From NCBI GenBank assembly GCA_023701245.1, contig JAMPXK010000009.1, positions 1-62,873 of the forward strand: DNA of 62,873 nt, read 5' to 3'. The position numbers and the translations under genes are program-made. Position 1 is the stretch's first letter. Every line of letters begins with the position of its first letter. Below, piece by piece: positions 1 through 62,873 of this stretch. The stretch is from Elusimicrobiales bacterium (GTDB taxonomy: Bacteria; Elusimicrobiota; Elusimicrobia; Elusimicrobiales; UBA9959). The notes beneath the pieces are model-generated. The model saw only the letters and a list, made by a program, of their open reading frames with translations. It ran no database searches and had not been told where the DNA came from.

Positions 1-83
1 CACCACCCGGGAATAAACCTTACACAGCGCGAACGCCCGTCCCGCGAGAGCGGGAAGGGTGCTTGATCTTCCGTCTCGGGGCT

Positions 84-380
84 TTAGAAGCCTTCGGTTT
101 GGGTCGGCACCGCCAGCGGCCCGGCCTTGGCGACCTCTTGCTCGTATTCCTTCAGGATCAACTGTTCCAGCTTGCTGCGGAACTCGTTGTGGATAGGATG
201 GGCAATATCCTTATAGGTGCCGTCCTTGATCTTCCTCGAGGGCATACAGACTATGAGGCCGTTGTTGCCGTTGACGACCTTCATGTTGTGCACCACGAAA
301 GCGTTGTCGAACGTAACCGTCGCGAACGCCTTCAGCCTGGCCTCGTTCCTGAGATGTATCCTCACTTCGGTGATTTCCAT
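84..380 (-). CDS. spoVG: SpoVG family protein (septation/RNA-binding regulator)
   Basis: 98 aa; MEITEVRIHLRNEARLKAFATVTFDNAFVVHNMKVVNGNNGLIVCMPSRK matches the SpoVG signature. Confidence 0.95.
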   Translation of the reverse strand: MEITEVRIHLRNEARLKAFATVTFDNAFVVHNMKVVNGNNGLIVCMPSRKIKDGTYKDIAHPIHNEFRSKLEQLILKEYEQEVAKAGPLAVPTQTEGF

Positions 381-468
381 ACTGTCCCCCTGTTACCGCC
401 CCCCTGCAGAACCCACTGCTACCGCGTACTTACTGAAAGGCAGCTTGATGTTGCTACTACCACAGATT

Positions 469-1356
469 TTACCAAAATTCAGTTAAAAATACCCTGTAAC
501 CCCGTATACGCCCCGCCTCGCGCGCCAGCCTGGCCGCCGCTACCCGGTCCCAGCACAGGGCGAATACCGTAGCCCCGGAACCCGACATCATAACGGCGTC
601 CGCGCCCAGCGCCGCCAGCCGCTCCCTGGCCTGGCGCACCGCTTTGTGGCGCGGCAGCACCGGGTCCTCGAGCCGGTTAAAAATAAGCCCGGCGTCCTCT
701 TTTGTAAAGCGCCCCGCCCGCAGCAGCCGGCAAAGCCGGCCAAAATCCTTCACCCGCGCGCGTATCTCACCTGGAGTTCCCAGCTTCAGGTTCCCGTAAA
801 CTTCTTTGGTATAGACCGGCACACCGGGATAGACCAGCACCACGTAAGGCAGGCGGCCTTTCAGGCTGAAGGGTTTCAGTTTCTCTCCCCGCCCCCGGCC
901 TTCGGCCGCCATGGACTCCAGCATGAAGAACGGCACGTCCGACCCCACCGCCGCGGCTATTTTCATAAGCCGCGTAAAACCGGCGCGCGGCACTTTGTAA
1001 AGCCGGGCCAGGCCCAGCAGGGCGGCCGCGGCGTCGGAAGACCCGCCGCCCAGGCCCGCGCCCACGGGGATGCGCTTTTCCAGCCGTATCTCCACGGCCG
1101 GCGCTATTGCGAAGGTCTCGAAGAATTTTACCGCGGCCTTGTGAACGATATTATCCGCCTGGCGGCCCAGTTCTTTGGGCCCGCCCTTGACCGCCAGTTT
1201 TATACCTGGCGCCGCCGCCCTGCGGAAGGTCAGCAGGTCGCAGACGCCCACGCGCGCGAACAGCGTGGCCAGGTCGTGGTAACCGTCCGGCCGGCGCCGG
1301 GTGGTTTCCAGGAAGAGGTTGATCTTGGCCGGGGCCTTGAGCTTTAGCATGGTCAA
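469..1356 (-). CDS. ispE: 4-diphosphocytidyl-2-C-methyl-D-erythritol kinase
   Basis: KAPAKINLFLETTRRRPDGYHDL N-terminus and PVGAGLGGGSSDAAAAL GHMP kinase motif. Confidence 0.95.
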   Translation of the reverse strand: MTMLKLKAPAKINLFLETTRRRPDGYHDLATLFARVGVCDLLTFRRAAAPGIKLAVKGGPKELGRQADNIVHKAAVKFFETFAIAPAVEIRLEKRIPVGAGLGGGSSDAAAALLGLARLYKVPRAGFTRLMKIAAAVGSDVPFFMLESMAAEGRGRGEKLKPFSLKGRLPYVVLVYPGVPVYTKEVYGNLKLGTPGEIRARVKDFGRLCRLLRAGRFTKEDAGLIFNRLEDPVLPRHKAVRQARERLAALGADAVMMSGSGATVFALCWDRVAAARLAREAGRIRGYRVFLTEFW

Positions 1357-3506
1357 TCCGGGAGTTTAAGCGTGTTCACGCCGCTGAAGTTCATCTGCCC
1401 GTAGTCCATGGTCACTTTCAGCGCCACGTGCGGCAGTTTGAACTCCATCACGTAAGGAAAAAGGTACAGGTTCCGGAAGAAATAATGCGACGGCTCGAAC
1501 GCCAGTTTACGCTCGGATTCGGGCCGTATCCTGGCGGGGGTGCCGTCGGCGTCCAGGCACACCTCGCGGCCGCCGCCGGTAAAGCAGTCCCCGCCCCAGC
1601 CGCCGTCCAGCCTGCCGCCGGCGAGGGTCCTGCCGGAGAACCAGTCGCGCAGTTCCGCCGTTACCAGCGACGCCCAGTAGTTGAAAGCCCCCGCGTCTAT
1701 GTCCTTGAGCTCCATGGAGTCCATCTCCAGGGAACCGCCGCTGAAGCGGGCCCGCCAGAGCGGGGCCATCAGCGGCCCCATCACCGTCAGGCTGAAATCG
1801 GAAGGCGGCGCGAAATGCAGGATGGCGTCCAACTTCACCGTGCGGCCGCGCAGCCGGGCCTCTATCTTGGCGAAAGAGGAGAATTCCTGCCCGGCCGGGA
1901 GGAAGGCCGCCAGCCAGGCCCGCTTCAGGCCCTCGGCCTCGGCGTCGGGAATGCGCTTCTGCAGGGCCTTGATCCTGGCGTCGGCGTTGGCGCGCTTGGC
2001 GGGTTTCTCCAGCAGGCGGGAGTTCTTCCAGGCCAGCCAGGCCGTGCGGTAGTCGCCGGAGGCCTCGTAGATCTCGCCGGCATGCCCCCAGACTACGGCG
2101 TCGTCATAGACGGCCTTCAACGCTTTCTTTATCCCTTCCAGCGCGCCGGGCACGTCGCCGTTGCGGAAGCGGACCCAGGCCAGGGAGTCCAGGTAGGCGC
2201 CGTTGGCCGGCTCCAGGGCCACGGCGCTGGAGATCAGCACCTGCGCCTCGGCCAGCTTCAGCCCGCGGTCCGCAAGCGAGTAGCCAAGGTAGTTGAGCAC
2301 ATTGGCGTTGGCGGGGTTGGCGGCCAGCAGGTAGCGGAAATTCTCCTCCGCGGCGGCCATATCGTTCTCCCGTTCGCTGATGACGGCGTACTGCATGCGC
2401 GCCTCGGCGTTGTCCGGGTTTTTGGCGAGCAGCTGCCGCAGCAGGGTCCGCGCCTTTTTGGGGTCGCCGGTATCGTCGTAGCCCAGCGCCAGGAAATAAG
2501 TTATCTCGCCGTTGTCGGGCCACTTTTTTGCGGCGCCTTCCAGCAGGGCGATGGCCTTGGCGTAGCGGTCGCTCTGGGTGTAATAGTAGGCCAGGCGCAG
2601 CGCCAGGGCGGCGTCGTCCTTCAGAGCCGAAGAGCCCTCTATGTAGGCCGCGGCCGCCGCGAAATCGCGGCGCTGCTCGCTTATCACGGACAGCCAGAAA
2701 CAGGCCGCCGGGTCCGCCTTGTTGAGCTCCCAGGCCTTGAGGAAGTATTTTTCCGCCGCTTCCAGGTCGCCCACGGCGGGGCTGGCGTAAAGTTCGCCCA
2801 GGTGGTTGTACAGCTCGGCGTTATTGGGTTCCAGGTCCAGCAGCTCCCTGTACTCGCCCAGGGCGGCGGCGGTGTCGTTCTTCACCTCGTAATAGTTGGC
2901 CAGCATGTAGCGCGGCTGCGGGTAGTACGCGTCCGCTTCCTTGGCCTTTATCAGGCTGCGCTTCATGTCCTCGTGGCGCCCCTTGGCGTTGTGCAGCACG
3001 GCTATCTGGTAATACACCTCGGCGGCGTCCTCCGGCTTCACCTCCAGGTATTTCTTGAGGTAGTCTATGGACCTGTCGGGGTTGCGGCCGCTCCAGAGGC
3101 TGGCCAGCTGGTAAAGCGCCTCGTGGTTGGAGGCGTCCAGCAGGAAAGCTTTCTCATAGGACGCGGCGGCGCCCGGCATGTCCCCGGCCGCCCAGCGCAC
3201 GTTGCCGTAAAGCACCCAGTTGTCGGCGGTGGCGGAATCCGCCCGCACCACGAAGTCCGCCCAGCGGCCGGCCTCGTCCACCTTGCCTATGCGCAGCGCC
3301 AGGTTGAGCGCCTGCTTGTAGACGAAAACGGACTCCGGGTCCAGCAGCAGGGTGCGCTTGTATTCCTGCAGGGCCGAATCGTAGTTGCCCCGGCGTTCCT
3401 GCACCATGCCGTTCATGAAGTGCAGGTAGGCCTCCTTGTCGGCCGCGGCCGAGACGGAGGCGGAAAACAGGAATACCGCTAAAACGGAAAATATGGTTCT
3501 CGGCAT
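1353..3506 (-). CDS. Secreted TPR-repeat protein
   Basis: Signal peptide-like N-terminus (MPRTIFSVLAVFLFSASVSAA) and many TPR repeats (e.g. NAELYNHLGELYASPAVGDLEAAEKYFLKAWELNKADPAACF). Confidence 0.85.
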   Translation of the reverse strand: MPRTIFSVLAVFLFSASVSAAADKEAYLHFMNGMVQERRGNYDSALQEYKRTLLLDPESVFVYKQALNLALRIGKVDEAGRWADFVVRADSATADNWVLYGNVRWAAGDMPGAAASYEKAFLLDASNHEALYQLASLWSGRNPDRSIDYLKKYLEVKPEDAAEVYYQIAVLHNAKGRHEDMKRSLIKAKEADAYYPQPRYMLANYYEVKNDTAAALGEYRELLDLEPNNAELYNHLGELYASPAVGDLEAAEKYFLKAWELNKADPAACFWLSVISEQRRDFAAAAAYIEGSSALKDDAALALRLAYYYTQSDRYAKAIALLEGAAKKWPDNGEITYFLALGYDDTGDPKKARTLLRQLLAKNPDNAEARMQYAVISERENDMAAAEENFRYLLAANPANANVLNYLGYSLADRGLKLAEAQVLISSAVALEPANGAYLDSLAWVRFRNGDVPGALEGIKKALKAVYDDAVVWGHAGEIYEASGDYRTAWLAWKNSRLLEKPAKRANADARIKALQKRIPDAEAEGLKRAWLAAFLPAGQEFSSFAKIEARLRGRTVKLDAILHFAPPSDFSLTVMGPLMAPLWRARFSGGSLEMDSMELKDIDAGAFNYWASLVTAELRDWFSGRTLAGGRLDGGWGGDCFTGGGREVCLDADGTPARIRPESERKLAFEPSHYFFRNLYLFPYVMEFKLPHVALKVTMDYGQMNFSGVNTLKLPD

Positions 3507-3508
3507 CT

Positions 3509-3955
3509 TCAGTCCTTGGGCGCCAGCGTTTTCCTGAGCAGCAGCGCCGCGTCGGTGTTATTATAGAATTTGGGCCTTTTGCCCGCCAGCTCGAACCCCA
3601 GGGCCGTGTACAGCGCTATGGCCGCGGAGTTGTGCTCGTTCACTTCCAGGTCTATCTCGCGGCATAGGTTCTTGGCCGCGTATTCCGCCAGTTTCCCCAC
3701 CAGCGCCCTGGCCGCGCCCCGCCTCCGGAAAGCCCGCCCCACGGCCAGCGTATTGAGCTGTACCTGCGGGCGCAGCACCCAGAAATTAATGAAGCCCGCC
3801 ACCGCGCCGTCCAGCTCCGCCGCCAGCGTGACGGAGTTGCGGTTGCGCTCCTCGGCCTCGAAGCCGGCCGCGCCCCACGCCGGGAAACCCGGCTGCTCGG
3901 CCTCTATGGCGGCGAACACCGCGTAATCCTCTTTTTTAGCCCTTCTTATCAGCAA
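3509..3955 (-). CDS. rimI: GNAT N-acetyltransferase, RimI-like
   Basis: GNAT motif A (VQLNTLAVGRAFRRRGAARALVGKLAEYA) and LEVNEHNSAAIALYTALGFE; next to tsaB/tsaE. Confidence 0.8.
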   Translation of the reverse strand: MLIRRAKKEDYAVFAAIEAEQPGFPAWGAAGFEAEERNRNSVTLAAELDGAVAGFINFWVLRPQVQLNTLAVGRAFRRRGAARALVGKLAEYAAKNLCREIDLEVNEHNSAAIALYTALGFELAGKRPKFYNNTDAALLLRKTLAPKD

Positions 3956-4664
3956 GGCGCCTTCCCTTCCCGTAACTTATATTATTCTCCAATTCGTACT
4001 TGGCCGGCTTGAGGTAAAGCGGCTTCAGGCTGCGGCAGCGCCCGGCCAGGGCGGCCTTTATGATATAGCCGGGCTTCACTCTTGAAAGCGCCGCCGGCGC
4101 GGCAGCGGCCCCGGGCGGCAGCAGGCCGTAGATGCCCGGCTCCTCCTCGGCGTCGCCCACGGCGTAAATCGCGCCGGAGGCGGCCAGCAGTTCCTTCAGA
4201 GCCTCCGCCTTCAGCCAGACGGGCTCGCCGTCCGGTTTTCCTGAAAGGCCGAAGAACTGGCAGAAATACTCGTCTTTGAAAGCGTGCAGCAGCGCGGCCA
4301 GGCGCCCGCCGGGGTTGCGGGCGGCCCAGGCTTTAAAATCCGCGCTTTCGCGCGCCTGCAGGGCCAGCACCTCGAACAGCGTTGCGGTGTAGACCAGCGC
4401 CCCGCCCAGCGCTTTAAGGGTCCCCGCCAGCGTCAGGGAAATGCGTATGCCGGTAAAGCGCCCGGGGCCGCGCACGGCGCAGACCGTGTCCACGGAGCGC
4501 AGGCCGGCGCCCGCCCTGGCCAGGGCGCTCTTTACCAGCGGGAACAGGAACAGTTCCTGGTTGAAGACTTTTTTCCGGGCCTGGAAAACCTTGCCCCCCG
4601 CCGCCACGGCGACGTTCAGCCGCGTGCCGGAAGTGCAGACCCCGAGTATCACTTTTTTAGCCAT
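3936..4664 (-). CDS. tsaB: tRNA t6A modification protein TsaB
   Basis: MAKKVILGVCTSGTRLNVAVAAGGK ... VDTVCAVRGPGRFTGIRISLTLAGTLKAL. The track start at 4805 is too long; the internal Met at 4664 fits. Confidence 0.88.
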   Translation of the reverse strand: MAKKVILGVCTSGTRLNVAVAAGGKVFQARKKVFNQELFLFPLVKSALARAGAGLRSVDTVCAVRGPGRFTGIRISLTLAGTLKALGGALVYTATLFEVLALQARESADFKAWAARNPGGRLAALLHAFKDEYFCQFFGLSGKPDGEPVWLKAEALKELLAASGAIYAVGDAEEEPGIYGLLPPGAAAAPAALSRVKPGYIIKAALAGRCRSLKPLYLKPAKYELENNISYGKGRRLADKKG

Positions 4665-5137
4665 TGCGCCTCTACCCGCTCCAGGATCTCCGCGCCAGCC
4701 CCGCCCGCCCGGACCTTGATCACCCTGCGGTCGCCGCCGGCCAGCCGGAACTCCAGGCGCAGCGGTTCCACGCCAGAGTAAAGTTCCCCGCCCGCCCCAG
4801 GCCACTCCACCGCGGTTATGCCGTCGGGGCGCCCCAGGTATTCCTCCAGGCCGATGTTCTCCATATCCGCCTCGCCGGCCCGGAACAGGTCGAAATGGTA
4901 CAGCTTCAGGCGGCCCTTGTAGGCGCGCATCAGGTTAAAACTCGCGCTCACCGGCAGGTCCTTCGCGCCCAGCGCCGCGGCCAGCGCGCGCACAAAGAAG
5001 GTCTTGCCGGAGCCTATGGGGCCCTCCAGGAAAAGCGCCGTCCCGCCTTTGAGCCGCCGGGCGAAAAAGCGCGCCAGCCGGGCCGTATCTACGGGGCAGG
5101 AACTTTTAAAAGTGCTCGAAGCTTTTGAACTTGCCAT
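4649..5137 (-). CDS. tsaE: tRNA t6A ATPase TsaE
   Basis: GTALFLEGPIGSGKTFFVRALAAALG Walker A; LKLYHFDLFRAGEADMENIGLEEYL; GITAVEWPG. Confidence 0.92.
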   Translation of the reverse strand: MASSKASSTFKSSCPVDTARLARFFARRLKGGTALFLEGPIGSGKTFFVRALAAALGAKDLPVSASFNLMRAYKGRLKLYHFDLFRAGEADMENIGLEEYLGRPDGITAVEWPGAGGELYSGVEPLRLEFRLAGGDRRVIKVRAGGAGAEILERVEAQWLKK

Positions 5138-6080
5138 TGAAATTCTCTATCGCCGCGCCGCGGCCTTTTTCCACCCTGCCTACCACGCGGGCGCCCGGCA
5201 GCAGCGCCTTTATCCGGGCCAGGCGCCGCGCCGGCGCCGTGAACACCAGGCCGTAATCCTCGCCGCCGCCCACGGCGTAATAACGCCAGGGGCGGCCGCT
5301 CAGCAGGCTGTAGGCCCGCAGCCGCCGGTCGCAGGCCCCCTCGCCGGGGCTGACCAGCACCCGGCATCCGGAGAGCTCGGAAATTATAGCCGCGCTGCGA
5401 GCCAGCCCGTCGGAATTGTCCAGCATGGCCGAGGCCAGGCCTTCGCGGCCCAACAGGGCGCCGGCGGCCAGCATGGGCTCGGGCCGCCAGAAAGCCTTTA
5501 CCAGGCCGGGGAATTTCCGTTTAAGCGGAGCGGACCCGCCCATCAGGATCTCGAGCCCGGCCGCCGCCAGGCCCAGTTGTCCGACGTTGAAAAGCAGGTC
5601 GCCGGGCCGGGCCCCGTAACGGGTGACTATTTTCCCGCGGCCGGTCTCGCCCCAGACCGTCATGTAAAAATGGTTCTCCCTCGCGCCGGCCAGGTTGCCG
5701 CCGGCTATGGAGATGCCGAACCGCAGCGCTTCCGCCTTCAGGGCCCGCATGAAACGGCGGGTGAAGTCCGGCCGGATGTCCTTACGCAGCCCCGAGCCTA
5801 CCACGCAGGAAACAGGTTTAACGTCGCCCATGGACGCCAGGTCGCTGAGGTTTATGCGCAGCAGCTTGCGGGCGATGTCCTCCGGCCGCGCGAAGCGCGC
5901 CAGGTAATGGGTCCCTTCCACCATTTCGTCGGTGGTGATCACCAGGTCCCGCCCCGCCCCGTGCCGGAGCACGGCGCAGTCGTCGCCGGGGCCCAGCAGC
6001 AGCCGCCGGTCCCCTGGGAACCGGAAGGTCTTCTCTATGTGCTCTATCAGCCGGGCTTCGGCGCCCTTACTGGTCTTCAC
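5106..6080 (-). CDS. thiL: Thiamine-monophosphate kinase
   Basis: LLGPGDDCAVLRHGAGRDLVITTDEMVEGTHY, INLSDLASMGDVKP, MLDNSDGLARSAAIIS. Confidence 0.92.
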   Translation of the reverse strand: MKTSKGAEARLIEHIEKTFRFPGDRRLLLGPGDDCAVLRHGAGRDLVITTDEMVEGTHYLARFARPEDIARKLLRINLSDLASMGDVKPVSCVVGSGLRKDIRPDFTRRFMRALKAEALRFGISIAGGNLAGARENHFYMTVWGETGRGKIVTRYGARPGDLLFNVGQLGLAAAGLEILMGGSAPLKRKFPGLVKAFWRPEPMLAAGALLGREGLASAMLDNSDGLARSAAIISELSGCRVLVSPGEGACDRRLRAYSLLSGRPWRYYAVGGGEDYGLVFTAPARRLARIKALLPGARVVGRVEKGRGAAIENFNGKFKSFEHF

Positions 6081-6961
6081 CGTTCAAGGCTCCTTATGGC
6101 GGCAGGCAGGAAAGCCAGCAGTTCCCCGGCGAGCACGCAGCGGGCGGTAAGTTTCTTCTCTGCCAGGTCGCCGCAGCGGCCGTGCAGGTACACGGCCAGC
6201 GCCGCGCTGTCCAGCGCTGTCTTTGGCGTAAAGCCGCGGGCCAGGCCGTTCTGCGCCAGCAGGCCGGTCAGCAGGCCGGCCAGCACGTCGCCTGAACCGC
6301 CCTTGGCCAGGGCCGGACCGCCCGTGGGGTTCTTCCAAAGCCGCCGCCCCAGGCAGAGCAGGGTGCCGGGCCCCTTGAGCACGGCCACGCCGCCGGTCAG
6401 GGCGGCCAGGGCCGCCGCGGCGGCCGGCCGGCCGGATATTTTTCCGCCCAGCAGGCGCGCGGCCTCGCCGGGATGCGGGGTAAAAACGGCTACGGGGGCC
6501 TTTATCCTGAACGGCCGCGGGCCGGCGGCCAGGGCGTTGAGCGCGTCCGCGTCCACCACCACGGGCAGGTCCAGCGCCGCCAGCAGTTTCAGGGCGAAAG
6601 CGCGCGCGCCGCGGGAGGCGCCCAGGCCTGGCCCCAGGAGCAGCGCGTCGATCTTTTGGGAACGGGCGAAAGCGGCCACCTGCGCCGCGGCCGCCGGCGT
6701 AAAAGCCCCGCCGGCGCATTTCGCGCCGAAGGTCATGGCTTCGGGCAGCGCGCAGGCTATGATCTTTCTTTCGCTTTCCGGGCAGGCCACGGTCACCAGG
6801 CCGGCCCCGGCCTTAAGCGCCGCGCGGGCGGCCAGCACGGCCGCGCCCGTCATGCCGCGCGAACCGGCCGCCACCAGCACGCGGCCGAAATCCCCCTTAT
6901 GGGATCCTTTACGTCTGGCCGGCAGCAATGGCCGGAGCAGGGCCGCGTTCAGCGTCTTCAT
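6077..6961 (-). CDS. nnrD: ADP-dependent NAD(P)H-hydrate dehydratase (dehydratase domain only)
   Basis: GDFGRVLVAAGSRGMTGAAVLAARAALKAGAGLVTV, TPHPGEAARLLG, GGSGDVLAGLLTGLLAQ; start adjusted to MKTLNAALL. Confidence 0.88.
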   Translation of the reverse strand: MKTLNAALLRPLLPARRKGSHKGDFGRVLVAAGSRGMTGAAVLAARAALKAGAGLVTVACPESERKIIACALPEAMTFGAKCAGGAFTPAAAAQVAAFARSQKIDALLLGPGLGASRGARAFALKLLAALDLPVVVDADALNALAAGPRPFRIKAPVAVFTPHPGEAARLLGGKISGRPAAAAALAALTGGVAVLKGPGTLLCLGRRLWKNPTGGPALAKGGSGDVLAGLLTGLLAQNGLARGFTPKTALDSAALAVYLHGRCGDLAEKKLTARCVLAGELLAFLPAAIRSLER

Positions 6962-7320
6962 TTGAAAGCTATGACCGCCGCGCAGGCGTAGGCGGCGGTA
7001 TGGGAAATAGAGACCAGCAGGCAAAGGTCGCGGCGGCCCTTCACGCGCACCTGCGGGCGGCCGCTTTCGGTGTTCTCCACCTCTATGCTGGTGAGCGGCA
7101 GGCGGGTGGCGTCCAGCGCCTTTATCACCGCCTCTTTCACGGCAAAGCGCGCCGCCAGGCGTTCGTACCTGTTGCGGCTTTTGCCCGCGTAGGCCAGTTC
7201 CCCGGGCGTGAACACCTTCCGGAGGAAGCTCGGGTTCGCGGCCAGGCGGCGTATCCTGGCCACCTCGGCCAGGTCCACGCCCAGGCCGGCCACCGCTCCG
7301 GAGGTCTTAGCCCTGGCCAT
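6958..7320 (-). CDS. acpS: Holo-[acyl-carrier-protein] synthase
   Basis: GLGVDLAEVARIRRL, FTPGELAYAGKSRNRYERLAARFAVKEAVIKAL. Confidence 0.93.
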   Translation of the reverse strand: MARAKTSGAVAGLGVDLAEVARIRRLAANPSFLRKVFTPGELAYAGKSRNRYERLAARFAVKEAVIKALDATRLPLTSIEVENTESGRPQVRVKGRRDLCLLVSISHTAAYACAAVIAFK

Positions 7321-7323
7321 AGG

Positions 7324-9198
<1,875 letters not shown>

Positions 9199-9222
9199 AG
9201 CTTACCTCGCGTAGTTTATGCG

Positions 9223-9269
9223 GCGGACGGCGCCCGGGCCGGCCCGGGGGCCGCCGTCGCGCCGTCCGC
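9223..9269. other. Strong GC-rich hairpin in the pdxJ-glmS intergenic region
   Basis: GCGGACGGCGC (9223-9233) pairs perfectly with GCGCCGTCCGC (9259-9269); nested 16-bp palindrome CCCGGGCCGGCCCGGG (9233-9248). Confidence 0.75.
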
Positions 9270-9284
9270 TGCGCCGCAGTTAGA

Positions 9285-10004
9285 TTACTGTATCAGCCGC
9301 TTCATCTCTGAAACGGCGGTCTTGAGGCCCACGAACATAGCGCGCGAGATTATGGAGTAGCCGACATTGAGGCAGTCCATGCCCTCTATGCGGGCCACCG
9401 GCGCCACGTTGTAATAGTCCAGGCCGTGCCCGGCGTGCAGCTCCATCTTGAGCTCCTTCACCAGGAAGCCGGCCAGCTGCAGTTTTTCCAGTTCCTTGGC
9501 CTGCAGTTTCTTGCCCCAGGCTTCGGAATACTTGGCGGTGCACAGTTCTATGCTGTCGGCGCCCAGGTTGTGGGCGGCGCGGATGGCGCCCGGTTCCGGG
9601 TCGGTGAACAGGCTCACGGAAATACCGGAATTGGACAGGCTCTTTATGATCTTGCCCAGCTCGGTCTGTTTGCCTTCCAGCTTGAGGCCGCCCTGGGTGG
9701 TGACCTCCTTGGGGCTCTCGGGCACCAGGCAGACGGAATCGGGGCGCAGGCGCAGGGCGATCTTCTCCATCTCGGGCACCGCGGCCATCTCCAGGTGGAT
9801 GAGGCCCTTGACGTCGTGGCGCACGCGCTCCACGTCGGAATCCTGGATGTGGCGGCGGTCCTGGCGCAGGTGCATCACCACCATGTCGCCGCCGGAGCTG
9901 TAGACCACCCGCGCGGCTTCCACGGTATCCGGGTTCTTCTCCCTGCGGGCCTGCCGCAGCGTGGCCACGTGGTCTATGTTGACTCCGAGTTTAATGTGTC
10001 TCAT
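9285..10004 (-). CDS. pdxJ: Pyridoxine 5'-phosphate synthase
   Basis: IKLGVNIDHVATLRQARREKNPD, AGHGLDYYNV; full-length PdxJ-like. Confidence 0.97.
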   Translation of the reverse strand: MRHIKLGVNIDHVATLRQARREKNPDTVEAARVVYSSGGDMVVMHLRQDRRHIQDSDVERVRHDVKGLIHLEMAAVPEMEKIALRLRPDSVCLVPESPKEVTTQGGLKLEGKQTELGKIIKSLSNSGISVSLFTDPEPGAIRAAHNLGADSIELCTAKYSEAWGKKLQAKELEKLQLAGFLVKELKMELHAGHGLDYYNVAPVARIEGMDCLNVGYSIISRAMFVGLKTAVSEMKRLIQ

Positions 10005-10035
10005 GAATGCCTCCCTGAAAATAAAACCCTGAAAA

Positions 10036-11403
10036 CTATCTGGCCGCCAGCGCCCCGGAATGCTTCCGGTAATGCTCCAGCAGGTCGTCGGCGATGGCCT
10101 TTATCTTTGCCCGGCTCTCGCCTTCCACCAGCAGGCGCAGCAGCGGCTCGGTGCCTGAGTAGCGGATAAAGATGCGCCCGTTGCCCTTCAGGCCGCTCTC
10201 CAGCCTGGACAGCTTGTCGGCGAAACCGGGCACCGCCTTGAAGGCGGGTTTGCTGGTCACCTTCACCTTCTCCACCACCTGCGGGAAACGGCTCCAGTGC
10301 CGGCGGAACCAGCTGAAAGGCCGGCCCATGTCGCGCACCGCGGCCAGCGTCTGCAGGGCCGTCAGGATGCCGTCGCCCGTGGGGGCGAACTCGCGAAAAA
10401 TGATATGGCCGCTGGTCTCGCCGCCCAGCTTCAGGTCTCCCCTCTCCATGGCGTCGGTCACGTTCTTGTCGCCCACCGGCACCTGGGCCACGCTTATGCC
10501 CTCGCTCTTCAGGTATTTCAGCAGGCCGTAATTGGACATGAAAGTGAGCGAAACGCCGTTGTTGGTGAGGCGGCGGCGGGCCTTCATGTACGGGGCGGTC
10601 ATGGCTATCACGTCGTCGCCGTCCAGCTGGGCCCCTTTCTCGTCGGCGAACATGCAGCGGTCGGCGTCGCCGTCGAAGCTGATGCCGCAGAAGGCGCCCC
10701 ATTTAGCGGCTTCTTTGGCCATTTTTTCGGTATGGAGCGCGCCGCAGCCCATATTGATGTTCTTGCCGTCGGGCTTGTCGCCTATCACTTTTACTTTGGC
10801 GCCCAGGTCGCGGAAGATGCGCGGGGCTATCTTGTAAGCCGCGCCGTTGGCGCAGTCCAGCAGGATCTTCAGGCCCTTCAGCGTGAAGCCGGGCGGCAGG
10901 GTGCACTTGAGGAAGTCCTCGTAGTCGCGGGTGAAATCTTTTTTATGCAGGCCGGGATGGGACGGGCGGAAAACCAGCGGCTTCCTGCCCAGCAGCAGGC
11001 GCTCCATCTTTCCCTCTATGGCGTCGTTGAGTTTGAGCCCGTCGCTGGAAAAGAACTTTATGCCGTTGAACTCGGGCGGGTTGTGGCTGGCGGAAATGAC
11101 TATGCCGAAGTCCGCGTTCTCGCGTTTTACCAGGTAGGACACGGCCGGCGTGGGAATGATGCCCAGGTCCACCACCTTGAACCGGCTGGCCCCCAGCCCC
11201 TCCACCAGGTACTTCTTTATCAGCCGCCCGGAGGCGCGGGAATCCATGCCTATGAGCACTACCGGTTTGCCCAGGTGGCCTTTCTTCTTATATTTCGGCA
11301 GCACCAGGGAGGCCGCGTAGCCGATTTTGCGTATAAAGTCGGGAGTAAAGGGGTAGTCCCAGGTAATGCCGCGTATTCCATCCGTGCCGAAGAGTTTTCC
11401 CAT
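10036..11403 (-). CDS. glmM: Phosphoglucosamine mutase
   Basis: MGKLFGTDGIRGI, GIVISASHNPPEFNGIKFF, SFDGDADRCMF, GGETSGHII, IRYSGTEPLLR. Confidence 0.97.
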   Translation of the reverse strand: MGKLFGTDGIRGITWDYPFTPDFIRKIGYAASLVLPKYKKKGHLGKPVVLIGMDSRASGRLIKKYLVEGLGASRFKVVDLGIIPTPAVSYLVKRENADFGIVISASHNPPEFNGIKFFSSDGLKLNDAIEGKMERLLLGRKPLVFRPSHPGLHKKDFTRDYEDFLKCTLPPGFTLKGLKILLDCANGAAYKIAPRIFRDLGAKVKVIGDKPDGKNINMGCGALHTEKMAKEAAKWGAFCGISFDGDADRCMFADEKGAQLDGDDVIAMTAPYMKARRRLTNNGVSLTFMSNYGLLKYLKSEGISVAQVPVGDKNVTDAMERGDLKLGGETSGHIIFREFAPTGDGILTALQTLAAVRDMGRPFSWFRRHWSRFPQVVEKVKVTSKPAFKAVPGFADKLSRLESGLKGNGRIFIRYSGTEPLLRLLVEGESRAKIKAIADDLLEHYRKHSGALAAR

Positions 11404-11428
11404 TGAGCTCGTCCTGCTTTGAAAGCGG

Positions 11429-11448
11429 ATAATATAATTTTATATTAT
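11429..11448. promoter_or_regulatory. Near-symmetric AT-rich element in the divergent glmM / tRNA-Ser interval; possible bidirectional -10
   Basis: ATAATATA-ATTT-TATATTAT; lies between divergent glmM (-) and tRNA-Ser (+). Confidence 0.5.
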
Positions 11449-11486
11449 ATCATTACCGCAAGGGGCGAGGTAGGCCCCGGGCGCCT

Positions 11487-11577
11487 GGAAGGATGGCCGA
11501 GCGGTTTAAGGCGCCGGTCTTGAAAACCGGTGTACGGTTAATCCGTACCGTGGGTTCGAATCCCACTCCTTCCGCCA
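11487..11577 (+). tRNA. tRNA-Ser (anticodon TGA), CCA encoded
   Basis: GGAAGGATGGCCGAGCGG...CCGGTCTTGAAAACCGG...long variable arm...GGGTTCGAATCCCACTCCTTCCGCCA; class II tRNA folds by eye. Confidence 0.95.
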
Positions 11578-11807
11578 GTTATTCCTTGAAGTAAGCGGCG
11601 GGCGCTACATCCGCGGAAGCCCGCCGGCCCTCTGAGGAGGGGTTCAGCGAACGGGCCGCCGAAGGCGGCAGAGCGAGCGGCGAAGGGGAACGACGTTCCC
11701 CTTGCAGGGTGCGCGAAGCGCACAATTCAGTGTTCAGGCACCGGGCCCGCACCTTGTAAGGCCCGGCGGTTAATCCGCCCCGAGCGAAAGCGAGGGGTGC
11801 GACAGAT

Positions 11808-11892
11808 GGAGAGGTGTGTGAGTGGTTGAAACAGCAGGTCTCGAAAACCTGTAAGGGTCAAACCTTCGAGGGTTCGAATCCCTCCCTCTCCG
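11808..11892 (+). tRNA. tRNA-Ser (anticodon CGA), CCA not encoded
   Basis: GGAGAGGTGTGTGAGTGG...CAGGTCTCGAAAACCTG...GGGTTCGAATCCCTCCCTCTCCG; acceptor GGAGAGG/CCTCTCC. Confidence 0.92.
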
Positions 11893-11894
11893 AA
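11875..11894 (+). repeat. 20-bp direct repeat, copy 1 (3' end of tRNA-Ser CGA)
   Basis: CGAATCCCTCCCTCTCCGAA, identical to 12130-12149. Confidence 0.95.
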
Positions 11895-11965
11895 TTTTTT
11901 CTTCGTAAAAAATTCTTTGTGTCCGGGAAGAAGCGCAGGATAACGTAGTCCACCCCGAACCATTT

Positions 11966-11995
11966 AAAGAAAGCCCCGCAAGGGGCTTTCTTTTT
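11966..11995 (+). terminator. Rho-independent terminator downstream of tRNA-Ser(CGA)
   Basis: AAAGAAAGCCCC-GCAA-GGGGCTTTCTTT followed by TT. Confidence 0.88.
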
Positions 11996-12030
11996 GGCGA
12001 GGAGAGGAGCGCGACATAATGATGTCGCGC

Positions 12031-12141
12031 GGGAGGGATTCGAAAGGCGGAGCCGCGAGGCCAGCTGGCCGCAGCGGCGAGCCGGGGTCGCGGGCACTGA
12101 GGCGCGACGGTGCCGAAGCGACCTATGACCGAATCCCTCCC
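12031..12141. repeat. Inverted-repeat-bounded hairpin-rich segment (tRNA TpsiC-arm-like termini)
   Basis: GGGAGGGATTCG (12031-12042) is the exact inverse of CGAATCCCTCCC (12130-12141). Confidence 0.7.
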
Positions 12142-12149
12142 TCTCCGAA
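12130..12149 (+). repeat. 20-bp direct repeat, copy 2 (detached tRNA-Ser 3' end, att-like)
   Basis: CGAATCCCTCCCTCTCCGAA, identical to 11875-11894; marks the switch to AT-richer sequence. Confidence 0.95.
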
Positions 12150-12385
12150 GATTTCCGCTTTTTCCTTTTTAAGATCCTTGTCGTATTCGCAATCCACATT
12201 TGATTTTGTGAATTTCTGAAGGTGCAACACAATCCTGTGACTTATTGCCGGCTCGTGAACCTCAAAACTCATCAAGCTAGGGGTTTCTGCAAAAAACAGT
12301 TCAACTGTTTTTTTAACACACACAAAAAGCTCTTCCTTGCTGCTGTCGATATATACAAAGTTTGGCAGATAGTATCATTGGCTTT

Positions 12386-13723
12386 TTATTTAAGCCCCTT
12401 GGATTCCTTCAGTATGGCTTCAATTTCTGGCGCATTCGGAATATCGTTGCTCAACGGGAAGACCTGGTAGGATTTTACGGCAACCTGGCCTTTCTCATTA
12501 CGATATAAGACGATTCGCCCCATATTTTGGAGATTCCCGCCGGACTGGACAATATTCGTGTCGCCAACCCTTATAGGCGTTTTAAGCAGTTCCTGTGAGT
12601 GTCCTGCAATTATCAGATCGATTTGAGGGAATTCCGCCGCAAGTCTTTTGCTTTCAGCAAGACCGGCATGAGCAAGAAGCACTAGAATATCAGCCTTTTT
12701 CCCCGCCTTTAACTCATCCTGCAATTTTCCGAACGCCAAGCGCTGGGCAAAATCTTCCGAATAAAGTGAAAATGTTTCTGGGTTGGCATAAGAAACAACT
12801 CTAACTTTTATGTCGCCTGCCGTTATGGTCTTTTCCATCATACCGGGCGCGGCGCCATTTAGCTTTACGTTCGAGGTTAATATAGGAAGTTTTTCATTAT
12901 CTATGGCTTTAGCTAAATCACTATAAACCAGTTCCTGGTCACCAGCGGCAATTGCATCGTATTTCGCCGCAGCCATAGCCTTCAAAATTAATGCGGCCTG
13001 TGCGGCAGTAACCCCATAGGGAAGAAAATCGCCGGAATCCAATAAGATGGTGTGCTTGTAGCTGGAGGTTTGTTGTTTGAAGAGAGAAACCAATTTTATG
13101 AGGCCGCCATACGGGTGTTTATAGCAATTGCACGATTCCAAATAGCCATTTATAGAACCAGTAAAAAAAATCGCCACCTCACTGATCTTTTGCCATTGTT
13201 TGTTACTCAACCTAGCGATCTTATCCTCTAATGAAGCTTTTCTTTTGTCATCGTATGACTCGGAAACGTATTCAATGGTGCCAGTTGGAGAAATAATAAA
13301 TATTTTGGGAACGACGACAAAGGCTCCGCGCATCAGGCCATACTTCTTTCCCATGGTTTTAGCTTTGGGGTCCCACAATACCGGGAATTGGATTTTTCTT
13401 TTTGAAACAAACCTTTCCAGTTTCTCCTTATCGCCATCAACGCCTACCAGGTACACGGCGACATTCCGGCCCTTAATCACCTCCGGCAGGTCGCTGATCT
13501 CTTTTTGGCAGCTATCGCACCAAGTGCCGAAAAAAGAAAGGATTACTGGTTTATCGTCTTGCAAGATATTGGAAAGTGAAACAGTTTTCCCATTAAGGTC
13601 CGGCAGTTCAAATTCTTGAGCCCACTCTCCTAGAACAAGACCTGAGGTAAGGCGCAATGGGGCAAACAGAAGCAATCCCGCCAAAACCCCTAGCGTGATA
13701 TGGCTTTTACTATTTTTCTGCAT
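12386..13723 (-). CDS. Thioredoxin-like (TlpA/AhpC-TSA) domain fused to a 5'-nucleotidase/metallophosphatase-like domain, exported
   Basis: N-terminal hydrophobic segment; FFGTWCDSCQKEISDLPEV (CxxC); FTGSINGYLESCNCYKHPYGGLIKLVSLF, LLDSGDFLPYG, LIIAGHSQELLKTPIRVGDTNIVQSGG. Confidence 0.8.
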   Translation of the reverse strand: MQKNSKSHITLGVLAGLLLFAPLRLTSGLVLGEWAQEFELPDLNGKTVSLSNILQDDKPVILSFFGTWCDSCQKEISDLPEVIKGRNVAVYLVGVDGDKEKLERFVSKRKIQFPVLWDPKAKTMGKKYGLMRGAFVVVPKIFIISPTGTIEYVSESYDDKRKASLEDKIARLSNKQWQKISEVAIFFTGSINGYLESCNCYKHPYGGLIKLVSLFKQQTSSYKHTILLDSGDFLPYGVTAAQAALILKAMAAAKYDAIAAGDQELVYSDLAKAIDNEKLPILTSNVKLNGAAPGMMEKTITAGDIKVRVVSYANPETFSLYSEDFAQRLAFGKLQDELKAGKKADILVLLAHAGLAESKRLAAEFPQIDLIIAGHSQELLKTPIRVGDTNIVQSGGNLQNMGRIVLYRNEKGQVAVKSYQVFPLSNDIPNAPEIEAILKESKGLK

Positions 13724-15027
13724 GCGTCTTTTATCCCGCTGGAATTGGCCGATTCGCTTTCATATGAGGCGATTATCTTGCCGGTTTCCACATCAAGCAC
13801 ATTAACCGAGACATAGTATGTTCCCTCAAGTTTTGATAGAGACCCGACAAGCATTAGTTTGACATTAAGCAGTTTGCCCATCTCAGCAGCACATTCCTGT
13901 TCAGTACAACCACTATTCTGGAATTTCTGTTCGGCCAATACAGTATCCATATTGGCCCTGTCCATCACATTAAATAGGCCAACAGACACAAGCTCTGTCC
14001 TTAAAAAGTTGGCTACGATAGCCGCATCCGCCTGTGACACATTTTGGCCGGTAAATTCTGCGACGGCCATATCAGTCCCGCTAGATATTCTTACAGCCTT
14101 AGCTTTGGCCACTACTTTGGCATTCGGAACCCAAATATTCCCAAAAGTATCCTTGGCTTTAGCCCCGAAAGCAAATGAGACCCCCGCTTTATGAGTTGTG
14201 CCAAGATCCCCATAACTCAAAAAAGCATAATCGAAACGCGTTTTACCCAGCCCAAGACCTAAGCCGAAAGTCAGTCCCCCGAAGTCTTCCTTAAACCTCC
14301 ACCCACTTCTTAATTTAACCGAGTCCGAAATTAAAACCTCTCCACCTGCATTGAGGCAGTTTCCGGCCTCGCCTTCTTTTTTAAAATCAGCTGCTAAAAG
14401 ATATTTTTTTTTGCCATACGCAATACCGAACCTGGACACTTTTGCGACCTTGTATCCAAATATTGTGCCGCCATAATTCTGAGCGGCTGCCCCAATACGC
14501 CAGCCTCCCAGCCTATATATTGCTCCGGCGTCGTAGACAGTAGCCCTGGACGACTGATCAGCTATCTTCTCACTATAAGATTTAAACGAGACGCCTAAAG
14601 CCAAAGCCCCAAATCTATAAGCTGCCGTCACTGGGATAATACTCCCTTGGTAGCCAAAAGTGTCGCCTGTATCATTTCCAAGAGAATCGTAAACCGGCTC
14701 ATCATTAGTTTTAAAAATGCTTGGGGACACATCGATAACCAGTTTTTTAAATGGATAGGTAAGGGCCACAGAATTTCCGCTGACATCCTGTAAATATACG
14801 TGGTGAACAAAAGAAATTTCTGGATGCTTAAAAAAAGCAATGCCTGCCGGGTTGTAATATGCACCAAAAGGCTCATCTGCTATCGCGGCGAAAGAATCAC
14901 CCATGCCTCCGGCCCGGGCCGATACCGGCAATTTTAAAAAGACTCCGCTTTCCTGAGCTGTCAGCTGGCTTGTGAAACCTAAAAATAAGGCAGTTAGGAG
15001 GAAACCGCAAAAAATATCCTTTCTCAT
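13690..15027 (-). CDS. PorV/UPF0164-like outer-membrane barrel with C-terminal CsgG/FlgO-like domain
   Basis: Signal peptide; FLKLPVSARAGGMGDSFAAIADEPFGAYYNPAGIAF (PorV-like start); C-terminal VAVAEFTGQNVSQADAAIVANFLRTELVSVGLFNVMDRANMDTVLAEQ...LMLVGSLSKLEGTYYVSVNVLDVETGKI. Confidence 0.8.
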   Translation of the reverse strand: MRKDIFCGFLLTALFLGFTSQLTAQESGVFLKLPVSARAGGMGDSFAAIADEPFGAYYNPAGIAFFKHPEISFVHHVYLQDVSGNSVALTYPFKKLVIDVSPSIFKTNDEPVYDSLGNDTGDTFGYQGSIIPVTAAYRFGALALGVSFKSYSEKIADQSSRATVYDAGAIYRLGGWRIGAAAQNYGGTIFGYKVAKVSRFGIAYGKKKYLLAADFKKEGEAGNCLNAGGEVLISDSVKLRSGWRFKEDFGGLTFGLGLGLGKTRFDYAFLSYGDLGTTHKAGVSFAFGAKAKDTFGNIWVPNAKVVAKAKAVRISSGTDMAVAEFTGQNVSQADAAIVANFLRTELVSVGLFNVMDRANMDTVLAEQKFQNSGCTEQECAAEMGKLLNVKLMLVGSLSKLEGTYYVSVNVLDVETGKIIASYESESANSSGIKDACRKIVKAISR

Positions 15028-16523
15028 TTTTTAACTCCGATTTTCCTAACTTCTTTGCCACCTGGATAGACATAATGCAGGAAATACATGCCTGGCACAA
15101 CATAACGTCCACTATCATCCTTGCCATCCCAGTCCTTCTGCATAATCCCAGTACCGGAATTCCCATCGAACAATGTTCTTATGTGTTTGCCCGACAAATC
15201 AAATATTCTCAATGACACGTTGCCCGCACGCGGGACATTGAAGGAAATTTTAGCGGTTCCTCCGGCTATGGGATTAAACAGATTATCTCCGAGAGTAATT
15301 TCAGATTTTCTCTGCGGTTTTTGCTCCGAAGATTCAAGTAAAGCAAAATTCAATAGTGTGTCGGCACTTGGAACTATCCCGATCTTTGTCACTGTCTGAT
15401 AACCTGGGGCAGAGGCACGGACATCATAGGTCCCGGCAGGGAGATCAATTACATAATTTGATGAAGTTATAAAGTTGGCCACCACGTTCCCGTTCTGCAA
15501 TGCTTCAACCGTATAATTCTGAATTGCCGTCACACCGTCATGTTTTGTTACTCTGCCGGAGAGGACACGACTGGAGAAAATAGCGGAAATTTCATCTGCG
15601 CTTAAACTCCTGTTATAAACCCTAACCTCATCAATTCTTACCTGCCCCGTTTGGGCTAATGCGTTCCCAATAATAATATCCGCGCTATTTGCAGAAGCAC
15701 TGTAGACATCACTACCGGTAGAATAGCTGGAATTTAAGCCGCCATTTGTAAAAAAACTAAGAAAATATCCGCTTCCTGTGTAGGGAGAAAATGCTGCATG
15801 GGTCCAAGAATCAAGAGGGACTTCTTGCTGACTACTGTGCCATGACCCATCCGCTCCATGAAGATCGTGTTTGTATCTGACTTCAATAGGGTAATGCCAT
15901 GAGTCTAGTGCCATAGCCCATCCCACAGCAGTGTATTTTGAAATAATACTGACAGGGTTTTGTGACGCAGGCTTTATCCAAGCCATGATGGTAAAATTAT
16001 TTGTCAAATCAAAATGCGCGTCATTGGGGATAGTTACAATATCGCCAACCCCGGTGAAATTCAAGGCTGTTCCGGTTCTCCCTGTGGTCCAAGCTGCGCC
16101 CGCAATAACGCCATGGTGTCCATAGCCAGAGGAATCAAACGCTTTTGTGCCAGCACCCTCATTAAAGCGCCAGTAACCCACAAGACCAGGCAATGCTGGC
16201 GATAGATGAACATTCAAAACATCCTGATTCACAAACGAAACTGTGCCCATAAACCTGGCGTTATATCCGATAGAAGAAACAAAAACATCATAGGTGCCCG
16301 CAGTTAAGTTAATAATATAATCCCCGTTTGAATCCGCAGTAGCAGAGTATTGCTGCACACCGCCTGAATATATTTCCACTAGTGCGCCTGGAATAGGGAT
16401 GCTGCTTGGCGACATGATTTTTCCGGAAATCGCCCATGCAGTTGTTGGCAGATTAGCACCTAAAACCACAATGGCGGCAATAAAATATTTTTTAAGCATA
16501 TTCAGGTTTTCCAAGAACAGCAA
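15024..16523 (-). CDS. Secreted LamG/concanavalin-like protein with carboxypeptidase-regulatory-like repeats and a FlgD/T9SS-type C-terminal domain
   Basis: GLVGYWRFNEGAGTKAFDSSGYGHHG...VRIDEVRVYNRSLSADEI (LamG); two AGTYDVxxSxxGY repeats; C-terminal ISFNVPRAGNVSLRIFDLSGKHIRTLFDGNSGTGIMQKDWDGKDDSGRYVVPGMYFLHYVYPGGKEVRKIGVKK. Confidence 0.82.
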   Translation of the reverse strand: MLFLENLNMLKKYFIAAIVVLGANLPTTAWAISGKIMSPSSIPIPGALVEIYSGGVQQYSATADSNGDYIINLTAGTYDVFVSSIGYNARFMGTVSFVNQDVLNVHLSPALPGLVGYWRFNEGAGTKAFDSSGYGHHGVIAGAAWTTGRTGTALNFTGVGDIVTIPNDAHFDLTNNFTIMAWIKPASQNPVSIISKYTAVGWAMALDSWHYPIEVRYKHDLHGADGSWHSSQQEVPLDSWTHAAFSPYTGSGYFLSFFTNGGLNSSYSTGSDVYSASANSADIIIGNALAQTGQVRIDEVRVYNRSLSADEISAIFSSRVLSGRVTKHDGVTAIQNYTVEALQNGNVVANFITSSNYVIDLPAGTYDVRASAPGYQTVTKIGIVPSADTLLNFALLESSEQKPQRKSEITLGDNLFNPIAGGTAKISFNVPRAGNVSLRIFDLSGKHIRTLFDGNSGTGIMQKDWDGKDDSGRYVVPGMYFLHYVYPGGKEVRKIGVKK

Positions 16524-16755
16524 AAAGTATTATCAAACCCGCTAACCTTCTTAATTATACTACTTACAAATACCAGCACATCCTTAAACAAGTTTTTTCG
16601 GGAATCTCAACAAATACCCCCATGCACCGGAACAAAGTTTATTAAACGCTAAATTGGGCTCCTTGTTAAAAGTATGGCAAGACAGGGTGACAAATGGATG
16701 TCACATTAAAAAATCCATTTTTAATTTAATTTAGGTGGGTTAACCTGCTGTATCA

Positions 16756-17190
16756 TGATTGGGCGGGTGCAGCTCCCGCCGGTGGTTACAAATCAATCAC
16801 ACAAAAGACCACCGCGGCGGCCGCAGTAGCGGACGCCGAAGGCGGACCCGGTGTGGAGCAAAGCGAAACCCCGTGCGGCCAGCAGGCCGCGCATAGGAGG
16901 TTGCTGTAAGATGCCGCTTAACTTGGGAGCAGGTGCAAGGCGCGTTAGTGCCGCCGCCCTGCGAACCCGCCTTCTCGCGGCAAGGAGCAGTGCGGGGCCG
17001 CGCTTCGTGGCCACGCCTGCGACGACATCTCGCGGATAAGCTCGGGACTCCTTCGATAACACGGATCAAAGACGACACTTAGAGCGCTTCATCGGGGTTT
17101 TCGACAAAGAAAAGTCGAACTTTAGTGCGAAGACTCCGCCAGTTTTAAACGGCACCGAAAGACCCGCGAAAGCGGGTTCTTTCTTTTTCG
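16756..17190 (+). other. Hairpin-dense intergenic region, candidate structured RNA ending at a terminator
   Basis: GGCGGGTGCAGCTCCCGCC; GGTGGT...ACCACC; CGGCCAGCAGGCCG; GGCGGA near 16836 complements TCCGCC near 17140; terminator-like end. No match recognised to tmRNA, RNase P or SRP RNA core motifs. Confidence 0.4.
17158..17190 (+). terminator. Rho-independent terminator just upstream of the histidine kinase gene
   Basis: ACCCGC-GAAA-GCGGGT followed by TCTTTCTTTTTC. Confidence 0.75.
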
Positions 17191-17225
17191 AGCAGCGCCG
17201 GGATATTTTTTATACAATTCTGAAC

Positions 17226-18776
17226 ATGACCTCGAAAGCAAACATCCTGATCGTGGACGACGAAGCCCAGATAGCCGAAATGATCCTGGCCACCCTGCAG
17301 GCCAACGGCTATTCGGCCGCGGTCGCCTTCAACGGCAGCGAGGGCCTGAAGAAGGCCGCCGCGGAAAAATTCGACCTGGCCATCATGGACATCCAGATGC
17401 CGGAGATGGACGGCATCACCGCCCTGGGCGAGATAAAGAAGATAGACCCCGAGATAGAGGTCATCATAGCCACCGGCCACGGCACCATGGGCACGGCCAT
17501 CCAGAGCATGCGCAAAGGCGCCTTCGACTACCTGCACAAACCCTTCGAACTGAAGGAACTGCTGAAGGTGGTGGAGCGCGCGGTGGAAAAGCGCAAGTTC
17601 AACGACATCGCCAAGGTGATCTTCTCCACTATCAAGCCCGAAGACCAGCTGCGCGTCATCATAGACGCCGTCACCCGCATCATGAAGGCCGACGAATCCA
17701 TGCTGGTGCTGCCGGACGCCGAGGGCAAGCCCCGGGTGGCGGTCTCCAACGGCCTGGAGGACGAGGAAAGCCGCGCCTCCCGCCTGGAGATGTGCGCGCG
17801 CGTGACGTCGCAGCCGGAAGGCCCCCCAAAAGCCCTGCTGCTGGTGGAGAACCCCTCCATAGACAACAAGTTCGCCGGCATCAAGGGCCTGGAGAAGGTA
17901 AAGTTCTCCCTTTTCCTGCCGCTGGTGGAGGACAATAAGCCCGCGGGCCTCATAAACATCAACCGCGACGAGGAAGACGCCTACTTCACCGAGGACGACA
18001 TGCAGCGGGCCCGCATTTTCGCCTCGCTGGTGAACCTCGCCATGCGCAATTCCAGCCTCTACCGCCAGCTGCAGGAGACGCAGTCCCAGCTTATCCAGGC
18101 GGAAAAGATGTCCGCCCTGGGCCAGCTGGCCGGCGGCCTCGCGCACGAGATCAACAACCCCCTCTCCGGCATCCTGGGCCTGACGCAGCTGGTCCTGGAA
18201 AGCCTGCCCAAGGACGGCCAGAACTACGCCGACCTCAAAGAGATAGAGAAGGCCGTCTTCCGCTGCAAGAAGATCATAGTTTCCCTGCTGTCCTTCTCCC
18301 GGCAGGAAAAGACCCGCATGGAACCGGTGAACATCAACGAGGCCATAGAGGAAACGCTTACCCTCTGCGCCCGCCAGATGGAACTCAAACACGTGAAGAT
18401 AAACCGCCAGCTGACCCCCGGCCTGCCCATGGTCAACGCCGACTTTCAGCAGCTCATGCAGGTGTTCCTGAACCTGTTCACCAACGCCCGGGACGCCATG
18501 CCCGACGGAGGAGAACTGTCCATAGAGACCCGCCTGCTCAGGACCCCCGCCGGGGTCGAACTGCTCATGACCTCCATAACCGATACCGGCGCCGGCATCA
18601 GCCGCGACATCCTGGACAAGATATTCGACCCGTTCTTCACCACCAAGCCGGTGGGCAAGGGCACGGGCCTGGGCCTGTCGGTCTGCCTGGGCATCATCCA
18701 CAAGCACAACGGCGCCATCAAGGCGCAGAGCGAGCCCGGCAGGGGCTCCACCTTCACCATCAGCCTGCCGGTGTGA
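17226..18776 (+). CDS. Hybrid sensor histidine kinase: N-terminal REC, GAF-like domain, HisKA, HATPase_c
   Basis: NILIVDDEAQIAEMILATLQ...DLAIMDIQMPEMDG; LAGGLAHEINNPLSGILGLTQL (H box); VFLNLFTNARDAMPDGG; GKGTGLGLSVCLGIIHKHNG. Confidence 0.93.
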   Translation: MTSKANILIVDDEAQIAEMILATLQANGYSAAVAFNGSEGLKKAAAEKFDLAIMDIQMPEMDGITALGEIKKIDPEIEVIIATGHGTMGTAIQSMRKGAFDYLHKPFELKELLKVVERAVEKRKFNDIAKVIFSTIKPEDQLRVIIDAVTRIMKADESMLVLPDAEGKPRVAVSNGLEDEESRASRLEMCARVTSQPEGPPKALLLVENPSIDNKFAGIKGLEKVKFSLFLPLVEDNKPAGLININRDEEDAYFTEDDMQRARIFASLVNLAMRNSSLYRQLQETQSQLIQAEKMSALGQLAGGLAHEINNPLSGILGLTQLVLESLPKDGQNYADLKEIEKAVFRCKKIIVSLLSFSRQEKTRMEPVNINEAIEETLTLCARQMELKHVKINRQLTPGLPMVNADFQQLMQVFLNLFTNARDAMPDGGELSIETRLLRTPAGVELLMTSITDTGAGISRDILDKIFDPFFTTKPVGKGTGLGLSVCLGIIHKHNGAIKAQSEPGRGSTFTISLPV

Positions 18777-18777
18777 T

Positions 18778-19140
18778 ATGGGAAAGAAGATCCTGATAAT
18801 AGACGACGAAGCGCTGGTGCGCAATTACGTGCGGCGCGCGCTGGCCAGCCGCGGCTGGGCCGTGACCGAAATGGACAACGGCGCCTCCGCCCTTGAGCTG
18901 CTCAAGCGGGAAACCTTCAGCGTGGTCATCTGCGACCTGAAGATGCCGGACATGCGCGGCGAGGAAGTGGTAAAGCGCGTGCGCGAAATGCTGCCGGCCG
19001 TAAAGATCATAGTCATTACCGGGTCCGTCTCCAACATCACCAGCCCCATAGTCCCCGGCGTCAGCGTGGACGGCTTCCTTATAAAGCCCTTCGGCATAGA
19101 CGAGATCCGCGACCTGGCCCAGAAAGTCCTGGAAAACTAA
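18778..19140 (+). CDS. Single-domain response regulator (REC only)
   Basis: KKILIIDDEALVRNYVRRAL...VVICDLKMPDMRGEEV...GFLIKPFGIDEI; 1-nt gap from upstream kinase. Confidence 0.93.
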   Translation: MGKKILIIDDEALVRNYVRRALASRGWAVTEMDNGASALELLKRETFSVVICDLKMPDMRGEEVVKRVREMLPAVKIIVITGSVSNITSPIVPGVSVDGFLIKPFGIDEIRDLAQKVLEN

Positions 19141-19141
19141 A

Positions 19142-19166
19142 GCCCGCGGGGGTAAAACCCGCGGGC
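19142..19166. terminator. Candidate terminator hairpin after the response regulator
   Basis: GCCCGCGGG / CCCGCGGGC 9-bp stem; T-tract weak. Confidence 0.55.
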
Positions 19167-19191
19167 CGCTGTTCCTTCGCCGAACCGGAGT

Positions 19192-20103
19192 TCAATGCAG
19201 GCCGCACTCGTCCGAGACGCGGCTCTCCTCTTCCATAAGGGCTATCACGGTGTTCATTTCCCCCGCGCTCAGCACGGGGACCGCGCCGCCGCGGTGAAAG
19301 GAATCCAGCAGCGCGTAGAAGCGCTGCTTGCCGCGCTCGTCGAGCATCTCCCCGCCGGGGTTGCGCTTGAGCCTGGAGGCGCTGAAGGCGGGGTCGCGCA
19401 TCTGCAGCGCCCAGTACTTGGCCTTCGCCTCCACGGCGCCCATCTGCCTGACGGCCAGCAGCGCCTTGCGGGTATTGCAGGTCTCGGTGTTAAGGCTCTT
19501 GGGCGCGTCGCGGAAGTCCACGAAGGCGGGCTTTATCTCCTCTTCGCCGAACATGGCGGCCAGTTCGCGCAGGTCGGGCACGTCGAACTGGAACTCCGGG
19601 CGCTCGGGCAGGATGTCCCACTGGCGGTCGGTCTGCGCCTCCACGGTATGCAGCACGGCCCCGGTCAGGGGGTCTATCATCTTGGCTATTATCATAAGGT
19701 GTTCTTTAGTGCCGAAGATGGTCCCCACGATGATGGCGTCCGAAGGGTTGATCCTCCTGGGCGAGCCCTCGGGCGCCTCGTCGGTCACCCCGGAGGCGGA
19801 CAGGCGGCGCTCCTCCAGCACCTTGTCGAGCTGCGAGCGCTCCAGCAGGTTCACCTTGCCGGAAGCCACCAGGCCCGACAGCAGTTTTTCAGAGATGTAG
19901 TCGCTCTCCTCCCGGGAGGTCCTGGCCTTGCGGGAGAAGCCTATCACGGCCACGTTCTTCACTTTCTTGTTGGTGGAGTACTTGGCGAAGTCGTTCGCCA
20001 TTTTCCGGTAGACGTCCTCGGCGGCCTGGGAGGAGGTGGCACACAGCAGAAGCGCGGCGGCGGCGGCCAAGGTCAGTTTGAAAGCTGGCGTCATCCTTTT
20101 CAT
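19192..20103 (-). CDS. Secreted CsgG/FlgO-like domain protein
   Basis: Signal peptide (LTLAAAAALLLCATSSQAA); VAVIGFSRKARTSREESDYISEKLLSGLVASGKVNLLERSQLDKVLEERRL; DAIIVGTIFGTKEHLMIIAKMIDPLTGAVLHTVEA. Confidence 0.75.
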   Translation of the reverse strand: MKRMTPAFKLTLAAAAALLLCATSSQAAEDVYRKMANDFAKYSTNKKVKNVAVIGFSRKARTSREESDYISEKLLSGLVASGKVNLLERSQLDKVLEERRLSASGVTDEAPEGSPRRINPSDAIIVGTIFGTKEHLMIIAKMIDPLTGAVLHTVEAQTDRQWDILPERPEFQFDVPDLRELAAMFGEEEIKPAFVDFRDAPKSLNTETCNTRKALLAVRQMGAVEAKAKYWALQMRDPAFSASRLKRNPGGEMLDERGKQRFYALLDSFHRGGAVPVLSAGEMNTVIALMEEESRVSDECGLH

Positions 20104-20174
20104 AACCCCTCCTCTTACTTCACTGATAGTCTACAGCACGGGGGGTATTGAAAAGGACAAAAAAACGTCAAATT

Positions 20175-20864
20175 TTAGTCAAATTTATAGCCGTGTCCTG
20201 TTACGCTGGTTATATGGGCGCCTATGTCGGCGCCCAGTTTCTTGCGCAGGGAGGACACGTGCACGCCCACGGTATGCGGGTCGTTGTAGCTGGCCGGGTC
20301 GTAGCCCCACACCGTCTCCAGCAGGTACGGCACCGACAGCAGCCGGCCCTCTTCGGTTATCAGGGCCATCAGCAGGTCGAATTCCTTGCGGGTAAGGTTC
20401 ACCATGGAATTCTTTATGGCCACGCTGCGCGCGGCGGGGTCTATCACCATGCCCAGTTTTTTTATCTTCTCGGTCTTGGCGGCCACGCCCTCGTAGCGCT
20501 TCATCACGGCTTTCATCTTGGCCAGCAGCACCGGGAAAGAGAACGGCTTTATCACGTAGTCGTCGGCGCCCTTGTTGTAGCCGGCCAGGATATCCTCTTC
20601 GCTGATCTTGCGGCCGGACACGATGATGACCGGGATGCAGGAAAAACCCTCGGTCTCCTTGAGGGCCTTGCACAGGGCGAAGCCGTCCAGGCCCTTCATC
20701 TCCACGTCCGTCACTACCAGGTCAGGCCCGAAATCCTTCACCATGGCCACGGCCTCGGCGCCGTTGTCGGCGGCGGCGACGTTAAAGCCCTGCCCCTCCA
20801 GATACCTGCGGGTGGAATTGAGCACCAGTTTGTCGTCGTCGACCAGGAGTATTTTTTTGAACAT
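20175..20864 (-). CDS. OmpR/PhoB-family response regulator
   Basis: MFKKILLVDDDKLVLNSTRRYL...LVVTDVEMKGLDG...VIKPFSFPVLLAKM; winged helix NLTRKEFDLLMALITEEGRLLSVPYLLETVWGYDPASYNDPHTVGVHVSSLRKKLG; start moved to Met at 20864. Confidence 0.93.
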   Translation of the reverse strand: MFKKILLVDDDKLVLNSTRRYLEGQGFNVAAADNGAEAVAMVKDFGPDLVVTDVEMKGLDGFALCKALKETEGFSCIPVIIVSGRKISEEDILAGYNKGADDYVIKPFSFPVLLAKMKAVMKRYEGVAAKTEKIKKLGMVIDPAARSVAIKNSMVNLTRKEFDLLMALITEEGRLLSVPYLLETVWGYDPASYNDPHTVGVHVSSLRKKLGADIGAHITSVTGHGYKFD

Positions 20865-20990
20865 GTTGGGACCTTTCGCGCCAGCCGGCGGCGCGGGCCG
20901 CCGCACCGCCTGCTTACGATTCTATTATATTTTGCGCGGCCCTGGCCCGGCCCGCCATAGCGCCTGGGCAATTTTGATATACTTGAACCA

Positions 20991-22004
20991 ATGGGAACTC
21001 CGACGACAACTCCGCCCGCGGGAACGCCCGGCGCTTTCTGCCCGGTCTGCCTTGCCCCCGGCCCCCACCGGGAGCTTTTAACCCATACCGACCCTTTCGG
21101 CGGCGGGGTTTACCTCCTGCGCTCCTGCGCCGCCTGCGGCGCGGATTTTTCCGACCCCATGAAAAATCCGGGGCCGGAGTGGTACGCTGCCGCGGCCCCG
21201 GCCTGGACCCCCTCCGTTCCCTCCCCCATCCCCTCCTGGCGCCTCAGGGAACTCTCGCGCCTGCGGGCCGCCAAACCCGGCGCCGCCAGCTTGCTGGAGG
21301 TGGGCTGTTCCGACGGGGCTTTCCTGCTGGCCGCCCGCGCGGCAGGCTTCACGGTCTCGGGGGTGGACTTCGACGCGGCCGCCACCGCCAGGGCCAGGGC
21401 GGCCGGGCTGGAAGCCGTCACCACGGCTTCCTTCGAAACTTTCGCCGCCGGCGCTCCCGGGAAATTCGACGTCATAGTTTTTTTCCAGACGCTGGAGCAC
21501 CTCAGCGCCCCGCGCGCCTTCCTGGCCCAGGTCGCCTCGCTGCTTAATCCCGGCGGCCTCGTCTTCTTCGACATCCCCGACGCCGGCAGGCCCCTGCCTT
21601 CCGGCTCCGGCCTTATCGACCTGCCCCCTCACCACCTTACGCGCTGGCGCGCCGTCACGGTCCGGAAGTTCCTGGAGGCCGGAGGTTTCGAACCGCTGGC
21701 CCTGGGTTCCGCGGTGGACCGCCTCCTCTTGCGCGACGCCGCCGGCTCCGCCCTGGCCGCCGCCCTGGGCAGGTTTAAGCGCGCGCTGACCCGGCCCGCC
21801 GCCGCGGCCGCCGCCGGCCCTGCCGCACCGCCGCCTCCCTCCGCCGTGCCTTCCGCGGCCTTTCGCGTCTTCGACTTCTGCTACCGCCGCCTGGCGGCGC
21901 CGCTGCTGGCCCCTGTTTTCTTTTTCTGGGCGCTGCTGCTCAAGGCCCGGGGCCGCGGCTTCTACCTCTGCTGCCGCGCCGTGCTGCGCCGGCCCGCGGC
22001 TTAG
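20991..22004 (+). CDS. Class I SAM-dependent methyltransferase with N-terminal Cys-rich segment
   Basis: CPVCLAPG...RSCAACGADF; LLEVGCSDGAFLLAARAAGFTVSGVDFD; FDVIVFFQTLEHLSAPRAFLAQVASLLNPGG. Confidence 0.88.
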   Translation: MGTPTTTPPAGTPGAFCPVCLAPGPHRELLTHTDPFGGGVYLLRSCAACGADFSDPMKNPGPEWYAAAAPAWTPSVPSPIPSWRLRELSRLRAAKPGAASLLEVGCSDGAFLLAARAAGFTVSGVDFDAAATARARAAGLEAVTTASFETFAAGAPGKFDVIVFFQTLEHLSAPRAFLAQVASLLNPGGLVFFDIPDAGRPLPSGSGLIDLPPHHLTRWRAVTVRKFLEAGGFEPLALGSAVDRLLLRDAAGSALAAALGRFKRALTRPAAAAAAGPAAPPPPSAVPSAAFRVFDFCYRRLAAPLLAPVFFFWALLLKARGRGFYLCCRAVLRRPAA

Positions 22005-22043
22005 CCCCGTCCCAACCCATTTTTAGTATACTTTTACCGGATT

Positions 22044-23480
22044 ATGAGCGCCGGCCGCACTATTTTCAAGAATTTCCTCTCTCTGACCTTCTCCAACGCC
22101 GTTTCCAGGGCTTCAGGGCTCATCACCGTCATCTACCTGGCCCGCGTGCTGGGCCCGGCCGAATTCGGCAAGATGAATTTCGCCATGGCGCTGACCGGCT
22201 ACTTCGCCACCCTGGCGCACCTGGGGCTGGGCACCATAGGCATCCGGGAGCTGGCCCAGGCGCCCGGCGACAGGGACCTCTGCGTCAGCCGTATCCTCAG
22301 CCTCAAGGTCCTGCTGGGCACGGGGGCCTTCGCGCTGCTCTGCCTGGTCACGCTCCTGCTCAAAGAGCCTTCCGACGTAAAGTGGCTGGTGGTCTTTTAC
22401 GGCCTCACCATGTTCACCACCAACGTCCTCTCCTTCGACTGGGTCTTCCAGGGCATAGAGAAGATGGAGTACCTGGGCTTCGCCGGCGCCGCGCAGGGCG
22501 TGGCCTACCTGGCCGCCATAGCCCTTTCCATAAAAGGCAGCGGCGATCTCCTGCTCATCCCGTGGCTGCTGCTGGGCGCCCAGGCCTGCGCCGTGGCCTT
22601 CATGTGGCTCGCCTACCGGCGCCTCTTTCCCGGGTCGGGCCTGCGGTTCGTGCGGCCGGAGAACCTGGAGAAGCTCCGCCAGGCGCTGCCCATAGCGCTC
22701 TGGGGCATCCTCACCGTCATCATCCTCAATTCAGGCATTACCATCCTGGGCTTCCTGCGCCCGCCCGGGGAAGTAGGCTACTTTTCGGCCGCCTACAAAG
22801 TCACCTGGATAATAGTGGAGACGCTGATAGCCTACATAGCCGCCGTCTTCCCCTCCATGGCCAAGCACCACGCCCTCTCGCCCGAAAAGTTCAGCGCCGT
22901 GCTGGACCGCACGCTCAAGCTGGCCACGCTGTTCTGCCTGCCGGCCATGGCCGGTCTTTACATGCTGTCGGTGCCCGTCACCGCGCTGGTCTACGGCAGC
23001 AAGTTCGGCGAGGCCGCCTCTATCCTGGCCTTCCTGGCGGTACTGCCGTACCTCATCTTCATCACCAACCTCTACTCCCACGCGCTGATAGCCGCCCACC
23101 GCCAGAACAAGGTGCTTAAGCTCAGCGCCATCCAGGCCGCCCTGGTAGTACTGCTCAACCTGGCGCTCATCCCCGCCTATGGGGCCAAGGGACTGGCGGC
23201 CGCGGCCATAATAGCCACCGCCGTCTGCAACTACCTCTACCGCCTGGAAACCGGCCGGTTCGCCAAACTGGGCAGGTTCCGCCCCTACAAGCCGCTCCTG
23301 GCCACCGCGCTGATGGCCGGGGCGCTGCGCCTGGCCGCCGGCCAGGGCCTGCTGGTCACGGTACCGCTGGGCGTTGTCGTGTACGCGGCCGCCATCCTGC
23401 TCTTGCGGGAAGTGACCCTGGAAGAACTGCGCGGGCTGCGGACTTTGTTCAGGCCCGAAGCGCAAGGCAGGGAACGATGA
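22044..23480 (+). CDS. Wzx-like polysaccharide flippase
   Basis: KNFLSLTFSNAVSRASGLITVIYLARVLGPAEFGKMNFAMALTGYF; multiple TM helices; MATE/Wzx pattern. Confidence 0.9.
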   Translation: MSAGRTIFKNFLSLTFSNAVSRASGLITVIYLARVLGPAEFGKMNFAMALTGYFATLAHLGLGTIGIRELAQAPGDRDLCVSRILSLKVLLGTGAFALLCLVTLLLKEPSDVKWLVVFYGLTMFTTNVLSFDWVFQGIEKMEYLGFAGAAQGVAYLAAIALSIKGSGDLLLIPWLLLGAQACAVAFMWLAYRRLFPGSGLRFVRPENLEKLRQALPIALWGILTVIILNSGITILGFLRPPGEVGYFSAAYKVTWIIVETLIAYIAAVFPSMAKHHALSPEKFSAVLDRTLKLATLFCLPAMAGLYMLSVPVTALVYGSKFGEAASILAFLAVLPYLIFITNLYSHALIAAHRQNKVLKLSAIQAALVVLLNLALIPAYGAKGLAAAAIIATAVCNYLYRLETGRFAKLGRFRPYKPLLATALMAGALRLAAGQGLLVTVPLGVVVYAAAILLLREVTLEELRGLRTLFRPEAQGRER

Positions 23481-24466
23481 AAAAATTTTCCGTGATCATC
23501 GGCACCTACAACTACGGCCGCTTCATAGAAGAGGCCGTGGACAGCGTGCTGGCCCAGGACGTGCCGGCCGGCCAGGTGGAGCTTATAGTGGTGGACGACG
23601 GCTCCACCGACGACACCCAGCTGCGCCTGGCCAAATACGGCCGCGCCCTGAAATACCTGCACCAGGAGAATTCCGGCCAGGCCAGCGCCTTCAATTCCGG
23701 CCTGGCCGAAGCTTCCGGCGAATTCGTCTGCCTGCTGGACGCCGACGACGCCTGGAAGCCGGAAAAGCTGCGCCTGACCGCGGCCGCTTTCGAAGAAGCC
23801 TCGGACATCGGCATGGTGCAGCATTTCATGATGGACGTGAACCCGGAAGGCAAGCCGCTCACCCAGCAGTTCGGCGAGCGCCCGGCCTTCTACACCCTGC
23901 GCGACCTGCTGGCCGGCAGGGCGGCCTTCACCGGCACCAGCGGCCTGGCCTTCAGGCGCTCTTTCCTCGACAAGGTCCTCCCGGTGCCCGCCGGCCTTTT
24001 TTACTGCGCCGACGAATACCTCTACCTCAACATCCTTTTCCACTCCCGGGTGCGCTCGCTCAACACGGTGCTGGGGTTCAAGAAGATCCACGGGGCCAAC
24101 TGGTTCGCCGGCACCATGGAAGACACCCGCCGGCTGGGCAACTACGTCAAGGTAAAGGCGCTCATCCTGCACGATTTCAAAGCGCGCCTCAGGAAAGAAG
24201 GCCTGAAACTCGAAGGCACGGCCATGCCGCTGCCGCTGGAACTGGCCAAGGCCCGCGTGCTCTATTACGCCCGGCGCGGCCAGCGCCGCGAGGCGCTCCG
24301 GACCATTTACGACGAGGTCCTCTTCGGGCCTACCGCGGGGCGCCGTTTGTTCCACGCCGTCACGCTGGCCGTGTCGGCGCTGAGCCCGGCCCTGTACCTG
24401 AAACTTCACGCGTTCTACGCGGCCCTCCGGACCGGCCGCCGCGCCGGAGGAACGGCCCGCGGCTGA
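23477..24466 (+). CDS. Family 2 glycosyltransferase
   Basis: FSVIIGTYNYGRFIEEAVDSVLAQDVPAGQVELIVVDDGSTDDT...VCLLDADDAWKPEKL. Confidence 0.92.
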   Translation: MKKFSVIIGTYNYGRFIEEAVDSVLAQDVPAGQVELIVVDDGSTDDTQLRLAKYGRALKYLHQENSGQASAFNSGLAEASGEFVCLLDADDAWKPEKLRLTAAAFEEASDIGMVQHFMMDVNPEGKPLTQQFGERPAFYTLRDLLAGRAAFTGTSGLAFRRSFLDKVLPVPAGLFYCADEYLYLNILFHSRVRSLNTVLGFKKIHGANWFAGTMEDTRRLGNYVKVKALILHDFKARLRKEGLKLEGTAMPLPLELAKARVLYYARRGQRREALRTIYDEVLFGPTAGRRLFHAVTLAVSALSPALYLKLHAFYAALRTGRRAGGTARG

Positions 24467-24475
24467 CGCCACGCC

Positions 24476-25450
24476 ATGAAACCACTCGTAAGCGCCATCA
24501 TCATCAACCATAATTACGCGCCCTACCTGCCGCAGGCGGTAGAGAGCGTGCTGGCCCAGGACCTGCCCGCGGGCCAGCTGGAGGTCATAGTGGTGGACGG
24601 CGCCTCCACGGACAATTCCCGCGAGGTACTCAAACCGTATCTCGACAGGATCCGGCTGGTGGAAAAACCCTATGACGGCATGGTAAGTTCCTGCAACTGG
24701 GGCCTGCGCGAGGCGCGCGGCGACTGGGCGGCCTTCCTGGAATCCGACGATTTCTGGCGCGCGGACAAGCTTAAACGCACCCTCTCCCACCCGCTGTTCG
24801 GCAAGGGGCCGGCGCTCTTCCAGCACTGGATGCTGCAGGTGGACAAAGCGGGCGCGCCGCTGCCCGGCTACGACTATCCCGCCGGACCCGAAAGTTTCGA
24901 CTTCCTGGACACCGTGCGCGGCCTGCCCTACGCCGGCACCAGCTGCATCCTCATGAAAACAGACGCCATAAAGCCGTACCTGCCTTTTCCCGAGGACATC
25001 CTTTACGGCGCCGACGCTTTCCTGCGGTGGATAGCGGCCGCCAGGGGCCCCATCGTCAATATACCGGAGACGCTGGCCTTCAGGCGCATCCACGGGGCCA
25101 ACCTGTTCGGGGAGCAGATCTACGGCGACCCGGTGCGGGCGGCCAACGCGGCCGCCGTCAGCGGCACCATGATGAACTTTCTCGACGAGGTCTGCCGGCG
25201 CGAAGGCCTTACCCTGCCGCCGCCGGTGCGCCGCCACCTGAAGGCCGAACATCTTAAGCTGGTCATGGCGGACAGCGCCCACAAGGGCCGGCTTGGCCCG
25301 GCCCTGCGCGCCTGGGCGGCTTTCGCGGCCAACGGCGGCCCAGCCCCCCTGGCCCTGGCGCGGAGCGCCGCGGCCCTGCTGCTGGCGTCCTGCCCGCCGC
25401 TCTACCTCAAAGCGCAGGCCCTGGCGGCGGCGCTGCGCAGGAGGTCCTGA
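24476..25450 (+). CDS. Family 2 glycosyltransferase
   Basis: VSAIIINHNYAPYLPQAVESVLAQDLPAGQLEVIVVDGASTDNSREV...AAFLESDDFWRADKL. Confidence 0.92.
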   Translation: MKPLVSAIIINHNYAPYLPQAVESVLAQDLPAGQLEVIVVDGASTDNSREVLKPYLDRIRLVEKPYDGMVSSCNWGLREARGDWAAFLESDDFWRADKLKRTLSHPLFGKGPALFQHWMLQVDKAGAPLPGYDYPAGPESFDFLDTVRGLPYAGTSCILMKTDAIKPYLPFPEDILYGADAFLRWIAAARGPIVNIPETLAFRRIHGANLFGEQIYGDPVRAANAAAVSGTMMNFLDEVCRREGLTLPPPVRRHLKAEHLKLVMADSAHKGRLGPALRAWAAFAANGGPAPLALARSAAALLLASCPPLYLKAQALAAALRRRS

Positions 25451-25452
25451 CC

Positions 25453-26448
25453 ATGGCCCCGCTGTTCACCGTCATCATCCCCGCCTATAACCGCGCGGAG
25501 CTGCTGCGCCTTACGCTCAAAAGCCTGGCCGCGCAGACCTTTACTGACTACGAAGCCTTCATAATAGACGACGGCTCCACCGACGCCACCCCGGAAGTCT
25601 TCGAGCAGTTCAAGGGCCAGAGCAACTGGCACTTCGTCCGTTTCGAGACCAACCGCCGGCAGGGCGGCTGCCGCAACTACGCCCTGGAGCGCGCCGCCGG
25701 CGACTACGCCACCTTCCTGGACGCGGACGACCTCTGGCTGCCGCGGCGTCTGGAAAAGTTCGCGGAACTGGCAAAGCGCAATCCCGCGGCCGGCTTCCTT
25801 TTTTCCAACGGCTATATCCTGCGCGACGGGCGCCTGACGGGCAAATTTTTCGACGAGAACCGGGCCGTGCCGCGCGGCAAGCTCCCCCCCTACATGGCCA
25901 TCTCGGACAAGTGGCTGCCCTACGTCACCACCAACGTGGCCTTCAAGCGGGCCGCGCTGGAAAAAACAGGCTACTTCCGCCAGGACCTCAGCCACCTGGA
26001 GGACATGGAACTTTATGTGAAGATCCTGCGGGATTGGGAAGCAGATTTCATCGCGGAACCGCTGTCGGTCTACCGCATACACTCGCTCACCTCCAGCCCG
26101 GCCAGCCTCACCCTCAAGTGGGACGACGGCATAGCGGATTTCCACGAGGCGCTCAAGACCGCCGCCCCGGAGCCGGCGGCCGAGCGCGAGCTGAAGGATT
26201 ACGTTTACCTGCGCCAGGCGGAAGTCTACCTCAAGAACCTGCAGCCGGCCAAGGCCAGGGAGTACCTGCGCAAAACCACCGCCCGCGGCGGCCCCTTCTT
26301 CAAACTTTTCGCCGGCTCGCTGCTGCCCGTGCCGGCGCTGTCCCTCCTGCGCCGGCTCTACGCCCTGAAAAGAAAAGCGGCGCCCTCTCCGGACGCCGCC
26401 ATGGCCCTGGCCGAAGCCTGGGTCAAAGAACTGGAAACTTCCCGCTGA
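25453..26448 (+). CDS. Family 2 glycosyltransferase
   Basis: FTVIIPAYNRAELLRLTLKSLAAQTFTDYEAFIIDDGSTDATPEV...ATFLDADDLWLPRRL. Confidence 0.92.
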   Translation: MAPLFTVIIPAYNRAELLRLTLKSLAAQTFTDYEAFIIDDGSTDATPEVFEQFKGQSNWHFVRFETNRRQGGCRNYALERAAGDYATFLDADDLWLPRRLEKFAELAKRNPAAGFLFSNGYILRDGRLTGKFFDENRAVPRGKLPPYMAISDKWLPYVTTNVAFKRAALEKTGYFRQDLSHLEDMELYVKILRDWEADFIAEPLSVYRIHSLTSSPASLTLKWDDGIADFHEALKTAAPEPAAERELKDYVYLRQAEVYLKNLQPAKAREYLRKTTARGGPFFKLFAGSLLPVPALSLLRRLYALKRKAAPSPDAAMALAEAWVKELETSR

Positions 26449-27570
26449 TCACTTCCCGTTGTAGGCTTCGTTGAGCCGCGCCGGGGAAACCACCTTAAAG
26501 CCGTTCTCGGCCAGCCAGCGCACCAGCCGCTTGGAGGCCGTGCGGCTCTGCGCGTGGATGTCGTGCATCAGCACTATGCCCTTGCCGCGCTGCCGTATGA
26601 GCGAGATGGTCTTTTCAAAAAGAACGTCGGGGTCCTTGGTGGACCAGTCCAGCGTGTCTATGGTCCAGCCCACGGGGATAAGGCCGTGCTCGGAATGCAG
26701 CGCCGCCAGCGCCTCCGGGGTAATGATGCCGTAAGGCGGACGGAAAAGGGTGGGCTTTTGGCCGGAAGCGGTCTCTATGGAGGCGGCTACGCCTCCCAGC
26801 TGTTCCACTATCTTCTCGGTGGAGAGCGCGGTAAAAGGTTTGCCGGACTCGGTGGCGTGGTGGTAGCCGTGCACGGCTATCTCGTGCCCGTCCGCGGCGG
26901 TCTTTTTCACCAGCTCTTTGCCGTTGGGCCCCATCTTGGAACCCAGCACGAAAAAGATGGAATCCGCTCCGGCGGCCCGCATGGCGCCGGAAACCTCCTC
27001 GGTCAGCGGCCCCGGGCCGTCGTCGAAAGTGAGGATGACCTCGCCTTTGGCGAGGAAGCCGTCGTACTGCACCAGGAACGGCACGTTGTTCTTGACGTAG
27101 TTGATCTGGCAGTAGCCCTGTTTCACCGGCACGCCGCGGCTGTCGCGTTCTTCCGGACCGTTGAACCCGAACAGGTCGCTGATCTCACTTAGGACTTTCC
27201 AGGAGATAGCCGCCTTGTTATGCGCGGCCGTAATGCGGTCCAGCGCCTCACGAGAGATCCCGGCTTCGCGGTTTATGCGCGCGCCGGTCAGTTCCAGACG
27301 CTCCCGAAGGTATTTACCGGCCGCGGAAGCCTCAATAAAAGTCTGGCTGTCCTGCGGCGAAAGGTAGGCCAACTCTGAATAGGTCTCGAGGGCCGAGTAA
27401 TAATCCAGGTATTCCTTCACCATGTACTGGCGGTCCGGCACCGGGCTGGGGACCGCCGGGACCTCTACGGAAGCGGGGTCCCGCGGCAGGCGCAGGGAGG
27501 TATCGGCGGCGGAAGTTAAGGACGGGACGGCGAGCAGGCAGGCGAAAAGGGATATTAGCTTGGTCATCAC
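26449..27570 (-). CDS. Exported polysaccharide deacetylase
   Basis: Signal peptide; VILTFDDGPGPLTEEVSGAMRAAGADSIFFVLGSKM; HEIAVHGYHHATES; LFRPPYGIITPEALAAL; KGIVLMHDIH (NodB motifs). Confidence 0.93.
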   Translation of the reverse strand: MMTKLISLFACLLAVPSLTSAADTSLRLPRDPASVEVPAVPSPVPDRQYMVKEYLDYYSALETYSELAYLSPQDSQTFIEASAAGKYLRERLELTGARINREAGISREALDRITAAHNKAAISWKVLSEISDLFGFNGPEERDSRGVPVKQGYCQINYVKNNVPFLVQYDGFLAKGEVILTFDDGPGPLTEEVSGAMRAAGADSIFFVLGSKMGPNGKELVKKTAADGHEIAVHGYHHATESGKPFTALSTEKIVEQLGGVAASIETASGQKPTLFRPPYGIITPEALAALHSEHGLIPVGWTIDTLDWSTKDPDVLFEKTISLIRQRGKGIVLMHDIHAQSRTASKRLVRWLAENGFKVVSPARLNEAYNGK

Positions 27571-27684
27571 AGCTCCTGATAATTAAGATACTTATATTAT
27601 GGCAGCTATGAGGGTGGCTGGATAAGAGCCAAAAGGGCAGGAAAACGGTGTTATTGGACCTAGGCGCTAAGGTACCGGAGGGTC

Positions 27685-27783
27685 CTAGATGTTGCTGGTG
27701 ACGAAATACCAGATGAGCAGCGCCACTATGAGCGAGAGCAGTTTTATCTGCCAGTTGCGGGTAAAAAGTTCCTGTAGGTTCAT
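27685..27783 (-). CDS. 32-aa single-TM microprotein resembling the N-terminal TM segment of CdaR/YbbR proteins
   Basis: Minus-strand translation MNLQELFTRNWQIKLLSLIVALLIWYFVTSNI*; starts 9 nt after the cdaA stop; shorter than the ORF-track cutoff. Confidence 0.7.
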   Translation of the reverse strand: MNLQELFTRNWQIKLLSLIVALLIWYFVTSNI

Positions 27784-27792
27784 GGGCTGGTC

Positions 27793-28629
27793 CTAAGCCT
27801 GCGGGGGCTGCTGCGGCGGCTGGGCCGGGGGCTGGGCGGGAGCCGGCGCGGCCTCCGGGCGCTGCGCCTTGCGCAGCAGGGTCTTTTCGGCCTTGGAGCG
27901 GTAGAGCTGGTAGAGCATGGCTTCCAGGTCCTTGGGATCGGCGTGCTGCTGCAGCTTGCCGTTGCGCGCCACGGAGATCATGCCCGTCTCCTCGGAAACG
28001 GTGATGATGATGGCGTCGGCCGCCTCGCTCAGGCCGAGAGCCGCGCGGTGGCGCATGCCCAGGATCTTGGAGAGTTCCTGCTGCTCGGTCAGCGGCAGGA
28101 TGCAGCCGGCCGCCACCAGGCGGTTATTGGCGATCACGGCGGCCCCGTCGTGCAGCATGGTATTGTCGTGAAAAACGGTCTGCAGCAGTTCCTTGGAAAC
28201 CTCGCCGTTGATGCGCACGCCGGTCTCCACTATGTCTCGCAGGGCCATGTCCTGCTCCAGCACTATCAGCATGCCCATCTTTTCGGCGGAGGCGGAGCGC
28301 ACGGCCTCCATCATCTCGCCTATAAAGCGGTATTCCTGGGACACCATCACGCGGCCCAGCGGGTTGGAGCCGATGTTGGCCAGGGCGAAACGGATCTCCG
28401 GCTGGAAAACCACGATCAAAAGCAGGATACCGGCCAGCCAGAACTGCTGCATCAGCCAGACGGTGGCCGACAGGTGCATGGCCTGGGCGATGGCGGTGAT
28501 GACGGCAAGGATGAACACGCCCCAGATGACCTGCATGGCGCGCGTGCCCTTGAGCAGCAGGATAAGCCTGTAGACTATGTAGTAAACGGCCAGTATGTCG
28601 GCCAGGTCACGGATATATTTGAGGTACAA
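27793..28629 (-). CDS. cdaA: Diadenylate cyclase CdaA (DisA_N domain)
   Basis: Three N-terminal TM helices; FHDNTMLHDGAAVIANNRLVAAGCILPLTEQQELSKILGMRHRAALGLSEAADAIIITVSEETGMIS (DGA and RHR motifs intact). Confidence 0.95.
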   Translation of the reverse strand: MYLKYIRDLADILAVYYIVYRLILLLKGTRAMQVIWGVFILAVITAIAQAMHLSATVWLMQQFWLAGILLLIVVFQPEIRFALANIGSNPLGRVMVSQEYRFIGEMMEAVRSASAEKMGMLIVLEQDMALRDIVETGVRINGEVSKELLQTVFHDNTMLHDGAAVIANNRLVAAGCILPLTEQQELSKILGMRHRAALGLSEAADAIIITVSEETGMISVARNGKLQQHADPKDLEAMLYQLYRSKAEKTLLRKAQRPEAAPAPAQPPAQPPQQPPQA

Positions 28630-28642
28630 TTTTCCCCCGTCC

Positions 28643-30450
<1,808 letters not shown>

Positions 30451-30451
<1 letters not shown>

Positions 30452-30993
30452 TATTGTTTCCCTTCGATGACTTCTTTCTTCAGCACCCCGACGTACGGGA
30501 GGCTGCGGTAAATACCGTTATAGTCCAGGCCGTAGCCTACCACGAACTTGTCCGCGATGGTAAAGCCGGTATACTTTATGGGCACCTGCGCCCGGCGGCG
30601 GCTGGGCTTATCCAGCAGCGTGCAGACGGCGAGCGACTTGGGCCGGCGCGTGCCCAGGTTCTTGAGCATGTAGTCCATCGTCAGCCCGGAATCCACGATG
30701 TCCTCCACTATCAGCACGTCGCAGTCCTCTATGCTTTCCTTAAGGTCCAGGAGAATGCGCACCACGCCGGTGGAGTGGGCGCCGGAATACGAGGACAGCA
30801 TCATGAAATCCATGCGCACGTCGGTGGTGATGTGGCGGGCCAGGTCCGTCATGAAGAAGACGCAGCCCTTGAGCACGCCCACCAGCGTCAGGCAGCGCCC
30901 TTCATAATCCCTGGAAATACGCTCTCCCAGCTTCTTGATGCCGGCATCGAGCTCTTCCTGCGAGATCAGGATCTCCTGGAGGTCCTTATGCAT
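30451..30993 (-). CDS. hpt: Hypoxanthine phosphoribosyltransferase
   Basis: LTLVGVLKGCVFFMTDLARHI; DCDVLIVEDIVDSGLTMDYMLKNL; FVVGYGLDYNGIYRSLPYVGVL. Confidence 0.96.
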
Positions 30994-31030
30994 GTGTATA
31001 TTTTAGATTTTTTGGAGACTTTTTCCTATG

Positions 31031-31067
31031 GAAAAAGAAGGAGGCCGGGGCGCGGGCCCCGGCCTCC
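31031..31067 (-). terminator. Terminator downstream of the phospholipase D-like gene
   Basis: Stem GGAGGCCGGGG (31040-31050) / CCCCGGCCTCC (31057-31067); minus-strand tail TTCTTTTTCC. Confidence 0.8.
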
Positions 31068-31083
31068 AGCCAGCTGCCGGAAC

Positions 31084-32670
31084 TTACCTCCGGAGCGGTA
31101 TCCGGGCGGAGGGCGCGGCCGGGCGGCCCAGCTGCGCGTAGAAGTACTGGGAAACCACGCTGGACAGCCAGCCGGGCTTCTGGCCCAGGTCGGCGGAATT
31201 CGTCACCTTGCGGGCGTTCTTTATGTCGTTGGCGAAGGCCGCGTCCAGCTGGGCCACGGCGGCGCGGTCCAGCACGTTCACGTTCACTTCGGTATCGTAA
31301 CGCTCGCCGCGGGGGTGCAGGTTATAGGAGCCGATGTCGGCGAACAGGCCGTCCACGGTCATGAACTTGGAGTGCACGGTGTCGCCGGGGGCGCGCAGGC
31401 CGTTGTAGAGGTAGATGTTGGCGCCGGCTTCGGCCAGGGGGATGAGGCACTTGTACATGCCGTCCACTATCACCAGGCCCTCGGGGTCTATGCTCTCCTT
31501 GGAATTGGTCAGGATGTTCACTTCCACGCCGCGGGCGCGGGCGTCAAGCACGGCCTGGGTCACCACGGGCAGGGACACGAAGTAGGCGTTCTCGATGTTG
31601 ATGCGGGTGGTGGCGGCGTACATCGCCTTGATGATGCTGACGAGAATGTTGGAATCGTTCGGGGGGTTCTGCATGACGGTGGCCACGCGGGCGCTGCCGC
31701 CCTCGAAAGGCATCCCGGTAACGGGGGCGCCTATGGGCGTGAGGCCCTCCCTGGCGGCCTTGGCGTTCCACACGTCCACGAGCAGCTTGCGGGCGTCGAG
31801 CACGGCCGGGCCGGAGTAGACCACGTCGGTGTCGCGCCACAGGATGGTACCGCCCTTATGGGAGTACACGTCGCCGAAATTCATCCCGCCGGCGACGGCG
31901 TACTGGTCGTCGGCTATCATCACCTTCACATGCCAGATATCGTTGGCGCGGGCCTCGGTGTGCGCCAGGATCTCTATGCCGGCGTCCTTCATCATCTTCA
32001 CTACCCGCTTGCCGTGGCCGGCCAGGATCTTCTTGTCCAGGATCACTTTCACGTCCACGCCCTCGCGCTTCTTGGCTATGAGCATCTGGGCGGCCTGGTA
32101 GCCGGTGGTGTCGTCGTAGAAAGCCCAGGTGGAGATGAGCAGGCTTTTCTTGGCGCTGCGGATCAGGGCGTCCTTCACCTCGAAGGAGGCAGGGCCGTTG
32201 ATAAGGAAGCGGGCGGAATTACCGGCGTAGAAGCGGCCGTTGGTGGCCTGCTCGTACTCGCGGATAAAGCCCTCATCGCTGAACAGCGAAGGCTGGCCGG
32301 CGCGGCGGGCGGGGAAGGCCCGGGACTGAGACAGCTTCATCACGCGGTCGGAGATGGCTTCGAAAGTGGGAGTATTGGTCCACGGCACATTGTCGTTGAC
32401 CTGGGCGCCCAGGGCGTACCAGACCGTGACCGCGGTGCCGGAGTAGGATACCGGCTCGGCTCCGGCGAATTCCTGGGGCACGCCTACCTGCTCCGCTTTC
32501 GGGGCCGGGATAGGGGACGCTTTTACGGAGTCCAGGTCGATACCCAGCGCGGCGGCTTCGGCGCCGAGGCTTTCCAGGGCGGCATTGCCGCGGGAAGTCT
32601 GGGCGACGCAGAGACCGGGGATAAGAGCACAGGAAACCAGGATCGAGAGCGCGAGTTTTTTGTTTGCCAT
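31084..32670 (-). CDS. Secreted phospholipase D-like protein (two HKD motifs)
   Basis: Signal peptide; IWHVKVMIADDQYAVAGGMNFGD and TVHSKFMTVDGLFADIGSYNLHPRGERYDTEVNV. Confidence 0.9.
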   Translation of the reverse strand: MANKKLALSILVSCALIPGLCVAQTSRGNAALESLGAEAAALGIDLDSVKASPIPAPKAEQVGVPQEFAGAEPVSYSGTAVTVWYALGAQVNDNVPWTNTPTFEAISDRVMKLSQSRAFPARRAGQPSLFSDEGFIREYEQATNGRFYAGNSARFLINGPASFEVKDALIRSAKKSLLISTWAFYDDTTGYQAAQMLIAKKREGVDVKVILDKKILAGHGKRVVKMMKDAGIEILAHTEARANDIWHVKVMIADDQYAVAGGMNFGDVYSHKGGTILWRDTDVVYSGPAVLDARKLLVDVWNAKAAREGLTPIGAPVTGMPFEGGSARVATVMQNPPNDSNILVSIIKAMYAATTRINIENAYFVSLPVVTQAVLDARARGVEVNILTNSKESIDPEGLVIVDGMYKCLIPLAEAGANIYLYNGLRAPGDTVHSKFMTVDGLFADIGSYNLHPRGERYDTEVNVNVLDRAAVAQLDAAFANDIKNARKVTNSADLGQKPGWLSSVVSQYFYAQLGRPAAPSARIPLRR

Positions 32671-32729
32671 GCCTATAGTATACGGTGCCGCCGGCTTTTC
32701 TTAAAGGGCCGGAAAGGACCCTTTAGGTA

Positions 32730-32760
32730 CAAAAAAAGGCCCAGACAAATCTGGGCCCTT
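32730..32760 (-). terminator. Terminator upstream of pld (minus strand)
   Basis: Minus strand GGGCCCAGATTTGTCTGGGCC followed by TTTTTTT. Confidence 0.78.
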
Positions 32761-32828
32761 GGGGCAATAAAAACCGGCATCTGCTAATGTACCCGCGCGC
32801 GCGTAAACATTTAAACCCGCCCGCGTTT

Positions 32829-32850
32829 ATAATATAGATATCTATATTAT
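32829..32850. promoter_or_regulatory. 22-bp perfect AT-rich palindrome, possible symmetric promoter -10 or operator
   Basis: ATAATATAGATATCTATATTAT, exact self-complement. Confidence 0.6.
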
Positions 32851-32913
32851 TAGAATTTGCCTCATGAACTGAGGTTTCGCCTTGTATCAAGGCTTAGCCT
32901 CGTATAGGGATCT

Positions 32914-33222
32914 CTAGTCCAGGTCCCAGGGGTTCTCGGGCCGGGACTTGTCCCCGGACTCCTCGATGCGCTTCTTTTCGGCCTCGAACTTGGCCTCCAG
33001 TTCCTTTTTTTTCTCCTCCAGGGATTTGCCCGCATTGGAAAAATAGTCGTCCAGGCGGCTTTTGTCGGCCTGCATCTTCTTCATGGCCTCCTGCATCAGG
33101 TCGCCGCCAGGCTGTTTGGGCTGCGGCTTATCCCAGTGCCTGAGCACCTTTCCGCTGCGCTTATCCACTTCTATGCGCGCCTTGCAGCAGGGACAGTCGA
33201 TCAAAAAAGTTCCATCAGCCAT
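32914..33222 (-). CDS. Small conserved-looking protein with CPCC motif and coiled-coil
   Basis: DCPCCKARIEVDKRSGKVLRHWDKPQPKQPGGDLMQEAMKKMQADKSRLDDYF...; in line with queE. Confidence 0.7.
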   Translation of the reverse strand: MADGTFLIDCPCCKARIEVDKRSGKVLRHWDKPQPKQPGGDLMQEAMKKMQADKSRLDDYFSNAGKSLEEKKKELEAKFEAEKKRIEESGDKSRPENPWDLD

Positions 33223-33230
33223 TTTTCCTC

Positions 33231-33932
33231 CTACTTCACTCCCCAGAGCGGGTGCTGCTGCGGCAGCGCCTTCACGTGCCTGAGTTTTTCGGCCGCCAGG
33301 CAGCAGGCCTCCCTTACGAATTTCTCCGATGGCGGCCGCACCGCGCCGCGGCGGGTGGCCGGCTGTATGAAGAACGGCACGTCGCCCCCGGCCGCGGCTG
33401 CCAGCCCGACGGCCTTTTCCAGTTCCGCCAGCCCGGCGGCGGAAGTCGCCACGACTTTGATAAAGGTCTTCTCCGGGGCCACGGCCAGGAATTTCCGGTG
33501 CTCCACCCAGCGCGCCCGCTGCCCGGTGGCGGACGGCAGCTTTATGTCCATGGCTATCACGTCCACCAGCCGCGCCGTCGCGGCCAGCTCCCGGTAAAGG
33601 ACGCCGTTGGTCTCCAGGTGGAGGCGCAGACCGGCCCGCTTAAGCCGCGGGGCAAGGGCTTTTATGAAGCGCCAGCGCAGCAGCGGCTCGCCGCCGGTCA
33701 GGGAGACGTTCTCGGCCTTTTCCGCGCGCGCCAGTTTCAGCACCGCGGCGGCGGCTTCCGGCACCGTCAGCGTCACGGCCGCGGCGCCTTCCAGCGCGGC
33801 CGGCTCGTCGCAGTAGCGGCAGTCCAGGTTGCAGCCGGCGAAGCGCAGGAACACCTGCTTCTGCCCGGCATAAAGCCCCTCGCCCTGCAGCGAGCAGAAG
33901 ATCTCGGAGACGGGGGCCGTAAGTCGCTTCAT
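33231..33932 (-). CDS. queE: 7-carboxy-7-deazaguanine synthase (radical SAM)
   Basis: [48 protein letters not shown]; adjacent to queC. Confidence 0.9.
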
Positions 33933-33942
33933 CGGGGATGGG

Positions 33943-34617
33943 TCAAAGCGCCGGGTCTTTCAGTCCGGCGTCGGCGAAGCCTTTGGCGCGCAGCTTGCAG
34001 GAATCGCAATGCCCGCAGGGTTTTTTCCCGCCGCTGTAGCAGGACCAGGTAAGTTCCAGCGGGGCGTTCAGTTTTACGCCCAGGCGGGCGATGCCGGCCT
34101 TGCTGAGCTTTATGAGCGGGGTCAGGATCTTTATGGGGCGGCCCTTAGCGCCGCGGCGCGTGCCGTACGCGGCGGCCTTCTGCAGCGCGCGGTAGAATTC
34201 GGGGCGGCAGTCAGGGTAGCCTGAATAATCCACCACGTTGGGCCCCAGCACTATGGCCTCGGCTCCGGCGGCGTCGGCCAGGGAAAAACCCACCGAGGCG
34301 AAAACGAGGTTGCGGCCGGGCACGTAGGTGGAGGGGATCTCCCCCTTCCGGCCTATCCTGGAAATTTTCACGTCGGGCAGCTTCAGTGCCTTGTTTACCA
34401 GGGAACAGCTTTCGAACCAGGGAAAGTTTAGTTCTATCTCGTGCAGTTTCACCCGGAGGCGGCGGGCTATGGCCCGGGCCGCCGCGTTCTCGCGGCCATG
34501 GCGCTGCCCGTAATCAAAAGAGACGGCCAGGCACTCGTAGCCCCTGGCAAGCGCCCAGCACAGCGCCGTCGTGGAATCCAGCCCCCCCGAAAACAGCACT
34601 ACGGCTTTCTTTTTCAT
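33943..34617 (-). CDS. queC: 7-cyano-7-deazaguanine synthase
   Basis: [64 protein letters not shown]. Confidence 0.97.
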
Positions 34618-35312
34618 GCGGCGTTCTCCACCAGCCCGGCCCCGGCCTTGAACCGGATGCGGGGCACGGCCTGCATATGCCCCTTGCGCAGCACCAGCTC
34701 CATGTCGCGCTTGCCCGTTTCGGGGCGGAAGGCCATGAAATCCAGCACGCGGCCGCTGGCGTGGATCTCTTCCAGCGCCGGGCCGAAAGCGTCGCGGCCC
34801 GCCAGTTCCTCCACCAGAGCCCGCGCGCAGATCATGTCCTCCACGTGCCGGGCGTCGTAGAACAAACAGGCCGGCACTATCAGCGTGGGCTTGGGGTTCT
34901 TGCGGCAGTAAGCGGCCAGCGCCGGGAAGTTGGCGAAGCAGGCCACGAGGATCTCGTCGGCCAGCAGCAGGGAGGCGGCGGCGGGCGAGCCGGAATTGGT
35001 GACGGAAATGGCCGGGCGGGCGGGGTCGGAACCGTGCAAGGCGGTATAGGGGGAATTGTCGTACTGCGGCACGCCCAGGTCTATCTCGGAGAAGAGGTCG
35101 GCGCCGGGAATGCTGCCTCTGGCGCCCAGAGCCAGCGCCGGGGTGGCGTAAACCCGCACGTCCTTACGGCCGCTTTCCAGCAGCGCGCAGATGGTGTTGG
35201 AGAACCTGAACAGGTCTATGACTATGCCGCGGCCGCGCCAGGTGCGCGCCTGCGCCTGGTCCAGGGCGATAGCGGCCTCACTTGGCCGCGGGGGTTGAGA
35301 CTGCGGTGACAT
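34614..35312 (-). CDS. 2-phosphosulfolactate phosphatase-like (ComB family)
   Basis: GIVIDLFRFSNTICALLESG...ISVTNSGSPAAASLLLADEILVACFANFPALAAYCRK...RHVEDMICARALVEEL. Confidence 0.78.
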   Translation of the reverse strand: MSPQSQPPRPSEAAIALDQAQARTWRGRGIVIDLFRFSNTICALLESGRKDVRVYATPALALGARGSIPGADLFSEIDLGVPQYDNSPYTALHGSDPARPAISVTNSGSPAAASLLLADEILVACFANFPALAAYCRKNPKPTLIVPACLFYDARHVEDMICARALVEELAGRDAFGPALEEIHASGRVLDFMAFRPETGKRDMELVLRKGHMQAVPRIRFKAGAGLVENAA

Positions 35313-35673
35313 ATTTTATGGCCAGGGCGCTCACGAAGATCTCCGGCTCCTGGTAGACTCCCAGCTGGGGACCGGCCACGGCGGAGTCCACCGTGACGAT
35401 CACGCCGTCGGCTCCCATGGCGGCGGCGGCCCTGCGGGCCCGCGCCTTCAGCCGGGCCACTTCCGGCCCGCCGTCGGCGGCTTTGACCGGGGGGCTGTGG
35501 ATCACGCCTATGGCGCCCCACGGGCTGCGCGTCTCTTCGCGGGAGGAAAACACCTCCACCTCGCGCCAGGGCCGGGCGCCGAACCACGGCCCCACCTGGA
35601 TGACGTCGAGGTTCGCGGAGGCGCAGGCGCCCGCGAACAGCGGCAGGAAAAATAAAGCGGCTTTAGCTTTCAC
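35278..35673 (-). CDS. Small putative lipoprotein
   Basis: MKAKAALFFLPLFAGACASANL lipobox; DVIQVGPWFGARPWREVEVFSSREE...AMGADGVIVTVD. Confidence 0.7.
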   Translation of the reverse strand: MKAKAALFFLPLFAGACASANLDVIQVGPWFGARPWREVEVFSSREETRSPWGAIGVIHSPPVKAADGGPEVARLKARARRAAAAMGADGVIVTVDSAVAGPQLGVYQEPEIFVSALAIKYVTAVSTPAAK

Positions 35674-35696
35674 TTCGGGGAACCGGCCTTTTACCG

Positions 35697-35888
35697 TCAG
35701 GGCTGGTCCACGCCCAGGTCGCGGCAGATCTTGCGGACGGTGAAGTCGGCTATCTCGTTATGCCGCGTGACGGGCACTTCCTTGTTGGTAACGGGATTCA
35801 TGAACACGGAGTATTTCCCCCCCTCTCGGGAGAGCACGCAACCCTTGCTGACAAGATGTCTAACCAGATCCTTGCGTTTCATATACAC
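35697..35888 (-). CDS. HicA/YcfA-like small protein, no adjacent HicB
   Basis: MKRKDLVRHLVSKGCVLSREGGKYSVFMNPVTNKEVPVTRHNEIADFTVRKICRDLGV; HicA-like layout but G-G-K-Y-S replaces G-S-H-H. Confidence 0.75.
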   Translation of the reverse strand: MYMKRKDLVRHLVSKGCVLSREGGKYSVFMNPVTNKEVPVTRHNEIADFTVRKICRDLGVDQP

Positions 35889-35946
35889 CTCTTTCCGGCA
35901 GGCTTTGACTATATTTTAGCAGTTTGGGAGGTCGGGGGAAATAAAA

Positions 35947-35974
35947 ACCGGCGGCTCCGGAGGGAGCCGCCGGT
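35947..35974 (-). terminator. Terminator of the 35992-36501 gene
   Basis: ACCGGCGGCTCC / GGAGCCGCCGGT with minus-strand T-tail. Confidence 0.8.
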
Positions 35975-35991
35975 CATGGCCCGGGCCACGG

Positions 35992-36501
35992 TCAGTCGGC
36001 GCTGCGCAAGATGCGGTCCACCAGTTTCCAGGTCACGCCCGCCTTGCCGGCCGTCACCTGCACGAAGGTGATGGCCCCGTCTTCAGGACTTTCCAGCACC
36101 AGGAGGCTGCGCCCCCCGTCGTTCATGACCCCTTTGAGCTGCCCGTAGGAGGCCGGCATGCCGCCCGCCAGGGGCGAGGGGTCTTCCTGGTCCCCGCCGT
36201 AAGAGCCAGCGGAGAACCGCCCGGTCTCGTCGGGGTCTCCCTTGGAATCTATCATCACCACGGACTCTTCCGCTTCCTGGTCGGCCGGCTTGGGCGCGGG
36301 CCTGGCGGCGGCCTTCTGGGCGGCGGCCGGCTTGGCGGCGGCCGGGGCCGCCGGCTTCTGCGCGTCGGCGGGGGCGGCCTTGGCGGCCTTCTTGCCGGGC
36401 GCGGGCGCGGTTTCGCTCTTTGTCCCGGCCGGGGCGGCGGTCTGCGCGCACGCCGGCGCGGCGCAGGCCGCGAACAGCAGAACTGTGAGGATAGTTTTCA
36501 T
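35992..36501 (-). CDS. Exported Ala/Pro/Lys-rich protein
   Basis: MKTILTVLLFAACAAPACAQT signal; low-complexity AAPAGTKSETAPAPGKKAAKAAPADAQKPAAPAAAK; ordered C-terminus. Confidence 0.65.
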   Translation of the reverse strand: MKTILTVLLFAACAAPACAQTAAPAGTKSETAPAPGKKAAKAAPADAQKPAAPAAAKPAAAQKAAARPAPKPADQEAEESVVMIDSKGDPDETGRFSAGSYGGDQEDPSPLAGGMPASYGQLKGVMNDGGRSLLVLESPEDGAITFVQVTAGKAGVTWKLVDRILRSAD

Positions 36502-36513
36502 AAAAGACCTCCG

Positions 36514-37317
36514 TTAGAACCGTTTGACCGCTACTTTGCCCGTCCGTATCCCGAGGAGCCTGAACGCCAGGGCGGAAAATCTTTCGGGGGCGTCGCTCAC
36601 GATGAACTCGCAGCGGCCCCGCCGGCCAGGGTTCAGCAGCCGCCGCCCGGCCAGTTCCGCCCGCGCCGAAGCCGCGGCGGCGTGCGCGGAATCCACTATG
36701 CGCGTGCGCGGGCCCATCACTTTGGCTATGATCTTTTTCAGCAGCGGGTAATGCGTGCACCCCAGTATCAAGGCGTCTATCTTTTTCTTCCTGAACGGCG
36801 CCAGGTATTCGCGCGCCACGTCGGCGGCTACGGCCTTGGAGCACCAGCCTTCCTCCACCAGGGGGACGAAGAGCGGGCAGGCCTTTTCCAGCACCCGCAC
36901 CCGGGCGCCGGCCGCGGCCAGCGCCTTGGAGTAGGCGCGGCTGTTGACGGTGGCGGAGGTCCCGGTCACCAGGATCCTCCCCCCGGCCGGGGCGGCCGCC
37001 AGCGCGGCTTCCACGCCGGGCAATATCACCCCGAGCACCGGCACCGGGGAGACCTTGCGGATCTCGTCGAGGGCCAGCGAAGAGGCGGTATTGCAGGCCA
37101 CTACCAGCAGCTTAATTTTCTTCTCGAGCAAAAACCCGGTGATCTCCCGGGAAAAGGCTATGACGGCTTCGGCGGACTTGGTGCCGTAAGGCACCCTGGC
37201 GGTATCCCCGAAATAGATAAGGTTCTCGCCCGGCAGCTGCGCGCGCAGTTCCCTGAAGACGGTCAGCCCGCCCAGGCCCGAATCGAAAACGCCTATCGGC
37301 CGTTCGCTGGCCTTCAT
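36514..37317 (-). CDS. murI: Glutamate racemase
   Basis: IGVFDSGLGGLTVFRELRAQLPGENLIYFGDTARVPYG; LVVACNTASSLAL; ALILGCTHYPLLKKII. Confidence 0.96.
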   Translation of the reverse strand: MKASERPIGVFDSGLGGLTVFRELRAQLPGENLIYFGDTARVPYGTKSAEAVIAFSREITGFLLEKKIKLLVVACNTASSLALDEIRKVSPVPVLGVILPGVEAALAAAPAGGRILVTGTSATVNSRAYSKALAAAGARVRVLEKACPLFVPLVEEGWCSKAVAADVAREYLAPFRKKKIDALILGCTHYPLLKKIIAKVMGPRTRIVDSAHAAAASARAELAGRRLLNPGRRGRCEFIVSDAPERFSALAFRLLGIRTGKVAVKRF

Positions 37318-37318
37318 A

Positions 37319-38911
37319 TCATTTCCATTGCTTCGTTTCCGCGTACTTCATCACGCCCTTGTAGATGGCGGCGGCGATCTTCTTGCGCGCGCCCTTGTCG
37401 TTAAGGTGCTTCTGGTCGGAGGAGTTGGTCATAAAGCCCATTTCCACCAGCACGCCCGGGGAATAAGTGCCGCGCAGCACGTAGAAAGCCGCCTGTTTCA
37501 CGCCGCGGTTTACGAAGGGGGTGCGCTTCTCCATCTCCGCGGTTATGAACCCGGCCAGCCGGCCGCCCTCGTTGAGGTATTCGTTGCGGGCCATGGAATG
37601 CAGCAGCATGGCGGCCGGGTCCCCCTGGCTCCCGCCGTCCTCCAGGCCTACCACGGAGTTTTCGTAGTCCGCGACCTCGGCGGCCCACGGGTCGGAGGCT
37701 TTCTCCGACATGAAATAGATCTCGAAGCCTTTTTCCCGGCGGTCGCGCGAGGCGTTGGCGTGTATGGAAATGAAGATGTCGGCCTTGAAGTTGTTGGCCA
37801 CCACGGACCGGTCGGCCAGCGGGATGAACTCGTCGGAAGAGCGGGTCAGCAGCACGTCGAAGATCTCCTCGCCTTTAAGAAGGTCGTAAAGTTCTTTGGC
37901 GACCAGCAGGTTCATCTCCTTTTCCTTAAGACCGAACAGCTTGCGGCCGCCCGGGTCCTTGCCGCCGTGCCCCGCGTCTATCACCACTTTCTTGCGCGCG
38001 GACCCGTCAAGCACCATCTTGTCGGGGATGTTCATGGCCGGGGCGGCGGCCGCGGCGGCCTGGCCCGGCGCCGTACCGGCAGCGGAGGCCGGCTGCAGGG
38101 AGGGCGCGCCGCCGGGGGCGATAACCTGCGCCTTCTCCTCGGCGGGGGCGTTTATGGACTGGGGAATGGAACTCTTCTTCTTGGAAACGTCTATCACCAC
38201 CCGGTCCGGGTCGGTAAGTTTGAAAACGTTAACCCCGTCGAAATTCTCGTCCGGGTCGATGACCAGGCGCGTCATCTTGTTCTCCTGCAGCAGGTCCACG
38301 CCGCGCACGGCGCCGTCGCCTATCTTTATCTTCTCCTCGCCGGCTATCACGCCGCCCAGGATGGTCACCTTGAAGAGGTTGTTCTCCTTCTGCGTGGTCT
38401 GCAGTTCCAACGGCTCCTCCATGTAGACCACTATGCGGGTCTTGTCCTGGTAGGAGAAATAGTTCACGGAAGTGATGTTGACCTCGCGCTGAGCGCCCAG
38501 CGAGCCGGTGGCCTTGTTGTAATCCAGCCTGAAGCCGAAAGCCTCCGCGAACTGTTTTGAGACGAAGAACTCCAGGGCCAGGAAGGCCTTGCCCCCGCGC
38601 ACTATCAGCGGGTTGGGGAATTCCTGCTTCTCGTCGTTGATCATCACGGAATCCGACTTCATGAAAAAGACCACTTTGTTGCCCTTGATCTGCAGCAGCA
38701 GTTTGCCGGAGACCGGGTACCAGTAGATCTTGCCGCCTATGAGCTTGGCCGCCTCGGCGGCGTTGAGGTACGTGGTGCCGCTGAGGCTGTAGGTCCCGAT
38801 CTTGCCGGAATATACCCCGTTCCTGAGGTAGGTGATCTCGTCCACGCGCGCGTGCGCCGGGGCGCAAAGCGCCGCCGCCATGAAAAGCACTGCCAGAACT
38901 CGTTTAAGCAT
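37319..38911 (-). CDS. N-acetylmuramoyl-L-alanine amidase (Amidase_3) with AMIN-like domain
   Basis: VVIDAGHGGKDPGGRKLFGLKEKEMNLLVAKEL; FISIHANASRDRREKGFEIYF; GVLVEMGFMTNSSDQ. Confidence 0.95.
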   Translation of the reverse strand: MLKRVLAVLFMAAALCAPAHARVDEITYLRNGVYSGKIGTYSLSGTTYLNAAEAAKLIGGKIYWYPVSGKLLLQIKGNKVVFFMKSDSVMINDEKQEFPNPLIVRGGKAFLALEFFVSKQFAEAFGFRLDYNKATGSLGAQREVNITSVNYFSYQDKTRIVVYMEEPLELQTTQKENNLFKVTILGGVIAGEEKIKIGDGAVRGVDLLQENKMTRLVIDPDENFDGVNVFKLTDPDRVVIDVSKKKSSIPQSINAPAEEKAQVIAPGGAPSLQPASAAGTAPGQAAAAAAPAMNIPDKMVLDGSARKKVVIDAGHGGKDPGGRKLFGLKEKEMNLLVAKELYDLLKGEEIFDVLLTRSSDEFIPLADRSVVANNFKADIFISIHANASRDRREKGFEIYFMSEKASDPWAAEVADYENSVVGLEDGGSQGDPAAMLLHSMARNEYLNEGGRLAGFITAEMEKRTPFVNRGVKQAAFYVLRGTYSPGVLVEMGFMTNSSDQKHLNDKGARKKIAAAIYKGVMKYAETKQWK

Positions 38912-38933
38912 ATTCTCCTCTCGGGGACCGTTC

Positions 38934-40382
38934 TTATTCCAGTATTATCCTGTAGTCTTCCCAGGTCAGCTGGGGGTCGGCCGCCAGTTTCACGGCGCGG
39001 TGCACGTTCTTCTCTATCATGCCGATCTTCTTTTTCAGCACTTCGCAGAGGATAGGGTGCGTGACCACGCGCAGGTTGCCTCCGGGGCGGCCCATGGTGA
39101 TATTGTGGATCTCGCGCTGGATCTTGATGCGGATGCTCTCGCTGGAAAGCACGCGACCCGACCCGTGGCATTCCGGGCATTCCTCGGTCAGCAGGCTCAC
39201 GGTGCTCACGCGCTTGCGCTCGCGCGTCATTTCCACCAGGCCCAGCCTGGTTATGGGCAGGATGCGGATCTTGGCCCGGTCGCGGCTTACCGCGTTCTCC
39301 AGGGCCTGCACCACCTTGTGGCGGTTGGAGGCCTTCTTCATGTCTATGAAGTCTATGACGATGATGCCGCCGATGTTGCGCAGGCGCAGCTGCCGGGCCA
39401 CTTCTCCGGCGGCCTCTATGTTGGTGGCGGTCACGGTCTCTTCCTGGGACTTGTTGCCGGTGAAGCGGCCGGTGTTCACGTCTATGGCGCAGAGCGACTC
39501 CGCCTCCTGGATGATGATGCTGCCGCCGTTGGGGAGCGGCACCTTCACCCGGCGCAGTTCGTCTATGTCCTTCTCTATATTGAAGGCCTTGAAGATAGGC
39601 GTCTTGCTTTCGTAGAACTTGATCTTATCCTTCAGGTCGGGCGAGATCTTGGCGGCCAGTTCCTGGACGTTATGGAAGTCGTCCTTGTTGTCGAGCATGT
39701 AGATGGTGGTCTCGTCGGACAGGATGTCGCGCGCCACCTGCATGGTCATATCCATGTCCTTATGCAGCAGCGCCGGGGGGCGTGAGGCGTCGTAGCGGGC
39801 CTGGATGGACTCCCACATCTTGAGCAGGTACTCCACCTCTCGCTTGAGCTCGTCCTCGGTGGCGCCCTCGGCCTCGGTGCGCACGATGCAGCCCTTGGTG
39901 CCGAGCATCTTGGAATCGGCTATCTTGCGCATGATCTCGGAAAGGCGCTTGCGCTCGGCGTCGTCCTCGATGCTCTTGGACACGCCCACGAAATCCTGGA
40001 ACGGCGTCAGCACCAGGTAGCGGCCGGGCAGGGACACGTCCATGGTCACCTTCATGCCTTTCGTGCTGATGGCGTCCTTGGTGACCTGCACCATCACTTC
40101 CTGGTCCTTCTTGAGCAGCTTGTCTATCGGCTCCTTCTGGTTGCCCAGCACGTCGGAGATGTAGATATAGGCGTTCTTGTCCAGGCCGATGTTCATGAAG
40201 GCGCTGGAGATGCCGGGCAGCACGTTCTCCACCACGGCCTTGTAGATATTGCCCACGATGTTGCCGGAGCTGCGGCGTTCCCAGAACAGTTCGGAAAGCT
40301 TGCCGTCCTCCAGTATCGCTATGCGCGTCTCCTCGAACGAGGTGTTAGCGAAAATCTCTCTCTTTACCTTTGCGTTTGCCAT
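38934..40382 (-). CDS. rng: Ribonuclease E/G family protein
   Basis: NIVGNIYKAVVENVLPGISSAFMNIGLDKNAYIYISDVLG; NTGRFTGNKSQEETVTATNIEAAGEVARQLRLRNIGGIIVIDFIDM; CPECHGSGRV. Confidence 0.96.
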   Translation of the reverse strand: MANAKVKREIFANTSFEETRIAILEDGKLSELFWERRSSGNIVGNIYKAVVENVLPGISSAFMNIGLDKNAYIYISDVLGNQKEPIDKLLKKDQEVMVQVTKDAISTKGMKVTMDVSLPGRYLVLTPFQDFVGVSKSIEDDAERKRLSEIMRKIADSKMLGTKGCIVRTEAEGATEDELKREVEYLLKMWESIQARYDASRPPALLHKDMDMTMQVARDILSDETTIYMLDNKDDFHNVQELAAKISPDLKDKIKFYESKTPIFKAFNIEKDIDELRRVKVPLPNGGSIIIQEAESLCAIDVNTGRFTGNKSQEETVTATNIEAAGEVARQLRLRNIGGIIVIDFIDMKKASNRHKVVQALENAVSRDRAKIRILPITRLGLVEMTRERKRVSTVSLLTEECPECHGSGRVLSSESIRIKIQREIHNITMGRPGGNLRVVTHPILCEVLKKKIGMIEKNVHRAVKLAADPQLTWEDYRIILE

Positions 40383-40403
40383 AAGACTCTCCTTGAACTT
40401 AAA

Positions 40404-41081
40404 TCAGAACACTTCCAATTTACCGCTGGAATCCAACCAGTACAATTCTTTCCTTACTATGCGCTTGAACGCCGGTTTGCCGCCGCTCATCAGCTCGGCC
40501 GCGGTCTCCGGTTTCACGTTGCGTCCGGGGACCAGCAGCAGGGTGACCTTCAGCAGGCCGGTGGCCGGGTCATAGGAGGCCGTCAGCACCGGGGCCCGCG
40601 CGTCGAGCGTCTTGCGCTCGCCCGACGGCTTCACTTTCTCGTACGGCAGCGTCTTGAGCGCCAGGAAGGCGTCCACCGCGGCCTGCGAAAAACCGGCCGG
40701 GAACTCCGCCTCCATGAAATACTCCGCCGCGTTCACCGCCGCTTCTATCGACGGGAAGAAAACCGGGATGCGCCTGGCCGACAGCAGGCGGAAACTTTCG
40801 TCGTCTAGAGGCTGGAGCTTCTCCAGCGCCGCCGCGGCCTGCGCGAACTCCTCCAGGTACAGGTCGGCGTATTCGCAGAGGCTTTCATGCCCCACCGAGA
40901 CCGCCGGCCCGAAAGCCATCTTGGGCACGGCGGCGCCGCCCACCTTGGCCGGCCAGAACTTCAGCCCGCAGGCGGCCGCCCGCGCGCGCAGCGCTTTTAT
41001 CTGCTCCAGGTGGCTCAAGTCCTTCGCCGGGGCCAGCCTGGCGAACTTGAGCCTGATGCGTGACTTGGGAGCTTCGTTCAT
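40404..41081 (-). CDS. Standalone DUF2344/TIGR03936-like protein
   Basis: RIRLKFARLAPAKDLSHLEQIKALRARAAACGL..PKMAFGPAVSVGHESLCEYADLYLEE; next to rng as in other genomes. Confidence 0.8.
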   Translation of the reverse strand: MNEAPKSRIRLKFARLAPAKDLSHLEQIKALRARAAACGLKFWPAKVGGAAVPKMAFGPAVSVGHESLCEYADLYLEEFAQAAAALEKLQPLDDESFRLLSARRIPVFFPSIEAAVNAAEYFMEAEFPAGFSQAAVDAFLALKTLPYEKVKPSGERKTLDARAPVLTASYDPATGLLKVTLLLVPGRNVKPETAAELMSGGKPAFKRIVRKELYWLDSSGKLEVF

Positions 41082-41082
41082 A

Positions 41083-42423
41083 TCAGACCAGCGCGTACCT
41101 CCGCGCGTAAACCGACTCGGCTATCCCCAGGGCGGCCATCGTGGCCACCAGGTTGGACCCGCCGTAGGAGAGCAGCGGCAGCGGCACGCCGGCCACCGGC
41201 GCGAACCCCAGCAGCATGCCGAAATTTATGCAGAAATAGACCAGGAACATGGCGAAGATGCCGCAGTTCACCAGGTAACCGAACCGGTCGCGCGCCAGGC
41301 GCGCCCCCTGCATCACCCGGCGCATCACCAGGACGTAAAGGCCCACCACCAGGAGCATTCCCCAGAACCCCATCTCCTCGCCCACCACGGCCAGGATGAA
41401 GTCCGTGTGCCGCTCCGGCACGAAGCCCAGGCGGGACTGGGTCCCCGAGAACACGCCGCGCCCCAGTATGCCGCCGGACCCTATGGCGATGCGCGCCTGC
41501 AGCAGGTTGTACCCCGCGCCGCGCGGGTCCGATTCAGGCGACAGGAACACTTCCAGCCGTTTCTGCTGGTAATCCTTCATCTGGTTCTTCACCAGCATCC
41601 CGGAGAAGAAGCCGAAAATAAGCACCAGGGCCGCGCCGGCGAAATAAACGCCCGTGACATTGGCGTAAAGCTTTACCGAGAGGCGCCACATCGCCCAGGC
41701 GGCCGCGCCGGCCGCGCCCACGAAGGTCAGGGCGCTCACCCAGGAATTGGACAGGTTGAAGAAGTAGGCCACCAGGGGGTTATCGAGCAGCTCGGGGTTG
41801 AGCGTTATCACGGTCCACAGCACCGGGAACAGGGCGGAAATAAAGGCGTAACCCAGGATGATGGACAGGTGGAAGATGCTGGCCCCGGCGGCGAACAGCA
41901 TGATGAGCGCCACCGGGAAGGTGATGAGGATAGCGGAGAAGTCCGGCTGCTTTATGAGCAGGAAGAAGACCGGCAGGCACAGCGCGAAAGCGCCCAGCAC
42001 GGTCTGGATCTCCCTGATCCGCCCGATGCGCTTGTCCAGAAAATTGGCCAGCGCGAGGATAAGCCCCACGCGCGCGAATTCCGACGGCTGCACGGAGAAG
42101 AAAGGCAGTCGGTACCAGGACCGGGCGCCCTTGTCCACCACGCCGAAAACAAGCACCCCGGCGAGGAAGATGAGCAGGAACCCGTACACGTACTTCCATT
42201 GGTCCTGGTAGATCTGGTAGTTCAGGCTCCAGGCCACGCCGAAAGCGATAAGCCCCAGGGGAATGGCTATGAGCTGGATCCGGATTATCCTGGCCTGCTG
42301 CGGCAGCACCGCCACCGAGGAGAAGACCGCTATGGTGCCCAGCGCCAGCAGCGCCAGCACCGCCAGGAACAGAACCCAGTCCATGCGGTTCTTCTTAAGG
42401 CCGGCCTGCGTGGTGGCTATCAC
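41083..42423 (-). CDS. rodA: Rod-shape SEDS glycosyltransferase RodA
   Basis: VQPSEFARVGLILALANFL; multi-TM; GVPLPLLSYGGSNLVATMAALGIAESVY. Confidence 0.95.
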   Translation of the reverse strand: MIATTQAGLKKNRMDWVLFLAVLALLALGTIAVFSSVAVLPQQARIIRIQLIAIPLGLIAFGVAWSLNYQIYQDQWKYVYGFLLIFLAGVLVFGVVDKGARSWYRLPFFSVQPSEFARVGLILALANFLDKRIGRIREIQTVLGAFALCLPVFFLLIKQPDFSAILITFPVALIMLFAAGASIFHLSIILGYAFISALFPVLWTVITLNPELLDNPLVAYFFNLSNSWVSALTFVGAAGAAAWAMWRLSVKLYANVTGVYFAGAALVLIFGFFSGMLVKNQMKDYQQKRLEVFLSPESDPRGAGYNLLQARIAIGSGGILGRGVFSGTQSRLGFVPERHTDFILAVVGEEMGFWGMLLVVGLYVLVMRRVMQGARLARDRFGYLVNCGIFAMFLVYFCINFGMLLGFAPVAGVPLPLLSYGGSNLVATMAALGIAESVYARRYALV

Positions 42424-44276
42424 AGCGCCCCCTTGGCCGGCGCGGCCGCGGCCGGTACCAACCTGGGCCCGGCGGGCATCGTCACTTCCGCGGGAACGGC
42501 GCGCTGTTTCTTGAGATCGTCGCGGAGGGCGGCTTCGATAACGGCCCTGGCTATGGGGCCGGCGGAGGAGGACCCGTGCTCGCCGTGCTCCACCAGGACG
42601 GCCACGGCTATCCTGGAAGGCTGGTCGCCCACGGTGGCGTACGCCACGAACCAGGCGTGGTCCTTGCCCTGGGGGTTCTGCGCCGTGCCGGTCTTGCCGT
42701 AGATCTCGGCGTTGGCTATTTTGGCGGACTGCCCGGTGCCTTCCATCACCACGCTGCGCAGCCCTTCGCGCACCAGGCGCCAGGTGGACGGCTTCAACTC
42801 CACCCGGCTGAGGGTCTGGGGCTCGCCTTTATAGATCGTCTCGCCGTCGCTGCGCACGATCCGGTCCACGTAATAAGGCCGGTGGAATTCCCCGCCGTTG
42901 GCCACCGCGGCTATCATGCCGGCGGCCTGCATCGGGGTCATCAGCGTTTCGCCCTGGCCTATGGCCAGGTTCAGCGTGTCGCCTATGAACCAGTAACTCT
43001 TCTTGGCGGCCCGGGGACTGGGACCGAACACGTTGCCCGCCTTCTCGTCGGGCAGGGCTATGCCGGAAGTCTGCCCCAGGCGGAAGGCGCGGGCGTATTT
43101 CTCTATGTTCAGGGCGCCCGCCCGCTGGCCGTTGACGTAAAAATAAACGTCGCAGGATTTAGCCAGGCCTTCGGTAAAATCAACGCTGTTGTGCCCGCGT
43201 TTCTCCCAGCACTTGAAGACGCGGCTGCCGGCGTCGTAAAAGCCGGGGCAGAACACGCGTTCCTCCGGGCGCACGCGCCCCGTCTCCAGCAGGGCCGCGC
43301 CCGTAACGATCTTGAAAATGGAGCCGGGCGGATAGGTCCCCTGCAGGGCCACGTTGAATTCCGGCAGGATCTTGCCGGCGGGCAGCCCCTCTTTTTCGGA
43401 GCCGGAAAGCACGAACATGTTCGGGTCGTAGTCCGGGGCGGAGGCGAAGGCGATCACGCGCCCGTCGCGCGGGTCCAGGGCCACCACGGCGCCTTTGCCG
43501 CTGATGGACTTGGCCAGGCCCTCCTCGGCGGCGGCCTGCGCCTTGGAATCTATCGTCAGGAAAATGTCGGCCCCCGGCACCCACTTGCGGCTCTCCAGCA
43601 CGCGGTTGAGTTTGCCCCGGGAATCCACTTCCAGGTAAATGCCGCCGTCCTTGCCCTTGAGTTCCTTCTCGTACGTCTTTTCCAGGCCGGCCTTGCCCAG
43701 GCGGGAATCCATGGAATAATTCTTGTCCTTGGACCGGGCCGCCCAGTCCCGCGTGTCCATCTTGCCTATATAGCCCACCAGGTGGCTGAGGTAGGCGCCG
43801 AAGGGATAATAGCGCCTGGCCTCCACGATGATGTCGATGCCGGGATACAGGGCCTTCAGTTCGGAGAGGGCCAGCATGATCTTGGGCGGAAGGTTCTCCG
43901 CCAGGCGCACCGGCTTTTCCCGGGAAGCGGCCTTGAAGATGGTGTTGCGCAGGGTTTCGTAGTCCGCCGCCAGCGGGCGGGCCAGCGCCCTGGCCATGCG
44001 CTCTATCTCGGTCTTGGTCCTGGCCTGGCTGGGGAAATAGATGAGGCTGAAGGAAGGCTTGCTGGTGGCCAGCGCCACGTCGTCGGAAGAGAAGATGCGG
44101 CCGCGGGGGGCCGCCTGCGAAATTATCTGCGTGCGGTTCTTTTCGGCTATCTCGCGGTAATGCGCGGCGCCCAGCACCTGCAGGTTCACCAGCCGCAGCA
44201 AAAACAGCAGGGCGGCCGCGTAGCCCAGCACCCAGACCAGTTCCAGCCGCTCCTGCGGGATCTGCCGGTCGATCAT
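42420..44276 (-). CDS. mrdA: Penicillin-binding protein 2
   Basis: APRGRIFSSDDVALATS; PGSIFKIVTGAALLETG (SxxK); YGKTGTAQNPQGKDHAWFVAYA (KTG). Confidence 0.96.
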   Translation of the reverse strand: MIDRQIPQERLELVWVLGYAAALLFLLRLVNLQVLGAAHYREIAEKNRTQIISQAAPRGRIFSSDDVALATSKPSFSLIYFPSQARTKTEIERMARALARPLAADYETLRNTIFKAASREKPVRLAENLPPKIMLALSELKALYPGIDIIVEARRYYPFGAYLSHLVGYIGKMDTRDWAARSKDKNYSMDSRLGKAGLEKTYEKELKGKDGGIYLEVDSRGKLNRVLESRKWVPGADIFLTIDSKAQAAAEEGLAKSISGKGAVVALDPRDGRVIAFASAPDYDPNMFVLSGSEKEGLPAGKILPEFNVALQGTYPPGSIFKIVTGAALLETGRVRPEERVFCPGFYDAGSRVFKCWEKRGHNSVDFTEGLAKSCDVYFYVNGQRAGALNIEKYARAFRLGQTSGIALPDEKAGNVFGPSPRAAKKSYWFIGDTLNLAIGQGETLMTPMQAAGMIAAVANGGEFHRPYYVDRIVRSDGETIYKGEPQTLSRVELKPSTWRLVREGLRSVVMEGTGQSAKIANAEIYGKTGTAQNPQGKDHAWFVAYATVGDQPSRIAVAVLVEHGEHGSSSAGPIARAVIEAALRDDLKKQRAVPAEVTMPAGPRLVPAAAAPAKGAL

Positions 44277-44752
44277 AGTATGCCGGTCCGCCGTTTCAGC
44301 CCGTAGAAGACCTGGAACAGCACCGGCACCGCCAGCGCGTTCAGGAACGGTTCCACGAGGAAAATTTTAAGACCCAGGGGATTTATCCTGGAGAACGCCA
44401 GGCTCAGGCCCTGGTAAAAGAACATGCAGACCCACGACAGGGCCAGCGCGGCCACCAGCTGGGAGAACAGCCCCGCCAGGTCGAAATGGCGCTTGAGCGT
44501 ATGCACCGCGTAGGCCATCAGCGAATAGGTCAGCGCGTAGCCGCCGAACATGTTGGCTCCCAGCATGTCGGCGTAAAGGCCCAGGAAAAAACCCCAGGCC
44601 ACGGATTTTACGGGCCCCGCGAGGATGGCCGAGCAGAGGGCGGCAGCGAACAGCAGGTTGGGCGCCAGCCCGAAGAAAGCCAGGTTCTGGGTCCACCACC
44701 AGTAGGCGGCCCCGGAAGCCAGGTAGATAAAAAGTTCCAGGATGATCGTCAT
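44273..44752 (-). CDS. mreD: Rod-shape determining protein MreD
   Basis: 159-aa multi-TM protein between mreC and mrdA; AWGFFLGLYADMLGANMFGGYAL. Confidence 0.85.
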   Translation of the reverse strand: MTIILELFIYLASGAAYWWWTQNLAFFGLAPNLLFAAALCSAILAGPVKSVAWGFFLGLYADMLGANMFGGYALTYSLMAYAVHTLKRHFDLAGLFSQLVAALALSWVCMFFYQGLSLAFSRINPLGLKIFLVEPFLNALAVPVLFQVFYGLKRRTGIL

Positions 44753-45609
44753 CTTTTTTCCGCCAGGCCGCGGCCGGCCAGGTCGCCCTGGAGGTTGCGG
44801 CGCACCACGAAGACTTCTTTGAGGGTATTGACGTCCACCGCGGGGGAAACGTCCGCGGTTATGAAATTCATGAAGGATTCGCGCGGGTAGACCTTGGTGA
44901 CCCGGCCCACGAAGATACCCGCCGGGAAGAGCACGCCGCCCGGCGAGGTGAGCAGCTCCGCCCCGGACTCCAGGGCGGCCTCTTCCGGCACGTAATTCAT
45001 CTTAAGCAGCCACGTCCCCTTGCCTTCCACCAGCGCTTCGAAACCGCCCGGCGCTATGGAGCAGACCGCGGACGCCGCGCCGTTGGTCAGGAGCAGCACT
45101 TTGGAAAATTTGGGATAGACTTCCAACACGCGCCCGGCGAGCCCCGCCCGGTCGCCCTGCATACCCAGCACGGTGTCGTTGACGGCTATACCTTCTTCGG
45201 AGCCCTTGTCGATGTAGAAGGACCCGTACCAGTCAGCGGGCGTCTTGTTCACGATGCGGGCCCAGGAGCCGGCCCAGGGCAGCGCGCGCGACAGGCGCAG
45301 CGCCGACGTGAGCCGTTCGTTCTCGGAAACCAGGGCGGAAGCGTTGCGCAGCTTCACCTCCAGGTCGCGCACCTTGTCCTTGAGGGCGCGGTTCTCCTGG
45401 TCGGTCTCCAGCAGCGCCACGAAATTGGAAGGCACGTTGCGGATGAAATGGCCGTACCTGGCCCCGTAATGCATGGAAGGGTAAAGGCTGTAGCTCGCGG
45501 CTATGCGGGCGGTGTGGGCGAATTTGGACGCGGGGAACAACAGCAGGAGGACCGAAAGGGCGGCGAAAAAAACTATGGCGTAGTTGGCTGCGTCTTTTTC
45601 TCTGCTCAT
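44749..45609 (-). CDS. mreC: Rod-shape determining protein MreC
   Basis: ENRALKDKVRDLEVKLRNASALVSENERLTSAL coiled coil; GSEEGIAVNDTVLGMQGDRAGLAGRVLEVYPKFSKVLLLTN; start taken as MSREKD. Confidence 0.9.
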   Translation of the reverse strand: MSREKDAANYAIVFFAALSVLLLLFPASKFAHTARIAASYSLYPSMHYGARYGHFIRNVPSNFVALLETDQENRALKDKVRDLEVKLRNASALVSENERLTSALRLSRALPWAGSWARIVNKTPADWYGSFYIDKGSEEGIAVNDTVLGMQGDRAGLAGRVLEVYPKFSKVLLLTNGAASAVCSIAPGGFEALVEGKGTWLLKMNYVPEEAALESGAELLTSPGGVLFPAGIFVGRVTKVYPRESFMNFITADVSPAVDVNTLKEVFVVRRNLQGDLAGRGLAEKR

Positions 45610-45662
45610 CGCCTGTCCCTGTGGGGACCCGCCTGGCAAACCGCGGCCGGCTTAGGAACCGG

Positions 45663-46709
45663 TCAGCTGCGGTATGACTTCAGGAATTCGGGCCTCTGCT
45701 GGATCTTATCCAGCTCTTCAAGATACTTCCCGCAGCCCAAGGCGACACAGCTCAAAGGATCGGCAGCCCTGTGGACGGGCAGTTCGGTCTCCTGCCGGAT
45801 GAGTTCGGGGAAACCGCGCAACAGCGAGCCCCCGCCCGCCAGCACCATCCCGCGGTCCACGAGGTCCGAGGAAAGTTCCGGCGGCGTCTCTTCCAGCACC
45901 TGCTTGATCACGTCCACTATCAGCTGGACAGGCTCCATGAGGGCCTGCCTTATCTCTTCCGAAGTCACAAGAATCGTCTTGGGCAGCCCCTTGGCCTGGT
46001 CCCTGCCCTTAACTTCGATTGTCTTTTCTTCTTTTAAAGGGAAAACCGATCCGATCTGTATCTTAACCTCTTCCGCGGTAGTTTCGCCTATGACTAAATT
46101 GTGCTTGCGCCGGAAATACTGCACTATGCAGTCGTCCATCTCGTCGCCGGCCACGTCGAGGGACTTTGCCACCACCATGCCGCCCAGGGAGATGACCGCC
46201 ACTTCCGTGGTGCCGCCGCCTATGTCGCAGATCATGCTGGCGTGCGGTTCCGAAACCGGCAGGTCCGAGCCTATGGCGGCCGCCATCGGCTCCTCTATGA
46301 GCGCCACTTCGCGCGCGCCGGCCTGCTCGGCCGATTCCTGCACCGCGCGCTTTTCCACTTCGGTAATGCCTGACGGGATGCCTATCACTATGCGGGGGTG
46401 CAGGAGGCTGCGCCTGTTGTGCACCTTGCGGATGAAATACTTTATCATCTCCTGCGTAACTTCGAAGTCGGCTATCACGCCGTTGCGCAGCGGGCGCACG
46501 GCCGTGATGCTCGAGGGGGTGCGGCCAAGCATCAGCTTGGCCTCGCTGCCCACGGCGAGCACTTTCCGTCTGTTCTTGTCTATCGCGACCACAGAAGGCT
46601 CGCGCAGCACTATACCCTTGCCCTTAACGTAGACGAGGGTGTTAGCGGTGCCGAGGTCTATCCCGATGTCGTTGGAGAACAGGCTGAAAAAGTAGTCGAA
46701 CATTCCCAT
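45663..46709 (-). CDS. mreB: Rod-shape determining protein MreB
   Basis: [51 protein letters not shown]. Confidence 0.98.
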
Positions 46710-46722
46710 TTATTCCTGTGGT

Positions 46723-47064
46723 TTAAACCAGTTTTACCAGAGCCGCTTCGGCGGCGTCGCCCCTGCGGGCGCCCAGCTTCAGGATGCGCGTAAAGCCGCC
46801 GGCGCGCTCTTTGTAGCGCGGCGCTATCACGTCGAACACCTTGTGATAGACGGCCTTGTCCTTGATGACGCGGCGTACTTCTATGTGCCGGCCGTTCTTG
46901 GCGTCGGCTATCACGCGCTCCACCACGCGGCGGAGTTCCTTGGCCTTCGGCAGCGTGGTCTCCACCTTCTCGTGGAGCAGCAGGCTGGAAGCCATGTTGG
47001 AGAACATCGCGCGGCGGTGAGAGCCGGTCCTGGAGAGTTTCCTTGCGCCTAAGTTTCTTATCAT
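46723..47064 (-). CDS. rplQ: 50S ribosomal protein L17
   Basis: MIRNLGARKLSRTGSHRRAMFSNMASSLLLHEKVETTLPKAKELRRVVERVI. Confidence 0.97.
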   Translation of the reverse strand: MIRNLGARKLSRTGSHRRAMFSNMASSLLLHEKVETTLPKAKELRRVVERVIADAKNGRHIEVRRVIKDKAVYHKVFDVIAPRYKERAGGFTRILKLGARRGDAAEAALVKLV

Positions 47065-47087
47065 AGCGGTTCCTTAAATGCGGCAGT

Positions 47088-48062
47088 TCAATCTATCTTC
47101 ATCCCGAGGTCGAGGCCCATTTCCTTGAGCTTTTCCTTGATCTCGTCCAGGGATTTCTGGCCGAAATTCTTGACGGCCAGGAGGTCGTCCTCCGATTTGC
47201 GGACCAGTTCGCCGATGGTGCGGATGCCCGCCACCTTCAGGCAGTTGGACGCGCGCGAGGAGAGTTCTATCATCTCCACGCCCTGTTCGAGCTTGGAGGT
47301 CATCCCGTCGGCGCCCTCTTTCTTGGCGACCTCGGTCTTGGCCGGTTCCTTGGCGGCTTCTTCGGCCGGGAGGAAGGGCATGATGGAGCGCCGCAGCAGG
47401 GCCGCGGTGTTGCTCACGGCGTCGGAGGGGCTCACGGTCCCGTCGGTCCAGACCTCGAGCACGAGCTTGTCGTAGTCGGTGCGCTGGCCCACGCGGGCGT
47501 TGTCCACGGTGTAATGCACTTTCTGCACCGGGGAGAAAATGGCGTCCATCGGGATGAACTCCATGGGGAGGTTCATGTTGCCGCGGATCTCTTCGGAGGT
47601 GCGGTAGCCGGAGCCCTTGGCGATCTCGAGTTCGGCCTCGAACTCGGCGCCGCTCTCCACGTGGGCTATCACGAGGTCCTTGTTGATGATCTCGATATTG
47701 GAGTTCTCGCGGATGTCGGAAGCTTTCACTTCCTTCTTGCCCTTCACGGAGATGAGCAGGGTCTCGGGGCCGTCGCCCTTGAGCCGCACGCGCAGCTTCT
47801 TGAGGTTCAGCACGATGTTCACCACGTCTTCCTGCACGCCGTTGATGGCGGCGTATTCGTGCCTGGCGCCCTTGATGCGCACGGCCACCACGGCCGCGCC
47901 CTCGAGGGACGACAGCAGGATGCGCCGCAGCGAGTTGCCTATGGTGTGGCCATAGCCCTTTTCATAGGGTTCGGCGATGAACTTCGCGTAGTTGTCGGTC
48001 TTGGACTTTTCGTCGACCTCGAACTTTTCGGGAATGACGAGCTGTTTAGAGAAAGTAGCCAT
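47088..48062 (-). CDS. rpoA: DNA-directed RNA polymerase subunit alpha
   Basis: GYGHTIGNSLRRILLSSLEGAAV; C-terminal domain ELSSRASNCLKVAGIRTIGELV..NFGQKSLDEIKEKLKEMGL. Confidence 0.98.
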   Translation of the reverse strand: MATFSKQLVIPEKFEVDEKSKTDNYAKFIAEPYEKGYGHTIGNSLRRILLSSLEGAAVVAVRIKGARHEYAAINGVQEDVVNIVLNLKKLRVRLKGDGPETLLISVKGKKEVKASDIRENSNIEIINKDLVIAHVESGAEFEAELEIAKGSGYRTSEEIRGNMNLPMEFIPMDAIFSPVQKVHYTVDNARVGQRTDYDKLVLEVWTDGTVSPSDAVSNTAALLRRSIMPFLPAEEAAKEPAKTEVAKKEGADGMTSKLEQGVEMIELSSRASNCLKVAGIRTIGELVRKSEDDLLAVKNFGQKSLDEIKEKLKEMGLDLGMKID

Positions 48063-48074
48063 TAAGAACCTCGC

Positions 48075-48713
48075 TTACTTGGAATAGAATTCGACGATCA
48101 TCTGCTCGTCGGCGGAGATGCTGGACTCGGCGCGGTCGGGCCAGCGCACGAGCTTGCCCTTCTTGGAACCGGCGTCCCACGACAGGAAACTGGGGCGCTG
48201 GGTCGCCTTTTCGGCGTGCTCGAGCCCCTGCTTCACAAGCACCGTCTCCGCGGTCTTAGGATTGATGGAGATCTCGTCGCCGGGCTTCAGGATGACGGAC
48301 GCGACGTCCACGCAGCGGCCGTTCACCGTGATGTGGCCGTGGTTGACCAGCTGGCGGGCCGCTTTCAGCGACACCGCGAAACCGAGCCGGCGCACGACGT
48401 TGTCGAGGCGGACTTCCAGGAAGCGCAGCAGCGCCGCGCCGGTCTGCCCCTTGTCCTTGGAGGCCTTCACGAAGAAGCGCTTGAACTGCGCCTCGGTTAT
48501 CTGGGCGCTCAGGCGGGCTATCTGCTTCTGGCGCAGGTGCTTGGCGTAATCGGACATCTTGTTGGGGCGTCCGCCGCCGCCGAAACGCTTTTCCTTTTCG
48601 GCTCTCTGCGCCTTGTCCACCTGGCAGTTGGTGTGGCACTTGGTGCCCTTGAGGAACAGTTTCTGGCTTACTTTCGTGCACTTCTTGCAGCTGGGTCCGG
48701 TATATCTCGACAT
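48075..48713 (-). CDS. rpsD: 30S ribosomal protein S4
   Basis: MSRYTGPSCKKCTKVSQKLFLKGTKCHTNC...VVRRLGFAVSLKAARQLVNHGHITVNGRCV. Confidence 0.97.
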   Translation of the reverse strand: MSRYTGPSCKKCTKVSQKLFLKGTKCHTNCQVDKAQRAEKEKRFGGGGRPNKMSDYAKHLRQKQIARLSAQITEAQFKRFFVKASKDKGQTGAALLRFLEVRLDNVVRRLGFAVSLKAARQLVNHGHITVNGRCVDVASVILKPGDEISINPKTAETVLVKQGLEHAEKATQRPSFLSWDAGSKKGKLVRWPDRAESSISADEQMIVEFYSK

Positions 48714-48742
48714 TGTAAAGGTCTCCTTCGAATTTCTGACTG

Positions 48743-49174
48743 TTACACGCGGCGGGCTTTCGGGGGCCGGCAGCCGTTGTGCGGGATCGGGGTCACGTCC
48801 TTGATGGAGACCACGTGGATGCCGCTCTGCGCGACCGCGCGGATGGCGGTCTCGCGGCCGGGGCCGGGGCCGCTGACGAAAACCATGGCCTGCCGCACGC
48901 CGTACTCGGCCGCGCGGGCCGCCGCCTTGTTGGCGGTGATCTGCGCCGCGAAGGGGGTGCCCTTCTTGGTGCCGCGGAAACCGTTGCCGCCCGAGGTGGA
49001 CCAGGCTATCACGCCGCCCTTCTCGTCGGTAAAGGTCACGATGGTGTTGTTGAAGGAGCAGTTCACGTACACGCGGGCGAACGCCACGGTGCGGAAGCGG
49101 CGCTTGGGCGCGGCTTTCTGCTCGGGTTTCTTGGCCCCTTCGGGCTGCTGCTGGTTCTTGTTCTCTTCTGCCAT
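48743..49174 (-). CDS. rpsK: 30S ribosomal protein S11
   Basis: [64 protein letters not shown]. Confidence 0.98.
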
Positions 49175-49227
49175 ATTAAATCATCCTCCGTAATTTCCCC
49201 CCTCCGCCCGGCGGAGGGGGCTGCCGG

Positions 49228-49623
49228 CTAGGCCTTGGCCGGCGCTGCCGCCGCCTTGGACGCGCCCACGGTCCGGCGCCTGCCGCGGCGGGTACGCCCG
49301 TTGGTGCGCGTGCGCTGCCCGCGGACGGGCAGGTTCCGGCGGTGCCGGTAGCCGCGATAGCTGTTTATCTCGACGTAGCGCTTAAGGTTGGCGGTGATCT
49401 CCCTGCGGAGCTCGCCTTCCACCTTGTATTCCTTCTGAATGGTGGTATTGAGAAGACCTATCTGGTCCTCGGTCAGGTCCTTCACCCGGGTGTCCGGCGG
49501 GATCTGGCTGGTCAGCCCGGCCAGGATCTTTTTGGCCATGGGACGCCCGATGCCGAAAACATAGGCGAGGGCGATGCTGATCTTTTTGTCTCTCGGTAAA
49601 TCTACGCCTGCTATACGTGCCAT
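49228..49623 (-). CDS. rpsM: 30S ribosomal protein S13
   Basis: [58 protein letters not shown]. Confidence 0.98.
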
Positions 49624-49687
49624 ACTTTCTCCTTGGAAGACTTCGGTAATCGGTCACCTGCGGCCGGCCGCCCGCGACCAGCCAGTA

Positions 49688-49801
49688 TCAACCCTGGCGC
49701 TGCTTGTGGCGGGGGTCGCCGCATATCACGCGGACCACGCCCTTGCGCTTGACGATCTTGCACTTAACGCAAATCTTTTTTACGCTCGCTCTGACTTTCA
49801 T
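49688..49801 (-). CDS. rpmJ: 50S ribosomal protein L36
   Basis: Minus-strand translation [37 protein letters not shown]; below the ORF-track cutoff. Confidence 0.97.
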
Positions 49802-49815
49802 TGAAGCACCTCGGT

Positions 49816-50037
49816 TTATTTTTCCCTGTAAACTATCCGGCCCTTGCTCAGGTCGTAAGGAGAAAGCTCGAGCTTTACCTTGTCGCCCGGGAGTATCTTT
49901 ATGTGGTGAATGCGCATCTTGCCGGAAATGATGCCCAGGATCGTTTTGCCCGGAGCGATCTCAACCTTGAAAGTTGCGTTGGGGAGGGACTCTTTTACTA
50001 TGCCCTCCACCTCTATTTTTTCGCTGTTTTCTGACAT
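49816..50037 (-). CDS. infA: Translation initiation factor IF-1
   Basis: [65 protein letters not shown]. Confidence 0.97.
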
Positions 50038-50058
50038 ATTTATATATTATACAAAATA

Positions 50059-50820
50059 TTACGCCTGCCCGGGGACCGAACTGAGTATATCGCAGCCGTC
50101 CTCGGTAACGGCCACCGTGTGCTCGTAGTGGGCGGCCAGGCTGCCGTCCGCGGAAACCGCGGTCCAGCCGTCGTTCTTCACCACCACGTCCGCCCTGCCC
50201 AGGCAGAGCATCGGCTCTATCGCCAGCGTCATCCCGGCCTTCAGCACCGGCCCGGAACCTGCCCTCCCGAAATTGGGAATGGAGGGCTCTTCATGCAGCC
50301 GGCGGCCTATGCCGTGGCCGGTGAACTCGCGCACCACCGACATGCCGTTGGCGGCCGCGTAAGCCTCCACCGCGTGGGAGACGTCGCCCAGCCGGGCCCC
50401 GGCCTTCAGCGCCGAAAGCGCCCTGGCGAGGGATTCGCGGGTCACGTCCATCAGCCGGCGCGCCTGGGGAGAGGGCTCCCCGGCCGCCACCGTAAGGGCG
50501 GCGTCGCCGTAAAATCCGTCCGCTATCGCGCCCATGTCCAGGCTTACGATGTCACCCGCCTTCACCAGGCGTTTGGGGCTGGGAATGCCGTGCACGATCT
50601 CCTCGTTGATGGAGACGCAGAGCGTGGCGGGATAACCCCGGTAGCCCAGGAAAGCCGGAACGGCGCCCAGTTCGCGCACGCGTTTTTCGGCGAACCTGTC
50701 CAGCTCCGCCGTGCTGACTCCCGGCTTCACCAGCGGCTGCAATTGTGAAAGAACTTCGGCCACCACGCGGGAGGCCCGGCGCATCGTCTCTATCTCCGCC
50801 GGCGTCTTGATCTCTATCAC
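50059..50820 (-). CDS. map: Methionine aminopeptidase type I
   Basis: IEIKTPAEIETMRRASRVVAEVL; INEEIVHGIPSPKRLVKAGDIVSLDMGAIADGFYGDAALT; GHGIGRRLHEEPSIPNFG. Confidence 0.97.
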   Translation of the reverse strand: MIEIKTPAEIETMRRASRVVAEVLSQLQPLVKPGVSTAELDRFAEKRVRELGAVPAFLGYRGYPATLCVSINEEIVHGIPSPKRLVKAGDIVSLDMGAIADGFYGDAALTVAAGEPSPQARRLMDVTRESLARALSALKAGARLGDVSHAVEAYAAANGMSVVREFTGHGIGRRLHEEPSIPNFGRAGSGPVLKAGMTLAIEPMLCLGRADVVVKNDGWTAVSADGSLAAHYEHTVAVTEDGCDILSSVPGQA

Positions 50821-51461
50821 GGTTTCACGCGCAACAGGGCCAGTACGTCCTTAGTGACTTCCTCCGGCGTCTTGCCGCCGTCGGCTTCCAGAAAATTCCC
50901 CGAAGCCCGGTAATAGGCCAGCAGGGGTTCGGTCTGGTCCTTGTAAACCTGTATGCGCTTGGCGATAACTTCCGTCTTGTCGTCGGTGCGCGTCATCAGC
51001 GGCTTGCCGCAGGCGTCGCAGACGCCCTCTTTGGCCGGGGGACTGCTGATCACGTTGTAGATCCTGCCGCAGCCGGTGCAGGTGCGCCGCGAACCCAGGC
51101 GGGCCATCACCACGGCTTCCGCCACGTTGAGGAACACCACCGCGTCCAGGTCCTGTCCGCGCGAGACGAACCAGGCGTCCAGCATCTCGGCCTGCGCCAC
51201 GGTGCGCGGGAAACCGTCGAACAGCAGCCCGCGCGTCTCCGCGCCCAGCCGGGACTTCAGCATGTCCATCACCAGACGGTCCGGCACCAGGCGGCCGCCG
51301 GCCATGTAGCCGGAAGCTTCGGTGCCGAGCGGCGTTTTCTTCGCCATCTCGTCGCGGAGGATGTCCCCGGTGGAGACATGCACCAAGTCCATCGTTTTAG
51401 AAAGATCTTTTGCCAGGGTTCCTTTTCCGGACCCGGGGTACCCCAAGAGAATGATATTCAT
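50817..51461 (-). CDS. adk: Adenylate kinase with zinc-lid Cys motif
   Basis: MNIILLGYPGSGKGTLAKDLSKTMDLVHVSTGDILRDEM; CTGCGRIYNVISSPPAKEGVCDACGKPL; start trimmed to 51461. Confidence 0.96.
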   Translation of the reverse strand: MNIILLGYPGSGKGTLAKDLSKTMDLVHVSTGDILRDEMAKKTPLGTEASGYMAGGRLVPDRLVMDMLKSRLGAETRGLLFDGFPRTVAQAEMLDAWFVSRGQDLDAVVFLNVAEAVVMARLGSRRTCTGCGRIYNVISSPPAKEGVCDACGKPLMTRTDDKTEVIAKRIQVYKDQTEPLLAYYRASGNFLEADGGKTPEEVTKDVLALLRVKP

Positions 51462-51542
51462 GGTCTCCCGCGAGCGGCGTGCCGGGCAAGTCTGACATCC
51501 CGGCGCGCTCCGCCCGCGCCTCACGGCCCGCGCCCTGCGCGG

Positions 51543-52871
51543 TTAATTCCCGACGTTGAACCAGCGGCCCTTGATCCTGGAGTTCTTGTAGAACCCTTCG
51601 TAGTTGCGCATCACCAGGTGCGCCTCGGTCTGCGCTATGGTGTCCAGCGCCACACCCACTACGATCAGCAGCGACGTGCCGCCGAAATAGAACGGCACGT
51701 TGAACTTGGCCCGCAGGTAGTCGGGCAGTACGGCAATAAGAGAAACGAACAAGGCGCCGCCCAGCGTTATCCTGTTGAGCACCCACTCGATGTGATTGGC
51801 GGTCGGCTCGCCCGGGCGGATGCCGGGAATGAACCCGCCCCACTTCTTCATGTTCTCTGCCAGGTCCTTCGGGTTGATGCTGACGGAGTTGTAGAAGTAG
51901 CAGAAGAAGACGATGAGCGCGACGTAGACCAGCTGGTAGAGGATGCTGGAGTGGTTCATGAGGCTCATCAGCTTCTGGGCCCAGGGCGCGCCGGGGTTGA
52001 ACGAGCCTATGGTATAGGGCACGCTCAAGAGCGACACCGCGAAGATGACGGCGATAACGCCGCTCTGGTCCACTTTAAGCGGCAGGAACGTGGAGGCGCC
52101 GCCCATCATTTTGCGGCCCACCATGCGCTGCGCGTACTGCACCGGGATCTTGCGCTGGGCGGTCTCCACCCAGATCACGAAACCGATGATCAGCGCCACC
52201 AGGGCGAGTATCAGCAGGCCCGAGAGCAGGCTGATCTCGTCTATCTGGATGAGTTTTATCAGGCCCAGGGCCGCGGAAGGGATCTCTCCCACGATACCGG
52301 CGAAGATTATGAGCGAAATACCGTTGCCTATGCCGCGCTCGGTGATCTGCTCGCCCAGCCACATCACGAACATCGTGCCGGTGACGAGGGTCAGCACGGT
52401 CACGAAGTAGAACCCGAAGGTCGGGTTGGTGACGATCTGGGGGCCGCCGCCGGCCTGCATCTTGGTCAGGGCGATGGTCAGGCCCAGCGACTGGAAAGCC
52501 GCCAGGAACAGCGTGAACACGCGGGTGAACTGCGTGATCTTCTTGCGGCCGGATTCGCCTTCCTTCTGGAGGCGGTCCAGGATGGGGAAGACGTGCGCGC
52601 CCTGCACGAGGCTCATGATGATGGAGGCGTTGATGTAAGGCATCACGCCCATCGAGAAGATGGAGAACCTGCTGAGGGCGCCGCCGGAGAAAATATCCAG
52701 GAAGCCCAGCAGCGAACCCTTCTGCGCCTCGAAAATGGCCTGCAGCGCCGCGGTGTTGATCCCGGGTATCGGGATGGAGGCGCCCAGCCGGTACACGGCC
52801 AGGGCCCCGAGCACGAAGAATATCCGTTTCTTAAGATCCTGTATCTTAAAAATGTCGGTGATTTGCTGCAT
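51543..52871 (-). CDS. secY: Protein translocase subunit SecY
   Basis: RIFFVLGALAVYRLGASIPIPGINTAAL...GTMFVMWLGEQITERGIGNGISLIIFAGIV. Confidence 0.98.
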   Translation of the reverse strand: MQQITDIFKIQDLKKRIFFVLGALAVYRLGASIPIPGINTAALQAIFEAQKGSLLGFLDIFSGGALSRFSIFSMGVMPYINASIIMSLVQGAHVFPILDRLQKEGESGRKKITQFTRVFTLFLAAFQSLGLTIALTKMQAGGGPQIVTNPTFGFYFVTVLTLVTGTMFVMWLGEQITERGIGNGISLIIFAGIVGEIPSAALGLIKLIQIDEISLLSGLLILALVALIIGFVIWVETAQRKIPVQYAQRMVGRKMMGGASTFLPLKVDQSGVIAVIFAVSLLSVPYTIGSFNPGAPWAQKLMSLMNHSSILYQLVYVALIVFFCYFYNSVSINPKDLAENMKKWGGFIPGIRPGEPTANHIEWVLNRITLGGALFVSLIAVLPDYLRAKFNVPFYFGGTSLLIVVGVALDTIAQTEAHLVMRNYEGFYKNSRIKGRWFNVGN

Positions 52872-53395
52872 TATTTTTTATCCGTTTTCGCTTTCTTCTT
52901 GGCGGCGGCCTGGGCCACGACTTCTGCGGCTTTGGCGGCCTTCACGCCGACGAGCTGTTCGGTCTTGCCGCCGGCCTTCTCGATCTTTTCCTTGGCCGAC
53001 GCGGAGAAGGCGTGGGCCTTCACGGTCAGGGCTTTCTTGAGTTCCCCGTCGCCGAGGATCTTTATCAGGTCCACGTGTTTGACCAGGCGGGCCTTTACCA
53101 GCGCTTCCGGATTCACTTCGGCGCCGGCCTTGAAGCATTTCTCGAGCGAGGAGATGTTGACCCACTCGTACTTGGTCTGGAACCGCACATTGCTGAAGCC
53201 GCTCTTGGGGATGCGCCGCAGCAACGGCATCTGGCCGCCTTCGAACCCGTCCGGCTTGGCGCCGCCCGAGGTGGAATTCTGGCCTTTCTGGCCGCGGGTG
53301 GAAGTCTGCCCGTGACCGGACCCCTGCCCGGTGCCGAGGCGCTTCTTGCGGTGCACGGAACCGTATTTGGGTTTAAGATTGTTGAGGCTGACCAT
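52871..53395 (-). CDS. rplO: 50S ribosomal protein L15
   Basis: VSLNNLKPKYGSVHRKKRLGTGQGSGHGQTSTRGQKGQNSTSGG..GFEGGQMPLLRRIPKSGF. Confidence 0.97.
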   Translation of the reverse strand: MVSLNNLKPKYGSVHRKKRLGTGQGSGHGQTSTRGQKGQNSTSGGAKPDGFEGGQMPLLRRIPKSGFSNVRFQTKYEWVNISSLEKCFKAGAEVNPEALVKARLVKHVDLIKILGDGELKKALTVKAHAFSASAKEKIEKAGGKTEQLVGVKAAKAAEVVAQAAAKKKAKTDKK

Positions 53396-53440
53396 AGTGA
53401 TTCTCCTGTTTCTGCCTGGATGTTAAAACCCTGCCGCGGC

Positions 53441-53992
53441 CTATTCTACGCCGCGGATCCTGAGGACTTCCTCTTTGCTCTTGAGGCGCTTGAGCGCGTC
53501 GAGCGTGGCGTAAACCGTGTTGAAGGCGTTGCGGGTGCCGAGGTTCTTGGTAAGGACGTTCTTGACGCCGGCCGCTTCCAGCACGGCGCGCACGCCGCCG
53601 CCGGCGATCAGGCCGGTGCCGTCCACGGCGGGCTTCATCCAGACCTTGCCCGCGCCGAACTTCCCCTCCACTTCGTGGGGGATGGTGGAATTCAGGAGCG
53701 GGAACTGGAACATTTCCTTGCGGGCGCCGGCGGTGCCTTTCTGTATGGCCCCCTGCACCTCGTTGGACTTGCCCAGGCCTACGCCCACTTTGCCGTGGTT
53801 GTCGCCCACCACTACGAGGGCGTTGAAGGAGAAGCGTTTGCCGCCCTTGACCACCTTCGTAACGCGGTTGATGACCACGGTCACGACCTTCTCTTCCTTG
53901 GCGTCCGTCAGGTCGAGTTCCATCGCCTCGCCGGGCTTGCCCTGGGCGTTGAGTTCTTTGCTGGTCTTGAGCTGTTTCTGGTTTCTGAGCAT
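53441..53992 (-). CDS. rpsE: 30S ribosomal protein S5
   Basis: [60 protein letters not shown]. Confidence 0.97.
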
Positions 53993-54006
53993 TTTGGCTT
54001 TCTCCC

Positions 54007-54369
54007 TTAGAATTTGAGACCGGCTTCGCGGGCCGCGTCGGCCAGGGCCTTTATGCGGCCATGGTATATCCTGCCGCCGCGGTCGAAGCAGACCGCCTTC
54101 ACGCCCTTGGCTACGGCGCGCTTGGCCAGCAGGGTCCCGACGGCCTTGGAGGACTCGAGGTTCTTGCCGGACTTCAGTTTGCCCTTCAGTTCCTTGTCGA
54201 GGCTGGAGGCCGCGGCCAGGGTGACGCCCTTCAGGTCGTCTACGACCTGGGCGTAGATATGCTTGGCGCCGCGGTAGACGCTCAGGCGCGGCATCTTGAT
54301 GCCGTGCTCGAACAGCCTGTTGCGGGAGCGGATCTTGCGGAATTCGTAGCGTTCCTGTTTGCTTATCAT
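54007..54369 (-). CDS. rplR: 50S ribosomal protein L18
   Basis: [30 protein letters not shown]...[26 protein letters not shown]. Confidence 0.97.
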
Positions 54370-54411
54370 ATTAGTTTATCCTGTTCTCCTGAATTGTGCT
54401 TGCGCACCCCG

Positions 54412-54990
54412 TTATTTCTTGGCCGCGCCGCCGCCAGCGCCCGCGCCGGCTCCGGCAGCCGTCTTACCGGCCTTGCGGATGATATGTTCGCCCTGGTACT
54501 TTATGCCGGTGCCCTTGTAGGGCTCGGGCTTCTTGATCCTCCGGATCTGGGCGGCCAGGTTGCCCACGGCTTCCCGGTCTATGCCCTTGATGGTGAGAAC
54601 GACCTGCTTGGGATCGAAAGACATCTTTATGCCGGCGGGGATGTCCACCAGCACCGGGTGGGAGAAGCCCAGCTGCATCGAAACGCGGTTGCCTTCAACG
54701 GCGCCCTTGAAACCGACGCCGCTGATCTCCAGCACCTTTTCGAATTCTTTGGTCACGCCGGAGACCATGTTGTTGATGCGCGCCCGGCACGTGCCGAACA
54801 GGGCGCCCTTGTCCATGGCGCCGGCGGCGATGCTGACGTTGATGACGTTGCCGGCCACGGCGGCGTTGATGCCGTCGGGCAGGGAGTAGTTCAGTTTGCC
54901 CAGGGGGCCTTCCACGTGGACGGTCCTGCCGTCTACGCGGGCCTTCACCTTGTCGGGCATCTGGATCGGCATTTTTCCAATTCTGCTCAT
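54412..54990 (-). CDS. rplF: 50S ribosomal protein L6
   Basis: MSRIGKMPIQMPDKVKARVDGRTVHVEGPLGKL...EPYKGTGIKYQGEHIIRKAGKT. Confidence 0.97.
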   Translation of the reverse strand: MSRIGKMPIQMPDKVKARVDGRTVHVEGPLGKLNYSLPDGINAAVAGNVINVSIAAGAMDKGALFGTCRARINNMVSGVTKEFEKVLEISGVGFKGAVEGNRVSMQLGFSHPVLVDIPAGIKMSFDPKQVVLTIKGIDREAVGNLAAQIRRIKKPEPYKGTGIKYQGEHIIRKAGKTAAGAGAGAGGGAAKK

Positions 54991-55020
54991 AGTTTTACCT
55001 CTTAAATTAACGTTCGTTCT

Positions 55021-55428
55021 TTACCAGACCTGGCACAGCACTTCGCCGCCGATCTTCTGCTTCTTGGCTTCGGCGTCGGTCAGCAGGCCCTTGGACGTGG
55101 AGACGATGGTCACGCCGAAGGCGGCGCGCACCTTGGGCATCTCGTCGTGGCCGCGGTAAACGCGCAGGCCCGGCTTGGACACGCGGCGGATGCCGTTGAT
55201 GACCGGCTGTTTGTCCTGCGTGTACTTCAGGGTGATGCGGATCACTCCGCGCCTGTCTATGGTCTTGTCCAGTTTGGGGTCGAGCACCTTGAAGTTGGAT
55301 ACGAAGCCCTCGTCCTTGAGGAGCTTCACCAGGCCGGCCTTTATGCCGGAAAAGGGCACGTCTACGCGCTCTTTCTTCTTGGACGTGGCGTTCTTAATCG
55401 CCGACAACATGTTAGATATGGGATCCAT
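55021..55428 (-). CDS. rpsH: 30S ribosomal protein S8
   Basis: DPISNMLSAIKNATSKKKERVDVPFSGIKAGLVKLLKDEGFV..GVTIVSTSKGLLTDAEAKKQKIGGEVLCQVW. Confidence 0.97.
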   Translation of the reverse strand: MDPISNMLSAIKNATSKKKERVDVPFSGIKAGLVKLLKDEGFVSNFKVLDPKLDKTIDRRGVIRITLKYTQDKQPVINGIRRVSKPGLRVYRGHDEMPKVRAAFGVTIVSTSKGLLTDAEAKKQKIGGEVLCQVW

Positions 55429-55457
55429 TCGTTTCTCTCCTTAAAAGTTCTGAAGCG

Positions 55458-55643
55458 TTACCAGCTGGACTTCTTCAGGCCGGGGATCAGGCCCTCGTGC
55501 GCCATCTTGCGCAGGCAGATCCTGCAGAGGCCGAAGTCCCGGTAGTAACCGCGCGGCCGGCCGCAGATCTGGCAGCGGTTGCGGAAGCGCGTAGAGAACT
55601 TCTGGGGTTTGCGCATCTTAGCCATCCAAGCGTATGTAGCCAT
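55458..55643 (-). CDS. rpsZ: 30S ribosomal protein S14 type Z (zinc-binding)
   Basis: [46 protein letters not shown]. Confidence 0.97.
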
Positions 55644-55667
55644 TTCTTTCTCCTATGTCCTTAGATC

Positions 55668-56360
55668 TTACTTAGCCGGAGCCTGCTTGGCTTCGGGCTT
55701 CTTGAACGGCATGCCCAGGTATTCCAGCAGGGCTTTGCCTTTGACGTTGTCGCCGGCGGTGGTCACGAACGTGATGTTCATGCCGCGCGCCTTGGGCGAT
55801 TTCTCCATGTTGACCTCGGGGAATATATGGTGTTCCTTGAGGCCGATATTGAGGTTGCCGCGCCCGTCGAAGAACCGGGGGTCGACACCCTGGAAGTCGC
55901 GGATACGGGGCACCGACAGGGAGACGAACCGGTCGAGGAACTCGTACATGCGGGGGCCGCGCAGCGTCACGCGCACGCCTATCGGCATGCCCTCGCGCAA
56001 CTTGAAGTTTGAAATGGACTTCTTGGCGCGGCGGACCTGCGGGTTCTGGCCCGAGATCAGCATCAGGTCTTCCTTGGCCAGGTCGAGGGCCTGGATGTTC
56101 TCCTTGGCCTCGCTGACGCCGATGTTGATGACGATCTTGACCATCTTGGGGGCGGCCATCCTGGAGCTCAGGTTGAAATCCTTCATCAGGGCCGGCTGCA
56201 CCTTCTGGGTGTAAGCGTCCGCGAGCCGGGGCCGGTAGCCTTTCGGCATGGGAGCGACGGCGCCTTTAGGAACCTCGGTCAGCTGCACCTTCTGGTGCTG
56301 TTCCTTGTTCTTCGCCTTGTGCTGCTCTTTCGTGTTCTCTTTGGGGGTTTCCTTCGCCAT
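55668..56360 (-). CDS. rplE: 50S ribosomal protein L5 with N-terminal charged extension
   Basis: KMVKIVINIGVSEAKENIQALDLAKEDLMLISGQNPQVRRAKKSISNFKLREGMPIGVRVTLRG; start uncertain. Confidence 0.95.
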   Translation of the reverse strand: MAKETPKENTKEQHKAKNKEQHQKVQLTEVPKGAVAPMPKGYRPRLADAYTQKVQPALMKDFNLSSRMAAPKMVKIVINIGVSEAKENIQALDLAKEDLMLISGQNPQVRRAKKSISNFKLREGMPIGVRVTLRGPRMYEFLDRFVSLSVPRIRDFQGVDPRFFDGRGNLNIGLKEHHIFPEVNMEKSPKARGMNITFVTTAGDNVKGKALLEYLGMPFKKPEAKQAPAK

Positions 56361-56373
56361 GATAAATTACCTC

Positions 56374-56682
56374 TTAAACTATCGCTTCGCCGCACTTCTT
56401 GCAGGCGCGCAGCTTCTCGCCGCCCTGTACGCTCACCTTCACGCGGGCCGGTTTGCCGCACTTGGGGCAGACCAGCTGCACGTTGGAGATGTCCATGGGG
56501 GCCTCCACCTTGTGGATGCCGCCGGGCTTTTCCTTGGTGGTCTTCTTGTGCTTGGAGACGATGTTGATCCCCATCACCACGACCTTGCGGTCCGAGGGCA
56601 TTACCTCTTTGATCTCGCCTTTCTTGCCCTTGTCCTTGCCGGCGAGCACTATGACCGTGTCTTTTTTCTTAAGTTTCAGCAT
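56374..56682 (-). CDS. rplX: 50S ribosomal protein L24
   Basis: LKLKKKDTVIVLAGKDKGKKGEIKEVMPSDRKVVVMGINIVSKHKK; CPKC...CKKC. Confidence 0.97.
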   Translation of the reverse strand: MLKLKKKDTVIVLAGKDKGKKGEIKEVMPSDRKVVVMGINIVSKHKKTTKEKPGGIHKVEAPMDISNVQLVCPKCGKPARVKVSVQGGEKLRACKKCGEAIV

Positions 56683-56698
56683 ATTGTTTCCGCCTTAG

Positions 56699-57067
56699 TT
56701 AAATTACTTCCGGGGCGAGCGAGACTATCTTGAGGAAGTTCTTCGCGCGCAGTTCGCGGGCCACGGGGCCGAACACGCGGGTCCCCTTGGGTTCGCCGTT
56801 CTCGTCTATCACGCAGACGGCGTTGTCGTCGAAGCGGATGTAGGACCCGTCGGGGCGGCGGACTTCCTTGGTCACGCGCACCACCACGGCCTTCACCACT
56901 TCGCCTTTCTTTATGGCGCCGTGCGGGATGGCGTCCTTCACCGAGCAGACGATGGTGTCGCCCAGGAAAGCGTATTTGCGGTAACTGCCGCCCATCACGT
57001 GGAAGCACATAAGTTTGCGGGCGCCGGAGTTGTCGGCGACGTTCAGCATTGTTCTCAACTGTATCAT
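56699..57067 (-). CDS. rplN: 50S ribosomal protein L14
   Basis: [53 protein letters not shown]. Confidence 0.98.
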
Positions 57068-57094
57068 GATCGTTCTCCGTTAATGGCCCGGGGC

Positions 57095-57367
57095 TTACCT
57101 GGAGGCCTTCTCGACTATGCGGCTGACGCGCCAGCGCTTAAGCGCGGACAGGGGGCGGGTGCTGACTATCTCGACCAGGTCCCCGGTCTTGGATTCGTTG
57201 GCCTCGTCGTGGGCGTAAAACTTGCGGTTGCGCCTGAGGGTCTTGGAATAAACGCTGTGGCTGATGACGTGGTCCACGCTGATCACGCGGGTCTTGGTCA
57301 TCTTGTCGGAGACGACTACGCCCCGCATGGTCTTCCTCTGGTTCCTCTTCTCGGTGTTTTCGGTCAT
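57095..57367 (-). CDS. rpsQ: 30S ribosomal protein S17
   Basis: RKTMRGVVVSDKMTKTRVISVDHVISHSVYSKTLRRNRKFYAHDE; RPLSALKRWRVSRIVEKA. Confidence 0.96.
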   Translation of the reverse strand: MTENTEKRNQRKTMRGVVVSDKMTKTRVISVDHVISHSVYSKTLRRNRKFYAHDEANESKTGDLVEIVSTRPLSALKRWRVSRIVEKASR

Positions 57368-57591
57368 TTTTTAACCTCGGCGGTCTTGGATTTCTCGAGC
57401 TCGCGCTGCCTGAGCCAGGTGTTGATCATGGCTATCTTGCGGCGGGCGGTGCGCAGCACCAGCGGGTTCTCAACCGGGGCGGTGGTGCGCTTGAAGTTGA
57501 TCTGGAAGATCTGCTTCTTCAGGTCCGAAACCTGGGTCCTGAGCTCGGCGTCGGACATGTTCCTGAGCGTTTCCTTGTCTTTTCTTTTCAT
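57364..57591 (-). CDS. rpmC: 50S ribosomal protein L29
   Basis: LRNMSDAELRTQVSDLKKQIFQINFKRTTAPVENPLVLRTARRKIAMINTWLRQRE. Confidence 0.95.
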   Translation of the reverse strand: MKRKDKETLRNMSDAELRTQVSDLKKQIFQINFKRTTAPVENPLVLRTARRKIAMINTWLRQRELEKSKTAEVKK

Positions 57592-57611
57592 AATATCTGG
57601 CGGCTCCTTGC

Positions 57612-58025
57612 TTAGTTCTCGCGGCTCACGAACTTGGTCTTTATGGGCAGCTTGTGGCCGGCGCGGGTGAAAGCTTCTTTGGCGGAGACGAGGTCCAGGC
57701 CCTCGACTTCGAACAGGATCCTGCCGGGCCGCACGACGGCCACCCAGTGATCCGGGGCGCCCTTACCCTTACCCATGCGGGTTTCGGCGGGGTGCTTGGT
57801 CACGGCCTTGTCGGGGAATATGCGGACCCAGATCTTACCCTTCTTGCGGAGGTAGCGCACGATGGTCACGCGGCAGGCCTCTATCTGGCGGGCGGTGATC
57901 CAGCGGGGCTCGAGGGCTTTCAGGCCGAATTCGCCGAAAGCCAGCGTGAAGCCGCGCTTCGCGACGCCCTTAATGCGGGGCGCGGAGTGCGTCTTGCGGT
58001 ATTTTACTCTCTTGGGCATCAACAT
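57612..58025 (-). CDS. rplP: 50S ribosomal protein L16
   Basis: [73 protein letters not shown]. Confidence 0.98.
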
Positions 58026-58049
58026 AGTTATAGCTCCTTAAAGGAAGTC

Positions 58050-58790
58050 TCAGGCCGTCGGGGTGGCGTTCCTGCGGGCGGCGCCAGACTCGTCCATCAC
58101 CGGTATCTCGGTGGGGTTTTCGGCTTCCATCTTTATCAGCTGCTCGCGCAGCTCGCGGGGGGTCTTCGCGAAGAACAGCTTCTTGAAGATCCAGACCTTT
58201 ATGCCGATCTTGCCCATGGAAGTGTGGGCTTCGGTAAGGCCGTAATCGATGTCGGCGGAGATGGTCTGCAGCGGCACGCGGCCTTTGCGGAACCACTCGC
58301 GGCGGGCAATTTCGGCGCCGCCGAGGCGGCCGCTGGCCATGACCTTGATGCCCAGGGCGCCGGAGCCCATGGTGCGCTCCATGGCGCGCTTGATGGCGCG
58401 CTTGAAAGAGATGCGCTTCTCGAGCTGCTGCGCCACGCTCTGGCCTACGAGGCGCGGGTCGAGCTCGGGGATCTTGATCTCGGAAACGTTGATGAACACC
58501 TTGCGCTTCGTGAGGCGCTCGACGTCCTTCTTGAGGTTCTCGATGTCGGCGCCTTTGCGGCCGATCACCACGCCGGGGCGGGCGGTATGGATGGTCACCT
58601 TGAGGTAGGCGCCGGCGCGTTCGATGTCCACCCAGCTGACGGACGCCATGGCGAACCGTTCGGTCACCATGTGCCTGATCTCGAAATCTTCGCGGATCAG
58701 TTCCGGCATCTTCTTGGGGGAGAACCAGCGGGACTGCCAGTCCTGGATGTAGCCGAGCCTTAAACCCTTGGGATGTATTTTCTGACCCAT
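58050..58790 (-). CDS. rpsC: 30S ribosomal protein S3
   Basis: [55 protein letters not shown]. Confidence 0.98.
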
Positions 58791-58791
58791 A

Positions 58792-59148
58792 TTATTTCCG
58801 CTCCTTGGTATCCGACACGGCCACGTGGATGTGGCACATCTTGCGCTTGAACGGCATCGCGCGGCCCTGCGGGCCGGGCTGCACGCGGCGCAGGAACTTC
58901 ATCGGGCCCTGGTCCGCGAAGCACTCGGTGACCCAGACCTGTTTGAGGTCCAGTTTCTTGCCGAGCTTCACGCTCAGGTTGGCGCCCGCGGACTTAATGG
59001 CCTTGCCGACGATGTCGGTGGCGATGCGCGGCAGGCTGGCCAGTATGTACTGGGCCTCGTAGAGGGACTTGCCCCGGACCGCGTCGAGCAGCTGGGCCAC
59101 CTTGCGGCGGCCGAAGCGCTGGTATCTGAGATGACATTTAGCTTCCAT
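58792..59148 (-). CDS. rplV: 50S ribosomal protein L22
   Basis: [70 protein letters not shown]. Confidence 0.97.
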
Positions 59149-59180
59149 AAATTTCTCCTGGGTTTAACTTAGCGTCACCC

Positions 59181-59468
59181 TTAGGTGAGGTCCGTGGCTT
59201 CCTTGGTATGCGACTGGCCGTGGCCCTTGAACAGCCGCGGGAACGAGAATTCGCCCAGCTTATGGCCGACCATGCGTTCCGTGACGTACACCGGCAGGAA
59301 CTTGCGGCCGTTGTGCACCATCAGGGTCTGCCCGACGAACTCGGGGGTGATGGTGCAGGCGCGGGCCCAGGTCTTAATCTGGGTCTTGGCGCCGCTAGCC
59401 GCGGCGGCCTGCACCTTGGCCAGCAGTTTCTGGTCTACGAAAGGTCCTTTTTTAGAAGATCTGCTCAT
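59181..59468 (-). CDS. rpsS: 30S ribosomal protein S19
   Basis: [71 protein letters not shown]. Confidence 0.98.
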
Positions 59469-59481
59469 TTATATTCCTCCG

Positions 59482-60324
59482 TTAGGCGCTGACCTGCGAC
59501 TTGCGCCGGTCCTGCACTATCATCCAGCCCCATATCTTGGACTTGGTCCTGGTCTTGAAACCCTTGGAAGGCTGGTTCCAGGGGGAGCGGGGCACGTTAT
59601 TGCCCTTCGAGTGGCCGCGGCCGCCGCCGAGCGGGTGGTCGCAGGCGTTCATCGCGGCGCCGCGTACGGTCGGCTTCACGCCGATGTGGCGCTGGCGGCC
59701 GGCTTTGCCGAGGGTGATGGTATTGTGCTCGATGTTGCCCACCTGGCCGATGGTGGCCATGCAGTTCTTGAGCACTTTGCGGATCTCGCCGGAAGGCATC
59801 TTCACAAGGGCGTAGTCGCCCTCCTTGGCCATCAGCTGCGCCTGGGTGCCGGCCGCGCGCACGAACTGCGCGCCCTTGCCCGGGATCATTTCGATGGCGT
59901 GTATGAAGGTACCGTCGGGGATATTGGCCATGGGAAGAGCGTTGCCCAGCCGGATCTCGGACTTGGGACCGCTCATCACGGTGGCGCCCACGCCCAGGCC
60001 CAGGGGGGCGGGGATGTAGCGCTTGTCGCCGTCCGCGTAAACGAGGAGGGCTATGCGGGCGTTGCGGTTGGGATCGTACTCTATGGCGGAGACCTTGGCG
60101 GGCACGCCGTACTTCTCGCGCTTGAAATCTATCGCGCGGTAGCGCCGGCGGTGGCCGCCGCCGTGGTGGCGGACCATGACCATACCGGTGTTATTGCGGC
60201 CGCCGTTCTTGCGCATGCCGCGGGTCAGGTGCTTCTCGGGCTCGGTCTTGGTGATCTCAGAGAAATCGGCTATCTGGATCGTGCGCCTCGAGGGGGTGTA
60301 GGGTCTGTATGATTTGATGGGCAT
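59482..60324 (-). CDS. rplB: 50S ribosomal protein L2
   Basis: [88 protein letters not shown]. Confidence 0.98.
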
Positions 60325-60346
60325 ATCTTTCTTTCCTGTTATCGCC

Positions 60347-60637
60347 TTACTTCGGCAGGTCGGTCATGTCTATCTTCTGACCGGCCTTTACCGTCACTAT
60401 CGCCTTCTTCCAATCGGAGCGGTAGCCCTCGTGGCGGCCCACTTTGTGGAGCTTGCCGGGAAGGTTGGCGGTGCGCACCGCGGAGACTTTCACTTTGAAG
60501 AGGGTCTCTATGGCTTTCTTGATCTCGGGCTTGGTGGCCTTCGGGTTGACGCGGAAGGTGTAGCGGTTCTCCGCGTCCTTTATGATCACGCTCTTTTCGC
60601 TGAGGATGGGGGCTATCAGCACTTCGGTAAAGTTCAT
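60347..60637 (-). CDS. rplW: 50S ribosomal protein L23
   Basis: [51 protein letters not shown]. Confidence 0.97.
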
Positions 60638-61260
60638 TTTGCCTCCTTGACGCTGGCGGCCAGGGCCTTAAGCGCGGCCGAGGTGAAAACGAGCTTGGTG
60701 TTGCGCATCGCCTCGTAGGCGTTCAGGTTCTGCGCCAGGCACCAGCCGAAATCGGCGATGTTCTTGGACGCGGCCTTGAAGTTCTTGTCCATCTTGTCGG
60801 TGACGAACAGGACGCTCTTGGCGTTAAGTTCCTTGCGCAGAGCGTTGAGCGAGCTGGTCTTGGCGGCCTCGAGGGCGAGGTTCTCGACCACCAGCACGGC
60901 GCCGTCGGCGGCGCGGGCGGAGAGGGCCTCTATCAGGGCCTGGCGGAGCTTCTGCACCGGCAGGTACTGGCGGAACGAGCGCGGCCGGGGACCGAACACC
61001 ACGCCGCCCTTGCGCCAGATCGGCGAGCGGGTGGAGCCGGCGCGGGCGCGGCCCGTGCCCTTCTGCTTCCAGGGCTTTTTGCCGCCGCCGGACACTTCGG
61101 CGCGGGTCTTGGTGCAGGCGGTGCCGCGGTGCTTGTTGGCGAGGTAATGCTTCATCACCTCGTGTATGAAATAGGGGTCGGGCTTTACGGAGAAAAGGAT
61201 CTCCGGCAGTTCGAACTTGCCTACTTCCTTGCCTTTCAGATCTAAGAGTTTAGTTTCCAT
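60634..61260 (-). CDS. rplD: 50S ribosomal protein L4
   Basis: KTRAEVSGGGKKPWKQKGTGRARAGSTRSPIWRKGGVVFGPRPRSF. Confidence 0.97.
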   Translation of the reverse strand: METKLLDLKGKEVGKFELPEILFSVKPDPYFIHEVMKHYLANKHRGTACTKTRAEVSGGGKKPWKQKGTGRARAGSTRSPIWRKGGVVFGPRPRSFRQYLPVQKLRQALIEALSARAADGAVLVVENLALEAAKTSSLNALRKELNAKSVLFVTDKMDKNFKAASKNIADFGWCLAQNLNAYEAMRNTKLVFTSAALKALAASVKEAK

Positions 61261-61279
61261 GGTTTATCCTCTTTCGGGC

Positions 61280-62065
61280 CTACTTCTTGGCGGCCGGCTT
61301 GGCCGCGGGCTTGGCCGCGTCCTTTTTGCCTTTGTTCTTGCCGGCCGGGGCGGCGTGGGGCTTGGGCACCTTCTTGTTGGTCAGCGTGATGTAGACCATG
61401 CTGCCCTTGGCGCCGGGGATACCGCTGCCCACGAGTATCAGGTTCTCTTCGGGGATGATCTTGAGGACCTTCACCTTCTGGACGGAGCAGGTCTCTACGC
61501 CCCAGTGGCCGGCCATGCGCTGGCCGGGAAGCACGCGGCCCAGGGAGCGGCGGGAACCCAGCGAACCGGGCGCGCGCTCGCGGTCCGAGGCGCCGTGGGA
61601 GGCGGGACCGCCTTTGAAGTTATGGCGTTTCATGCCGCCGGCGAAGCCGTGACCTTTGGTAACGCCCTGCAGGTCTACGTATTCGCCCGCGGCGAAGCGT
61701 TCCACGCTGGCCAGCTGGCCCTGCTCGGCGCCCTTCAGGTCCGCCACGCGGAATTCGCGCAGGTGACGCAGGGGAGCGGAGGAAAGTTTTTTGGCGAGGC
61801 CCTTTTCGGCGGCGTTGGCGCGCTGCTCTTTTTTGTGGCCGAAGCCCAGGCAGACGGCCTGGTAGCCGTCCTTTTCCTGGGTGCGGGTATACGCCACGCG
61901 GCAGGGGCCGGCCTTCACCACGGTGACCGCGTGAAGGTTGCCGGCGGCATCGAAGATCTGGGTCATGCCCAGCTTTTCCCCGATAAGAAATTTATGGGCC
62001 ACGGGAAGCTGCTGCGTCTCGGGCTTGGCCTCGGGGGCTTTATTCTCTTTGTTTTCTTCTGTCAT
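61280..62065 (-). CDS. rplC: 50S ribosomal protein L3
   Basis: KFLIGEKLGMTQIFDAAGNLHAVTVVKAGPC; GVTKGHGFAGGMKRHNFKGGPASHGASDRERAPGSLG. Confidence 0.97.
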   Translation of the reverse strand: MTEENKENKAPEAKPETQQLPVAHKFLIGEKLGMTQIFDAAGNLHAVTVVKAGPCRVAYTRTQEKDGYQAVCLGFGHKKEQRANAAEKGLAKKLSSAPLRHLREFRVADLKGAEQGQLASVERFAAGEYVDLQGVTKGHGFAGGMKRHNFKGGPASHGASDRERAPGSLGSRRSLGRVLPGQRMAGHWGVETCSVQKVKVLKIIPEENLILVGSGIPGAKGSMVYITLTNKKVPKPHAAPAGKNKGKKDAAKPAAKPAAKK

Positions 62066-62340
62066 GTCAGTCCGCTCCTTAAGTCGTTTTTCCCGACGTG
62101 AAAACTCCCGGCGATGACGCCGGGGCCTCCGCTGTCCTTAGGACAAACGAACAAACCGCGCCGGAACTTTTAGGCTCCGGTTATGGTACTACTGATATTT
62201 TTAGTTTCTATGATTAAGCCCGCAGGCGGAGGGAATCAAGGCCGCTCCGTCTATAGGGCCGCTGCCCGTATTCCGTAGAACGCGACAGCGTAATAAAAAC
62301 TGCATTTTCAAAGAAACCGCGGCGTTGCCGCGATTAACTA
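62066..62340 (-). promoter_or_regulatory. Long 5' leader of the ribosomal operon with hairpins
   Basis: About 275 nt from inferred start site to rplC; CGCGGC-GTT-GCCGCG hairpin (62318-62332) and CCGGAGCC...TTCCGG hairpin. Confidence 0.5.
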
Positions 62341-62347
62341 CAGGATT

Positions 62348-62376
62348 ATTATAACAAAACCCCTGTTTTATGTAAA
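62348..62376 (-). promoter_or_regulatory. Strong sigma-70-type promoter for the ribosomal operon
   Basis: Minus strand TTTACA (62371-62376), 17-nt spacer, TATAAT (62348-62353). Confidence 0.82.
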
Positions 62377-62383
62377 GCCCTTT

Positions 62384-62761
62384 CTACAGCGGGGCCGCGA
62401 AAGCCAGCACATGGCCGTCCGAGTCCAGGCTGTAAGCGGCCCTGTCCCCCCACCCCCGAGGCTCCAGGGGGCTTAGTTCCCGGGCTCCGGCTGCCAGCGC
62501 CCTGGCGTGGCAGGCCGCAGGGTCAGGAACGGTCAGGTAGACCTCTGCCCGGGGAATACCGGAACCGGCCGAGGGGTCGGGCAGGGAGGGCAACAGGCGC
62601 TTTATGCCTTTTTCAGGCATCAGGCCCAGCACACAGCCCGGCCTCAGCTCGAATTCTGTCATACCTGGCACGTCCAGGCGCGGTGCGGCCCCCAGCGCCG
62701 CCGCATAAAAATCACGGCTTTTCGCCTGATCCGCCACATAGAGGATGAGATTTATATTCAT
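62384..62761 (-). CDS. VOC/glyoxalase-like protein
   Basis: MNINLILYVADQAKSRDFYAAALGAAPRLDVPGMTEFEL...VYLTVPDPAACHARALAAGARELSPLEPRGWGDRAAYSLDSDGHVLAFA; start trimmed to 62761. Confidence 0.88.
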   Translation of the reverse strand: MNINLILYVADQAKSRDFYAAALGAAPRLDVPGMTEFELRPGCVLGLMPEKGIKRLLPSLPDPSAGSGIPRAEVYLTVPDPAACHARALAAGARELSPLEPRGWGDRAAYSLDSDGHVLAFAAPL

Positions 62762-62783
62762 TTTGATATCTATATTATAACAA

Positions 62784-62816
62784 AAAAGAGCCCGGCCAAA
62801 GCCGGGCTCTTCTTTT
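62784..62816. terminator. Bidirectional-looking terminator
   Basis: AGAGCCCGGC-CAAA-GCCGGGCTCT flanked by A6 and TCTTTT. Confidence 0.85.
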
Positions 62817-62830
62817 AACAAGAAAAACGC

Positions 62831-62873
62831 TTATTTCGCGGTCTTGTTGATCCAGTCAAGCGCGCCGTTCACC
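62831..62873 (-). CDS. Partial CDS, C-terminus only, product unknown
   Basis: Minus-strand ...VNGALDWINKTAK* running off the window edge; immediately upstream of a terminator. Confidence 0.5.
   Translation of the reverse strand, partial: VNGALDWINKTAK

What the first reader, a model, noticed from the sequence alone, without database searches (positions are those of the whole stretch)
12386..16523. AT-richer three-gene cassette beside tRNA-Ser: possible horizontally acquired surface/secretion module
Seen: three overlapping minus-strand genes (LamG/CTD protein, PorV-CsgG fusion, TlpA-metallophosphatase) have visibly lower GC than everything around them. They are bounded by tRNA-Ser DNA with a duplicated 3' end on one side and hairpin-rich DNA on the other. 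Known: PorV/UPF0164 barrels act as shuttles in the type IX secretion system (T9SS), and FlgD-like/type A C-terminal domains are T9SS sorting signals. Inference: a cargo plus dedicated PorV-like carrier plus redox/phosphatase partner, acquired as a unit and outside the well-studied Bacteroidota T9SS.
Basis: partly seen in the sequence, partly recalled or inferred. Interest (0 to 1): 0.75.

Follow-up and report, generated by a model that had tools for sequence, protein, structure and literature searches.

The report
Mobile surface-protein secretion cassette in Elusimicrobiota
A three-gene block that looks horizontally acquired encodes a surface protein, its own dedicated outer-membrane carrier and a redox partner, in a bacterial phylum that turns out to carry the core channel of a type IX-like secretion system previously reported only for the Bacteroidota group and its relatives.

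Summary
Confirmed and extended. The trio (12386-16523, minus) has GC 44-45% and GC3 0.40-0.47; genome median GC3 is 0.81. It lies between two tRNA-Ser genes and a histidine-kinase gene. Two congeneric genomes have those flanks only 47-68 nt apart, others carry different AT-richer genes there, and homologous trios lie at other loci. So this is an insertion hot spot and probable horizontal gain, though no integrase was found and the gene tree alone is not decisive (AU p 0.07).

The host is an Elusimicrobiota bacterium. The middle protein is a PorV-family barrel plus a CsgG/LpoB-like periplasmic domain. Gene 1 ends in a type A (TIGR04183) sorting domain. The genome has one SprA-like translocon gene, found in 61/61 order relatives and 166/199 genomes of the phylum. 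Most PorV barrels (12/17 here, 26/30 in relatives) follow a CTD-bearing gene; CTD and barrel co-diverge, and in one relative both are replaced together.

All 14 CsgG domains of this cassette family carry a CX4C motif plus a third Cys; five others in the genome lack the motif. The linked TlpA-UshA-like fusion suggests redox control of the carrier. Its "phosphatase" half lacks key active-site residues.

PorKLMN and PorU were not found, but searches lacked a working positive control. Secretion itself is inferred.

The parts
15024..16523 (-). Cargo protein gene (499 aa from TTG; probable start ATG at 16499): signal peptide, CarboxypepD_reg repeat, LamG, C-terminal sorting domain; no cysteines in the protein
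15585..16049 (-). LamG-like (Laminin_G_3) domain, residues 159-313
   Evidence: E 1.2e-17
15027..15311 (-). C-terminal sorting domain (about 95 aa), type A/FlgD-like; 69-76% identical in relatives whose cargo N-parts are unrelated
   Evidence: TIGR04183 36.1 bits over cut-off 23
13690..15027 (-). PorV-family outer-membrane barrel fused to a periplasmic CsgG/LpoB-like domain (445 aa)
   Evidence: NF033709 92.2 bits, cut-off 90; AlphaFold model matches PorV 8gl6_F/6h3i_F; profile hits PorV only in PDB
13705..14085 (-). CsgG/LpoB-like domain, residues 315-441
   Evidence: PF03783 44.6 bits; LpoB 4q6z_A fold match; domain limits
13891..13908 (-). CX4C motif of the CsgG domain (Cys374, Cys379); third Cys436 at 13720-13722
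   Evidence: motif present in 14/14 cassette-family CsgG domains, 0/5 other CsgG domains of this genome
12386..13723 (-). TlpA/AhpC-like thiol oxidoreductase fused to a UshA-like domain (445 aa), overlapping the PorV gene by 34 nt
13508..13522 (-). WCDSC redox motif of the TlpA domain (WCxxC in all 8 aligned homologues)
13124..13132 (-). CNC (CX1C) motif at the UshA-like motif I region; lost in some second-copy cassettes
11487..11577 (+). tRNA-Ser (TGA)
11807..11893 (+). tRNA-Ser (CGA), left edge of the insertion hot spot
12126..12149 (+). partial repeat of the tRNA-Ser(CGA) 3' end (20 nt exact), att-like remnant
16775..17160 (.). hairpin-rich intergenic DNA; pieces recur by the same kinase gene in relatives, some inverted
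17206..18776 (+). right flank: response-regulator/histidine-kinase gene (ORF 17226-18776) where alignment with empty-site genomes resumes

Best explanation
The trio is a self-contained cargo-plus-carrier cassette for a type IX-like secretion pathway of Elusimicrobiota. Shown by sequence: a signal-peptide protein with a type A-like C-terminal domain, a PorV-type barrel with a periplasmic CsgG-like tail, and a TlpA-UshA-like partner, in a conserved order, in a genome that also encodes one SprA-like translocon. Inferred: the cargo crosses the inner membrane by Sec; its C-terminal domain is threaded through SprA and collected by its own barrel, which keeps it on the surface as SprF keeps SprB. The periplasmic tail of the carrier carries a cysteine pair whose redox state is set by the TlpA partner, either to fold the tail or to let it form a reversible disulfide to a periplasmic partner. 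The cassette entered this genome horizontally into a tRNA-Ser insertion hot spot.
For: PorV identity: NF033709 over cut-off; 14-strand barrel region and PorV top fold hit, mean pLDDT 65.7; only PDB hit is PorV, E 2.9e-9. CTD: (TIGR04183 over cut-off). SprA-like gene: 136 bits, E 6.8e-40; PDB SprA E 3.6e-20; 61/61; 166/199; 135/143 of the good-quality genomes. Pairing: 12 of 17 barrels in this genome directly follow a CTD gene, gap -4 to +28 nt; 26 of 30 in relatives. Recognition: CTD and barrel distances correlate over 12 paralogous pairs (r 0.54, p 0.001) more than cargo body and barrel (r 0.28, p 0.03, 10 pairs); in L039 barrel (24%) and CTD (31%) are both replaced while CsgG (60%) and TlpA (59%) stay. 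Redox: CX4C plus third Cys in 14/14 cassette-family CsgG domains, CX4C in 0/5 others; cargo has no Cys. Mobility. Precedents: cognate shuttles downstream of type B cargo (PMC12618676; PMC9143113); SprF periplasmic CXC disulfide to GldK (PMC12635249).
Against: No PorM (GldM) or PorU (C25) homologue found and only a 15-bit GldL match, so the energy source is unknown; the positive control for C25 and GldL failed, so this is not proof of absence. The SprA score is below the equivalog cut-off of 200. The 14 cysteine-bearing CsgG domains form one related group, so the association with TlpA is not 14 independent events. The cargo-body control in the Mantel test is not zero. No experiment. No integrase in the trio; the AU test does not reject a genus clade for gene 3 (p 0.07).
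Confidence: 0.6

Rival explanations
1. Secretion and carrier roles are right, but the TlpA-UshA-like protein does not act on the carrier: it is a general periplasmic oxidoreductase or stress protein that hitch-hikes in the operon.
For: The CX1C motif of the UshA-like half is lost in G033b, G026b and both OS_PC_MetaG copies; TlpA-like domains are common in these genomes.
Against: A 34-37 nt gene overlap with the PorV-CsgG gene is conserved across genera; WCxxC kept in all aligned copies; cargo has no Cys while the carrier tail has a conserved CX4C only in this cassette family.
Confidence: 0.25
2. Not secretion: the barrel is a FadL-like small-molecule transporter and the C-terminal domain an ordinary FlgD-like Ig domain; their neighbourhood reflects a general surface operon.
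For: FadL family members are among the fold matches; the CTD also matches FlgD structures; no motor genes found.
Against: PorV is the best fold match and the only PDB profile match; a SprA-like gene, as a rule single, across the phylum; a repeated CTD-then-barrel pair rule with co-divergence is not expected for a transporter.
Confidence: 0.12
3. The trio is old and vertical, with AT-richness due to local mutation or selection, and was lost from most relatives.
For: The AU test does not reject grouping with the congeneric copies (p 0.07); the gene tree otherwise roughly follows the genus.
Against: Absent from most congeneric genomes, empty or differently filled site in relatives, other loci in G019 and G026, GC3 0.40-0.47 against 0.81, and in gene 3 the other-genus copy G033a is nearer to G019 than G000 is, the reverse of SprA.
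Confidence: 0.12

Closest known systems
Type B CTD cargo with cognate PorP/SprF-like shuttle (SprB-SprF, Fjoh_3952-Fjoh_3951; F. johnsoniae)
   Same: cargo gene directly followed by its own dedicated 14-strand carrier barrel; carrier anchors cargo (PMC12618676, PMC9143113); SprF periplasmic tail has a cysteine pair used for a disulfide link (PMC12635249)
   Different: here the sorting domain is type A-like (TIGR04183) and the carrier is PorV/UPF0164-like with a CsgG-like tail; a TlpA partner is in the operon; phylum Elusimicrobiota
PorV, type A shuttle of the Bacteroidota T9SS (6h3i, 8gl6)
   Same: fold, profile match, pairing with type A CTDs
   Different: in Bacteroidota one PorV serves all type A cargo (PMC12618676); here 8-33 PorV-family matches per genome in this family, mostly paired one-to-one in the loci examined
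SprA/Sov translocon
   Same: profile matches to solved SprA, about 1700-1950 aa, as a rule one copy per genome
   Different: shorter, divergent (136 bits, cut-off 200), no por genes recognised next to it
UshA-like (seleno)protein NF041198 / 5'-nucleotidases
   Same: fold of the third protein's second half; CX1C where NF041198 is named for PCGU
   Different: far below cut-off (86.5 of 275); motif I D-x-H and the GNHE motif replaced, fused to TlpA

Membership tests
Type IX secretion system | SprA/Sov outer-membrane translocon | tested here: met
   homologue present but divergent: TIGR04189 136 bits, E 6.8e-40 (below equivalog cut-off 200); profile to PDB SprA E 3.6e-20; 61/61 and 166/199 genomes
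Type IX secretion system | PorV-type shuttle barrel | tested here: met
   NF033709 over cut-off, PDB PorV
Type IX secretion system | cargo with T9SS C-terminal domain | tested here: met
   TIGR04183 36.1 bits, cut-off 23; 10 places over cut-off in the genome
Type IX secretion system | PorL/PorM motor and PorK/PorN ring | tested here: inconclusive
   GldM no match; GldL 15 bits, below cut-off, and the P. levii control did not ring; PorK/PorN not searched
Type IX secretion system | PorU sortase (Peptidase_C25) | tested here: inconclusive
   no match, but no control genome rang either
Type IX secretion system | CTD-dependent export shown experimentally | not testable with these tools
   no experiment possible
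PorV/PorQ family (NF033709) | score over curated cut-off | tested here: met
   92.2 bits, cut-off 90
PorV equivalog (NF033710) | score over curated cut-off | tested here: not met
   21.5 bits, cut-off 250
Type B CTD (CHU_C, PF13585) | score over curated cut-off | tested here: not met
   15.2 bits, cut-off 27
Active UshA-like metallophosphatase | motif I D-x-H, motif GNH(D/E), metal ligands | tested here: not met
   motif I region reads TGSINGYL, GNHE aligned to GDQE; D232, H352, H375 kept; PF00149 20.5 bits, cut-off 21.5
tRNA-associated genomic island | empty site in close relatives | tested here: met
   G025 and G019 flanks 47-68 nt apart
tRNA-associated genomic island | integrase in the element | tested here: not met
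   none among the ORFs between 11.9 and 17.2 kb; a serine recombinase lies upstream of the same kinase gene in G026
tRNA-associated genomic island | att repeats at both ends | tested here: inconclusive
   one copy near the tRNA, none at the far end

The most novel reading that the evidence does not exclude
Elusimicrobiota run a phylum-wide type IX-like system in which one SprA serves many cargo-carrier pairs, and this cassette family is a transferable pair with built-in redox control: the carrier's periplasmic CsgG-like tail is locked or tethered through a disulfide made and broken by its own TlpA partner.
Probability: 0.3. Interest if true: 0.85.

Novelty: new variant of a known kind. Interest (0 to 1): 0.72.

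Why it matters
Surveys place T9SS in Bacteroidota (PMC4793230) or the FCB phyla and state that its genes are absent elsewhere (PMC11285876). A SprA-like gene in most Elusimicrobiota genomes, with many PorV-type barrels each behind a CTD cargo, would move the system outside that group and give a natural set of cargo-carrier pairs for working out CTD recognition. The cassette also links carrier cysteines to an encoded oxidoreductase, which bears on the recent finding that SprF and PorG are disulfide-bonded to the gliding/secretion track; that paper names no redox enzyme in the passages I read. And it suggests that such pairs can move as units between genomes.

Tried and rejected
A viral or plasmid vehicle was sought: no relative of gene 3 in viral contigs, only a distant PorV on a Rhodothermus plasmid. 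Active phosphatase reading rejected on lost motifs. A single-sequence search of the SprA-like protein in PDB found nothing; the 9-sequence profile did. PorU/PorL/PorM absence could not be claimed because controls failed. HGT by tree alone rejected as proof (AU p 0.07). The idea that the tRNA 3' repeat brackets the trio was rejected. The L039 barrel and CTD have no single best donor pair among fetched loci, so the source of the swap is unknown.
Full report
What is there. GC falls to 44-46% over exactly these genes, with GC3 0.40, 0.42 and 0.47 against a median of 0.81. The other ORFs with comparable codon deviation have GC 0.58-0.69 and are, in my reading, shadow ORFs on the wrong strand. The window is contig C41 of a 2.55 Mb, 96-contig genome. 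Its relatives in named collections are Elusimicrobiota MAGs.

Acquisition. In congeneric genomes G025 and G019 the tRNA-Ser(CGA) side and the kinase side align to the window with only 47 and 68 nt between them, against 5.3 kb here. In G013 and G030 (85-87% identical in the kinase), G021 and G026 the stretch before the same kinase gene holds other AT-richer genes; G026 has a serine recombinase and a Mu/IS-type transposase there. Their fetched stretches do not reach the tRNA genes, so for these four the left edge is not seen. Homologous trios in G019 and G026 lie on other contigs than their tRNA-Ser/kinase site. Gene 3 full-length or near full-length homologues occur in few of the 32 congeneric genomes (G000, G002, G019, G026, G027) and in G033, G034 and an OS_PC_MetaG genome. 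In the gene 3 tree the copy of another genus (G033a) is nearer to G019 than G000 is, the reverse of the SprA tree, but an AU test does not reject a genus clade (p 0.07). The tRNA 3' repeat is real but does not flank the trio. I conclude horizontal gain into a hot spot, probable rather than proven.

Conserved cassette. In about ten loci the order is cargo, PorV-CsgG, TlpA-UshA-like; the last two genes overlap by 34-37 nt nearly everywhere. Some copies are frameshifted or decayed (L034, L036, L038, L040). The cargo bodies are largely unrelated (up to 1843 aa; LamG, Kelch-like, fn3-like; short repeats are shared by some) but most end in a C-terminal domain 69-76% identical to ours, higher than the barrel (48-59%) or gene 3 (47-63%). 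In L039 the CTD (31%) and the barrel (24%) are both different while the CsgG domain (60%) and the TlpA domain (59%) are kept. That is a natural swap of exactly the two parts that should touch.

Type IX-like context. The barrel family profile hits only PorV in PDB and the AlphaFold model (mean pLDDT 65.7) matches PorV of the SprA-PorV-substrate complex best. The genome has one SprA-like gene of 1820 aa, confirmed by profile against solved SprA, in all 61 order relatives examined and 166 of 199 genomes of the phylum; the misses listed are all in one family (f10), many of them with small genomes. The family of our genome has 8-33 PorV-family matches per genome, the sister family 1-6. In our genome 12 of 17 barrels stand directly behind a CTD-bearing gene, in relatives 26 of 30. 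Over 12 paralogous pairs CTD and barrel distances correlate (r 0.54, p 0.001), the cargo body less so (r 0.28, p 0.03). GldM and Peptidase_C25 were not found and GldL only at 15 bits; positive controls failed, so this stays open.

Redox partner. Gene 3 joins a TlpA-like domain with WCDSC to a UshA-like fold. Its motif I D-x-H is replaced, GNHE aligns to GDQE, and a CX1C sits in the region where the related NF041198 family is named for PCGU. It is therefore probably not a phosphatase. The cargo has no cysteine. The carrier's CsgG domain has CX4C and a third Cys in all 14 cassette-family sequences; the CX4C is in none of five other CsgG domains of the genome, including another PorV-CsgG fusion on C74. 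F. johnsoniae SprF uses a periplasmic CXC to make a disulfide with GldK (PMC12635249). I infer, not show, that TlpA controls the carrier cysteines.

Known or new. Cognate cargo-shuttle pairs are known for type B CTDs (PMC12618676, PMC9143113). All F. johnsoniae type A CTDs use one PorV (PMC12618676). T9SS is reported as restricted to Bacteroidota (PMC4793230) or FCB phyla (PMC11285876); I found no paper in the held library that reports it in Elusimicrobiota, which does not exclude one elsewhere. The cassette is a new variant of a known kind.

Noticed in passing
G000:C76:16662-22121 (L044, L093): SprA-like gene present in 166 of 199 Elusimicrobiota genomes and in 61 of 61 order relatives, next to an unidentified 665-aa ORF, GreA-like and pgl genes.
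   Followed up: partly
L075-L086, L125-L154: General rule in these genomes: CTD-bearing surface gene immediately followed by its own PorV-family barrel gene.
   Followed up: yes
L122:2586-8130 (G026): Serine recombinase, Mu/IS-type transposase and a duplicated 70-nt post-tRNA segment before the same kinase gene, which suggests repeated use of the hot spot.
   Followed up: partly
L052:3793-4389: Separate 198-aa CsgG-domain protein with a lipobox-like N-terminus and the same CX4C motif, inserted between the PorV-CsgG and TlpA genes; its start resembles the TlpA gene's start.
   Followed up: no
L035:9391-11040, L037:10831-12477: Kelch-repeat protein with the same Cys-bearing CsgG domain directly after the TlpA gene.
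   Followed up: no
L079:3749-7009 (G000:C14): Cargo with seven tandem matches to the CTD-like domain ahead of a PorV barrel.
   Followed up: no
G000:C74 (L043:7601-9016): Second PorV-CsgG fusion in the genome, without cysteines in the CsgG domain and without a TlpA or CTD neighbour found.
   Followed up: partly
window 19192-20103: Separate CsgG-domain protein close to the hot spot, unlike the cassette CsgG domain (no CX4C).
   Followed up: no
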